Below are positions 1 to 37,573 of a stretch of 37,573 nucleotides of DNA, one piece after another. Both the position numbers and the translations under genes were made by a program. The notes below the pieces were generated by a model, which saw only the letters and a program-made list of their open reading frames with translations, was not told the DNA's origin and ran no database searches. This stretch comes from a virus: positions 1-37,573 of IMG/VR virus record IMGVR_UViG_3300031276_000009; one strand, 5' to 3'. The stretch's first letter is position 1. The number at the start of each line of letters is the position of its first letter.

Positions 1-42
1 ATTACTCTACGTGGCTCCAGACCTCGCAATCTGTAAAGGTTT

Positions 43-98
43 TGTTACCTTGTTACCATGACAATTTTAAAATCTTGACAAATGGTAACAAGGTAACA
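43..98. repeat. 17-bp perfect inverted repeat, candidate operator
   Basis: The left arm at 43-59 (TGTTACCTTGTTACCAT) is the exact reverse complement of the right arm at 82-98. Each arm is two 8-mers in tandem, so the motif GTTACC/GGTAAC occurs four times, two in each orientation. The right arm fills the spacer between a consensus -35 (75-80) and -10 (99-104), and the left arm lies just upstream of the -35. This is the usual geometry of a repressor or activator site on a regulated promoter. A terminase or partition-protein binding site is an alternative. The binding protein is not identified. Confidence 0.8.
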
Positions 99-104
99 TA
101 TAAT
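75..104 (+). promoter_or_regulatory. Consensus sigma70-type promoter of the packaging/late operon
   Basis: TTGACA at 75-80 and TATAAT at 99-104 match both consensus hexamers fully, with an 18-nt spacer. Transcription would start near 110-112, and the terminase small-subunit ATG is at 113, so the mRNA would be leaderless or nearly so. No Shine-Dalgarno is seen before 113. The spacer carries half of an inverted repeat, so the promoter is probably regulated. Confidence 0.75.
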
Positions 105-112
105 CATTAACC

Positions 113-943
113 ATGGCGGAAATCGGAAAATCACAATTAGCAAAAATATTGAAAATGACCAGGCAGTCTATCTATCGATCTATTAGTCGCGGAAAAATAA
201 TTGCAAATTCAGCTGGATTAGTTGATACTCAAAACAAAATAAATCAGCTTTGGATTTCCTCTCATGGACTATCCGAAAACGATATCCTTTCAGCTCTTGA
301 CGAAATCCACAAAAAAGAAGAAAACAAGAAAAAAAATAAACCCATATCAAACCCATTACCGAAAATCAGAGAAAATAAAAACAAAAAACAACCCGAAGTC
401 GAACCCGAAAAAATTATAAAAAATGATCAAAATATCAATCAAAAAATAGTCGAAGCAATAGAAGCTTATACAGAAAACAATCAAAAAACCAATATTGATG
501 AAATCGAGTTTGAAAACATCACAGGACTTCCGGCCCGAATGATGAAGTTAAATCTTAAAAATCTTGTAGTGAAATATGGCGGTCCCATGATGTTGAAATC
601 GTGGGCAGATATATTAGTTAAGATTATGTCCGCAAACGAAAAAGATCAAAAGATTCAGGAGCGCCGACTTGAACTCATACAAAAAGATTTTGCGATATCC
701 CGATTATTTATGTTTTTAGAAACTTTATCTTCCAGGATTTTTGACTATACGGAAAATATACCAGTTGAGATAATTGCACTTGTAAAATCAGGCGCCGATG
801 ATATTGAAATAGAAATCAAAAAAAAAATGCGTAAGGATCTTTCTATTCTTCTTAAGGACACAAAAGAAAATGTAAATAGAGAATTGGAAAATCTTAAAAC
901 AAAATATGAAAAAACTAAAAATAATGAAAACACGGAAAATTAA
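113..943 (+). CDS. Terminase small subunit, Nu1-like, with N-terminal HTH
   Basis: It probably binds the packaging site and recruits the large subunit. Residues 4-30 (IGKSQLAKILKMTRQSIYRS) form a helix-turn-helix like the winged-helix DNA-binding end of lambda Nu1. Residues 60-115 are highly charged and Lys/Glu/Asn-rich, and the C-terminal half is helical and likely used for oligomerisation and contact with the large subunit. At 276 aa it is longer than Nu1 (181 aa). The start at 113 is favoured because the HTH begins at residue 4, although no ribosome-binding site precedes it; the promoter -10 ends at 104. It lies 3 nt upstream of the large subunit, the normal order. The role rests on the HTH and position rather than on overall similarity. 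Confidence 0.75.
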   Translation: MAEIGKSQLAKILKMTRQSIYRSISRGKIIANSAGLVDTQNKINQLWISSHGLSENDILSALDEIHKKEENKKKNKPISNPLPKIRENKNKKQPEVEPEKIIKNDQNINQKIVEAIEAYTENNQKTNIDEIEFENITGLPARMMKLNLKNLVVKYGGPMMLKSWADILVKIMSANEKDQKIQERRLELIQKDFAISRLFMFLETLSSRIFDYTENIPVEIIALVKSGADDIEIEIKKKMRKDLSILLKDTKENVNRELENLKTKYEKTKNNENTEN

Positions 944-946
944 AAA

Positions 947-2929
947 ATGGTAACCAAACAGATAAACCAAGATGATATAGATTTCATAATTCAACAAATC
1001 AACTCAATTACCGACTCAAGAATATATGAATTACCGTCAAGCTGGACGGAACGAACAAGATATATACCGTCTGAATTAACTACCATGCCAGGGAAATATA
1101 GTTTTGATAAAACTCCTTTTTTTCGTGAGCCGTTAGATTGTCTTGCGCCTACCTCCCCAATTCAGGAAGTAGCTTTCATGAAAGGTGTACAAATCGGGGC
1201 CACTACCGGGATCCTCGAAAATTATCTTGCATATAATATAGGATGCGATCCCAAACCTCAACTTTATGTTTCGGCTGACAAAGAATTAGTTACAACCGGA
1301 ATGAAAACAAAAGTCGAGCGTATGATTGATACCTGCAATCTCCGTGATATGATTTTTTCACAAACTGGAAAAAAAAGATCAACGGGCGATACCCTCACAG
1401 AAAAAGAATATCCAGGGGGTTTTCTTCATGCCATCGGTGCTCAAAATCCGGGTAAATTAAGACAGATGAGTTATCCCGTAATAATGTTTGACGAGGTTGA
1501 CGGTTTTCCCGACAAACTCGGAAAAGAAGGTGATCCGATAACAATCGCAAAAAACCGCACAAACGCTTTTGCTACGAAAAGAAAAATATTATATCTATCA
1601 ACCCCCCTGATTATGCAAACATCAAAAATATACTATCTCTACAAAAAGGGTGACCAAAGAAATTTCTTTGTACCCTGCAAATACTGCGGTGAAATGCAAG
1701 TTTTGAAATGGCATGGAGTCGATGAAAATAAAAATCAATACGGTATAGTTTTTGAGCTTACAAAAAAGTTTCATCCCGATTATGATACCGTAGGCTACAA
1801 ATGCAAATATTGCGGAAAGATTATGAAAAATCATGACAAATCAATTTTCATGAATCAAGGAGAGTGGCGACCGACCGCAATATCAGAATTACCGCTTTTC
1901 CGCTCATATTGGCTTAATACATTATATTCACCTCCCGGAATGTATTCCTGGGAAAATATAGTAATAGATTGGTCCGAGTGTTGGGACTTTGAAAAAAACC
2001 GCATGAAAGATAAAGAAAAAACTAGAACCTTTTATAACCTAAAACGCGGTCTACCCTGGGAAGAAACCGGATCATCCATAAAATATGAAAAATCCGTATT
2101 ACATAGACGGTCTGGATTTTTTCTATCCTCAATACCCGAAAAAATAATGATTCGTGACGCAGGGAGTGTTGCGTTATTGCTTACATGCGCAGTGGATGTC
2201 CAGGGAGATGGATTAATCGTTCATACTATAGCATGGACCTTCGGTGGTCAATCCTGGACAGTTGATTTTTTCAAAATTGAAGGTGAAGAAATAGAGGTGG
2301 GTGATATAAAATCAAAATTATGGTCCCAACTTGATAAATATATTATTGAAAAAACATTCACTTCCGAATCGGGGAAAAATTATAAAATCATGAATACATT
2401 CATTGACTCAGGATGGGGAAAATACTCAGATATAGTCTATGAATTTTGTCGAGAGTATTCTTCTGGCGTCTACGCGATAAAAGGCGAAGAGTGGATAAAG
2501 GCCGGGTTAACATATAGAAAGTTCACAAAAGAAACTCTCGAAAAAGCTGGATTGCCATCCGCATATAATATCAACACTACAAAATTGAAAGATAGATTGT
2601 CTCGTTATATGGGTCAATTGATGTGGGATTCTGGAAAGGTACAACCGGATTGGTATCCTAATTTCCCGGAAGATTTGCATGATGATTTTTTTCGAATGTT
2701 TGAAGCAGAATATCGCGTCGAAGTTCACGATAAAGATACTGGTCAATTTAAATACATCCGATGGAAACAAACCCAAGGCGCTGACAATCACGCTCTTGAT
2801 ACGACCGTTTACAATCTCGCCTCACTTGAGCTTGTCGCCGATCGAACCTGCCGGGAAGAGCTCGGACTTAATACTTTATCTTGGACCGATTTTTGGGAAT
2901 ATGCAAAAACAGGAATATTTTATTATTAA
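947..2929 (+). CDS. Terminase large subunit, GpA family
   Basis: This is the ATP-driven DNA translocase and nuclease that packages DNA into the prohead. The N-terminal region matches the phage terminase GpA family: residues 60-95 (FREPLDCLAP...MKGVQIGATTG) hold the degenerate nucleotide-binding loop of the family, and VIMFDEVD at about 178-185 is Walker B. Two CxxC pairs (CKYCGE near 247, CKYCGK near 290) form the zinc-binding insertion common in this family. The C-terminal half (AVDVQGDG, FIDSGWG) is the RNase H-like nuclease. The length of 660 aa is typical; lambda gpA is 641. Ribosome-binding sequence before 947 is weak, so translational coupling to the small subunit is likely. Confidence 0.95.
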   Translation: MVTKQINQDDIDFIIQQINSITDSRIYELPSSWTERTRYIPSELTTMPGKYSFDKTPFFREPLDCLAPTSPIQEVAFMKGVQIGATTGILENYLAYNIGCDPKPQLYVSADKELVTTGMKTKVERMIDTCNLRDMIFSQTGKKRSTGDTLTEKEYPGGFLHAIGAQNPGKLRQMSYPVIMFDEVDGFPDKLGKEGDPITIAKNRTNAFATKRKILYLSTPLIMQTSKIYYLYKKGDQRNFFVPCKYCGEMQVLKWHGVDENKNQYGIVFELTKKFHPDYDTVGYKCKYCGKIMKNHDKSIFMNQGEWRPTAISELPLFRSYWLNTLYSPPGMYSWENIVIDWSECWDFEKNRMKDKEKTRTFYNLKRGLPWEETGSSIKYEKSVLHRRSGFFLSSIPEKIMIRDAGSVALLLTCAVDVQGDGLIVHTIAWTFGGQSWTVDFFKIEGEEIEVGDIKSKLWSQLDKYIIEKTFTSESGKNYKIMNTFIDSGWGKYSDIVYEFCREYSSGVYAIKGEEWIKAGLTYRKFTKETLEKAGLPSAYNINTTKLKDRLSRYMGQLMWDSGKVQPDWYPNFPEDLHDDFFRMFEAEYRVEVHDKDTGQFKYIRWKQTQGADNHALDTTVYNLASLELVADRTCREELGLNTLSWTDFWEYAKTGIFYY

Positions 2930-2939
2930 AAAATAATAC

Positions 2940-2969
2940 TTGACAAAATAAGAAATACGGAATAATAAT
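2940..2969 (+). promoter_or_regulatory. Candidate internal promoter before the gpW-like gene
   Basis: TTGACA at 2940-2945 is a consensus -35. With an 18-nt spacer the -10 is AATAAT (2964-2969, five of six matches). The next start codon is at 2977, so a transcript from here would have almost no leader, as at position 113. It lies in one of the few true gaps of the operon (2930-2976), and no Shine-Dalgarno is visible before 2977. Confidence 0.5.
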
Positions 2970-2976
2970 TATCATT

Positions 2977-3276
2977 ATGTCACTATTAAACGAAACGCAC
3001 AGTTCAAATACTCAAACTTCCTTGGAGTATTGGCAAGATGAACTTAAAAACTCACGAGTATTACTATTCAAAATCAACGAGGCAATAAACGCCATTTCTA
3101 CATCGAATCATCAAAGTTATACGCTTGACACCGGGCAAACTTCCCAGACCGTGACAAGAGTTAATTTACCATCGTTAATTGTACAACGAAAAGAACTGTT
3201 AAATACAATTAGACAAATAGAAATGTATCTCGGAGAAGGTAAACCAAACGTAATACAAACAAGGCCGGATTGGTGA
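2977..3276 (+). CDS. gpW-like head-tail joining protein
   Basis: A small helical protein of 99 aa. Its position between the terminase large subunit and a lambda-type portal, and its C-terminal part (LIVQRKELLNTIRQIEMYLG), resemble lambda gpW and its relatives, which complete the head after packaging. Lambda gpW is 68 aa; here an N-terminal helix of about 30 residues is extra. The stop overlaps the portal start (GTGA). The start has no ribosome-binding site but is preceded by a promoter-like element whose -10 ends 7 nt upstream. The family assignment rests mainly on gene order and predicted helices. Confidence 0.6.
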   Translation: MSLLNETHSSNTQTSLEYWQDELKNSRVLLFKINEAINAISTSNHQSYTLDTGQTSQTVTRVNLPSLIVQRKELLNTIRQIEMYLGEGKPNVIQTRPDW

Positions 3277-4991
3277 TAGATCTAAAAAATATATATATTC
3301 AAAAAGCGCAAACACTCATAAAATTAAATAAAAATGATAAAGCTCAATTATTACTGGACGCCGCTTCAAGAATCGATACTCAGAAACCTGTTACTTTTAA
3401 AAGTAAAACAAACACTCAAAAAGATCCATACGCCTATTATGTAACCGACTTACTTTCAGCTGTATGGAATGGTGAAAAGTTCCCTGGAGGATTTGGATTA
3501 ACAAAAGATTATGAGTTTGTCGACTATTATACACTCCGAAAACGGTCCGTCCAATTGTTCAAAGAGAACCCATATGCCCGAGGCATGATCCGCCGGTTAT
3601 TAAGAAATGAAATACACAAAGGCTTGAATCTTGAATCAAATACAATAACAGAGATTACACTCCTATTGGATGAAGACGCTATAGTATGGGATGAAAACTC
3701 CGAACTTAATTTCAACTTATGGTCAAACAACAAACAATTATGCGACTGGAGAAAACAAAAAACTTTTGGAGAACTTCAACATGACTGCCGTCAAACTGCT
3801 ATTACTTCCGGGGATTGCCTTGTTATCAACCATATAGATCAAAAAACAAATCTACCGTCAATCGAACTCGTAGACGGAACAAATATAAAAACTCCGTTTG
3901 GAAAACAACCCAGAAAAGGAAATAGAATAATCCATGGAGTGGAACTTGATCAATACGATAAGCATATAGCCTATTGGGTGCAGGTGAAAACCTCAACAGG
4001 ATATGAATCAAAACGCATTCCTTGTTATGGAGAAAAAAGTAAACGCAAAATAGCGTGGCTTGTGTATGGAACTGATAAGCGCCTTGATGATGTCAGGGGT
4101 GAGCCTCTTCTTGCATTAGTCTTATACATGCTCAAAGAACTTGACAGATATCGGGACTCCGAACAAAGAGCGGCGGTCCTTAATTCGATAATTCCACTTT
4201 TCATAAAAAAAACAGAATTAGGACCAGGAAGCCATCCTATAAACTCTGGAGGCATAAGACGCGGAAATATAACAACCGAAGACTTTGACGGATCCGACAA
4301 AACATATAATATATCAACTATGCTCCCCGGAACTATTCCCGACGAACTCAACAAAGGCGAAGAGCCTGTTAGTTTCAATACCCAACGACCAAATGTAAAT
4401 TTTAAAGTTTTCGAAGAGGCAATAATAAACGTCTTCGCATGGGCATGCGAGGTTCCACCCGAAATAGCTCGTCTTTTATTTCAATCTAATTTTTCAGCCT
4501 CTCGGCAAGCTAACAACGAGTTCAACGTTTACCTCTCATATATTGCGTGGAAGTTCGGAAACGACTTCTGTCAACCAATTTATGAAGAGTTTTTGACCGC
4601 CTCCATTCTCATGAATCAAATCGAAACTCCTGGTTTTCTCGATGCATATTGGTCCGGAGATTGGCGCATATTAAGGGCATGGCTTAATGCTGAGTGGACG
4701 GGAATATCCAGACCATCTGTCGACTTGTTGAAAGACGTGAACGCAGCCGACAAAGCGCTCCAACTCCGTATAACAACATTTGACCAACAAGCACGTAAAA
4801 TATCGGGAATGTCAATCAGGACAGTTATAAAAAAACTTGCCCGAGAGAATAAGTTATTTCAGCAAGTCGGATTAACATCCAGTGTTGATGAAAACAATAA
4901 CGGTGAACCTATTATAACTCAAAATATAATAAATTCTCTCATAGAAAATATATCACAATTAAGCGAAAGAATAGAGGAACTAGAAGGATAA
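3273..4991 (+). CDS. Portal protein, lambda gpB family
   Basis: It forms the dodecameric channel through which DNA enters and leaves the head. Family features are FKENPYARGMIRRLLRNEIHKG in the N-terminal third, the D-G-T-N-I-K-T-P segment near 197-204 (IELVDGTNIKTP), the DDVRGEPLLALVLYMLKELDRYRDSEQRAA helix, and ACEVPPEIARLLFQSNFSASRQANNE near the crown/stem junction. At about 572 aa it is close to lambda gpB (533). GTG at 3273 is preferred as start because it overlaps the upstream stop as GTGA; a TTG one codon earlier is possible. The C-terminal tail is helical and charged. Confidence 0.93.
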   Translation: MIDLKNIYIQKAQTLIKLNKNDKAQLLLDAASRIDTQKPVTFKSKTNTQKDPYAYYVTDLLSAVWNGEKFPGGFGLTKDYEFVDYYTLRKRSVQLFKENPYARGMIRRLLRNEIHKGLNLESNTITEITLLLDEDAIVWDENSELNFNLWSNNKQLCDWRKQKTFGELQHDCRQTAITSGDCLVINHIDQKTNLPSIELVDGTNIKTPFGKQPRKGNRIIHGVELDQYDKHIAYWVQVKTSTGYESKRIPCYGEKSKRKIAWLVYGTDKRLDDVRGEPLLALVLYMLKELDRYRDSEQRAAVLNSIIPLFIKKTELGPGSHPINSGGIRRGNITTEDFDGSDKTYNISTMLPGTIPDELNKGEEPVSFNTQRPNVNFKVFEEAIINVFAWACEVPPEIARLLFQSNFSASRQANNEFNVYLSYIAWKFGNDFCQPIYEEFLTASILMNQIETPGFLDAYWSGDWRILRAWLNAEWTGISRPSVDLLKDVNAADKALQLRITTFDQQARKISGMSIRTVIKKLARENKLFQQVGLTSSVDENNNGEPIITQNIINSLIENISQLSERIEELEG

Positions 4992-5321
4992 ATGTGTATG
5001 GGAGAAATGGGATACAAAGAAGTAAAAAGCTTAATCGACGAAGCACTAAAACCGCTCGGATTATCTCTGTCTGAAATAAAAGCAACAATCTCCATCCTCC
5101 CCGCATTAAACGAAAGACTATCAGGATATAAAAAACTTGAAGAGCAGGTAGCAAACCATCAATTTTTACTTTGCGGAGTAGATGGGAAACCGGGAGCAAT
5201 TGACGATATAGGAACTCTAAAAAATAAAGATAAAAAAAATCTATCATTATTTTTTAAAATCGTCGCTCTCATAGGTACCACACTCGGAATAATAGCAACC
5301 GGAAAAGCATTCTTTTTTTAG
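4992..5321 (+). CDS. C-terminally anchored membrane protein, holin/XhlA-like candidate
   Basis: A 109-aa protein with a charged, coiled-coil-prone N-terminal two thirds (KEVKSLIDEALKPLGL...LNERLSGYKKLEEQVANHQ) and one hydrophobic segment at the C-terminus (FFKIVALIGTTLGIIATGKAFFF). This topology resembles XhlA-type lysis accessory proteins and some small holins, but I see no diagnostic motif. It starts directly after the portal stop with AGAAGGA upstream, and is the first gene of a run that also holds a peptidase, a multi-pass membrane protein and spanins. A role in lysis is inferred from that context. Confidence 0.45.
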   Translation: MCMGEMGYKEVKSLIDEALKPLGLSLSEIKATISILPALNERLSGYKKLEEQVANHQFLLCGVDGKPGAIDDIGTLKNKDKKNLSLFFKIVALIGTTLGIIATGKAFFF

Positions 5322-5329
5322 GAGAAAAT

Positions 5330-5671
5330 ATGTCAAATAAAACTAATAAAATAATTATAACTATAATGTTCTTGGCTTGTATATTCACAATCTCCTATCT
5401 ATTATTTTTTAGAATAGAAAAAGTAAATATTCCAGTAAAATCAATACCCATCTATAAAAACGAAAGACTTTGTGAAATCATAGATTTAAACAAACAGGTA
5501 ATCAAATATTTTACAGGCGATATCGATTATATCGAAAAAGAAACATATATCCAGATAATTAAAAAAAACGGAGATTGTAACGATTCGGTTTTTATACTGC
5601 CTAATGGAATAATAAGATTTTTTAACATAGAGGAGAAAAACGATGAGAAAAATACTCGGCCTGAAAAATAA
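5330..5671 (+). CDS. Small protein with N-terminal membrane anchor, unknown
   Basis: A 113-aa protein with an N-terminal signal-anchor (residues about 8-29, KIIITIMFLACIFTISYLLFF) followed by a mixed, probably beta-rich domain facing the periplasm. It has two Cys residues in the exported part (C48, C78) that could pair. The ribosome-binding site AGGAG lies upstream. Its 3' end overlaps the next gene by 29 nt. No family is recognised; the setting within the lysis cassette suggests an accessory or regulatory lysis protein such as an antiholin. Confidence 0.6.
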   Translation: MSNKTNKIIITIMFLACIFTISYLLFFRIEKVNIPVKSIPIYKNERLCEIIDLNKQVIKYFTGDIDYIEKETYIQIIKKNGDCNDSVFILPNGIIRFFNIEEKNDEKNTRPEK

Positions 5672-6239
5672 ATATAAATCACAAGTAGAAACCGCCCAGG
5701 TAGAACTGTTCAAAGATTATTTTCACAACGGTAAAATGATAGAATGTGGGCCAGTATCTGCGGCTATGGGTTTTGATATTGCTGGATGGTCTATGGATGT
5801 TTTCACTCCGGGTGAACAACCAGGAGATAGTATTCTTATGATGGTCCACAACCCGGACAATCTTAAAAAAATTAAAGAACGAAGAAATATCAACTATGAT
5901 GCGTTCCCACCAAACGAAGTACCTCAAGTCTATGACATAGTAGGCGAATTGTTATACGGAAAATATAAAGCCTGTAAGTTTGAATGGGGCTTAAGTTTTG
6001 AAATAATCAAAAAAAATATAAATAAAAATATATGTATGATGATTTCTGGTACTTTCCCGGCAGGTGGTCACTATGTATTAGTAGTGGGCTATGACGAGGA
6101 AAGAAAACTTGTAATTTACAACGATCCATATCCTCCACAGTGGCCAGATAAAAACGGCTATAACCGGGAAATGGATTTAGAGTTTTTATCAAAAATGGGT
6201 AAATATCGAGTCGATTTTTACCCGAAAAGGAGCGTTTAA
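5643..6239 (+). CDS. C39-like papain-fold peptidase, candidate endolysin
   Basis: A 198-aa protein with the catalytic layout of C39/papain-like peptidases: Cys35 in IECGPVSAAM, His143 in AGGHYVLVVGYD, and Asn160-Asp161 in IYNDPYPPQW. Such domains cut peptide bonds, and in phages they can act on peptidoglycan cross-links. No signal peptide is seen, so export would need a holin. It sits between holin-like genes and a spanin pair and is the only visible lytic enzyme in the window, which supports an endolysin role. AGGAG precedes the start. Processing of a virion protein is an alternative. Confidence 0.7.
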   Translation: MRKILGLKNKYKSQVETAQVELFKDYFHNGKMIECGPVSAAMGFDIAGWSMDVFTPGEQPGDSILMMVHNPDNLKKIKERRNINYDAFPPNEVPQVYDIVGELLYGKYKACKFEWGLSFEIIKKNINKNICMMISGTFPAGGHYVLVVGYDEERKLVIYNDPYPPQWPDKNGYNREMDLEFLSKMGKYRVDFYPKRSV

Positions 6240-6240
6240 A

Positions 6241-6681
6241 ATGGTAAAACAAAAATCAATCTGGGTAGTCTGGCTTATTATTTTTTCAGTGTTTTTGCTT
6301 TTTCCCCTTCAGCTTATAGTCAAGTTTGAAATCCCATTTGACGGAGCTATATGGGCTTTGTTTTTTATCGTTGGCGGTTATATGGGATTTGATCAATTCG
6401 CAACAATCATAACATCAAAGAAAATGCCCGAAGGATATAAATATACCGGAAGCTACAAAAAACTTTTATTTATTACAATCTCTCTTTGGATCCTTTTATT
6501 TGAAGCATTATTTTTTCAAAGTTTCCTAAAACAAATAAAACTCCCCTTAGATCAATTGTTCATGGCCGTCGGTTTGATATCAGGGATTTTTGCGGGAGGA
6601 AATAAATTAAATAATGCCGCCGAGCGAGAAGACGGTAATTTAAAACGACATAAAAACAAAGTTAATATGGTTGGATTATAA
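6241..6681 (+). CDS. Multi-pass membrane protein, holin candidate
   Basis: A 146-aa protein with four hydrophobic stretches: about 8-27 (WVVWLIIFSVFLLFPLQLIV), 37-55, 77-96 (LLFITISLWILLFEALFFQS) and 106-123 (LFMAVGLISGIFAGG), followed by a basic, hydrophilic tail (about 24 residues). The composition and place directly before the Rz/Rz1-like pair fit a holin. A strong AGGAG lies 5' of the start. Holins share no sequence signature, so the call depends on topology and context. Confidence 0.5.
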   Translation: MVKQKSIWVVWLIIFSVFLLFPLQLIVKFEIPFDGAIWALFFIVGGYMGFDQFATIITSKKMPEGYKYTGSYKKLLFITISLWILLFEALFFQSFLKQIKLPLDQLFMAVGLISGIFAGGNKLNNAAEREDGNLKRHKNKVNMVGL

Positions 6682-6682
6682 A

Positions 6683-6976
6683 ATGACCTTAATAATGATT
6701 TTAATTATTTTATTTATTGTTTCTCTATTGGTTAATTATTTTCTATTCAAATCCGTAAAAAAGAAAAATGGAATAATAGAAAGACAAAACGAAGCAATAG
6801 AAAAGGCATCACAAAACATGAAACATCTTGTTGATTATAATGACGTGATTCAAAATATATCAGAGAATCATCAGGAAGTTTACAATAAAATTAAAGAGGC
6901 AAAAACAGATGAAGAAGTTAATGATATTATTCATAATCTTATTACTATTAACAACAGTCACGTGCACGACGACTAA
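6683..6976 (+). CDS. i-spanin (Rz-like)
   Basis: A 97-aa inner-membrane protein with an N-terminal anchor (LIMILIILFIVSLLVNYFLF) and an exported coiled coil (KKNGIIERQNEAIEKASQNMKHLVDYNDVIQ), the layout of Rz-type i-spanins that bridge to the outer membrane in the last step of lysis. ATG at 6683, just after the upstream stop, is preferred over a TTG at 6671. The 3' end overlaps an out-of-frame lipoprotein gene by 68 nt, the classic Rz/Rz1 arrangement. Function comes from architecture, not sequence identity. Confidence 0.75.
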   Translation: MTLIMILIILFIVSLLVNYFLFKSVKKKNGIIERQNEAIEKASQNMKHLVDYNDVIQNISENHQEVYNKIKEAKTDEEVNDIIHNLITINNSHVHDD

Positions 6977-7157
6977 AGAAAAAGAGTTCATTACTTATAA
7001 ATATATCCTCCCACCATTTCCGAAAAGAAAAGAAATCATTTTACCGGCTAATTTAAAGTTAGCTGATTATGCGGAAATGATAAATTATTATGAACATCTT
7101 GTGCAAGAATGGGAAGAATGGGGAAAAAGTGTTGAAAAAATACTTGACACAAAATAA
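6909..7157 (+). CDS. o-spanin lipoprotein (Rz1-like)
   Basis: An 82-aa lipoprotein starting inside the i-spanin gene in another frame. MKKLMILFIILLLLTTVTC is a type II signal with Cys19 as the lipidation site; the residue before Cys is Thr rather than the usual Gly/Ala/Ser, a relaxed lipobox. The mature part is Pro-rich at first (ILPPFPKRKEIILP), as in Rz1, and then helical. AAAGAGG precedes the start. Together with the i-spanin it implies a host with an outer membrane. Its last codons carry the -35 of the next promoter. Confidence 0.75.
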   Translation: MKKLMILFIILLLLTTVTCTTTKEKEFITYKYILPPFPKRKEIILPANLKLADYAEMINYYEHLVQEWEEWGKSVEKILDTK

Positions 7158-7174
7158 ATATATGTTATTATAAA
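7144..7174 (+). promoter_or_regulatory. Candidate promoter for the beta-helix/capsid genes
   Basis: TTGACA at 7144-7149 (inside the last codons of the o-spanin) is followed after 18-19 nt by TTATAA/TATAAA (7168-7174). The next gene has a clear GGAGG at 7187-7191 and starts at 7196, so this promoter would give a normal short leader. It is the third TTGACA element in the intergenic regions of the plus-strand operon (others at 75 and 2940). Confidence 0.5.
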
Positions 7175-7195
7175 ATAATTTATACTGGAGGTAAT

Positions 7196-8356
7196 ATGAG
7201 TATTAGGACACAATTATATAATAATCGCAAAACATTACGTGAAATGGATATGAATTATCCTAATGTATGGCACGTAGTACCTGCTATCACAACAACCGGA
7301 ACCGGCAAATCCTGGGAATCACCTTTCAAAACGATAGCCGAAGCGATCGCCGTTGCAACCGCTGGCGATACTATAAAGATATGGGGTGAAGTCAACGAAT
7401 CCGGTCTTGTACTTGCAGTCGAACTACATGTCAAGGGACAAAATACTTCCCGTAATCAAAATAATACATTATTGTATCCGGTTGACGCCGAACCAATTTT
7501 TATCGTAAAGGCACATCAGTGTTCTATTGAAAATATTGGTTTTGCACAGACCGAAGCTGCCCTTGCGATTCAGATCGGAGATACAGCAGGTCAAGCCTGG
7601 CACAAACTCCATATCAAAAATTGTAAGCTCGACGGCTGGGGAACCTCGACCGGAGCTATAGCATTAGGTGATCCGGCAATCGACGCCCCTGATATTCATA
7701 TCGAAAAGTGTCTTTTTCGTTCATTCAACGGGGACGTTATAGTCTCGAATATGACAAGGGGATTATTTGAAGATAATATAATCCATGTAGCTGCTAATTT
7801 TTCCGGAATTTCTCATGTGCCAAACGGAGGCGATAAACCGGATACCATCATACAAAACAATTTGATTAAAGGCGTTAATTCCGGAGATACTGGAATTGAA
7901 ATCGTAAATACTCCTAATCCTGATGCGTTAGTCGTGACCGGAAATAAAGTTTACAATTGTGAAACTGATATTACTTACATCAATACGCTAACAGGTGTTA
8001 GGGATAATATCTATAACCGTGATCTTTTGATTGAAGACACTTATGCGTATTTAAATGCGGGCGGTGTTCAGGATATTGTAGAAATTACCAACAGTCAAAG
8101 GGCGCTTGTTAGAAGTATTGCCATAGATTGTACTGAACTCACGCAAAATGGAACAATTGGTTTTTGGATGAAAATCGATACAACTAATTACAGGGAGGTG
8201 AAAACAACGGCATTTACAGTTGCAAGTGAAGATAGTGTCGGATGGATTATTAACCTCGTAGTTAATGCTGATTTTAAAATCACTTTTACGGAAGGTAGTG
8301 ATGAGGGGGCGGACAGAAGTTTGCCTTATGTTTTAAGTTATCAATTGTTAGAATAA
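7196..8356 (+). CDS. Right-handed beta-helix protein, probable virion surface protein
   Basis: A 386-aa protein. Residues 30-75 carry the lead-in typical of parallel beta-helix proteins (GTGKSWESPFKTIAEAIAVATAGDTIKIWG). About 80-260 shows repeated helix rungs (IENIGF, LHIKNCKLDG, IHIEKCLFRS, TIIQNNLIKG, LVVTGNKVYNC). About 270-386 looks like a separate beta-rich C-terminal domain. It has no signal peptide. It lies between the spanins and the head protease with its own promoter-like element and a strong ribosome-binding site, so a head fibre/decoration or a tailspike-type protein are both possible. No catalytic residues are assigned. Confidence 0.7.
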   Translation: MSIRTQLYNNRKTLREMDMNYPNVWHVVPAITTTGTGKSWESPFKTIAEAIAVATAGDTIKIWGEVNESGLVLAVELHVKGQNTSRNQNNTLLYPVDAEPIFIVKAHQCSIENIGFAQTEAALAIQIGDTAGQAWHKLHIKNCKLDGWGTSTGAIALGDPAIDAPDIHIEKCLFRSFNGDVIVSNMTRGLFEDNIIHVAANFSGISHVPNGGDKPDTIIQNNLIKGVNSGDTGIEIVNTPNPDALVVTGNKVYNCETDITYINTLTGVRDNIYNRDLLIEDTYAYLNAGGVQDIVEITNSQRALVRSIAIDCTELTQNGTIGFWMKIDTTNYREVKTTAFTVASEDSVGWIINLVVNADFKITFTEGSDEGADRSLPYVLSYQLLE

Positions 8357-8372
8357 AAGGGAGAATATTTTT

Positions 8373-9413
8373 TTGAAAACAATTATAATCGACGGCGTAA
8401 TAGGATGGGATGTTTACGCAAGATCAATAAGACGACAATTAGATGAAGCAAACGGAGATCAAGTCGAAATACATCTTGCTTCACCCGGCGGATTTGTATA
8501 TGACGGATTAGAAATGCATAATATAATCCGAGATTATAATTCAAATACAAATAAGGTAACTATTATTATCAAGGCACTCGCTGCGTCTATGGCAAGTTAT
8601 ATTTCCTTAGCAGTTCCAAAAAATCAGCGTTATGCGGAAGATAATGCCGTTTTTATGATTCATAACGTATGGGGTTTTTCCGTTGGTGATTATCGGGAAA
8701 TGAACAAAATAGGTAAATATTTTGAGGCATTAACCAACCTATTGGCGAAAGGCTATTCAAAATCATCAGGGAAAAAACTTGATGAAATAAGACAGCTAAT
8801 GGATGATGAGACTTGGTACTTTGGTGATGAGATTTATCAAAATGGATTTGTTTCTAAAATAATTGAACACGAAAAAAAGGAAGGAAATAATTATACCAGA
8901 GATGAATATTTATCATTATCAAAAAGTAATTTTGATAATATGATTTCTAATTTACAAAAACATAAAGATGAAGCAATAGAGGATTTATCTCGTGCCTCAG
9001 CTTTAATGACAATAAAATCAGAAATTAAAATCCCCGCATCTGCGGGCAATAATAATAATACGGAGGTAATTATGAATCTTGAACAACTCAAGAAAGATCA
9101 CCCCGAACTGTATGCCCAGGTAATTCAGATCGGGAAAGATGAAGAGTTTGACCGGGTAAGTGCCCATATAACAATGGGAGAGTCTGCAAACTCTCTTGAT
9201 ATTGCCGTTAAACACATCAAGGCAAAAACCGGATTTAATCAGGCAGTATCAGCTGAATATATGTCAGCCGGAATGAAAAATCAATCCTTGCAGAATCGTA
9301 AATCCGATGATGTAACCACGGGAGGGCAAGCTGACACCAACGATGACGAAGCCGATACGCAAGCTCTAACTCAAAATCTGCTCAAAAAACGGGGGGTAAA
9401 AAATGGGAAATAA
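8373..9413 (+). CDS. Prohead maturation protease (ClpP fold) with C-terminal scaffold
   Basis: A 346-aa lambda gpC-like protein. Residues 1-165 are a ClpP/S49-type serine protease: HLASPGGFVYDGLEMHN oxyanion region, catalytic Ser72 in ALAASMASY and His97 in MIHNVWG. A linker (about 170-230) leads to a C-terminal scaffold-like part (234-346) that is helical, then Asp/Gln-rich (TTGGQADTNDDEADTQ). The protease would trim scaffold and itself during head maturation. The start is TTG at 8373 with AAGGGAG 9 nt upstream. An internal ATG with GGAGGT lies at 9072. Its end overlaps the decoration gene by 11 nt. Confidence 0.9.
   Translation: MKTIIIDGVIGWDVYARSIRRQLDEANGDQVEIHLASPGGFVYDGLEMHNIIRDYNSNTNKVTIIIKALAASMASYISLAVPKNQRYAEDNAVFMIHNVWGFSVGDYREMNKIGKYFEALTNLLAKGYSKSSGKKLDEIRQLMDDETWYFGDEIYQNGFVSKIIEHEKKEGNNYTRDEYLSLSKSNFDNMISNLQKHKDEAIEDLSRASALMTIKSEIKIPASAGNNNNTEVIMNLEQLKKDHPELYAQVIQIGKDEEFDRVSAHITMGESANSLDIAVKHIKAKTGFNQAVSAEYMSAGMKNQSLQNRKSDDVTTGGQADTNDDEADTQALTQNLLKKRGVKNGK
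9072..9413 (+). CDS. Nested in-frame scaffold protein (Nu3-like)
   Basis: Inside the protease gene, in the same frame, GGAGGT at 9062-9067 lies 4 nt before an ATG at 9072, encoding 113 aa (MNLEQLKKDHPELYAQVIQIG...). The product is helical and acidic, as expected of a capsid scaffold. Lambda makes Nu3 the same way from the 3' end of gene C. The ribosome-binding site in the middle of a coding sequence, just after an Asn-rich linker, is strong evidence that the nested product is real. Confidence 0.8.
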   Translation: MNLEQLKKDHPELYAQVIQIGKDEEFDRVSAHITMGESANSLDIAVKHIKAKTGFNQAVSAEYMSAGMKNQSLQNRKSDDVTTGGQADTNDDEADTQALTQNLLKKRGVKNGK

Positions 9414-9807
9414 TACAGTAACTAATTTTTACCTCGGCGATGGTGTCAGAGCCGTAAAACACTCTGAACAAGGTGTATTAACATCGGCCGGAGCGGTAAC
9501 AACATATCGCCTCACTATTCTTGGCAGGATCACTGCCGATGGAAAATATGCCGTATATAATGTTGGTGACTCACCAGCAGGAACCGTCACGCCTGTCGCA
9601 GTATCTCTTTCCGAGGTAGTAGCCGACGGTGCCGGAGATGATCCGTTAGGTGTTATGCTTCAGGGCGAGGTTGATGAAGATAGTCTTATCATCCATGGGA
9701 GTGAAGCCGGTGTTGGAATTACCGACGCTATAAAGGATTCACTCAGAACATATGGCATAATGGTAGTGCCACGTACCGAGTGTAATGAGCTCGATAATCA
9801 AACATAA
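9403..9807 (+). CDS. Head decoration protein, lambda gpD-like
   Basis: A 134-aa protein between protease/scaffold and major capsid, the place of gene D in lambda. Its pattern (AGAVTTYRLTILGRITADGKYAVYN ... DPLGVMLQGEVDED ... AIKDSLRTYGIMVV) matches the gpD/HDPD type of trimeric decoration protein that clamps the expanded shell. GGGGGGT upstream, inside the protease gene, serves as ribosome-binding site. Length is slightly above lambda gpD (110 aa). Confidence 0.8.
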   Translation: MGNNTVTNFYLGDGVRAVKHSEQGVLTSAGAVTTYRLTILGRITADGKYAVYNVGDSPAGTVTPVAVSLSEVVADGAGDDPLGVMLQGEVDEDSLIIHGSEAGVGITDAIKDSLRTYGIMVVPRTECNELDNQT

Positions 9808-9822
9808 GGAAGGTGAACAAAC

Positions 9823-10914
9823 ATGGCAGCAGATAAAAGAACAGCTTACTTACAAGCTTATATTCAATTGGTATTATTCATACCATTTCTTTCAACATTT
9901 TTCAGGACAAATCCCAGGGATATTGTCAACGCTGAGTCGATGAAAATTGATATAAAAAGAGGGTCAAGAAAAATGGCCCCGGTTATATCTAATATTACTC
10001 AACGCGGCGGAAAAATCGAAAAAAGCCAATACACACAAAAAGAGTTCACACCACCTGTTGTAGCATTAGGTGGCGATTTCGCTCCAGGGGATCTGATAGA
10101 GAAAGTTTTCGGCGTAGATGAATATACATCAGCTGGTCAAGAATACATGGTCCAGCTTATGAACAATATAATGGATACCATGATGGAAATCGAAGGTCAG
10201 ATTAATCGAACGATTGAATATCAGGCAGCTCAAATATTACAGACTGGCGAAGTATATTTATATGATGATCAAGGTAATATAGCATATTCAATTGATTATT
10301 ATCCGAAAGCTACACACTTTCCAACGGTCACGATTCCATGGTCGGATGAAGATGCGGACCCCGATACCGACATTTCCAATCTTCTTAATGTTATACGTCA
10401 AGATGGAAAAGTAAAAATACGCAATATTATATTTGGCAAAACCGCACTTGATAATTATTTGCGAAACACAAAAGTTGACGATAAGTTTGATATTACCCGT
10501 ATCAATTCTGGAATATATGACCCCAGGGAAATTAACGATGATGTTAAGCTGTTAGGTGAATTACTTATAGGAACCGATCGTCTCATGGCTTATGTATATG
10601 AAGGATTATATGACCATCCCTCTACCGGAACCGTTACTGATTTTGTGGATCCGGAAAAAGTGATATTATTGCCCGACCCCGCCGGAATGAATGTTGATAT
10701 GCGAAAGACATATTGTCGAGTACCTACCGTAACGTCTCGCGATCCCCGTATTGATAGTATGGTCCCATCGACTTTAAATTTAGAAGATAGATCATATACG
10801 TTCCGGGCATGGGAAGATAAAGAAGCTGATGCTCTTAAAATTGAACTAAAAACAAGACCGTTACTCATTCCGGTTTCAATTGACGCATTTGGCTGTCTTA
10901 CAACAGAATTATAA
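9823..10914 (+). CDS. Major capsid protein, gpE family
   Basis: A 363-aa HK97-fold capsid protein of the lambda gpE type (gpE is 341 aa). Recognisable pieces are FFRTNPRDIVNAESMKIDIKRGSRKMAP in the N-terminal arm, GGDFAPGDLIEKVFG, the long spine-like helix around EYMVQLMNNIMDTMMEIEGQINRTIEYQAAQILQTG, and the C-terminal RDPRIDSMVPSTLNLEDRSYTFRAWEDKEADALKIELKTRPLLIPVSIDAFGC. AAGGAAGGTG precedes the ATG. It stands directly after the decoration gene, as in lambda. Confidence 0.93.
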   Translation: MAADKRTAYLQAYIQLVLFIPFLSTFFRTNPRDIVNAESMKIDIKRGSRKMAPVISNITQRGGKIEKSQYTQKEFTPPVVALGGDFAPGDLIEKVFGVDEYTSAGQEYMVQLMNNIMDTMMEIEGQINRTIEYQAAQILQTGEVYLYDDQGNIAYSIDYYPKATHFPTVTIPWSDEDADPDTDISNLLNVIRQDGKVKIRNIIFGKTALDNYLRNTKVDDKFDITRINSGIYDPREINDDVKLLGELLIGTDRLMAYVYEGLYDHPSTGTVTDFVDPEKVILLPDPAGMNVDMRKTYCRVPTVTSRDPRIDSMVPSTLNLEDRSYTFRAWEDKEADALKIELKTRPLLIPVSIDAFGCLTTEL

Positions 10915-10924
10915 GGAGAAAACT

Positions 10925-11287
10925 ATGAAAACATATATATTAAAACCAGGTAGAGCAATATCCACCGCAAAAGGAATAATCGGACCACCAGCAGATCCGA
11001 AAAATCCCACCGAAAAAGAGCTTGTCACAGAAAAGAATTTCAAGAAAAATGGAGCCTCAATAATCAACATCCTATTAGCGCGTGAGAATTGTCCAATCGA
11101 ACTTTTCGAAAAACCGGAAACGAAAAGCGCCGATGAACTCATGAAAGAGTTGGGCAAAATGGTTAAGAAATCCGAAACCGATGAAAACGAAAAAACGGAA
11201 GAATCAAAAGAGACATCCGAAAAAGAACCAACCGAGAAAAAACCCGATGAAAAATCAACACCATCTGTCGGAGCTAAGAGAAAATAA
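10925..11287 (+). CDS. Small head/neck protein with charged tail, unknown
   Basis: A 120-aa protein. ATG 10925 is chosen because AAGGAG lies 6 nt upstream; a longer reading back into the capsid gene has no support. Residues 1-60 look folded (TYILKPGRAISTAKGIIGPP...NFKKNGASIINILLARENCP), and residues 70-120 are a disordered Lys/Glu/Ser/Thr tail. It holds the place of lambda FI, a packaging accessory that also has a charged region, but I see no clear sequence link. It overlaps the next gene by 1 nt. Confidence 0.6.
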   Translation: MKTYILKPGRAISTAKGIIGPPADPKNPTEKELVTEKNFKKNGASIINILLARENCPIELFEKPETKSADELMKELGKMVKKSETDENEKTEESKETSEKEPTEKKPDEKSTPSVGAKRK

Positions 11288-11643
11288 TGAATCTTAATGA
11301 CATCGCCGAATCCGATCTTGATTTCACACTCGAAGATACAGAGACCGGATTCGGTGTTGATCTAATTTTTTTAGACAGCGAAAGCGAGGAAGTAATAATC
11401 CCATGTAAAACGACTGACATAAGTTATTTTATTGATCCCGAAACAGGCCAGGGAGTCGAATCGAGAACGATAGAAATTACCGGACGCATCACAACATTTG
11501 CGAATAACGATGTTTCACCCGTGAAAGGCGCTATTGTCAAATATTATGATACAAATGATAATCTGTACAAATCATGTATCAGACAGATAATGCCCGATAG
11601 AAAAATAGGCATCCTTAAAATAATTTTAGAGGCGAGAACGTGA
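11287..11643 (+). CDS. Head-tail connector protein (FII-like position)
   Basis: A 118-aa, beta-rich protein (GFGVDLIFLDSESEEVIIPCKTTDISYFIDPETGQGVESRTIEITGRITTF). Size, predicted beta-barrel character and place after the capsid agree with head-completion/connector proteins such as lambda gpFII. Its stop overlaps the next start (GTGA). The assignment is by gene order and general fold, with no specific motif. Confidence 0.55.
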   Translation: MNLNDIAESDLDFTLEDTETGFGVDLIFLDSESEEVIIPCKTTDISYFIDPETGQGVESRTIEITGRITTFANNDVSPVKGAIVKYYDTNDNLYKSCIRQIMPDRKIGILKIILEART

Positions 11644-12299
11644 GCGCAAAAATTACAACACTAATAAACAAACAAGACTCAAACGAAATAATAAGAGATC
11701 AAATAGCCGCCATACTCGCAATCGAAGTTGCAAATCAAAGAGCACTCGCAACTATCGAAGAACTCAACCCGGATAATTTTTCCTTTTCGGTGTATATAGA
11801 GCAGTCGAAGCCTTGGAAATCTTCTGAAATGCCACTTGTAAATATCGTTTTTGATAACGATAGATTCGACAACAAAAACTCAGATATAATTGACAGGCAG
11901 CGTGCAACCGGCACTTTTTTCATAGATTGTTATGCGCATAAAACAACAACCGATGATAATTCAGGCGATGAACTATCAAGCAGGGAAGCCGACAGAATAG
12001 CAAGATTAGTACGTAATATAATTATGGCCGGTGAATATACTTATTTGTGTTTAGGTACCAGAGAATATCCATCAGGCGGAATTGTTTCTCGACGTTATAT
12101 TCCAAGACGCGAAAAGTTTCAACCTGATACAAGAAACGAGGCTTATGAAAATATTATTGCCTGTAGGCTAACGGTCGAAGTAGATTATGATGAATTCAGC
12201 CCACAAGCTGAAACATTAGATTTTGAACTATTAATCAATTCTTGCAAAAGAGACGACGAAAAAGTATATTTTGCAACTGAATATGATATGACAGAATAG
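11640..12299 (+). CDS. Tail terminator/completion protein, Mu neck-gene type
   Basis: A 219-aa protein just before the sheath gene, where contractile-tail phages keep the tail terminator. The central part (MPLVNIVFDNDRFD ... ATGTFFIDCYAHKTT ... ADRIARLVRNIIMAGEYTYLCLG ... ACRLTVEVDYDEFSP) has the alternating strand/helix pattern of terminator proteins that cap the tube and join the head. It starts with GTG at 11640 overlapping the upstream stop. Function is inferred from position and fold pattern. Confidence 0.6.
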   Translation: MSAKITTLINKQDSNEIIRDQIAAILAIEVANQRALATIEELNPDNFSFSVYIEQSKPWKSSEMPLVNIVFDNDRFDNKNSDIIDRQRATGTFFIDCYAHKTTTDDNSGDELSSREADRIARLVRNIIMAGEYTYLCLGTREYPSGGIVSRRYIPRREKFQPDTRNEAYENIIACRLTVEVDYDEFSPQAETLDFELLINSCKRDDEKVYFATEYDMTE

Positions 12300-12309
12300 G
12301 AGGTATATT

Positions 12310-13776
12310 ATGTCAATTCCAGTGTCAGCAGTTGCCCGTGTAGTGGGTATTAATATCGAATATAAAAATGCAAATCTCGGTCAGGCGTTATTTCTTCCTC
12401 AAAGAATTGCCATCATAGGGCAAGGAAATACCGCAAGTACATATGCTACCACAAAAAAAGTAGTATTATCAGAAAATGAAGCAGCAGAGACATATGGTTA
12501 CGGATCTCCTATTCATTTAGCGTGTCGTCAATTACTTCCCGCAAACGGAAATGGCATCAAAGGCATTCCCGTAACAATCTACCCACTTGAAGATGATGGA
12601 AGTGGTGTGGCAGCCGACGGAACTATAGACGCAACTGGAACCGCATCAGCCCAAGGCGGCGGATATGTCTATATAGGTGGTGTCAAATCAGAACAGATTG
12701 TAATACCAGACTTGGCAACCGCAGCAGAAGCATTAGCACTCGTAAAGGCTGCAATAGATGCAGTACTCCATATGCCGGCAACAACGGGCACAATAGAGGC
12801 CGACTCACTTCCCTTAGATGCAAAATGGGCCGGAGAATCATCTAATGATATAACAATCGATATTTCAGAGTTAGTCTGCGATGGTCTTACGTTCTCAATC
12901 ACAGCCTTTGCATCCGGAGCCGCTAATCCTGATGTTCAAGATGCACTCGATATTATGGAAACATGGGAAACACTCATACTTAATTGCATGAATTATGACG
13001 ATTCAGATACAAACGCCTTATATCACGCTTTTGGTGAAGCAAGATGGGCCCAGGAAGTGAAAAAACCCGTAATGGTTGCAACAGGATGTGTTGATAATTA
13101 TGCAACTCGAACGGCCGTAACCGATGCGGATAAAACCAACAGAACTATGTTTCTTATTCAGTCAACAGCGTCACGTGAATTACCTTTTGTAATTGCAGCC
13201 CAGGGGCTTGTTAACGACATAGCTCAAAAAATGAATGATAAGCCAGCACATAATTACGTTGGTACTCTTGAAGGTTTACAAGCCGGTGCCGATATAGTCC
13301 AGGAAAATTACACGGTAAGAGATGCAGCTGTAAAACTTGGAGCGTCGACAAACATAAAAGTAGGTGAGCTTGCAGTATTATCTGATATTGTGACTTTTTA
13401 TCATCCTGCAGGGGAAACACCGCCTGCTTATCGTTATCCTGTCGATATTTGTAGACTTCAGCAAATCGTATTTAATCTCGACATAATACAGGAAGTATTT
13501 AGAGGTAGACCACTTCTCCCGGATGATACCCCGACAAACGATCCCGATGCAGTACAACCCAAAATGGTTGCAACCGTATTGTCAAATCTTGCTGATTCAT
13601 TAGCATCCGGGCGATCTGCGATCTTAGCAGAATCAGCATTCACAAAAACAAATATGACAGTAGAAATTGATTCACTCAATCCGAAAAGAATCAATACGGT
13701 TTTTCCCGTCAAGCTTTCCGGTAATGTCGAGGTTAATTCTACCGATGTTTATTTTAGTTTTAATTTTGGAAATTAA
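12310..13776 (+). CDS. Contractile tail sheath protein, Mu gpL-like
   Basis: A 488-aa sheath subunit. The opening (VARVVGINIEYKNANLGQALFLPQRIAIIGQGN) and core (PVMVATGCVDNYATRTAVTDADKTNRTMFLIQSTASRELPFVIAAQGLVND) are typical of Mu-like sheaths. The C-terminal region (SAILAESAFTKTNMTVEIDSLNPKRINTVFPVKLSGNVEVNSTDVYFSFNFG) is the conserved part that binds neighbouring subunits and the tube. A strong AGGAGGT lies before the ATG. The gene shows that the tail is contractile (myovirus morphology). Confidence 0.93.
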   Translation: MSIPVSAVARVVGINIEYKNANLGQALFLPQRIAIIGQGNTASTYATTKKVVLSENEAAETYGYGSPIHLACRQLLPANGNGIKGIPVTIYPLEDDGSGVAADGTIDATGTASAQGGGYVYIGGVKSEQIVIPDLATAAEALALVKAAIDAVLHMPATTGTIEADSLPLDAKWAGESSNDITIDISELVCDGLTFSITAFASGAANPDVQDALDIMETWETLILNCMNYDDSDTNALYHAFGEARWAQEVKKPVMVATGCVDNYATRTAVTDADKTNRTMFLIQSTASRELPFVIAAQGLVNDIAQKMNDKPAHNYVGTLEGLQAGADIVQENYTVRDAAVKLGASTNIKVGELAVLSDIVTFYHPAGETPPAYRYPVDICRLQQIVFNLDIIQEVFRGRPLLPDDTPTNDPDAVQPKMVATVLSNLADSLASGRSAILAESAFTKTNMTVEIDSLNPKRINTVFPVKLSGNVEVNSTDVYFSFNFGN

Positions 13777-13791
13777 GAAAGGAGTATATAT

Positions 13792-14175
13792 ATGGCAACA
13801 GGCGGACCACTTGAAAGCGTAACTTTGAACAATCGCAGATTTCCCGTAGACGGTGAAGTCAATGCTATGATTTCTTTGCCAGGTTTTATAAATGAGGTTA
13901 AGCCAAACGGAGATTTTCAAAGTTTTAGAATAATCAAAACCGCAAAATCAGGAAAGGCAAAATCGATACCGATCATAATAGATAATGCTCGTGGTGATAC
14001 CGAGTTTATCCAAGAAATAATGGATTCACTTGAACCCGTGCCTTTTTTTGCTACCGAAACAGACGGAACTGTCTGGGAAGGCAGCGTCATGATTGTCGGC
14101 GATCCTGAAAAATCTACAAAAGAAGCAACCATGGAAATTGAAATCCACGGCATCATAAAAAGACAAGGGGTATAA
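13792..14175 (+). CDS. Tail tube protein, Mu gpM-like
   Basis: A 127-aa protein directly after the sheath gene, the conserved order in contractile tails. The pattern VTLNNRRFPVDGEVNAMISLPGFINEVKPNGDFQSFRIIKTAKSGK ... EFIQEIMDSLEPVPFFATETDGTVWEGSVMIVGDPEKSTKEATMEIEIHG matches Mu-type tube proteins. It polymerises into the inner tube through which DNA passes. AAAGGAG precedes the ATG. Confidence 0.85.
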   Translation: MATGGPLESVTLNNRRFPVDGEVNAMISLPGFINEVKPNGDFQSFRIIKTAKSGKAKSIPIIIDNARGDTEFIQEIMDSLEPVPFFATETDGTVWEGSVMIVGDPEKSTKEATMEIEIHGIIKRQGV

Positions 14176-14177
14176 AA

Positions 14178-14618
14178 ATGTTTGATAAAAACGATAATAA
14201 GAAAAATAAAATTGATCGTGAAACAGCTACCGATTCCTTCAAATTGTTTTGCGAGGATTGGGAAATAGACTGTGATGAGTCTGGAATGAGCCAGGATGAT
14301 AAAATTGATTTCAATTCTCAAAAAGCAAAGATTGTAAACGCAATCATGAAAGGCCGCATGATTTACGATGCTGGCGTTCTTAAATATTTTATAAGCGAAA
14401 AATCAGGCGATAAATTACAGGGAAAAGAAATATTAATCACACGTCCCAAAGGTGCCGCCTATATGGAAATGGACCGGTTCAAAGAAAAGGAAGGTGTCCA
14501 CAAAACCTATGCGGTACTCGCTGCTATGACTGGCCAAGATCAATCATTTTACGCAAAATTGGACGGTATTGATCTTAAACCCTTCATGGCAGTGGTCACT
14601 CTTTTTTTAGCAGGTTGA
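14178..14618 (+). CDS. Tail assembly chaperone, zero-frame product
   Basis: A 146-aa helical protein between tube and tape measure, the place of tail assembly chaperones (lambda gpG, Mu gp41). Near its 3' end is the slippery heptamer T TTT TTA (14603-14609) in the correct frame. Slippage there joins the first 144 codons to 70 codons of the -1 frame, giving a product of about 214 aa that ends at 14821. Such proteins coat the tape measure during tube assembly. AAGGGG lies upstream of the ATG. Confidence 0.85.
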   Translation: MFDKNDNKKNKIDRETATDSFKLFCEDWEIDCDESGMSQDDKIDFNSQKAKIVNAIMKGRMIYDAGVLKYFISEKSGDKLQGKEILITRPKGAAYMEMDRFKEKEGVHKTYAVLAAMTGQDQSFYAKLDGIDLKPFMAVVTLFLAG

Positions 14619-14636
14619 AGCAAGAAATTGCTTCAA
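14603..14636 (+). other. Programmed -1 ribosomal frameshift signal
   Basis: The heptamer T TTT TTA (14603-14609) is in zero frame. It is followed by a 5-nt spacer (GCAGG) and a perfect 9-bp hairpin, TTGAAGCAA (14615-14623) with TTGCTTCAA (14628-14636), closed by a GAAA tetraloop. All three parts match the textbook bacterial -1 frameshift layout. The zero-frame stop TGA (14616-14618) lies in the stem, and the -1 frame stays open to 14821. Confidence 0.9.
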
Positions 14637-14821
14637 ACGGACAAAGAAAAATAGTTTACGGAATATCTGGAATAGTAATACAAATATTACAGATATGTAC
14701 TGATTATAATGGACTACCGGATATTAAGGCTATGGAAATATGGGAAATTCAATTTTTTTACAAACCGTTAATTCCTCAGTTAATAGAATATCAAAAAAAT
14801 GCTATAAATGCGAAAAAATAA
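14615..14821 (+). CDS. Tail assembly chaperone, -1 frame extension (gpT/gp42-like)
   Basis: An open frame that begins at the zero-frame stop (TTGA overlap) and is reached by -1 frameshifting at 14609. It encodes ...EIASNGQRKIVYGISGIVIQILQICTDYNGLPDIKAMEIWEIQFFYKPLIPQLIEYQKNAINAKK. The segment KAMEIWEIQFFYKPLIPQLIEYQK looks like the C-terminal part of Mu-type chaperone fusions. As a free ORF it has only a TTG start and no convincing ribosome-binding site, so expression as a fusion is much more likely. The last 82 nt overlap the HNH gene. Confidence 0.8.
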   Translation: MKQEIASNGQRKIVYGISGIVIQILQICTDYNGLPDIKAMEIWEIQFFYKPLIPQLIEYQKNAINAKK

Positions 14822-15471
14822 AACAGTTAATTTATTTTAATAAAAAAAAATGCAATAAAGATGGATTTGATAATATATGCAAAGAATGTAAAAAAAAAGA
14901 AAATGAAATATATAGAAAAGAAAATCAAAAATATTTTAATAATTATTTAAAAAATTATAGATTTAATAATCCTAATTATATGAAAAATTGGTATGATAAA
15001 AATAAAAATGAATTTAATGAAAAGGTTAATAAAAAGAAAAGAAACAATAGAGATATAATAAGAGATAAGGAACGTATATATAGAAAAAACAATAGAGAAC
15101 AATTTAATAAAAGATGTAGAGAATATAATAAAAAAAGAAAAAAAATTGACCCTGATTTCAAATTAAGAGTTTTATTACGACATCGTTTATATCTTGCAAT
15201 AAAAAAAGATTGCAAGAAGACATCTGCAATTAATTTACTTGGATGTTCAATTCTGTTTTTAAAAAAATATTTAGAATTGTTATTCCAATATGGAATGACA
15301 TGGAAAAATCACGGAGAATGGCATATAGATCACATCAAACCATGTGCATCTTTTGATTTAACCAAAGAGTCAGAGCAAAAAAAATGTTTTCATTATACAA
15401 ATCTTCAACCACTTTGGGCGAAAGATAATCTTACAAAAGGAGCTTCTTCTTGGCCAGTCGATACTCGATAG
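14740..15471 (+). CDS. HNH homing endonuclease with N-terminal zinc ribbon
   Basis: Residues 21-50 hold a CxxC...CxxC zinc ribbon (C21, C24, C47, C50). Residues 55-140 are Lys/Asn-rich helices, probably for DNA binding. Residues 163-235 are an HNH domain: INLLGCS, GMTWKNHGEWHIDHIKPC (H195, D197, H198), HYTNLQPLWAKDN (N221, N230). This matches free-standing phage homing nucleases that cut intronless alleles and spread by repair. The gene is far richer in A than its neighbours, a sign of separate origin. The true start may lie after 14740 and before C21 (near 14800). Its 3' end contains the ribosome-binding site and start of the tape measure gene. Confidence 0.88.
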   Translation: MGNSIFLQTVNSSVNRISKKCYKCEKIKQLIYFNKKKCNKDGFDNICKECKKKENEIYRKENQKYFNNYLKNYRFNNPNYMKNWYDKNKNEFNEKVNKKKRNNRDIIRDKERIYRKNNREQFNKRCREYNKKRKKIDPDFKLRVLLRHRLYLAIKKDCKKTSAINLLGCSILFLKKYLELLFQYGMTWKNHGEWHIDHIKPCASFDLTKESEQKKCFHYTNLQPLWAKDNLTKGASSWPVDTR

Positions 15472-17237
15472 AAGCGGTATTCCGCGCAATAGACCAATTT
15501 ACCTCACCGCTCGGGAAAATGACCCGGTCAACAAAAACATTCACGCAATCACTCAAAACAGATTTTGCAAAAGCTCAACGCCAAGTAGGAAGATTTGGCG
15601 AAAATATAAAAAGAAATGCGTGGATGGGTATTGCAGCGTTAGGCGCAGGAATCGCCATTATGACAAAAGACGGAATTGAGCTTGCAAGCAGTCTTTTTGA
15701 AGTTCAGAATGTAGTTGATACAACATTTGATAATTCATCAAAAACAATAGACGCATGGGCAAAAACCGCTATAACCGCATTCGGATTATCAGAATTACAA
15801 GCAAAAGAATTTACCGGCACTTTAGGATCCGCTTTGAAATCATCAGGAATAGAGGGTGACACACTCACAAAACTTTCTACCGATCTTGTAGGATTAGCCG
15901 GTGATTATGCATCGTTTAGAAATCTTCCAATTGAAGAATCGTTCGAAAAAATCAAATCCGGCATGATGGGTCAATCAAAACCCCTTAGAGATTGGGGTAT
16001 AAATATGAGTGTTGCCAATCTAGAAGCGTTCGCGTTATCACAAGGCATGCAAAAACAATTTAAGGATATGACAGAAGCTGAAAAAATGATGCTGCGATAT
16101 AATTTTATTATGAATGCATCAACAGACGCTCAAGGTGATTTCTCAAAAACCTTAAATGATAGTTTAGCAAATCAACAAAGAGTATTAAAAACAAAGTTTA
16201 CACAAACCCTCGCAAGTGCATTTCAAAAACTAATACCAGAACTCATAAAAGTAACAGATGGTTTTTCAAAATGGCTTGATACAATAGACACGGATGCTAT
16301 AAGTAATTTCGTCGTATCAATATTTAATGCCGGTAAAGTAGCCATAAATATTTTATCAACCCTATATGATATCCTCAAACCAATCGCCCCAATTATTATG
16401 GCAATAGTAGGTGCTATGATTTTATATAAGGCGGTAATGATAGCAACTGCTATAGTAACAGGCATTATGTCATCAGCTATGGGAGTTTTAACTGCTATTA
16501 AATTTATCGCAACGGTTGCAACTCAAGGCATGACAGCGGCACAAGCAGCTTTTAATGGAGTGGCTATGGCAAATCCAATCGGTCTAATCGTGGTAGCTAT
16601 TGGATTGCTTATCGGTATAATAATATTAGCCATCCAACACTGGAATGATATTATTTTAGTACTTGAGAAAGTATGGGATTGGATAGCAAAACTCGCAATA
16701 GCAATATGGGACGTTTTAGTTTTCGCATTTAAAGAGGTTGTAAAATGGATTGCAGATATTGGCGAAAAGTTCACTTTTATTCTTGGCCCTATAGGATTTC
16801 TAATTTCAGCAATAATTGAAATTGGTAAAAACTGGGATAGAATAACAGAAAAGTTTAGCTCCGGTGATATACTTGGAGGGATACTTGCTATAGGAGGTGC
16901 CATACTTTCCGGTATACTTGCCCCGGTCCAGGGATTTCTTGAATTAGTATCGAAAATACCGGGTGTTGGAGATCTCGCAAAAGGTGCCGCTTCCAAAATA
17001 CAGGAATTAAGATTTGGATTAACTGGCGGCAAAAAAGAAACCGAAAAAGCCATAGGGCAAAGAAATATAGCTCCCATCCCACCATCGGCCCGTTCAGCTA
17101 TGATTGACAGAGAAGAAAGGATTTCATCCGGCGAGCTAATTATCCGAGACCAAACTGGAAGAGCGGAATTAAAACAACCTCAAAACAATCAGGGATATAA
17201 AATAAAACTCCAATCCTCTGCCGTGGGTGCTCACTAA
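15450..17237 (+). CDS. Tape measure protein
   Basis: A 595-aa protein that sets tail length. The N-terminus (SRYSIEAVFRAIDQFTSPLGKMTRSTKTFTQSL) is typical of Mu-like tape measures. Residues about 80-250 match the TMP core (LFEVQNVVDTTFDNSS...AFGLSELQAKEFTGTLGSALKSSGI...FEKIKSGMMGQSKPLRDWGINMS). Hydrophobic segments follow at about 305-370 and 375-400 (GLIVVAIGLLIGIIILAIQHW), expected to insert in the host membrane. TTG at 15450 is the start, with AAGGAG 7 nt upstream, both inside the HNH gene. By the usual rule of about 0.15 nm per residue the tail would be near 90 nm. Confidence 0.9.
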   Translation: MASRYSIEAVFRAIDQFTSPLGKMTRSTKTFTQSLKTDFAKAQRQVGRFGENIKRNAWMGIAALGAGIAIMTKDGIELASSLFEVQNVVDTTFDNSSKTIDAWAKTAITAFGLSELQAKEFTGTLGSALKSSGIEGDTLTKLSTDLVGLAGDYASFRNLPIEESFEKIKSGMMGQSKPLRDWGINMSVANLEAFALSQGMQKQFKDMTEAEKMMLRYNFIMNASTDAQGDFSKTLNDSLANQQRVLKTKFTQTLASAFQKLIPELIKVTDGFSKWLDTIDTDAISNFVVSIFNAGKVAINILSTLYDILKPIAPIIMAIVGAMILYKAVMIATAIVTGIMSSAMGVLTAIKFIATVATQGMTAAQAAFNGVAMANPIGLIVVAIGLLIGIIILAIQHWNDIILVLEKVWDWIAKLAIAIWDVLVFAFKEVVKWIADIGEKFTFILGPIGFLISAIIEIGKNWDRITEKFSSGDILGGILAIGGAILSGILAPVQGFLELVSKIPGVGDLAKGAASKIQELRFGLTGGKKETEKAIGQRNIAPIPPSARSAMIDREERISSGELIIRDQTGRAELKQPQNNQGYKIKLQSSAVGAH

Positions 17238-18454
17238 TGCCCTGGACCGATAGAATACAAACACCGGCTTACATCTCACCTTCAGGTACCAGATTTGAAT
17301 TTCAATATGAAGATGTTAATATGGAATCTAATAAGAAATCAGGTGAGTTTGTTTTCCCTGAAATCGAAGGCGTTTTCATCCAAGATTTAGGAAGATCAGG
17401 AAGAAAGTTTCCATTCATAATTTATTTTTCAGGATCCGATTATGATACTCAATCCGATGCGTTCGTAGATGCCCTCGAAGAAACTGGAATAGGAACCTTA
17501 GAACATCCCAAATATGGAACTAGAAAAGTCGTTCCCACAGGGACAATAGCAAGACGTGACGATCTTTTAACGGCATCTAATCAATCGGTAATAACCGTAA
17601 CTTTTTCAGAAACAATAATTAATATCAACTTTCCATCATCATCCATAAATGAAAAAACAGATATAAAAAACAGTGTAAATGATTTCAATTCCACCACATC
17701 AGATCAATTCGCAGAAACTCTTGATATAGAATCGGAAAGCGAATCAGTATTATTACAAAACGATCTAGTCGAAATAAAGGATCTTATAAATTCAACCTTG
17801 GAAGATTTAATAACCATAAATGAAGAAATTAAAACCACCATGGATATCCTATCGGATTCGTTCGATACAACAGTTCTTGATTTACTTTTAAACCCTGGGG
17901 GCGTAGCTGATCAACTTATCACAATAATAAATACACCATCTAACATAGCAACATCCGCACAAGCCATGATCGAAGGATATGGAAGCGTTATTGATACGGT
18001 TTTAGGCGGATTTGTAAACTCAATAAATAATTATAGATCGTCAAAAATGGTAGTATCCTCAACCTTCGGAGCGCTCTCATTATCGATGTTAAACGCAGAG
18101 TTTACCAATCGCCCACAGGCAGTCGATGCCGCAAACAGGATAATATATATTCATGATTCTATAGGAGCGTGGATCGATACAAATATAACAGAGTTCAGCA
18201 TACAGGATACTGATGAAGATTATGAAAAATTAAATGAAATTTACTCAAAAATAATAGGTTATTTAATACGCCTATCGTTTGATTTGCCAAAGGAAATATT
18301 TATTAATCTCACCGAAGACCGTCAACTCATAGAATTAGTCGCGGAGTTATACGGCGATATCGATATGATTGATTTTTTCATCCAAACAAATGAATTAACC
18401 ATAGATGAAATTGAAATACTGCCACTAGGAAAACAGGTGGTATATTATGAGTAG
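17237..18454 (+). CDS. Baseplate protein, Mu gpN-like (DNA circularisation N domain)
   Basis: A 405-aa protein. Residues 1-120 match the so-called DNA circulation protein N-terminal domain (SPSGTRFEFQYEDV ... FPEIEGVFIQDLGRSGRKFPFIIYFSGSDYDTQSDAFVDALEETGIGTLEHPKYGTRKVV), which in Mu gpN forms part of the baseplate hub around the tail tube tip. The rest is helical and less conserved. The start overlaps the tape-measure stop by 1 nt (TAATG), so translation is coupled. The 'DNA circularisation' name is historical. Confidence 0.85.
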   Translation: MPWTDRIQTPAYISPSGTRFEFQYEDVNMESNKKSGEFVFPEIEGVFIQDLGRSGRKFPFIIYFSGSDYDTQSDAFVDALEETGIGTLEHPKYGTRKVVPTGTIARRDDLLTASNQSVITVTFSETIININFPSSSINEKTDIKNSVNDFNSTTSDQFAETLDIESESESVLLQNDLVEIKDLINSTLEDLITINEEIKTTMDILSDSFDTTVLDLLLNPGGVADQLITIINTPSNIATSAQAMIEGYGSVIDTVLGGFVNSINNYRSSKMVVSSTFGALSLSMLNAEFTNRPQAVDAANRIIYIHDSIGAWIDTNITEFSIQDTDEDYEKLNEIYSKIIGYLIRLSFDLPKEIFINLTEDRQLIELVAELYGDIDMIDFFIQTNELTIDEIEILPLGKQVVYYE

Positions 18455-19709
18455 AACGCATAACGTCATTAAAGGCGATACCATGTGGGATATTTCCAGA
18501 ACATATTATGGAAATCCTCGAAAGTATCCAATTATCGTAAAAGCAAACCCTCAACTCGAAGGAAGTGCAAGAATATATCCCGGGCAAATACTCATAATTC
18601 CTGATGAAATAGAAGACATTACAAACCCCACACAACAAAGCACGGTACCTGAATCAATACAAAATGTTTCCGAAAATGCTATTTCAATTTTAATAGATAA
18701 TAATTTGTTTTCATATTTTACAGATTATAGCATGACATTTGAAATAGATACATTCGACACTTTTTCTTTTACCGCACCGTTCGACAAAGATATTTTTAAT
18801 TATAGGGAATCTTTCCGGCCGTTTTCATATAAGCCAGTAGCTATTTATTATGGCAAGAACCTCATATTAACAGGTGTTTTATTAGCGCCTGAATCGTCAG
18901 CCTCATCCGAAAAAAATGAAATATCAATAAGAGGATATTCAAAACCAGGAATACTTAATGATTGCATGATGCCCATATCATCTTTTCCTTTAGAATTCAA
19001 TAACCAGACACTTGAACAGATAACATCAGCTATATGCAAACCATACGGAATTAAGTATAATTTTTTAACATCTTCCGGGAATCCGTTTGAAAAAGTATCA
19101 CTCGAAATCGATAAGAATATATTTTCTTTCCTTTCAGGATTATCGATTCAAAAAGGATTGTTGCTATCAAACAATAATCAGGGAAATCTTATTTTCTGGA
19201 AATCAGGAACCGGTAATAGCGTCGCATCGTTCAAGGAGGGTGAATTACCTTTTATTTCCTGCACTCCATCATTTAATTATCAATCATTTTTTTCACACAT
19301 AACGGGAATATCATCAACCACAGAAACGAAAGATTCTGCAAAATATACATACGAAAATAAATATCTCTCTAAAATGGGAATATTAAGAAATTATAATTTC
19401 ATAGCCGAAGATGCAAAGGACTCCGAAATAAAACAGGTCGTAATATCAAAAGCCGGTCAAATGTTCGGTGATTGCGTATCATACCAATTGAGTGTACAGG
19501 GTCACAGAGATAAAAACGGCAATCTATACGAAAAAAATAAACTCATTTCTTTATATTCACCCAACGCCATGATTTATAATGAAACTATTTTGCTGATAAA
19601 ATCACTCACCATGTCACGCACGGCAGGTGGAGATATAACGAGTTTTAATCTTGTTCTTCCTGGAAGCTATACCGGAATAATACCGGAGGTTTTCCCATGG
19701 GAAGAATAG
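18447..19709 (+). CDS. Baseplate hub protein, Mu gpP-like, with N-terminal LysM
   Basis: A 420-aa protein. Residues 3-50 are a LysM module (THNVIKGDTMWDISRTYYGNPRKYPIIVKANP...IYPGQILIIP) that would bind peptidoglycan. Residues about 70-420 match the gpP/gp44 hub (FEIDTFDTFSFTAPFDKD ... ISIRGYSKPGILNDCMMP ... LEFNNQTLEQITSAICKPYGI), which trimerises at the tail tip and carries the spike. A LysM fused to the hub fits cell-wall contact at injection. It overlaps the gpN-like gene by 8 nt, with AGGTGG upstream. Confidence 0.88.
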   Translation: MSRTHNVIKGDTMWDISRTYYGNPRKYPIIVKANPQLEGSARIYPGQILIIPDEIEDITNPTQQSTVPESIQNVSENAISILIDNNLFSYFTDYSMTFEIDTFDTFSFTAPFDKDIFNYRESFRPFSYKPVAIYYGKNLILTGVLLAPESSASSEKNEISIRGYSKPGILNDCMMPISSFPLEFNNQTLEQITSAICKPYGIKYNFLTSSGNPFEKVSLEIDKNIFSFLSGLSIQKGLLLSNNNQGNLIFWKSGTGNSVASFKEGELPFISCTPSFNYQSFFSHITGISSTTETKDSAKYTYENKYLSKMGILRNYNFIAEDAKDSEIKQVVISKAGQMFGDCVSYQLSVQGHRDKNGNLYEKNKLISLYSPNAMIYNETILLIKSLTMSRTAGGDITSFNLVLPGSYTGIIPEVFPWEE

Positions 19710-20110
19710 GACGATGGATATCAACAAAAATACAAACCTATATAATAGGCATAATCGAAAGCAGAATAAACGAAAAAATACAAGTCATGTTATATGGTCC
19801 ATCCGGTGATGATTCACCCCCCATAAAAGATGATCGAATATTGATAATATCAATAGACGGTACCGGAAAATATGCAGTATCCGGAGTTCTATCAAAATCA
19901 CAAGGCGCAAACCCAGGGGAAAAAAAATTATATTCCAGGGACTCAACCGGAACGGTAAAAGCAACCATCTATCTAAAAAATGACGGTTCAATAGATTTTG
20001 GAACCGGAGATGCTTCTTCTTGGGCTCCTAATATCTTAACAATAGACCCCTTTTCTGGTGCAACTCATGGAGGAATACCCGCCGGAATCGTAAAGCTGAA
20101 GGGAAGTTAA
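19697..20110 (+). CDS. Baseplate spike/assembly protein, Mu gp45-like
   Basis: A 137-aa protein following the hub gene. The central region (ISIDGTGKYAVSGVLSKSQGANPGEKKLYSRDSTGTVKATIYLKNDGSIDFGTG) resembles the OB-fold and beta-helical tip of Mu gp45, the membrane-piercing spike. It is shorter than gp45, so the spike may be short. It overlaps the hub gene by 13 nt, with GGAGGT upstream of the ATG. Confidence 0.75.
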   Translation: MGRIGRWISTKIQTYIIGIIESRINEKIQVMLYGPSGDDSPPIKDDRILIISIDGTGKYAVSGVLSKSQGANPGEKKLYSRDSTGTVKATIYLKNDGSIDFGTGDASSWAPNILTIDPFSGATHGGIPAGIVKLKGS

Positions 20111-20111
20111 A

Positions 20112-20690
20112 ATGGGATTAGGAACAAAAATAGTTGCAGCATTAGCCACCTTAACTCCATCTGAAAAAAAGGATCATGTAAAATGCTGGGATGCAATAGG
20201 ATCTGTTCTCGATCAATTAACTTCTCCCGGCATGATTCAGATGTGCGGGAAATCAACAGCCCCTTCCGGGTACCTTCTTTGTGATGGTGCCGATGTAAGC
20301 CGAACAACCTACGTCGATCTATTCGCCGTGATCGGAGAAACCTTCGGACCAGGGGACGGTTCAACAACTTTCAACCTCCCAGATTTCCGGGGAATATTCC
20401 CCAGGGGATCTGGAACAAACGAAACTCTCGGGAGTGTAGGGGGTAGTGTTGGAGATTATCAGGATTTTGCTATTGAAAACATTACGGGATTTTTTACTGT
20501 TTATAATGGAGTTATAATTAATGCTTCTGGAGTTTTTTCAAAAGAGGATTTTGAAACCACTAATCAACTTACGCCCAGTTCACCAACACATGCAAGGGAT
20601 GCAGTTAAATTTAATGCCTCTACAGTAGTCAATACGGATTCGGAAACCAGACCGGCAAATTTATCGATTAATTTTATTATAAAAACATAA
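20112..20690 (+). CDS. Tail collar domain protein
   Basis: A 192-aa protein. Residues 40-110 match the phage tail collar domain (MIQMCGKSTAPSGYLLCDGADVSRTTYVDLFAVIGETFGPGDGSTTFNLPDFRGIFPRGSG), found in short fibres that bind receptors. Residues 118-192 form a tip region (QDFAIENITG ... KFNASTVVNTDSETRPANLSINFIIKT) that recurs in the fibre gene at 23157-23951. Its place between the gp45-like and gp46-like genes, inside the baseplate run, is unusual for a fibre gene. A clear ribosome-binding site (AAGGGAAG) precedes it. Confidence 0.85.
   Translation: MGLGTKIVAALATLTPSEKKDHVKCWDAIGSVLDQLTSPGMIQMCGKSTAPSGYLLCDGADVSRTTYVDLFAVIGETFGPGDGSTTFNLPDFRGIFPRGSGTNETLGSVGGSVGDYQDFAIENITGFFTVYNGVIINASGVFSKEDFETTNQLTPSSPTHARDAVKFNASTVVNTDSETRPANLSINFIIKT
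20459..20488 (+). repeat. 30-nt direct repeat, copy 1 (in collar gene)
   Basis: These 30 nt, coding for QDFAIENITG, match 23705-23734 in the downstream fibre gene with one difference. The protein similarity continues to both C-termini at lower DNA identity. The pair marks a duplicated tip module and is long enough for annealing-type recombination between the two genes. Confidence 0.85.
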
Positions 20691-20699
20691 GGAAAGATC

Positions 20700-21155
20700 A
20701 TGAATTATGAAGGCGATATCTTAATATACTCAACCGAAAACGGAGGAGAAATCAATTTTAATTCCGGAATACTAGAAATGACAAAAGGCTTTGAATCCAT
20801 GATCTACCTTCTGTTATTCGGTGGCAATATCGGCGATGACGGAACAAAGGCAACCGAAAAAAAAGAATGGTGGGGTAACAAACTTGAAACGAATAACCCT
20901 GAACGTAAAATCCATAGCAGATTACAAAATCTCATGCACGGAATTCCCGCAACCCCTGCAAATCTTAAGAAATTAGAGCAAGCAATCATCCAGGATTTAT
21001 CTTTGTTGACAACCGAAAAAATAGCTGATAAGATAGAAACGGAATTATCCATACCAAAAAAAAATTGGCTGGATATAAAAATTATAGCATGGAAAGATGA
21101 AAAGAAACTATATGAAACATCCTTTGAAATTAATTGGAAGGGTATGGTAGAATAA
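20700..21155 (+). CDS. Baseplate protein, Mu gp46-like (gp25/W type)
   Basis: A 151-aa protein: EGDILIYSTENGGEINFNSGILEMTKGFESMIYLLLFGGNIGDDG ... WWGNKL ... RLQNLMHGIPATPANLKKLEQAIIQDLSLL. This is the Mu gp46 pattern, a wedge protein that helps polymerise the sheath from the baseplate. It lies directly before the gp47/J-type wedge gene, the usual order, and its stop overlaps that start (TAATG). Confidence 0.82.
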   Translation: MNYEGDILIYSTENGGEINFNSGILEMTKGFESMIYLLLFGGNIGDDGTKATEKKEWWGNKLETNNPERKIHSRLQNLMHGIPATPANLKKLEQAIIQDLSLLTTEKIADKIETELSIPKKNWLDIKIIAWKDEKKLYETSFEINWKGMVE

Positions 21156-22351
21156 TGGCACTTGAAAACAGAACCGTATCAGAAATAAATGATCTAATTA
21201 TCAACCAAATTGAAGCACAGATAAACCAAACAATTCCAATCCTACCGGTTTCAGTTACAAGGATTATAGCAAAAATACTTTCTGGTATTTTTATAATTCT
21301 TTATAAGGATGCACAATACATTTTTTTACAACTTTTCGTATCAACCGCTTCCTTCAAAGAAATAACAATCTATGGGAAAAAAATAACTCCTCTTATAGAA
21401 TTGGGAGTGCTTATAGGTATAGGCCGACCGTTAGCCGCCACACAAACCCAATTTGAACTCGAAATAATAGTCAATTCAATTGGTGAAACACTTCCGGCCG
21501 GAACTCAATTTATTTCCTTGATAACCGGTCTAATTTATATTACCCAGGGAGATTATATATTGACAGCCGGACCCGATACAATAGAAGTTATCTGTACCAC
21601 TCCAGGGATAGCAGGAAATCTCGAAGTAGGACAAATATTATCGCTTGCAAACACGATAGGAATAATTGAAAACGATGCAGATATAACGGATATTATAGTT
21701 GCCGGCGTAGATGGTGAAACCGAACCTGCATATCGTCAACGGGTAGTAGAACGATTTCAACTCAAACCACAGGGAGGAGCGTTATCCGACTATAGAATGT
21801 GGTCAAACGAAGTAGCCGGAGTTTTACAGGTATATGTATATACTGGTGATGCTAGTAATGTTCTGATTTATGTAGCCGGTGATTCTGATGTTTATGCCGA
21901 TCGCATACCGTCAGCCGGATTATTATTATTAGTAGGAGAATCATGTACCTATGATCCACTTACAAATCTCGCAACAAGAAAACCATTAACGGCAATTCTC
22001 GACCCTGCCGGTGATGAAAGCTATGCAAATGTCCTTCCGATTTCCTTAAAAACATTTGATATTACAATCGCAAGTTTGGTAGTGGATGACATAGTGACCG
22101 TAAAAGCACAAATAAGAAGTGCGCTGGATTCATTTTTCTTAAGCCGGGAACCTTATATTTTAGGTTTATCGATATTACCTCAAAAAAATGAAGTCAGCAC
22201 ATCGCTCATAGTAGCAATAATAAGTGATGTTGTGAGTGCGAATAACGGATCTTTTTTAGCGGCGGCTTTATATTTTGAGGGAAATGTTGTACCATCTTAT
22301 ATCTTATCAGAAGGGGAGTTGTGTGATTTAGATACTGTCACATACATATAA
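21155..22351 (+). CDS. Baseplate wedge protein, gpJ / Mu gp47-like
   Basis: A 398-aa baseplate J-like protein. Motifs include ITIYGKKITPLIELGVLIGIGRPLAATQTQFELEI, the beta region LPAGTQFISLITGLIYITQGDY ... AGNLEVGQILSLAN, and AGVDGETEPAYRQRVVERFQLKPQGGALSDYRMWSNEVAGV, the conserved core of the family. ATG 21155 is chosen because it overlaps the gp46 stop; an earlier in-frame alternative start (21134) lies inside gp46. It would form the wedge ring of the baseplate with the gp46- and gp48-like proteins. Confidence 0.92.
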   Translation: MALENRTVSEINDLIINQIEAQINQTIPILPVSVTRIIAKILSGIFIILYKDAQYIFLQLFVSTASFKEITIYGKKITPLIELGVLIGIGRPLAATQTQFELEIIVNSIGETLPAGTQFISLITGLIYITQGDYILTAGPDTIEVICTTPGIAGNLEVGQILSLANTIGIIENDADITDIIVAGVDGETEPAYRQRVVERFQLKPQGGALSDYRMWSNEVAGVLQVYVYTGDASNVLIYVAGDSDVYADRIPSAGLLLLVGESCTYDPLTNLATRKPLTAILDPAGDESYANVLPISLKTFDITIASLVVDDIVTVKAQIRSALDSFFLSREPYILGLSILPQKNEVSTSLIVAIISDVVSANNGSFLAAALYFEGNVVPSYILSEGELCDLDTVTYI

Positions 22352-23145
22352 TGGCATTCAACGCAAAATGGTTCAAGATAATCAAACTACTCTCACCGAA
22401 ATCTAACGCCTTCAGTTTATTTATTCAAAAAAAACTTACTCAATTTTTTGAAGCTCTCACGGCCATACCTGACGATTTCAGAAATTACTTGGATCAAATA
22501 TATCTTGATATCTTCCCGGATACCACACGGGAACTCGAAAAATGGAAGGACCAATTTGGCTTGCGATATTTCCCATCCGATGAAGCTGATCAGATAGAAA
22601 CCATAAAAGCAGAGTGGACTGCAAAAGGCGGCCAGGGAAAAGATTATATACAAAATATTTTACAAGCCGCCGGATTTAATGTTCAGGTTCATGAAAACAA
22701 TCCAGCCGTAAACCCGGATCTATTTCTTACAACCGATCCAATCATGGTAGCCGGTGGAGCTAACGCCTATGCCGGTCGATCGGACGCATACGCAGGGAAA
22801 ACGGGCGGTGAATTATTAGTTAATGGTCCTATGTACACTAATAGCACAATTGTTTTATCAGTTGCCGGAAATCCTAACTGTTGTTGTGGTAATAACGTAG
22901 GTCATGCAGGATATTTTGAAAAAATAAAAGCGACTGATAGAATATATACCATCACGGATGATTCCGATTATTGGCCTTATTTTTTCTTTGTTGGCGGAGA
23001 TGCGACAAGAGATCCGGTCACTCACGAACTCACAAATATAGATTTCGCAAATGTCCCATATAATAGACGTAGCGAGTTCAGGAGATTATTATTGAAATTG
23101 AAACCTGCTCAATCGTGGGCGGGATTGATCATAACTTATGTATAA
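22351..23145 (+). CDS. Baseplate protein, Mu gp48-like (DUF2313)
   Basis: A 264-aa protein next to the J-like gene. Residues 20-110 match the gp48/YmfQ type (FIQKKLTQFFEALTAIPDDFRNYLDQIYLDIFPDTTRELEKWKDQFGL ... IKAEWTAKGGQGKDYIQNILQAAGFNVQVHE). The C-terminal part has CCCGN near 175 and ends with the family-like FRRLLLKLKPAQSWAGLIITYV. It links the wedge to the fibres. The start overlaps the upstream stop (TAATG). Confidence 0.85.
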   Translation: MAFNAKWFKIIKLLSPKSNAFSLFIQKKLTQFFEALTAIPDDFRNYLDQIYLDIFPDTTRELEKWKDQFGLRYFPSDEADQIETIKAEWTAKGGQGKDYIQNILQAAGFNVQVHENNPAVNPDLFLTTDPIMVAGGANAYAGRSDAYAGKTGGELLVNGPMYTNSTIVLSVAGNPNCCCGNNVGHAGYFEKIKATDRIYTITDDSDYWPYFFFVGGDATRDPVTHELTNIDFANVPYNRRSEFRRLLLKLKPAQSWAGLIITYV

Positions 23146-23156
23146 CAGGAGGTTAT

Positions 23157-23951
23157 ATGCTTGATATATTGACTACATACGCAAATCAGGACGCCGTAGC
23201 GTTTCCTAATACCGGAGCCGTCGACTCCTCTGGACCCTTAACAACAGACGGAACGGAGTTTATCGCTGCTATGGTTAATGATTATATGTTCGGGATTCTT
23301 CAGGCGTTGCTTGATTATACCGGACAAACACCTAACGGGACGATAGAAGGACCATCAAACAGCCAGTATCTCGAAGCACACCGGAGAGCTTTTTCATATC
23401 CGGGTGAAGTTATTGCAGCAGCCTGGAATGATGACCCTGCAACGCTCGGGATAAGAGCAATTAAGATGATAGGCCAAGGGATTTTGAGAGCCAATTATCC
23501 GGAGTTAGACGCAGCTGTCTATTGTGGTGATGGGAATAATGCAACCGCCTCCGCATTTTTCAGAGCAGATGACGCAGGCGGTGTTACTCGCAATACTGCA
23601 GGTGTTTATCTCATCCTTCCGGATGCCAGGGGTTATTTTATACGCGGGCTTGATACTGCAGCCGGGATTGATCCGGATGGGGCGAGTCGTGACCTGGGAA
23701 GTATTCAGGATTTTGCTATTGAAAATATTACGGGTAGTTTTGATGTTGTAGACACAAATGAAAGTTCTGACGTAATAAGTAACGAAACGGGAGTGTTTGC
23801 AAAAACTTTGTTAGATAATCATACTACAGTAACAAAAATAGCAACTGCACAGCCACTCCAATTAATTACTTTTGACGCCTCCACCGTAGTCAATACCGAC
23901 ACGGAAACCAGGGGAATTAACATAGCATTTGATTTATATATCAGATATTAA
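23157..23951 (+). CDS. Tail fibre/collar-type protein
   Basis: A 264-aa protein starting at ATG 23157 with a full AGGAGGT (23147-23153); a longer reading frame upstream lies inside the gp48-like gene. The N-terminal half (LTTDGTEFIAAMVNDYMFGILQALLDYTGQTPNGTIEGPSNSQYLEAHRRAF) is the type that anchors fibres to baseplates. A collar-like segment (LPDARGYFIRGLDTAAGIDPDGASRDLGS) leads to a tip (QDFAIENITGSF ... FDASTVVNTDTETRGINIAFDLYIRY) shared with the protein at 20112-20690. It is probably the receptor-binding fibre. Confidence 0.85.
   Translation: MLDILTTYANQDAVAFPNTGAVDSSGPLTTDGTEFIAAMVNDYMFGILQALLDYTGQTPNGTIEGPSNSQYLEAHRRAFSYPGEVIAAAWNDDPATLGIRAIKMIGQGILRANYPELDAAVYCGDGNNATASAFFRADDAGGVTRNTAGVYLILPDARGYFIRGLDTAAGIDPDGASRDLGSIQDFAIENITGSFDVVDTNESSDVISNETGVFAKTLLDNHTTVTKIATAQPLQLITFDASTVVNTDTETRGINIAFDLYIRY
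23705..23734 (+). repeat. 30-nt direct repeat, copy 2 (in fibre gene)
   Basis: Second copy of the 30-nt repeat first seen at 20459-20488; one base differs. It codes for the same residues, QDFAIENITG, at the start of the shared tip region. Confidence 0.85.
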
Positions 23952-23964
23952 AAGGAGAAATAAC

Positions 23965-24855
23965 ATGTATTACGCAAACACAATAATGATAGATGGCCTT
24001 GAAATTATAACCGGGATTGATAGAAAACAAATCGACCGGGTAGAGACCGAAAAAAGAATAAAATTACAAGTCGAAGAACTAAAAGAGTTCAAAGCAATCA
24101 AAGCAAGGAATGAAAAATCAAAACTCTATAACGCAAATATTCAGAGTGCTGTAAAAGCTCAAAAGGCTATTATTGACACCGTGGCAATTTTCAAGCAAGT
24201 CCCTGCAGGGGCGGTGACTGATGATGACTTAACATTTCAGCAGCGTGAACGAATGAAGAATCTCAAAGAAAAGATCGATTTTAACAAGGCTCAAATTAAC
24301 GAATTATTAAAGGATCTTCCAGCCCTTACGGAAAAATTGAAACAAAAGAAAACACAACTACTCCGAGAGAATGCAATATATTTTGAAATGCCGGTAAATA
24401 TAATCAATCTTTCAGAAAAACAAGCTGTTGAATATTTGAGATTATTAAAGAATAATAAACATTATCGTAAAAGAACGAAAGTTAAAAAACTTCTCACTAT
24501 CGACGGAAAAATTATAATTGATTACAGAGGGGAAAAAGTCTGGTTAGAATCTGATAGATGGACATACAGAGTCATAACATCGCTAACCGATACAATTGAC
24601 TCCCTTGAAATTGCGGATCGTGACCTAACGGATGAACAAAAACAGGAAATAACAGAGCAGGGAGAAACTGAAAGAATCAATTCCCTATCCCCGGAAGAAA
24701 AGAAAAATGAGATAGCGACTCTTAAGGAATCGCTATTAGCACAATCGATCAATATGAAAAGTAAGCTTGAAATACAAGGCGATAAAGAAGCTCTCAAAAA
24801 ATCTCAAGAATGGTATAATCTGGAATTGTTAAAATTGAATGATAAATATGATTAA
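23965..24855 (+). CDS. Charged coiled-coil protein after the fibre gene, unknown
   Basis: A 296-aa, strongly helical, Lys/Glu-rich protein. Long coiled-coil stretches cover about 20-60, 85-135 and 220-290; a middle part (165-205) looks folded (KKLLTIDGKIIIDYRGEKVWLESDRWTYRVI). AAAGGAG lies 7 nt before ATG 23965. As the last gene of the structural run, straight after the fibre, it may be a fibre assembly chaperone or a virion accessory protein. No family is recognised. Its last 4 nt overlap a convergent minus-strand ORF. Confidence 0.7.
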   Translation: MYYANTIMIDGLEIITGIDRKQIDRVETEKRIKLQVEELKEFKAIKARNEKSKLYNANIQSAVKAQKAIIDTVAIFKQVPAGAVTDDDLTFQQRERMKNLKEKIDFNKAQINELLKDLPALTEKLKQKKTQLLRENAIYFEMPVNIINLSEKQAVEYLRLLKNNKHYRKRTKVKKLLTIDGKIIIDYRGEKVWLESDRWTYRVITSLTDTIDSLEIADRDLTDEQKQEITEQGETERINSLSPEEKKNEIATLKESLLAQSINMKSKLEIQGDKEALKKSQEWYNLELLKLNDKYD

Positions 24856-25001
24856 AATGTATATTTAAGATAGATTTTTCTGATTGCATCATCATATCTT
24901 TTAGGATAATTTTCTGTTAATCTTGAATGTATACAGGTATGCGAAAAACCTATTTCAAAATTATTTATTTTCTTTAATATAAAAATTGTATAATAATTCA
25001 T
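24852..25001 (-). CDS. Convergent 49-codon ORF with abutting promoter, unknown
   Basis: A 49-aa reading frame on the minus strand (MNYYTIFILKKINNFEIGFS ... RLTENYPKRYDDAIRKIYLK) with balanced composition. Its ATG lies 8 nt after TATATA (25010-25015), which follows a consensus TTGACA (25033-25038) by 17 nt, so the mRNA would be leaderless, as proposed for 113 and 2977. There is no Shine-Dalgarno. It fills most of the gap between the two convergent/tandem genes and its stop overlaps the coil gene end by 4 nt. It could instead be a decayed gene end. Confidence 0.45.
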   Translation of the reverse strand: MNYYTIFILKKINNFEIGFSHTCIHSRLTENYPKRYDDAIRKIYLKYTF

Positions 25002-25068
25002 GAATGGAATATATAGCACATCTTAATATAAATGTCAAATATTTTAGCAAAATAAAGAGGGTATTTTT
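24856..25068. other. A+T-rich gap between convergent blocks
   Basis: This stretch separates the plus-strand structural operon from the minus-strand gp10-like gene. Apart from the 49-codon minus-strand ORF and its promoter, I see no clear terminator for the plus-strand operon and no RNA gene. Confidence 0.5.
25010..25038 (-). promoter_or_regulatory. Minus-strand promoter before the 49-codon ORF
   Basis: On the minus strand TTGACA (25038-25033), a 17-nt spacer and TATATA (25015-25010, four of six matches) precede the ATG at 25001 by 8 nt. Between this element and the gene end at 25069 there is only A+T-rich DNA. Confidence 0.5.
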
Positions 25069-25776
25069 TTACATTATTTCTTTACTTCTCAATAGTTTTT
25101 TCATCTGTGAATTGTAAATATTTTGCGAATCATGCACGGGCTTTTCTATTGCCGGGAGTAACATTTTTCTGGATTTAATATTTGCGGTTCTTTGGGATAG
25201 ATTATAGAGGTGTTTTTTCTTGAATTGGACCCTGCTTTTATTTTTTTTGAATGAAGTTATCTGAAATATATTATCTGAATATCGCAATACTTTCTTTTCC
25301 CTGAAGGCGACGGCTGCCCTTGCTACGTTCATGGCTTTTTTGCTCTTGAACTTTTTCTTGAACTTGCCTTTTACCCTTTGGGATTTCAATTTTCTTAGGT
25401 AGTTTAATTTTGAAACTAATCTACGATTTGAACCGCCCCTCCTGGCGAATGGTTGAGGAATAGCCAAAGCTGAACCTCTTTTTGATCGTCTTTTACCGCC
25501 TTCTTCTTGTAATTCCAGATAGCCGGCACGCTCGAGGGCGCCAACTCTGGTTTCCATTTGTGAGATATCTTCGGTTTCTGTTTTGTCGTACCGAATGCTT
25601 GCAATCGTGAAGGTATTACGCAGAATTAGGCTATCCCTTGCATTTTTTCTGTAATTTCTACGGGAAATTGCAGCTACTATATTTAATGTGTTTTTAGCTG
25701 CCCTATTGGATGCCTTTTGAAGATCGACAAATCCCCGGTTTATTTTTTCGGTATCTATTTTTAGATTTATATTCAT
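25069..25776 (-). CDS. Basic virion morphogenesis protein, HK97 gp10-like candidate
   Basis: A 235-aa, very basic protein (runs of Lys/Arg such as KGKFKKKFKSKK). The pattern of an N-terminal amphipathic helix, AAKNTLNIVAAISRRNYRKNARDSLILRNTFTIASIRYDK, then ALERAGYLELQEEGGKRRSKRGSALAIPQPFARRGG resembles gp10-like tail completion/neck proteins, in which residues induce a GGxRR-type loop. It stands alone on the minus strand, downstream of a strong terminator, with a promoter-like TTGATT-N17-TATTAT ending 5 nt before the ATG and no good ribosome-binding site. Orientation opposite to all other virion genes is odd. Confidence 0.6.
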   Translation of the reverse strand: MNINLKIDTEKINRGFVDLQKASNRAAKNTLNIVAAISRRNYRKNARDSLILRNTFTIASIRYDKTETEDISQMETRVGALERAGYLELQEEGGKRRSKRGSALAIPQPFARRGGSNRRLVSKLNYLRKLKSQRVKGKFKKKFKSKKAMNVARAAVAFREKKVLRYSDNIFQITSFKKNKSRVQFKKKHLYNLSQRTANIKSRKMLLPAIEKPVHDSQNIYNSQMKKLLRSKEIM

Positions 25777-25781
25777 GTTTT

Positions 25782-25810
25782 ATAATATCTTATTTTTATT
25801 TATAAATCAA
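25782..25810 (-). promoter_or_regulatory. Minus-strand promoter before the gp10-like gene
   Basis: On the minus strand TTGATT (25810-25805) and TATTAT (25787-25782) are separated by 17 nt. The -10 ends 5 nt before the ATG at 25776. It lies just after the terminator at 25811-25842, so the gene would be transcribed on its own. In A+T-rich DNA such a match could be by chance. Confidence 0.4.
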
Positions 25811-25842
25811 ATAAAAAAGCCCGGCAGTGTATCACCGGGCTT
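25811..25842 (-). terminator. Rho-independent terminator of the minus-strand early operon
   Basis: On the minus strand AAGCCCGG, a 10-nt loop and CCGGGCTT form an 8-bp G+C-rich stem followed by TTTTTTATTT. The stem spans 25817-25842. It would stop transcripts that come from the early operon before they reach the gp10-like gene. Confidence 0.88.
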
Positions 25843-26000
25843 CCGTGTATATATCCAATGTTAATAATAATCGTTAATATTAAGCCGCTTTATTTGTCGG
25901 CCGCATGGCATAACCTCCTGGATCTAAGATTTTCTATTCGATGATTAACCCCGATGGTTAATATCTTTTTAAAGTCTACTACTGATAAAAAATTGTAAAA
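25843..26000 (-). other. Spacer between two hairpins; contains a small stem-loop
   Basis: This non-coding stretch lies between the hairpin after recT and the strong terminator. It holds a 7-bp stem ATTAACC (25944-25950) / GGTTAAT (25956-25962) with a 5-nt loop, and a consensus AGGAGG (minus strand, 25914-25919) in front of a very short frame at 25880-25906. No longer gene is visible on either strand. Confidence 0.5.
25880..25906 (-). CDS. 8-codon mini-ORF with perfect ribosome-binding site
   Basis: On the minus strand AGGAGG (25919-25914) lies 7 nt before ATG 25906, which opens MRPTNKAA and stops at TAA (25882-25880). A second ATG at 25911 gives a 16-codon frame but is only 2 nt from the ribosome-binding site. 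It may be a leader peptide, a regulatory RNA element or the remnant of a gene start. Confidence 0.25.
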   Translation of the reverse strand: MRPTNKAA

Positions 26001-26013
26001 CCGGCAACGCCGG
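25991..26013 (-). terminator. Weak terminator hairpin after recT
   Basis: On the minus strand CCGGC-GTT-GCCGG (26013-26001) is followed by TTTTACAATTTTTT. The stem is only 5 bp with a 3-nt loop, so it may be partial. It lies 9 nt after the recT stop. Confidence 0.45.
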
Positions 26014-26021
26014 GTATAAGC

Positions 26022-26990
26022 TTAAAATAAATCCAAAGATTCATCTAAAGATTGATTTTCCTCATCTTCCGTTTCAGGCTTGGACTGTTTTGTATTTGAT
26101 TCTTTTTTGACTTCCTGTTTGGGATCCTCGGTGAAATTAGGTTCTTGTTTTTCGAGTGATTCGTTTATGTCGTCGATAACCGAACCGGTCTTTTTTTCTT
26201 CCGTTTCATCATCATATATTGCGGAGGCGAGTAACTCTCTGGCCTCTTCATATCGTTCGCAAAAGTGACGTATTGACGATTGGAGCGCCATTTCGTCCGG
26301 CCATTCGATCCAGGGGGAATCTTGTTTGTTTTTTGTTGCTGACTGATAAGCCTTCGAGCAATTGCGCCACTGATCAATTTTTGATCTTCTGTAAAGTACC
26401 GCTTCTTTTTGACCGTTCATCTTTAATGCTTGGACCCATACTCCAACAAGCTTCCCTCCATCTTCTGAAACACCCGGGACATGGCTTACTTCTCCCTTAC
26501 CAATATCAACTTGACATTCGTCTTTTTCGTAGACCTGGCCCCATCGTAAATCCTGGAAAATCGGTCTTTTACCACCGACCAATAGGGCATAATAGCCACG
26601 GTCACGGATTGAAAATCTTACTTCTTTCACCCATAGATCTTTCCCATCAGGACCCTTACGATTTGTATTTCTTCCCTGGGGCACGAGATAGGCATGTTTT
26701 CCACCTATTTGCAGGCCGGTGGAAACTGATTTTTCAACCGCTTCTATAAGGGAGAGTTTTCCTTCCGGACTCATGAAACATTCGATCAGCTTATCATCCT
26801 TTGCAATTGTCATAATTGTACGCTCGAAGAATTGGTTTTGTTTTTCTTCCGGCCATGATTGGAACTCTTCGCCGGCCGATATTAAGATTTTTGATTTCAA
26901 AGCGGTTATGCCTTTTCTGATTGATTCTTCTTTCTGAATCATGTTTATTACCGGGATATATTCAGCCGGTAAGTTTTTATTTTCTTGCAT
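26022..26990 (-). CDS. recT: RecT family single-strand annealing protein
   Basis: A 322-aa protein that anneals single strands in phage recombination. The core (SVSTGLQIGGKHAYLVPQGRNTNRKGPDGKDLWVKEVRFSIRDRGYYALL, VYEKDE, GVWVQALKMNGQKEAVLYRRSKIDQWRNCSKAY, IEWPDEMALQSSIRHFCER) is typical of RecT. The tail from about 262 is acidic and disordered, ending DESLDLF, which resembles the acidic tip by which SSB recruits partners. It works with the YqaJ exonuclease encoded upstream in the operon. GGAGAAAACT precedes the ATG. Confidence 0.93.
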   Translation of the reverse strand: MQENKNLPAEYIPVINMIQKEESIRKGITALKSKILISAGEEFQSWPEEKQNQFFERTIMTIAKDDKLIECFMSPEGKLSLIEAVEKSVSTGLQIGGKHAYLVPQGRNTNRKGPDGKDLWVKEVRFSIRDRGYYALLVGGKRPIFQDLRWGQVYEKDECQVDIGKGEVSHVPGVSEDGGKLVGVWVQALKMNGQKEAVLYRRSKIDQWRNCSKAYQSATKNKQDSPWIEWPDEMALQSSIRHFCERYEEARELLASAIYDDETEEKKTGSVIDDINESLEKQEPNFTEDPKQEVKKESNTKQSKPETEDEENQSLDESLDLF

Positions 26991-27007
26991 AGTTTTCTCC
27001 TTATTAT

Positions 27008-27682
27008 TTAATCTTCATAATAACCATATTCTAATTCCACATTATCAGAATCATCTATAATTTTAATTTTTCTTGCATAGAGTTGGAAAAGGAAAGAATC
27101 GAAGCCATAAAACTTATCTGTTTTTATTTTGTTAACGTCTTTTCCTTCTATTTCCATATACCATAGCCCAGTTTTGTTTATTCTCAATTCGTATGAGCAT
27201 GAATAATAATCCCGATCGGACTCTTCGTCAAATCTGTAATCAATGTATCCATCCGATGTGGTACTTTCTTTTTTGTGGAAACTTATCTCTCCGCTTTCGC
27301 CAGGATCACATCCAATTCCTTTTTTAAACTCTTCGATAATTTCGGATATTTTGTACTCGGTTTTTGTAATGGGAATAAAAAACTTTTCAAGGTCTTTTTT
27401 GATTTGCTCTTTTGCATCAGAAATAATATTTTTATCTATTATTTCTTTTACATAATTACAAATCAATTGATTATAGATTGTAAAATCCAAGTCAAGATCT
27501 GCAAGTGCCAGGGATGCCTTTACTTTTTCTTTTAGGTTTTTGCCAAAATCAGAATAATTACATAGACAATCCATGATTACAGATTGCAAACATTTTTCAA
27601 GAGTCTCTTTTATTTTTTCTTGAATGAATCCCGAGTCGGTAATTTTTTTTAATTACTCTGCAATTGTTTTTTCTAAATCCAT
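27008..27682 (-). pseudogene. 225-codon gene interrupted by an in-frame TAA at codon 10
   Basis: From ATG 27682 (AAGGAG at 27690-27695, 7 nt upstream) the frame reads MDLEKTIAE, then TAA (27653-27655), then continues open to 27008 with LKKITDSGFIQEKIKETLEK ... YSDFGKNLKEKVKASLALAD. The operon spacing and ribosome-binding site mark 27682 as the ancestral start. One base change would repair it. Translation might restart at TTG 27589 or ATG 27574, giving about 193 or 188 aa, but neither has a good ribosome-binding site. The C-terminal half has acidic beta-rich segments (YIDYRFDEESDRDYYSCSYELRINKTGLWYMEI). Function unknown; the family looks like small early phage proteins. Confidence 0.75.
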
Positions 27683-27693
27683 AGTTTTGCTCC

Positions 27694-28143
27694 TTATTGT
27701 ATTATTTTAGCAATCTTGACTTTGTCAAGATGTTTAAACTTTAATTTTTTCGTTTCCGGGATGATTATGTCATTTTCAAAATAGGTTTTTATTTTTTCGA
27801 TGATGTTTGCGTAATCAGACATAAACTCCGGCAGTTTATTATATTCGATTTCCAGTTGCACTAATATTTTTAAATTAGGTGGATAAAGTTTTTCGGATTC
27901 TTTTTCTTCTTTGATTTCAAAGCCTTCGTTTTTTGTCGGGAGGTGGTCGGGTTTTTTATAAGGATCTTTAAGATCGAATACGTAAAGGCAGTTTGGGCAC
28001 GTGGTTATTTTAGGTTTTTTCTTGGCTTCGTGTTCTTCTAATAGTTTTTTGAAATCATCAAAATGATAGCAATCTGGTTTAATATTGCAAGGATGGGCAG
28101 GGCAAGCCTTACAAAATAATTTTAAGATAGTTTTAATTTTCAT
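27694..28143 (-). CDS. Cys-rich early protein, probable zinc binder
   Basis: A 149-aa protein with two Cys clusters: C11, C14, C19, C25 (CKACPAHPCNIKPDC) and CPNC at 49-52. The second half is helical and charged (LVQLEIEYNKLPEFMSDYANIIEKIKTYFE). It lies between the YqaJ exonuclease and recT side of the operon; the start overlaps the YqaJ stop by 4 nt, so it is probably co-translated. No family recognised. Confidence 0.65.
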   Translation of the reverse strand: MKIKTILKLFCKACPAHPCNIKPDCYHFDDFKKLLEEHEAKKKPKITTCPNCLYVFDLKDPYKKPDHLPTKNEGFEIKEEKESEKLYPPNLKILVQLEIEYNKLPEFMSDYANIIEKIKTYFENDIIIPETKKLKFKHLDKVKIAKIIQ

Positions 28144-29198
28144 AGTATATACCTCTTGTCATGTTTATTTATCAATCCTTTTTTTAGAAGGATTTTATAT
28201 GCTTCCGGGGCTTGTTTTTCTATCGTTGACGGATGGATTAGGTTGAATTGATCTTTTGAAATTACTTGTTGAAATAATTTTTTTCCGGTCTCTCCGTTAT
28301 ATAGGAATTTGCTTTCTTCCATGAGCAAGCCAGCGGCATCTTTTATGTCATCAATTCTTTTTGAGTAGAGTTTGATTTTTGATTCTAGTTTCTTTTTTTC
28401 TGCTTTCATGTTTTCGGATATTACCGCCCTTTCACCCGTGACATAGATAGCTTTGTCTTTTACTTCCGGAAATAATTTTTTTATATCGTCAAACTTTTCA
28501 GGTTGCGGGGGCTTGTCCTGTTGGCAATACTGAAGGAATCGACTTGCTTTTTCCAGCATAAGCGGCCACCATTTCCGGAAGGATGGGATTTCGTAGATAT
28601 GAAATTTGTTATCGTCTATCAACAGTAAGACATATGTTAGGTCTATATCATAACACAACATCTGCCACTGAGTTTGGAGTAATATATCAGACGGTACGCC
28701 TAACTCTGTATGATCTTCGAGGTCAAAACCTTCAAATCCTTCACGTTTTACGCGTGCGAAATATCCGCCTGTTTTTGCTTCGATGTTATATGGTGATTCA
28801 TAATCGTTCTTAACACAATCGGCATGTGCAATTGCCCAGGGAAATCGAGGGTGTGAGCATTCGGTGAATGGATGAAAGATTGTAGGGGGATGATAGTTTA
28901 CGGGATCCCGCCACTCTTCGTGGAGTATATAGTCAACTTTGAATTGGTGAGCGACTTTAGCACAACTTTTTTTTCTTATGAATGCCGAGATTAGAAGAGG
29001 TTCGAGTTCATGGCCCCAGGTGGTGAAATCATTACCCTGGAAGGATTCTACTTTTCCGGTTTTTTCTTCCCATAGTTCGTAGAGTGATTTTTTTATATGG
29101 GTGTTTTTTGTCTTGATAATTACTGGAATATCAGATGAGCCGATTATCAATTCACCTTCATTCCGGACATTTGATTTATAGAAAGTATATGGATTCAT
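28140..29198 (-). CDS. YqaJ-type phage recombination exonuclease
   Basis: A 352-aa protein of the PD-(D/E)XK superfamily, lambda-exonuclease/YqaJ type, which degrades one strand from DNA ends to give substrate for RecT. Motifs: IIGSSDIPVII near 18-28, WGHELEPLLI (61-70, E64), IAHADCV with D127, NIEAKTG with E140 and K142, and QTQWQMLCYDID (175-186). After about 265 comes a helical C-terminal part (ENMKAEKKKLESKIKLYSKRIDDIKDAAGLLM), a common addition. Start overlaps the upstream stop as ATGA. Confidence 0.92.
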   Translation of the reverse strand: MNPYTFYKSNVRNEGELIIGSSDIPVIIKTKNTHIKKSLYELWEEKTGKVESFQGNDFTTWGHELEPLLISAFIRKKSCAKVAHQFKVDYILHEEWRDPVNYHPPTIFHPFTECSHPRFPWAIAHADCVKNDYESPYNIEAKTGGYFARVKREGFEGFDLEDHTELGVPSDILLQTQWQMLCYDIDLTYVLLLIDDNKFHIYEIPSFRKWWPLMLEKASRFLQYCQQDKPPQPEKFDDIKKLFPEVKDKAIYVTGERAVISENMKAEKKKLESKIKLYSKRIDDIKDAAGLLMEESKFLYNGETGKKLFQQVISKDQFNLIHPSTIEKQAPEAYKILLKKGLINKHDKRYIL

Positions 29199-29455
29199 TT
29201 TGCCATCTCCTTATTTTCTTTCCTGTATATTTTTCTTTTTCTATAAAACTTTTTAATTTTTACTATTCTATTTTTACACTCATGATATAGCTCATCAGGA
29301 TTATTTATATTTGCAATTGCCGCATAGAGTTTATAGAGTTTGCTTTTAAAAAATGCATGAGCGGAGTTTGCATAGATTTTGTTTTCGTCGTTTAGATCTT
29401 CGATTGCCCTGGAAATTATTGCAACCGCTAAACTTTGCACAGCTTTTTTATACAT
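29195..29455 (-). CDS. Small helical basic protein, unknown
   Basis: An 86-aa protein, helical throughout, with a basic tail (KIKKFYRKRKIYRKENKE). It overlaps the exonuclease start by 4 nt. No family recognised. Confidence 0.6.
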   Translation of the reverse strand: MYKKAVQSLAVAIISRAIEDLNDENKIYANSAHAFFKSKLYKLYAAIANINNPDELYHECKNRIVKIKKFYRKRKIYRKENKEMAK

Positions 29456-29456
29456 T

Positions 29457-29720
29457 TTAAAATCTCACTTTTAAAACAGAAGCCTTTTTTTCTAAGAAAA
29501 AAATTAAAAGCTTGTCAATCGTTCCACCGGGAATGGAATTGTATAGAGCGTTGCCCAAACTTTCGGCTTGATCTTTATACAATTTATGAGCTTTTTCGTA
29601 GAAACCATTTAACGAAATATCTTTATTTATATCTGGTATTTCCGTTTCGATAACGATAGTCACGCTTTCGGCTTTTTTATTTCCAATTGATTGGGCTTTG
29701 TAGATTTTAATTTCCTTCAT
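29457..29720 (-). CDS. Small early protein, unknown
   Basis: An 87-aa protein with a beta-rich start (IKIYKAQSIGNKKAESVTIVIETEIPD) and a helical end (FYEKAHKLYKDQAESLGNALYNSIPGGTIDKLLIFFLEK). The ribosome-binding site GGAG lies within the end of the helicase gene, which it overlaps by 14 nt. No family recognised. Confidence 0.6.
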   Translation of the reverse strand: MKEIKIYKAQSIGNKKAESVTIVIETEIPDINKDISLNGFYEKAHKLYKDQAESLGNALYNSIPGGTIDKLLIFFLEKKASVLKVRF

Positions 29721-31191
29721 GATATTTTCTCCAAATTAACTCTGTCCATTTTCGATCTTTTCCGATCATCTTTGACAATTCTCCGAAACGGTCAAAGCTG
29801 GACATATGGCCTGATTTTATACGATCAATTATAGCCTGTTCTCGGTCAAATATTTCAAACTCTTCGATTTCGCTAATATCGTTAAATCCTTGTTGTGCGG
29901 GTGCTGGCAAGATTGACATAGGAGCTTCAACTTCTTTTAAGGTTTTTTCCGTATAACCTTCTGATTTTAGGTTTTCTCCACAATAGGGGCATATTGAGGG
30001 CTTACCGGCTAACAGTGCGTTACAACCGGAACAAATGGTCATGATTATGTTTTCTTGCCTTTCTTCCCTTGTGACCCCTTCCAGCGTCCATGTGCGTCTT
30101 GTTAGAGGGTGACCATGGATAATGGAATTGCCACACTGGTCTATAATTATGTTATATTTTTTACCTGGGTATTTCCTTGCAGATCGGCCTACTTGTTGAA
30201 GATAGATTATAATTGACATGGTTCGACGCCTTAAGATGCAACCAGCTACTACCGGAATATCGACGCCTTCACCTAATATGTCGTAGCTGCAAAGGAAATT
30301 ATATTTTCCATCGCCGAGACCGTCTATATAGTCTTTGCGCTCTGTTTTTTCCATCTGGTCATATACAGCGCCGCCTTTCCAACCCCTGGAGCGCATGGCC
30401 GTTGTTACCTCCATGCAATCATTTACGGATGCACAAAAGATAATACAGGGAGCGCCGAAAAAATACTTGTGGTATAAATCGCAACAATTATTTATTATAA
30501 CTTTTTCACCGAATATTTTTCCTTCTTCGTCCGGGTCAAAATCTCCATTTTTTAGTTTGCCTTTTACTTTTGAAAGTTGGAACGTGAATGGAGAAAATAA
30601 AACCACAGGTTCAGAGAGATACATATCACCGCCCGTAAACTCTGAGTTAATAAGATCGGGATATTGTGGACCTTGGATTAGTGCCGTATAACCTGCCGTA
30701 TTCAGGCCTATTCCGTCTGTTCTTTGTGGAGTGGCAGTTAATCCGATAATACGACAAATCTTTTTTTTATCTTGGATGAACTCATATATTTTCATCCAGG
30801 TACCGGCCGTTCCGTGGTGACATTCATCTGATATTATTATATCCGGGAGTATACCATTTTTGTGCATAAAATCAAGGCGCTTGGATAGTGTCTGAACCAT
30901 GGCTACATGAGTAAGTGAATCTATCATATAGTTTTTGCCCTGGATAATACCGGGATTAAGACCAAATAATACGAGTTTTTTTCTTGTTTGATCTGCGATT
31001 TCTTCACGGTGCACAAGCCATAGTACTCGCTTTTTTTTGTAGTTTGCTTTATGGGTGATCGATGCGCCTATGATCGTTTTTCCGCATCCGGTGGATCCGG
31101 TCCATATAAGCATAGGATGTTTTCGGCTAACAGTTCTTATTTTATTTTCGGCTGTTTGTTGGTATCCTCGGAGGGTTGGAAAATGTATCAT
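29707..31191 (-). CDS. SF2 DNA helicase (DEAD/DEAH, type III restriction-like) with zinc ribbon
   Basis: A 494-aa ATP-dependent helicase. Motif I GSTGCGKT (32-39), motif II DECHH (122-126), motif III TAT (152-154), and motif VI QQVGRSARKYPGK (332-344) are all present, as in the SSL2/ResIII group of phage helicases. A Q-like motif (LRGYQQTAENKI) is at 8-19. After the core a zinc ribbon (C387, C390, C401, C404) and a helical end follow. It probably acts in replication or recombination with the exonuclease and annealing protein. Start overlaps the upstream stop by 4 nt. Confidence 0.92.
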   Translation of the reverse strand: MIHFPTLRGYQQTAENKIRTVSRKHPMLIWTGSTGCGKTIIGASITHKANYKKKRVLWLVHREEIADQTRKKLVLFGLNPGIIQGKNYMIDSLTHVAMVQTLSKRLDFMHKNGILPDIIISDECHHGTAGTWMKIYEFIQDKKKICRIIGLTATPQRTDGIGLNTAGYTALIQGPQYPDLINSEFTGGDMYLSEPVVLFSPFTFQLSKVKGKLKNGDFDPDEEGKIFGEKVIINNCCDLYHKYFFGAPCIIFCASVNDCMEVTTAMRSRGWKGGAVYDQMEKTERKDYIDGLGDGKYNFLCSYDILGEGVDIPVVAGCILRRRTMSIIIYLQQVGRSARKYPGKKYNIIIDQCGNSIIHGHPLTRRTWTLEGVTREERQENIIMTICSGCNALLAGKPSICPYCGENLKSEGYTEKTLKEVEAPMSILPAPAQQGFNDISEIEEFEIFDREQAIIDRIKSGHMSSFDRFGELSKMIGKDRKWTELIWRKYHEGN

Positions 31192-31430
31192 TCAGTCATC
31201 TCCCTTTCTTTAGGATTGCAACTATCTATGTCTTCTAATATTTCATGAGCTTGTATATAAAATAGAGGGTGGCAACAACAAAATGCTTTGTTATAGATTA
31301 ATTCCGTTAAATCTATAAGTTTATTTAATCTTATATCGATTGGTATTTTTTTTAATTTTTGTAAATTAAAATCTGGGATGAGTTTTTTTTCAAGATGTTT
31401 CATGAGATTATATTTTTCTTCTTTTGTCAT
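31188..31430 (-). CDS. Small helical early protein, unknown
   Basis: An 80-aa protein (KEEKYNLMKHLEKKLIPDFNLQKLKKIPIDIRLNKLIDLTELIYNK) with two Cys near the end of the helices (AFCCCHPLF). It overlaps both neighbours by 4 nt. No family recognised. Confidence 0.6.
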   Translation of the reverse strand: MTKEEKYNLMKHLEKKLIPDFNLQKLKKIPIDIRLNKLIDLTELIYNKAFCCCHPLFYIQAHEILEDIDSCNPKEREMTE

Positions 31431-31597
31431 GGCTTTGTCCTTACTATTATTTCGTAGATTTCGCAGAATGGATCATGGTCGGATGCTTTTTTTAATGCCG
31501 TTATTATCGCACTTACGGAGTTTTCAATATTTACGACTATTGTTTCTTTATGATTTTTTATGTGTTTGCTATATTTAATTTCTATATAATGTTTCAT
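31427..31597 (-). CDS. Small early protein, unknown
   Basis: A 56-aa protein (MKHYIEIKYSKHIKNHKE...). ATG 31597 is chosen since it overlaps the upstream stop as ATGA; a longer frame starting at 31627 would lie inside the upstream gene. Beta-strand/helix alternation; no family recognised. Confidence 0.55.
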   Translation of the reverse strand: MKHYIEIKYSKHIKNHKETIVVNIENSVSAIITALKKASDHDPFCEIYEIIVRTKP

Positions 31598-31962
31598 GAT
31601 AGTCTCTCCGTAAGATATAGTATCCACAATTTGAAAGCCTTTAAAAATGGGATTATATTTTTATCATCTGCCCAGCCCGCAAAACCAATAAAACCATCAG
31701 GATTAAAAGTTATCGCTTCCCTGTCGTCAAACCAATCGCCTGAACACCTTAAGGCGAAATGTTTTATGCTTCCATCAGGATTAAACTCCAAATGATTTTT
31801 TTTCTTGCTATCATAAAACCTTATCCAGTGACCTTGATTTGAAAAATTATCTAATTCGGTTTTTAAGATACTTTTTAATTTGGATAATTCGATTGATCCG
31901 ATATCTTTATAAGAAAAATTATCATTAAATAGTTTTCTGCACTCATCTCTTTTTATTCTCAT
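31594..31962 (-). CDS. Early protein with two FNPDG repeats, unknown
   Basis: A 122-aa protein. ATG 31962 overlaps the stop of the small membrane gene upstream (ATGA), so it is preferred to an ATG 12 nt earlier. The C-terminal half has two copies of a beta-hairpin-like unit: FNPDGSIKHFALRCSGDWFDD and FNPDGFIGFAGWADD. Such repeats usually stack into a sheet. Function unknown. Confidence 0.6.
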   Translation of the reverse strand: MRIKRDECRKLFNDNFSYKDIGSIELSKLKSILKTELDNFSNQGHWIRFYDSKKKNHLEFNPDGSIKHFALRCSGDWFDDREAITFNPDGFIGFAGWADDKNIIPFLKAFKLWILYLTERLS

Positions 31963-32138
31963 AGCACTATCCATAAAATCAGAAGTATGATTATTGCAAA
32001 CTCGCAGATTGCTACCAGGGCTATTTTGTCACGTTGTCTTGCGATCCTGAAAGCGGCGTTTCCCATTATTCCTTGTGATAGACGATCTGTTTTTTTACGG
32101 ATTATTTTTCTGAACTTCTTTGATAGTTTTTCAGACAT
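31959..32138 (-). CDS. 59-aa protein with C-terminal membrane segment
   Basis: A reading frame of 60 codons with a very strong AAGGAGGGG before ATG 32138 and an ATGA overlap with the next gene. The first 38 residues are strongly basic (SEKLSKKFRKIIRKKTDRLS ... RIARQRDK), and the last 20 are hydrophobic (ALVAICEFAIIILLILWIVL). This tail-anchored layout fits a small inner-membrane protein; lysis or superinfection roles are only guesses. Confidence 0.75.
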   Translation of the reverse strand: MSEKLSKKFRKIIRKKTDRLSQGIMGNAAFRIARQRDKIALVAICEFAIIILLILWIVL

Positions 32139-32149
32139 TTTTCCCCTCC

Positions 32150-32404
32150 TTATTTATCATTCCAGCACTGGCAATCAGGTGGCCCTATAAAACATCCCGG
32201 ACATACACCTTCTATTATGGCTTTTATCGTTTGAATGCAAAACTCACAATTGATAAGATCTTTTGTTTCTTCCGGTTGGCCGTCGAGGGTGTCGCTTACC
32301 CTTGCCCCGCATAAAGTATGCAGTTCATCTGTGGGATGTTCAATGCATACTTTATATTCTTCATCTTCGTCTGATTCATTGTATATTTTATATCTTTTGA
32401 GCAT
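32150..32404 (-). CDS. Small Cys-rich zinc-binding-type protein, unknown
   Basis: An 84-aa protein with Cys/His clusters: CIEHPTDELHTLC, then CEFC, CPGC and CQC near the end (INCEFCIQTIKAIIEGVCPGCFIGPPDCQC). ATG 32404 with AGGAGGGG upstream is chosen over a longer frame starting at 32446 inside the nuclease gene. It overlaps the nuclease 3' end by 17 nt. The spacing suggests one or two zinc sites; the family is not recognised. Confidence 0.7.
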   Translation of the reverse strand: MLKRYKIYNESDEDEEYKVCIEHPTDELHTLCGARVSDTLDGQPEETKDLINCEFCIQTIKAIIEGVCPGCFIGPPDCQCWNDK

Positions 32405-32951
32405 TTTTCCCCTCCTGTAGGATTTCGGATATACCCCCGGCTTCAATTACAGCCTTGCGGAATTTTATTTGTTCCGGGGATTCTTTGCCGTTTTCGGATT
32501 TGATTTCCAGGTTTAGGAAGATGGCGAGTTTTTTTATATTATCCGGTCTATAAAGCTTGCCTTCACAGAAACAGTTTTTTAATTTTTGATAAATATAAAT
32601 TAAACCAGATTTTTTATATGAAGGGTATAATTGATTATATAATAAATTACAACTTTCATTTATCACGCAACTTCCGCAACATGGCCCTGATACGTTCACA
32701 CTTTCCCAACCTATCCAGTCACCGCCTCCGACTTGTTTTGTGCGACCGGTTTTTTTATCTTTAACAGCTATTCCGATACCAAAAAAGATTAAGCGTATGT
32801 CTGATAATATCTTTTTTGCTATTCCATTTAATGAAAAAGTTAATATTTTTCCTTGATAAGCCCCGGCGGTATTATTACGCATTACCCGGGCGTTAGGGTG
32901 TTTTTTTTGCCATTCCGGGAGGGCTTGTTTTGTATAGGTCGATTCGCTCAT
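32388..32951 (-). CDS. VRR-NUC-type endonuclease with Cys-rich insertion
   Basis: A 187-aa nuclease of the PD-(D/E)XK fold. The motifs of the phage VRR-NUC type are present: ARVMRNNTAGAYQG near 21-34, GGGDWIGW (75-82, D78), FLNLEIKSENGKESPEQIKF with E149-x-K151 and Q161, and AVIEAGGIS. Such nucleases cut branched or junction DNA. Between the D and E motifs about 40 residues are inserted with six Cys (91, 92, 95, 101, 127, 129), absent from typical short members, possibly a metal cluster site. GAGAGG precedes the start. Confidence 0.85.
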   Translation of the reverse strand: MSESTYTKQALPEWQKKHPNARVMRNNTAGAYQGKILTFSLNGIAKKILSDIRLIFFGIGIAVKDKKTGRTKQVGGGDWIGWESVNVSGPCCGSCVINESCNLLYNQLYPSYKKSGLIYIYQKLKNCFCEGKLYRPDNIKKLAIFLNLEIKSENGKESPEQIKFRKAVIEAGGISEILQEGKNAQKI

Positions 32952-32952
32952 T

Positions 32953-33117
32953 TTATTTTACCTCTCTTGATTCAATATGCTCCTGGATGATTATTCGCAA
33001 ATATGCACTTATTGAGCGCTCGGTTGATTTTGCAAGACTGGCGATTGTTTCGTAATCTTCCGGGCTTACTCTTGAGCTTATTGATACCGTTTCGATTTCT
33101 TTTTTATGTCTTCCCAT
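32953..33117 (-). CDS. 54-aa ribbon-helix-helix regulator
   Basis: A 54-aa protein with AAGGAGGT before ATG 33117. The sequence IETVSISSRVSPEDYETIASLAKSTERSISAYLRIIIQEHIE has the beta-strand plus two-helix plan of MetJ/Arc (CopG) type DNA-binding proteins, in which the strand inserts into the major groove. It is a candidate for binding the inverted-repeat operator at 43-98, but this is untested. It ends 1 nt before the nuclease start. Confidence 0.8.
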   Translation of the reverse strand: MGRHKKEIETVSISSRVSPEDYETIASLAKSTERSISAYLRIIIQEHIESREVK

Positions 33118-33132
33118 GGTTTACCTCCTTTC

Positions 33133-33342
33133 TTAGTTTTCGCTTATATCTTGATCGCAGTATATTTCTACGTCAAGTTTGTCGAGTTTGTTCATATCTA
33201 TTTCATCTTCGGTTTCGATTTGATCCTCGACCGCATCGATGCCGAAAATACCTTCTAGTTTTTCGAAAAGCTCTTCCCATTCGTCATAGGTTGCTTCGAC
33301 GTTTTTATTGCCGATTTGAAATGTAATTGAGTTTTCATTCAT
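33133..33342 (-). CDS. Small acidic early protein, unknown
   Basis: A 69-aa, very acidic protein (ATYDEWEELFEKLEGIFGIDAVEDQIETEDEIDMNKLDKLDVEIYCDQD). Acidic phage proteins of this size are often inhibitors that mimic DNA, but there is no direct evidence here. It overlaps its upstream neighbour by 8 nt. Confidence 0.6.
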   Translation of the reverse strand: MNENSITFQIGNKNVEATYDEWEELFEKLEGIFGIDAVEDQIETEDEIDMNKLDKLDVEIYCDQDISEN

Positions 33343-33544
33343 CGTTTACCACCTTACCATTAAATATTTTTTTAAGTTCATGTATTTCAAGGGTTATTTG
33401 TTTTCCCTTTAGAGCGTTTATTTCTTCCGGGGTATATTCGACTTTATCTTCTGTTATCACCGAACCTGTTTTTGTGTTGAATGCGTATTTCATGTTTAGA
33501 GTTTTAGAAAAATAGTATACCCAGGGTGTTTTATTTTCAGGCAT
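33335..33544 (-). CDS. Small early protein, unknown
   Basis: A 69-aa protein (TPWVYYFSKTLNMKYAFNTKTGSVITEDKVEYTPEEINALKG). The pattern of a strand-rich first half naming its own 'TGSVITEDKVEYTPEEI' segment is common in phage genes, but the family is not identified. It overlaps both neighbours by 8 nt. Confidence 0.6.
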   Translation of the reverse strand: MPENKTPWVYYFSKTLNMKYAFNTKTGSVITEDKVEYTPEEINALKGKQITLEIHELKKIFNGKVVNDE

Positions 33545-33866
33545 TTGATAATTTCCTATATTTGATTTCGAGGCCTAAAGATTCAGCATAGGCTATTCCC
33601 TTTTCCATACCGGGGGAGATTCCCAAGTCTTCGTATACTACTACATAGTCAGCTGATGAGTACCATGCGAATCCGGCTTTCATTCCGAGTTTTCTTTGTT
33701 TGGGTTTATCGTCGTTCAGGACCTGGGTGTACAATAAGTGAGATACCATAGGAGATTCGTTACGACTTAGACAATTTATCATACATAGCTGAGCGTATGT
33801 TTTATTATTGATGGTCTCTGTTTCAGTTTTTCCTTTACAGGGTGATTCAAGTATTACTCTTTTCAT
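33537..33866 (-). CDS. DUF7768-type nucleotide-like binding protein
   Basis: A 109-aa protein with the pattern VILESPCKGK ... NKTYAQLCMINCLSRNESPMVSHLLYTQVLNDDKPKQRKLGMKAGFAWYSSADYVVVYEDLGISPGMEKGIAYAESLGLEIKYRKL. This is a common phage family that resembles nucleoside 2-deoxyribosyltransferase-like/SLOG folds. The role in phage is not known to me. It starts 4 nt inside the upstream gene (ATGA). Confidence 0.78.
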   Translation of the reverse strand: MKRVILESPCKGKTETETINNKTYAQLCMINCLSRNESPMVSHLLYTQVLNDDKPKQRKLGMKAGFAWYSSADYVVVYEDLGISPGMEKGIAYAESLGLEIKYRKLSNA

Positions 33867-34036
33867 GAGGTTTTCTCCTCTTCGAAATTAAAATCTATAT
33901 CTATTGATGTTGTGTGACAAATACCAGGGAGTTTAAAAATAAACCCTGCCTCACCTTGTTTTGTTATATTAATGGATTCCAGTTCACCTCCGTTTTCTGC
34001 AATTTCTCTGATTATATTTTTATCTACAGGCGTCAT
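33863..34036 (-). CDS. 57-aa early protein, unknown
   Basis: A 57-aa protein (MTPVDKNIIREIAENGGELE...). ATG 34036 lies 2 nt after the ParB stop, with AAAGGA upstream; a longer frame (to 34192) would lie inside parB and is not supported. The second half looks beta-rich (GEAGFIFKLPGICHTTSIDIDF). No family recognised. Confidence 0.6.
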   Translation of the reverse strand: MTPVDKNIIREIAENGGELESINITKQGEAGFIFKLPGICHTTSIDIDFNFEEEKTS

Positions 34037-34038
34037 AA

Positions 34039-35100
34039 TTATATTTCCTTTCCGCACTTTTCGCATTTTGTTTGGATAATCAGCTTTTTTGTTGCGATTA
34101 TGCTTTTTACTTCCGGGAGGCGTAGAAAATCGTGGATTGATATTTGGGTCCATGGGAGGTCTTCCGGGTCGGGTTCTGTGTTCATTTCCCAAGGGCGGGA
34201 ATATAGTTTTTTTTCTAACTCTTCGTGTTCTTCTTTTGCTGGATCTATAAAAGGCATTTCGATGGTGGTCTTGTTTTCTTCTCCGCGTGGAGGTTGAAGA
34301 TCTTCCGGGTTGGGTTCTATTGTTATTTCAGGATAATGCTTAGGTATCACCGTTTCTATTTCACATTTTATATCTAAATCTTTTTCTATTTCATTTTTTA
34401 TCGTTGTTTTTATATCTTCATCTCTTTCAGATGAGATTATATTAATTATCGATGTGATTTCGGATGGAGTTCTATCTGCTTTACCGACTTGTTGTCCGTA
34501 TTTTTCTTTTCTAATTATTTCCTTTACGGCCTTTACCGTGGATCCTTTTTGTTTGATTTCCCCAGCCACTTCCTTTTGCTTTTCTTCCGGGACTGAACGT
34601 AAGAGAGAAACTGCGGTTGTGCTCAATTCGGATGTGTCGATATCTTTTTCCTTAAGGGAATCTCTTGTTTTCTTTGCTGCGAGGGTATCACTTACCCGTG
34701 TTTGTCGGATGTTTAGACGTTCGGCTATTTCTTTTTGTGTGAGTCCGGAGTCAAAAAGGATTTTAAGGGCATCTTCAAATTCTTCTGGTTTCAAATCGTC
34801 ACGGTGAATATTTTCTATGAGCTGAATTATTGCAGGATCCCCGGTTGTGATCTTTGCTTCAATTTGGTTGAAATCCTTGCCTTCATCGCAGAGGAATAGA
34901 AAAGCGTTAAGGCGCCGGAAACCATACAACATGTTGAAGGTTCTGTCTTCCTGCTCTATTACTCCTATTGGTTGAAGCTGGCCGTCACGTTCTATTGACC
35001 GGGCGAGGGATTCTATATCATCGTATTGCTTACGGATGTTTTCGGTTTTGTTGATTTGGGAAAGGTCTATTTTACGGATGGATTGTTTTTGTAGTTTCAT
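34039..35100 (-). CDS. parB: ParB/Spo0J-like protein with C-terminal zinc knuckle
   Basis: A 353-aa protein. Residues 1-100 are the ParB N-terminal domain (NIRKQYDDIESLARSIERDGQLQPIGV; YGFRR at 59-63; LIENIHRDDL at 94-103), which in chromosomal ParBs is a CTPase clamp. Residues 119-141 are the HTH (LTQKEIAERLNIRQTRVSDTLA) that reads the centromere site. From about 225 on, the protein is acidic and unlike plasmid ParBs, ending with CEKCGKEI, half of a zinc ribbon. A ParA lies upstream in the operon. A phage transcription/recombination role is the alternative to partition. Confidence 0.85.
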   Translation of the reverse strand: MKLQKQSIRKIDLSQINKTENIRKQYDDIESLARSIERDGQLQPIGVIEQEDRTFNMLYGFRRLNAFLFLCDEGKDFNQIEAKITTGDPAIIQLIENIHRDDLKPEEFEDALKILFDSGLTQKEIAERLNIRQTRVSDTLAAKKTRDSLKEKDIDTSELSTTAVSLLRSVPEEKQKEVAGEIKQKGSTVKAVKEIIRKEKYGQQVGKADRTPSEITSIINIISSERDEDIKTTIKNEIEKDLDIKCEIETVIPKHYPEITIEPNPEDLQPPRGEENKTTIEMPFIDPAKEEHEELEKKLYSRPWEMNTEPDPEDLPWTQISIHDFLRLPEVKSIIATKKLIIQTKCEKCGKEI

Positions 35101-35267
35101 GATTTTTTCTCCAATACTATAGATAGAGTTCCTGTAGGTTCTGTCTTTATAATAACCGGATCGTAAAAATACAAGTTATCCAATATTGTTTTTTCTATAT
35201 TACTTTCCGGTTCGAGTTTTATCAACGCCGTTCCCTTATTATCTTCGGTTTTTATGGATGTTTTCAT
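35097..35267 (-). CDS. 56-aa early protein, unknown
   Basis: A 56-aa protein (MKTSIKTEDNKGTALIKLEP...). It overlaps parB and the Lar-like gene by 4 nt each (ATGA), and has GGAGAAAG before the ATG. Beta-rich (TALIKLEPESN, VIIKTEPTGTLSIVLEKK). No family recognised. Confidence 0.65.
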   Translation of the reverse strand: MKTSIKTEDNKGTALIKLEPESNIEKTILDNLYFYDPVIIKTEPTGTLSIVLEKKS

Positions 35268-35491
35268 TTTTCTTTCTCCAATTCTTCTATTTCCTTTTCA
35301 TCATCATTTATTATTTGAGAATAACCTATAGTCCTGGCTCTGGTGTTCCACTGTTTTATAGCTTCACTTCTTAACCTTCCGGAAGAGAGATGGCACCCGC
35401 ACCATGTACACTCAACCCAGCAACTATCTTTATTAGTCCTGCAAATATCGACTTTATGCGATCCGCAAAATGGACAGCTTAATATTTTCAT
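35264..35491 (-). CDS. Lar-like (restriction alleviation) zinc-ribbon protein
   Basis: A 75-aa protein with two Cys pairs (CPFCG at 6-10, ECTWCG) and the family ending SEAIKQWNTRA, matching the Lar-like family named after a Rac prophage protein that eases host type I restriction. Most phage members are untested, so the name is by family only. AAAGGAGG precedes the ATG. Confidence 0.8.
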   Translation of the reverse strand: MKILSCPFCGSHKVDICRTNKDSCWVECTWCGCHLSSGRLRSEAIKQWNTRARTIGYSQIINDDEKEIEELEKEK

Positions 35492-35603
35492 TTAGTCCTC
35501 CTTTTTCTTTAAAGGGCGTTCCGGTCAAGTGTACTATGCAGAAATTTAAACCTATAAGTAAAATAAGTATTGTAATTATTGCTAATTTAGGCATTTTATA
35601 CAT
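35454..35603 (-). CDS. 49-aa protein with N-terminal membrane segment
   Basis: A 49-aa reading frame with AAGGAG 7 nt before ATG 35603 and a hydrophobic stretch at 7-25 (LAIITILILLIGLNFCIVH). Its 3' end overlaps the Lar-like gene by 38 nt, which is long for this operon. A start at 35594 is possible too. Small inner-membrane protein of unknown function. Confidence 0.5.
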   Translation of the reverse strand: MYKMPKLAIITILILLIGLNFCIVHLTGTPFKEKGGLNENIKLSILRIA

Positions 35604-35835
35604 TGTCTTTCTCCTTATTTACCCTTTCTTGTTTTAATTGTTCAAGAAAATTATTTATATCTTTGAGAACCTCTTTAGAATATAATATACCTTTAGCGGA
35701 GCAAAAAAAATACTGGCCTTCTTCGTTATGCCACTCTATGACACCGATGTCATATCCGTATTCCAAGCTTTTTATGATATAAGCATCTGCTTTTTTTGAT
35801 TTTCGCATTTCTATATATTTATATTTGGTTTTCAT
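35596..35835 (-). CDS. Small early phage protein, unknown
   Basis: A 79-aa protein (YDIGVIEWHNEEGQYFFCSAKGILYSKEVLKDINNFLEQLKQE). The pattern 'W...QYFF......S.E.L.DI..FLEQL' is frequent in small phage early proteins of unknown function. It overlaps the upstream gene by 4 nt. Confidence 0.65.
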   Translation of the reverse strand: MKTKYKYIEMRKSKKADAYIIKSLEYGYDIGVIEWHNEEGQYFFCSAKGILYSKEVLKDINNFLEQLKQERVNKEKDNV

Positions 35836-36152
35836 TTTTCTTTCTCCAATTCTTCTATGGTTTTTCCGGTTACTTTTTCGATTAGTTTTCTTACTTTTTC
35901 AAGTGTGAAAAGAGGATCTTCAAAATATAAGTCCACGAATGCTTGAAACATTTCAGGCGCTGCGGCAATTAGGCGGGCGTTGGCTTCTGATTCTTTTGTG
36001 GACCATGCGTATTCTTTTTCTCCAAGCCTGACATGCATTACCCGCCCATCTTCATATTCGCATGGAGCTTCTATATAATCGGCCACTGAAAAACCTATAC
36101 TATCTTTTATAGTTTTCCAAGGTCCAGGGGTGAATCCTGTTTTAATTTTCAT
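35832..36152 (-). CDS. Phage protein with TPGPW / NARLIAAAPEM signature
   Basis: A 106-aa protein with TPGPWKTIKDS near the start and SEANARLIAAAPEMFQAFVDLY in the middle, the two hallmarks of a very common family in phages of Gram-negative bacteria whose function is unknown. It ends in a helical region (LEKVRKLIEKVTGKTIEELEKEK). Overlaps both neighbours by 4 nt. Confidence 0.8.
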   Translation of the reverse strand: MKIKTGFTPGPWKTIKDSIGFSVADYIEAPCEYEDGRVMHVRLGEKEYAWSTKESEANARLIAAAPEMFQAFVDLYFEDPLFTLEKVRKLIEKVTGKTIEELEKEK

Positions 36153-36379
36153 GGTTTTACCTCGCTTATGTCATTTGTTGTTAAACCTAAATCTACTCCT
36201 TGATTTGCTGCTATAAAGTTTACAAAATCAACAAGAATTGCTTTTATCGTTTCAGGTTCTACTGGTTCTCCGGCATAACAATTCATATGCTTATTTCTTT
36301 TGATACTTTCGATTGCACCTTTAGAATAGTAAAGATCTAATTTGTTAACTAAGAAATCGGTTAAATCTCCTACCTTCAT
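36149..36379 (-). CDS. Small early protein, unknown
   Basis: A 76-aa, mainly helical protein (GDLTDFLVNKLDLYYSKGAIESIKRNKHMNCYAGEPVEPETIKAILVDFVNFI). It follows parA directly with a 4-nt overlap, so it may serve with ParA, but no family is recognised. Confidence 0.6.
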   Translation of the reverse strand: MKVGDLTDFLVNKLDLYYSKGAIESIKRNKHMNCYAGEPVEPETIKAILVDFVNFIAANQGVDLGLTTNDISEVKP

Positions 36380-37089
36380 TTTATCACCTCATCAACAAAG
36401 TTTTCAATAATCTGCCTTGCTTTGCCAACAAGAGAATATGTCGATAATTCGGATGTTAGGCGGGATATTGAGCGCATAGCCGGGATTCTACCGGACCACA
36501 GAAAATCCTTGAATTGTTCATCCTGTCGGAACTTTTCTTCTATTCCTTGGGTGCTTCTTTTTTCATCAAAGCGGTTGAGAACTATCTGGACATCTGCGGT
36601 TACTCCGCACATTTCCATTTCTTCCAGGATTAGTTTTGTTGCCTGGAAGTCTATATCTGAAAACATGGCCGGGATTATAATTTTATCGGCTGCTATCATA
36701 GCGTTTCGAGTGAGGGCATTCATGGTGCCAGGGGGATCGATAAATATGTAATCCCATTCTTTCGGTCCGATATTGATGAGTTTTTTAAGATTGTTTTTCA
36801 ATACCCGATCGGATATATTATTGAGACGGGATATTTTAAGATCAGAGGGAATAAAATCTATATTCTTTGCGGCCGGAGGGTTAGGGAAAATGCAAAATGA
36901 TCCATTCAATAAATCAACAGAGGTATATACGCTTCCGATCATGCCATAAATAGAACTTATGGAAAGATTGCTATCAAGATCTATAACAAGGATTGATTTT
37001 CCTTGTTTTGCGAGGGTTTCTATGCATGCGACTGCAAGGGAAGTTTTTCCCGTACCACCTTTCCAGGAATCGAAACTTATTATTTGCAT
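36376..37089 (-). CDS. parA: ParA family ATPase
   Basis: A 237-aa Walker-type partition ATPase. The deviant Walker A is KGGTGKT (10-16), the A' motif IDLDSN (36-41), Walker B IFIDPPG (115-121). Such proteins bind DNA non-specifically with ATP and move cargo marked by a ParB. The short N-terminus (no HTH) is the type Ib/MinD-like size. ParB is encoded about 1.3 kb downstream in the same operon. The first codons overlap the upstream gene by 10 nt. Confidence 0.92.
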   Translation of the reverse strand: MQIISFDSWKGGTGKTSLAVACIETLAKQGKSILVIDLDSNLSISSIYGMIGSVYTSVDLLNGSFCIFPNPPAAKNIDFIPSDLKISRLNNISDRVLKNNLKKLINIGPKEWDYIFIDPPGTMNALTRNAMIAADKIIIPAMFSDIDFQATKLILEEMEMCGVTADVQIVLNRFDEKRSTQGIEEKFRQDEQFKDFLWSGRIPAMRSISRLTSELSTYSLVGKARQIIENFVDEVIK

Positions 37090-37343
37090 TCTGGTTTCTC
37101 CTCATTTTCTATTTTATAGATGAACTTTTTTTCTAACTTGTCATAGCCGGATATTGTTATTTTCAAGCCTTTATGACTTACGACAATTTTGTTTTGCTTT
37201 TTGAAGTAGATTGAATCTACTTTGATCATTTGATTTTCTCCTAATTGTTTGGCGTATACTGTCATGCTACGTGATACTTCGAGGGTGAAGGGTAAATCGG
37301 GATCGTTTAAAATTAGATTTGGATAGTATCTTGTTTTTGCCAT
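37080..37343 (-). CDS. Small early protein, unknown
   Basis: An 87-aa beta-rich protein (RYYPNLILNDPDLPFTLEVSRSMTVYAKQLGENQMIKVDSIYFKKQNKIVVSHKGLKITISGYDKLEKKFIYKI). It lies just upstream of parA with a 10-nt overlap. It could be a small accessory to partition, but this is only by location. Confidence 0.6.
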   Translation of the reverse strand: MAKTRYYPNLILNDPDLPFTLEVSRSMTVYAKQLGENQMIKVDSIYFKKQNKIVVSHKGLKITISGYDKLEKKFIYKIENEEKPECK

Positions 37344-37344
37344 G

Positions 37345-37461
37345 TTATTTCCTTTTGCGTTTTTGTTGATATTTATCTCTTTTATTATTAAGCGAGGAAA
37401 CCAATAGGCATCCCCAAATAATCAATTCGATAACCACAATAAAAATTAAAGTTCCCTGCAT
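37345..37461 (-). CDS. 38-aa membrane peptide
   Basis: A 38-codon frame with AGGAGG (37472-37467) 5 nt before ATG 37461 and its stop 1 nt before the next ATG. Residues 3-22 are hydrophobic (GTLIFIVVIELIIWGCLLVS), followed by a basic tail (NNKRDKYQQKRKRK). Strong ribosome-binding site and exact operon spacing support a real gene. Function unknown. Confidence 0.7.
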   Translation of the reverse strand: MQGTLIFIVVIELIIWGCLLVSSLNNKRDKYQQKRKRK

Positions 37462-37512
37462 ATTCGCCTCCTATATCGAATGGCCTATATAGTTCCCCTC
37501 CCAGGGTTTTAT

Positions 37513-37573
37513 TTACGCCTTTTCCCTTGCTACCATTTCCTTCATTCTGCTTACAATTGGAGCTATATCGGCA
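37513..37573 (-). CDS. 3' end of a gene cut by the window edge
   Basis: An open frame on the minus strand enters from the right edge and stops at TAA (37515-37513), giving ADIAPIVSRMKEMVAREKA. The composition and helical nature fit a coding end, and the next gene has its own ribosome-binding site 41 nt on. Too little is present to name it. Confidence 0.55.
   Translation of the reverse strand, partial: ADIAPIVSRMKEMVAREKA

Follow-up and report, generated by a model that had tools for sequence, protein, structure and literature searches.

What purpose could be served by a perfect inverted repeat lying inside a consensus promoter, directly before a packaging gene and close to the end of a viral contig? 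The window (the whole stretch of DNA analysed here, 37,573 nucleotides) is a 37.6-kb virus contig with lambda-type head genes, including a lambda-family portal, and its tail sheath gene makes it a myovirus. Its first gene, terS (113–943, plus strand), encodes a 276-aa protein that is predicted to be the small terminase subunit from its position before terL and its fold class. The next gene, terL (947–2929, plus strand), encodes a large terminase subunit of the lambda gpA family (Pfam GpA_ATPase 1.1e-66 and GpA_nuclease 3.9e-48; PF05876, PF20454; PHROG 15, 1.1e-166), and a head-tail adaptor-like gene (2977–3276, plus strand; PHROG 118, 8.4e-06) opens the following unit. The RecE/RecT, helicase and ParA/ParB genes are on the other strand from the head genes. 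A spirochaete is the probable host, because prophage-like loci of Brachyspira and Treponema (Spirochaetota) are among the relatives found with TerL; a TerS search of genome contigs, phage and plasmid collections gave no relatives. In the reading that we favour, with a probability of roughly two in three, positions 1–112 are the left cos region of this phage, in which a cosB site would contain a leaderless promoter of terS-terL that is bound and repressed by TerS.

The preliminary description of this DNA reported a perfect 17-bp inverted repeat overlapping TTGACA-N18-TATAAT (43–59/82–98 and 75–104), which is correct to the base. The left arm (43–59, plus strand) is TGTTACCTTGTTACCAT and the right arm (82–98, minus strand) is ATGGTAACAAGGTAACA; they are 100% complementary and separated by 22 nt. 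All four GTTACC half-sites described were located, two per arm, at 44–49 and 52–57 and, on the opposite strand, at 84–89 and 92–97. Each arm had also been described as two tandem 8-mers, which holds exactly for the left arm (TTGTTACC; 42–49 and 50–57), while the right arm consists of GGTAACAA and GGTAACAt, the second 8-mer matching at 7 of 8 positions and differing in its last base. The -35 box TTGACA (75–80, plus strand) is contained in the A+T-rich stretch of 22 bp between the arms (60–81), the place taken in lambda cosB by the bend/IHF segment I1 (PMC4856287). The -10 box TATAAT (99–104, plus strand) follows after N18, and the spacer between the two boxes is exactly filled by the right arm.

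With its 17 bp, the repeat is longer than any other perfect inverted repeat of the contig; among 100 dinucleotide-shuffled versions of the window, with loops of up to 100 nt allowed, the longest such repeat reached at most 15 bp, with a mean of 5.3 bp. The window has a single exact TTGACA-N16-18-TATAAT, with 0.04 expected. GTTACC is found 9 times in the whole contig, including the four copies at the repeat, against 9.9 expected, so only its clustering at 43–98 is special; GTTACC-N0-4-GTTACC pairs are found nowhere else in the contig. Reading the repeat as an RNA hairpin was rejected, as it lies upstream of the predicted transcription start, and Rfam and tRNA scans gave no matches.

Clustered ends, homologous starts of isolate genomes and the lambda gpA-type terminase lead us to place the left cohesive end (cos) at the start of the window, with the repeat in the position of cosB. 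Among 12 close relatives (contigs with terL at least 54% identical), 9 from different metagenomes have an end 87–112 nt ahead of the terS ATG. One homologous base (ATTACTC) is the first of the window, of L003 and of L031; the ends of six further relatives are 1–25 nt away, and the more distant L064 and L066 end about 110 nt upstream of the terS ATG. Breaks at random along a genome of 37 kb would almost never produce such a shared position. Positions 1–11 (ATTACTCTACG), the putative physical left end of the virion DNA and left half of cosN, align with ATTATTCGGCG inside junction-spanning relatives, and with ATTCTGACC, the first bases of the linear, cultured Vibrio phage 367.14. That phage ends in ...GGCGTTTTGATTC, and the joined sequence TTTTGATTCTGACC is found in the circular, cultured Vibrio phage 97.13, preceded by AAAAAGGTACTG as in 367.14. 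For further isolate phages that carry this kind of terminase, the linear records (Pseudomonas phage Haddon, PY6, FCV-3, CKB-S1 and N15) start 88–127 nt before terS, and a cos-like block AAGGTACTG...CAATTAnTCGGCG is kept here in more distant, junction-spanning relatives. Contig ends and linear isolate records both point to an end of the virion DNA beside the site, ahead of terS. Relatives have a right half of cos, which is missing from the right end of the window, and therefore the contig is probably truncated there; a ParA search found no contigs running past this end. The last stretch (37344–37573) contains neither a long ORF nor the AAGGTACTG cos block of relatives.

Which protein binds the half-sites? 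The preliminary description suggested that the binder may be phage-encoded, naming the RHH protein, the small terminase and ParB as candidates. TerS has a predicted N-terminal winged helix-turn-helix at residues about 3–50 (pLDDT of the AlphaFold2 N-terminal model, 86.5), and HTH_17 matches were found in 7 of 17 homologues. Its fold matches are weak (MerR/RacA/BldC/Xis-like, and MerR/MarR-type in PDB/fold searches), Foldseek against PDB gave no match with E <0.1, with Nu1 not among the matches listed, and in sequence the TerS of the window resembles lambda Nu1 only marginally (shuffle p 0.03). Across relatives the half-site varies with the recognition helix (GTTACC, GTTTCC, GTTTAA, GTTAAC). 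At least two GTT[A/T]CC are present in 13 of 17 phages with R-Q at the start of the recognition helix, versus 1 of 23 with other helices (Fisher 2e-6, phage kinship being ignored). Helices with S-R-A go mostly with GTTAAC/GTTAAA, and GTTTAA is the usual half-site for M-A-I/V. This simple code does not cover lambda (which has GTTTCC but no R-Q), L037 and L049 (of the TTACAA type) and two Vibrio mediterranei phages. In lineage after lineage, the half-sites occupy the interval from the DNA end to terS. In L031 their spacing is one base shorter in both arms together, which favours a symmetric DNA-protein complex. The GTTACC repeats are thus best read as cosB, predicted binding sites of TerS, which is favoured as binder because the half-sites track its helix, lie between cos and terS and are absent at the RHH and ParAB genes. 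Neither ParB nor the RHH protein was retained as binder, since no GTTACC is present near 33117, 35100 or 37089. The claim of a phage-encoded binder gains support as likely, with TerS preferred among the candidates.

These data also bear on an unlikely alternative, that the repeat is the operator of another regulator (lysogeny repressor, RHH protein or ParB) silencing the late promoter in the plasmid-prophage state, its position at the DNA end being incidental. In a lysogen, a consensus promoter ahead of late genes would have to be kept silent by a repressor; the phage has ParA/ParB genes, and tandem 8-bp repeats suit ribbon-helix-helix proteins, GGTAAC repeats being found in L091 before an RHH-like-looking ORF. 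However, GTTACC pairs are restricted to 43–98, with none near the RHH, ParB and ParA genes, and in phages unrelated to each other the half-sites vary with the TerS helix and keep to the cos-terS interval. The transcription operator of the preliminary description survives in part: there is an operator-like repeat in a real promoter, but the site would first of all be a packaging site (cosB) at the cos end.

The promoter is conserved along with the repeat; loss of the repeat in relatives had been named as a possible refutation, and both are kept. Nine close relatives have a -35 box (TTGACA in 8 of 9; TTGATT in L035), N17/18, a -10 box 6–8 nt before the ATG, and no Shine-Dalgarno (SD) sequence. 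As described earlier, the ATG at 113 of the window follows 8 nt after the -10 box and has no SD before it; in this it differs from the majority of the genes in the window. In most relatives the -10 box lies 5–9 nt before the TerS ATG, and given this near-constant distance the terS mRNA is probably leaderless, with transcription expected to start at about 111–113, at or next to the ATG. Treponema relatives mostly keep the -10 box at the same distance, with a TAGTnn-like element in place of the -35 in several; in many of them the -35 is weak and the best promoter score does not exceed that of shuffled sequence. An additional factor may help at these TAGTnn-type promoters. In Vibrio phage 367.14, TTGCCC-N17-TAAACT-N6-ATG overlaps a perfect inverted repeat that is again 17 bp long but differs in sequence, and Flavobacterium phage FCV-3 has TATATTTG, which we take to be a Bacteroidota-type promoter element, about 9 nt before the annotated ATG among GTTGC repeats. 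A leader or SD precedes terS in Brachyspira and several Vibrio phages including CKB-S1, and no such promoter was found at terS in lambda (at Nu1) or N15. The leaderless form thus appears to be common, but not universal.

A second promoter of the leaderless type, TTGACA-N18-AATAAT (2940–2969, plus strand), lies 7 nt before the ATG at 2977 and has no GTTACC. The arrangement is the same in L003 and similar in L032 and L033, while L004, L029 and L030 have an SD-led inserted gene where the 2940–2976 promoter would be. As this promoter after terL has no half-sites, terS-terL may be its own unit under control of the cosB promoter. The repeat had been proposed as a switch for packaging or late genes, which fits the terS-terL pair; it is not obviously the sole driver of all late genes. 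Nor do leaderless starts seem peculiar to packaging in this phage. A possible third leaderless promoter (TTGATT-N17-TATTAT-N5-ATG; 25776–25815, minus strand) is located at a minor-tail-protein gene, on the strand opposite to the other late genes. In one relative, L036 (G006), a short, possibly leaderless ORF lies between a GTTACC-bearing promoter and an SD-led terS (1117–1251).

It is quite unlikely that the repeat is only cosB, with an overlapping promoter of minor importance and terminase expressed mainly by upstream read-through on circular DNA, as in lambda. Lambda and N15 indeed do without such a promoter at terS, and the -35 is weak in some distant relatives. Against this stand a promoter that is alone in the contig in matching the consensus exactly, the near-fixed distance from -10 to ATG without SD, and the early genes upstream, which run on the strand opposite to terS. 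We regard as very unlikely that TerS, with its MerR-like fold, activates its own promoter by binding and untwisting the spacer. The fold class is near MerR-family DNA-binding domains and the right arm is in the spacer, but close relatives have spacers of 17–18 bp with consensus hexamers, which need no activator. MerR promoter spacers are 19–20 bp. A chance repeat or contig-end assembly artefact, suggested by a position less than 100 nt from the contig end, is hardly credible, since the same sequence and end occur in independent metagenomes and the feature is internal in junction-spanning relatives.

The favoured reading, cosB with a built-in promoter, can be compared with known systems. Lambda cosB lies beside the left end and has inverted R sites (R2 opposite R3 and R1), which are bound by the winged helix-turn-helix of TerS, the DNA being bent between R3 and R2 (PMC4669245, PMC4856287). 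In the lambda sequence we find inverted arms at 53–65/108–120 and 109–133/142–166. The site of the window likewise sits beside the putative left cohesive end and directly before terS, with inverted repeated sites and an A+T-rich segment between the arms (here a DNA pattern only, at the place of the lambda bend); the left arm would be an R3-like and the right arm an R2-like TerS site of the lambda arrangement (R3-I1-R2-R1, gpNu1/gpA). A predicted N-terminal winged helix-turn-helix in TerS, a gpA-family TerL and a lambda-family portal are further likenesses. The differences are arms in which 6-bp half-sites are repeated in tandem every 8 bp (7 bp in L031), a distance from cos end to terS of about 112 bp versus 190 in lambda and 88 in N15, and the near-leaderless promoter, which lambda and N15 lack. 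With the MerR/Xis/BldC winged helix-turn-helix proteins, which bind direct repeats, the window shares the predicted fold class and tandem half-sites in each arm, but the sequence and fold matches are weak and none is significant.

In SPP1, pac overlaps the TerS promoters PL1 and PL2 (PMC6316719), and its terminase represses its own synthesis, as the title of a paper cited in that source states (Chai et al. 1997; PMC6316719). In both phages a packaging recognition site (a putative one here) lies over the terS promoter. However, SPP1 packages by headful from pac, its gene 1 is preceded by an RBS and the -35 is atypical, while the window has cos, a consensus promoter without RBS, a gpA-type terminase and inverted half-sites, so the likeness would be functional and not one of kinship; neither pac/headful packaging nor gp1 homology was found in the window, with its cos-type ends and gpA-type terminase. 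Leaderless promoters with a -10 box beside the ORF are known from the Deinococcus -10 motif and, as cited there, from lambda cI transcribed from PRM (PMC12340547). These share with the window a -10 hexamer 5–9 nt before the ATG and no SD, but here the gene is a phage terminase gene overlapped by its packaging site.

From this arrangement we infer TerS binding, cutting, the start site, leaderless translation and autorepression as follows. The winged helix-turn-helix of TerS would bind both arms, with the DNA between them probably bent, and TerS on cosB would place TerL at the nearby cosN for cutting and the start of packaging. Within cosB, a sigma70-type promoter of terS-terL would have its -35 between the arms, the right arm in its spacer and its -10 straight after, with transcription beginning no more than about 2 nt from the terS ATG to give a leaderless mRNA. 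Because the right arm fills the spacer, TerS bound there must compete with RNA polymerase. Once TerS is sufficient to fill cosB, the promoter would be covered and terminase synthesis would stop, and the filled site would also exclude RNA polymerase from the stretch on which the motor assembles. Given the SPP1 precedent and the spacer overlap, we consider it most likely that the terminase represses itself through its packaging site.

While the logic of packaging-site autorepression is known from SPP1, the version with a lambda-type cos and a leaderless promoter appears to be new; this form was not found in the open-access literature searched. The arrangement seems to recur in phages of spirochaetes, Vibrio and possibly Flavobacterium/Bacteroidota. 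We tentatively propose a widespread circuit of cos phages, in which the TerS-binding part of cos holds a leaderless terminase promoter and the packaging-start complex is its repressor; half-site and helix would have changed together several times, with the geometry (DNA end, sites, -10 and ATG within about 110–150 bp) being kept. If true, lambda-type cos packaging gains a self-limiting control known, in the literature found, only from SPP1, which would explain how terminase supply is matched to free cos sites. Dozens of TerS recognition helices paired with DNA half-sites form a natural set in which terminase DNA specificity is directly testable. A simple rule for finding cos ends in metagenome contigs also follows: they would lie some 90–150 bp ahead of terS, marked by repeated half-sites and in many cases by a -10 box next to the ATG.

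A collection-wide scan for TTGACA-GGTAAC-GGTAACA gave 11 matches, of which five are known relatives and six are without terS. In the unrelated contig L091, TTGACA and GGTAACATGGTAACA are found around 3277–3301, upstream of a 91-aa, RHH-like-looking ORF. The small RHH-like ORF of the window (32953–33117, minus strand) has no GTTACC nearby. In Treponema-type relatives (L037 1459–1600, L042 4083–4223 and L065 1831–1971), a cos-like block contains a GGGGTATACCCC palindrome (L037; partial in the others). Three Treponema-type prophages (L107, L108 and L109) carry, immediately to the left of cos, an inverted repeat resembling CTACTTTTGAAAGTAGT; in L108 it comes after a tyrosine-recombinase-like ORF, and this repeat is possibly an attachment site.

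Follow-up and report, generated by a model that had tools for sequence, protein, structure and literature searches.

Single nonsense lesions are common in dispensable phage genes, and naturally occurring nonsense alleles of phage and prophage genes are among the closest counterparts of the locus described here, in which a gene is interrupted by TAA at its tenth codon. As in those alleles, one substitution separates the gene from an otherwise intact frame and the gene is absent from some relatives; no difference between them and the present case was observed. A second point of comparison is the reassignment of TAG to glutamine (genetic code 15) reported for crAss-like phages (PMC9523058). As that system is outlined there, our locus resembles it in having a stop where relatives encode glutamine, but differs in that the codon is TAA and occurs only once, that TAA is the main terminator of the virus, and that no suppressor tRNA was found in the viral sequence scanned. 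The third is the protein family itself, phrog_2600, a PHROG family annotated as of unknown function, with members in phages of Listeria, Bacillus and Vibrio and in Paenibacillaceae genomes. Search listings and the opening parts of abstracts contained no paper with the term phrog_2600. The copy analysed here shares with other members a near-full-length profile match, the SDFGK motif and the N-terminal start, and with two of them (L003 and L137, below) a RecT neighbourhood. It differs in its stop at codon 10 (i.e. it has no uninterrupted frame); among the distinct near-full-length members compared, one other has an in-frame stop, at codon 14.

The window, by which we mean the whole stretch of DNA analysed, is a virus record of 37,573 bases. 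The operon around the gene comprises a helicase, a YqaJ/RecE-like exonuclease, a small unknown gene, the phrog_2600 gene and RecT. The features relevant here are as follows.

28140..29198, minus strand: YqaJ/RecE-like exonuclease of the same operon, identified by profile matches
27694..28143, minus strand: upstream operon gene, function unknown, intact in the window; its homologue in L003/L012 has an in-frame TAA
27690..27695, minus strand: Shine-Dalgarno sequence AAGGAG, overlapping the upstream gene's stop (TAA 27694-27696)
27656..27682, minus strand: nine-codon open start MDLEKTIAE, homologous to the phrog_2600 family N-terminus
27653..27655, minus strand: in-frame TAA, codon 10; CAA (Gln) in L003 and L137
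27008..27652, minus strand: rest of the frame, 214 codons and stop; phrog_2600 family, E 8.9e-38
26022..26990, minus strand: gene downstream, encoding a single-strand annealing protein of the RecT family and preceded by a Shine-Dalgarno sequence of its own; PF03837, E 1.1e-15

The minus-strand frame 27682..27008 is translated as MDLEKTIAE*LKKITDSGFIQEKIKETLEK... An earlier note on this DNA had placed the start at ATG 27682, with a ribosome-binding site overlapping the upstream stop, and this arrangement was confirmed, the site being a strong one; L003 and L137 show the same overlap. The interrupting TAA is read directly in both the sequence and the translation. The frame that follows, which the note had given as 215 codons, is indeed long and open, but has 214 sense codons, the figure of 215 including the terminal TAA at 27008-27010. 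An open run of this length is not a chance event, since none of the 181,891 runs in dinucleotide-model sequence reached 214 codons, the longest being 188. Although 100 of the 225 codons of the frame are one substitution away from a stop, codon 10 and the terminal codon are the only stops seen in it.

The translation after the stop, previously described only as protein-like, matched the phrog_2600 profile over positions 15-234 of 236 (E 8.9e-38). The pre-stop residues MDLEKTIAE align with family N-termini, including MEIEKTVKE (L003), MDFNKMVND (a Listeria phage), MDLNLIVNN (SPbetaL8) and MNFEKTVNE (a Vibrio phage). The nine codons before the stop therefore represent the family N-terminus, so the start at 27682 is right and the TAA is internal to the gene. 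Judged by these alignments, the interrupted frame is a real gene, a broken copy of a phrog_2600 member. No function was assigned to the protein: Pfam, NCBIfam and PADLOC gave only sub-threshold or chance-level matches, and the sequence search a weak match to an XisI-like chain (E 0.073). The AlphaFold2 model of the L003 homologue had a mean pLDDT of 72.6, the C-terminal alpha/beta part being modelled confidently and the helical N-terminal part poorly; its best Foldseek match in the PDB had E 0.75, and the structural matches at E < 0.001 were two viral proteins without known function.

Two relatives carry the gene intact between the same neighbours and, by direct reading, have CAA (Gln) at codon 10: L003 (IMGVR_UViG_3300032061_000025), whose RecT is 85% identical to that of the window, and L137 (IMGVR_UViG_3300031673_000301), whose exonuclease is 72% identical. 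A sense codon in relatives is as expected for an error or mutation, and the difference between TAA and CAA, with no other internal stop in the frame, agrees with the proposal that one base change separates the window copy from an intact gene. Elsewhere in the family the codon-10 residue is S, T, A or K, and across the aligned members the position is variable, not conserved. The partial L011 copy has no stop at this site; that copy (L011 1-320) ends at a stop after residue 109 in L003 numbering, at about the boundary between the helical part and the C-terminal domain. The related records G001 and G1190 gave no match to the phrog_2600 gene, which argues that it is dispensable in this phage group. 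An exact-pattern search of viral_contigs, with the first base of the stop left free, returned no further contig of this virus; the window's own record may be missing from that set.

Downstream of the stop, the frame (27011-27652) has evolved as a coding sequence. Against L003 and L137 its dN was 0.36-0.37 and its dS 1.3-1.7, giving a dN/dS of ∼0.22-0.28, and it contains no second lesion. The low ratio and the lack of any other lesion indicate long-lasting constraint, and a stop in a frame with such a history would be either recent or in a frame that is still used. The dS between the window and L003 was 1.66 in the phrog_2600 gene, compared with 0.62 for RecT and 0.71 for the next gene, which suggests that the window allele was acquired from a different lineage by recombination. 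A relaxation of constraint along the window lineage was considered and rejected: with L137 as outgroup there were 43 unique residues against 21, but RecT gave 16 against 8, so the gene is nothing special in this respect.

We conclude that the TAA, in a dispensable phage gene, is very probably either a nonsense lesion that arose recently by one substitution or a sequencing or assembly error; the CAA of L003 and L137 fits the earlier suggestion of a fresh loss or assembly error. A single substitution would have placed a stop where the first helix has a variable residue. Translation would start at 27682 and end after nine codons, and the protein would be absent or made only in traces, while the downstream RecT would be served by its own ribosome-binding site. 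The loss of the product, the recency of the stop and the dispensability of the gene are what we infer from these comparisons. One observation sits uneasily with simple loss, namely that there is no further decay after the stop; a function retained through readthrough or restart would give the same picture. For annotation, the gene should be called from 27682 and marked as interrupted, not called from TTG 27589, and phrog_2600 can be described, for this phage group, as a neighbour of RecT that is conserved yet dispensable. The finding is of little biological weight.

Within this explanation, a nonsense mutation in the virus population is the more likely origin and a sequencing or assembly error the less likely. 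In the latter case the virus would have the sense codon and the contig would be wrong at one base. An error would suit the single, unreplicated contig, the sense codon of the relatives and a frame that is perfect in every other respect. However, substitutions outside homopolymers, such as this one, are uncommon as consensus errors, and since no other internal stop was seen in the 49 ORFs compared, errors are not a general problem. As one branch of the preferred explanation, an error is thus unlikely, although it retains an appreciable share.

Other members of the family are also broken. Across the loci compared there were 86 distinct phrog_2600 nucleotide matches, 78 of them near full length, and an in-frame stop was present in two of the 78: the window (codon 10) and a Paenibacillus prophage (codon 14). 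The latter (L033 4001-4678, identical to L106 and L139) carries an independent TAA: its GCA TAA corresponds to GCA TTA in three siblings. Its presumed host is taken from an identical copy among the Paenibacillaceae genomes (3681/3681 bases), and because of this identity the prophage copy was counted once. In SPbetaL8 the copy (L006) is split by a frameshift, and those of L053 and L122/L123 look frameshifted; the SPbetaL8 copy (L006 2471-3206) is annotated as two overlapping ORFs, with the same peptide repeated at the junction. We used RecT as a yardstick in 394 Paenibacillaceae genomes, where two of 90 rows carried a TAA flag (raw flags). In the same genomes phrog_2600 gave 26 rows, two of them TAA-flagged and one of these real; a single-TAA flag in L117 reflected a TAA just before its ATG and was left out of the count. 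The RecT figure indicates that such lesions are not special to phrog_2600, and the broken copies of the family appear unremarkable. An excess of early stops in the family was also rejected, there being only two cases in 78 distinct sequences, one of which is the window itself.

Restart of translation would be the next possibility. Reinitiation after the nine codons, at TTG 27589 or ATG 27574, would yield an N-terminally shortened working protein, and the conserved SDFGK motif, which begins at residue 44, would be retained as it lies downstream of both codons; the lesions in the window and the Paenibacillus prophage are also both early. Neither restart codon, however, has a Shine-Dalgarno sequence within 20 bases. 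All 121 near-full-length family matches (a number that includes duplicates and the window, its stop being read as X) begin at profile position 1-3, and no shortened natural form was found among them. On the model of the L003 homologue, whose N-terminal part is of low confidence, the window stop would lie within helix 1, and a restarted protein would be without that helix and the greater part of helix 2. The suggestion of a restart at these codons thus finds little in its favour, and we regard it as quite improbable.

A related idea is that a very early TAA, as at codons 10 and 14, repeatedly silences or lowers phrog_2600 expression, as a tolerated or selected form of dosage control with a trace product from readthrough or restart, rather than reflecting simple decay. 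Both stops in the family do lie within the first 14 codons, which is somewhat early for random lesions, but the window was chosen for its stop. We consider dosage control of this kind highly improbable. Expression through the early stop, if true, would be a rare case of TAA readthrough in a single gene.

In favour of programmed or suppressor-dependent readthrough, the frame remains cleanly open beyond the TAA, and in a close relative the adjacent gene is interrupted by an in-frame TAA. Such readthrough is nevertheless exceedingly improbable, and the possibility raised earlier, of a stop read through on purpose, was not supported by any of the signals sought. The scanned sequence of the window, L012, L015, L016, L017 and L137 contained no suppressor tRNA, and that of L138 only one tRNA-Met. 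An Rfam search of the window gave no match, and RNA structure in the 100 bases after the stop did not differ significantly from shuffled sequences (z −1.03). The stop codon and its context are not kept in the intact relatives L003 and L137. General recoding of TAA, already thought unlikely in the earlier note, can be discarded: TAA terminates 33 of the 49 window ORFs (picked by eye from the ORF list and including overlapping and a few doubtful small ones), and there is one internal TAA among the window genes. When the 49 ORFs were compared by tblastn with relatives (L012, G001, G003, G1189 and G1190; alignment list read by eye), one stop was found inside a relative in 119 alignments. In the reverse comparison (118 sense-frame alignments), no stop but 27653-27655 fell within a gene of the window; the others were located past the ends of genes or in extensions of the frame.

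A pair of compensating indels, or slippage, in place of a substitution would be next to impossible: A6 and A8 runs do flank the stop, but the window aligns ungapped and in frame with L003/L137 (EKTIAE*LKKI vs EKTVKEQFKEI), which argues against it.

The in-frame TAA in the neighbouring gene lies at L003 128-130 (L012 9483-9485, minus strand), 17 codons before the gene end and near the end of that contig. At the corresponding site the window has AAA (27748-27750) and L137 has GAG. The occurrence of stops in neighbouring genes of two related viruses seems curious from the alignments, but the stops affect different genes, at different positions, and replace different codons, and neither virus (the window or L003/L012) has the stop of the other.

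Elsewhere in the window, an ORF between tail genes (14740-15471) presumably resembles an HNH-type endonuclease, as judged by its motif. In L004, the tail-region ORFs at 6384-8899 contain many near-identical repeats (TYLAVAHYTSPYITIYKRSGDTFTKLADPASLP and variants) that extend over two ORFs.
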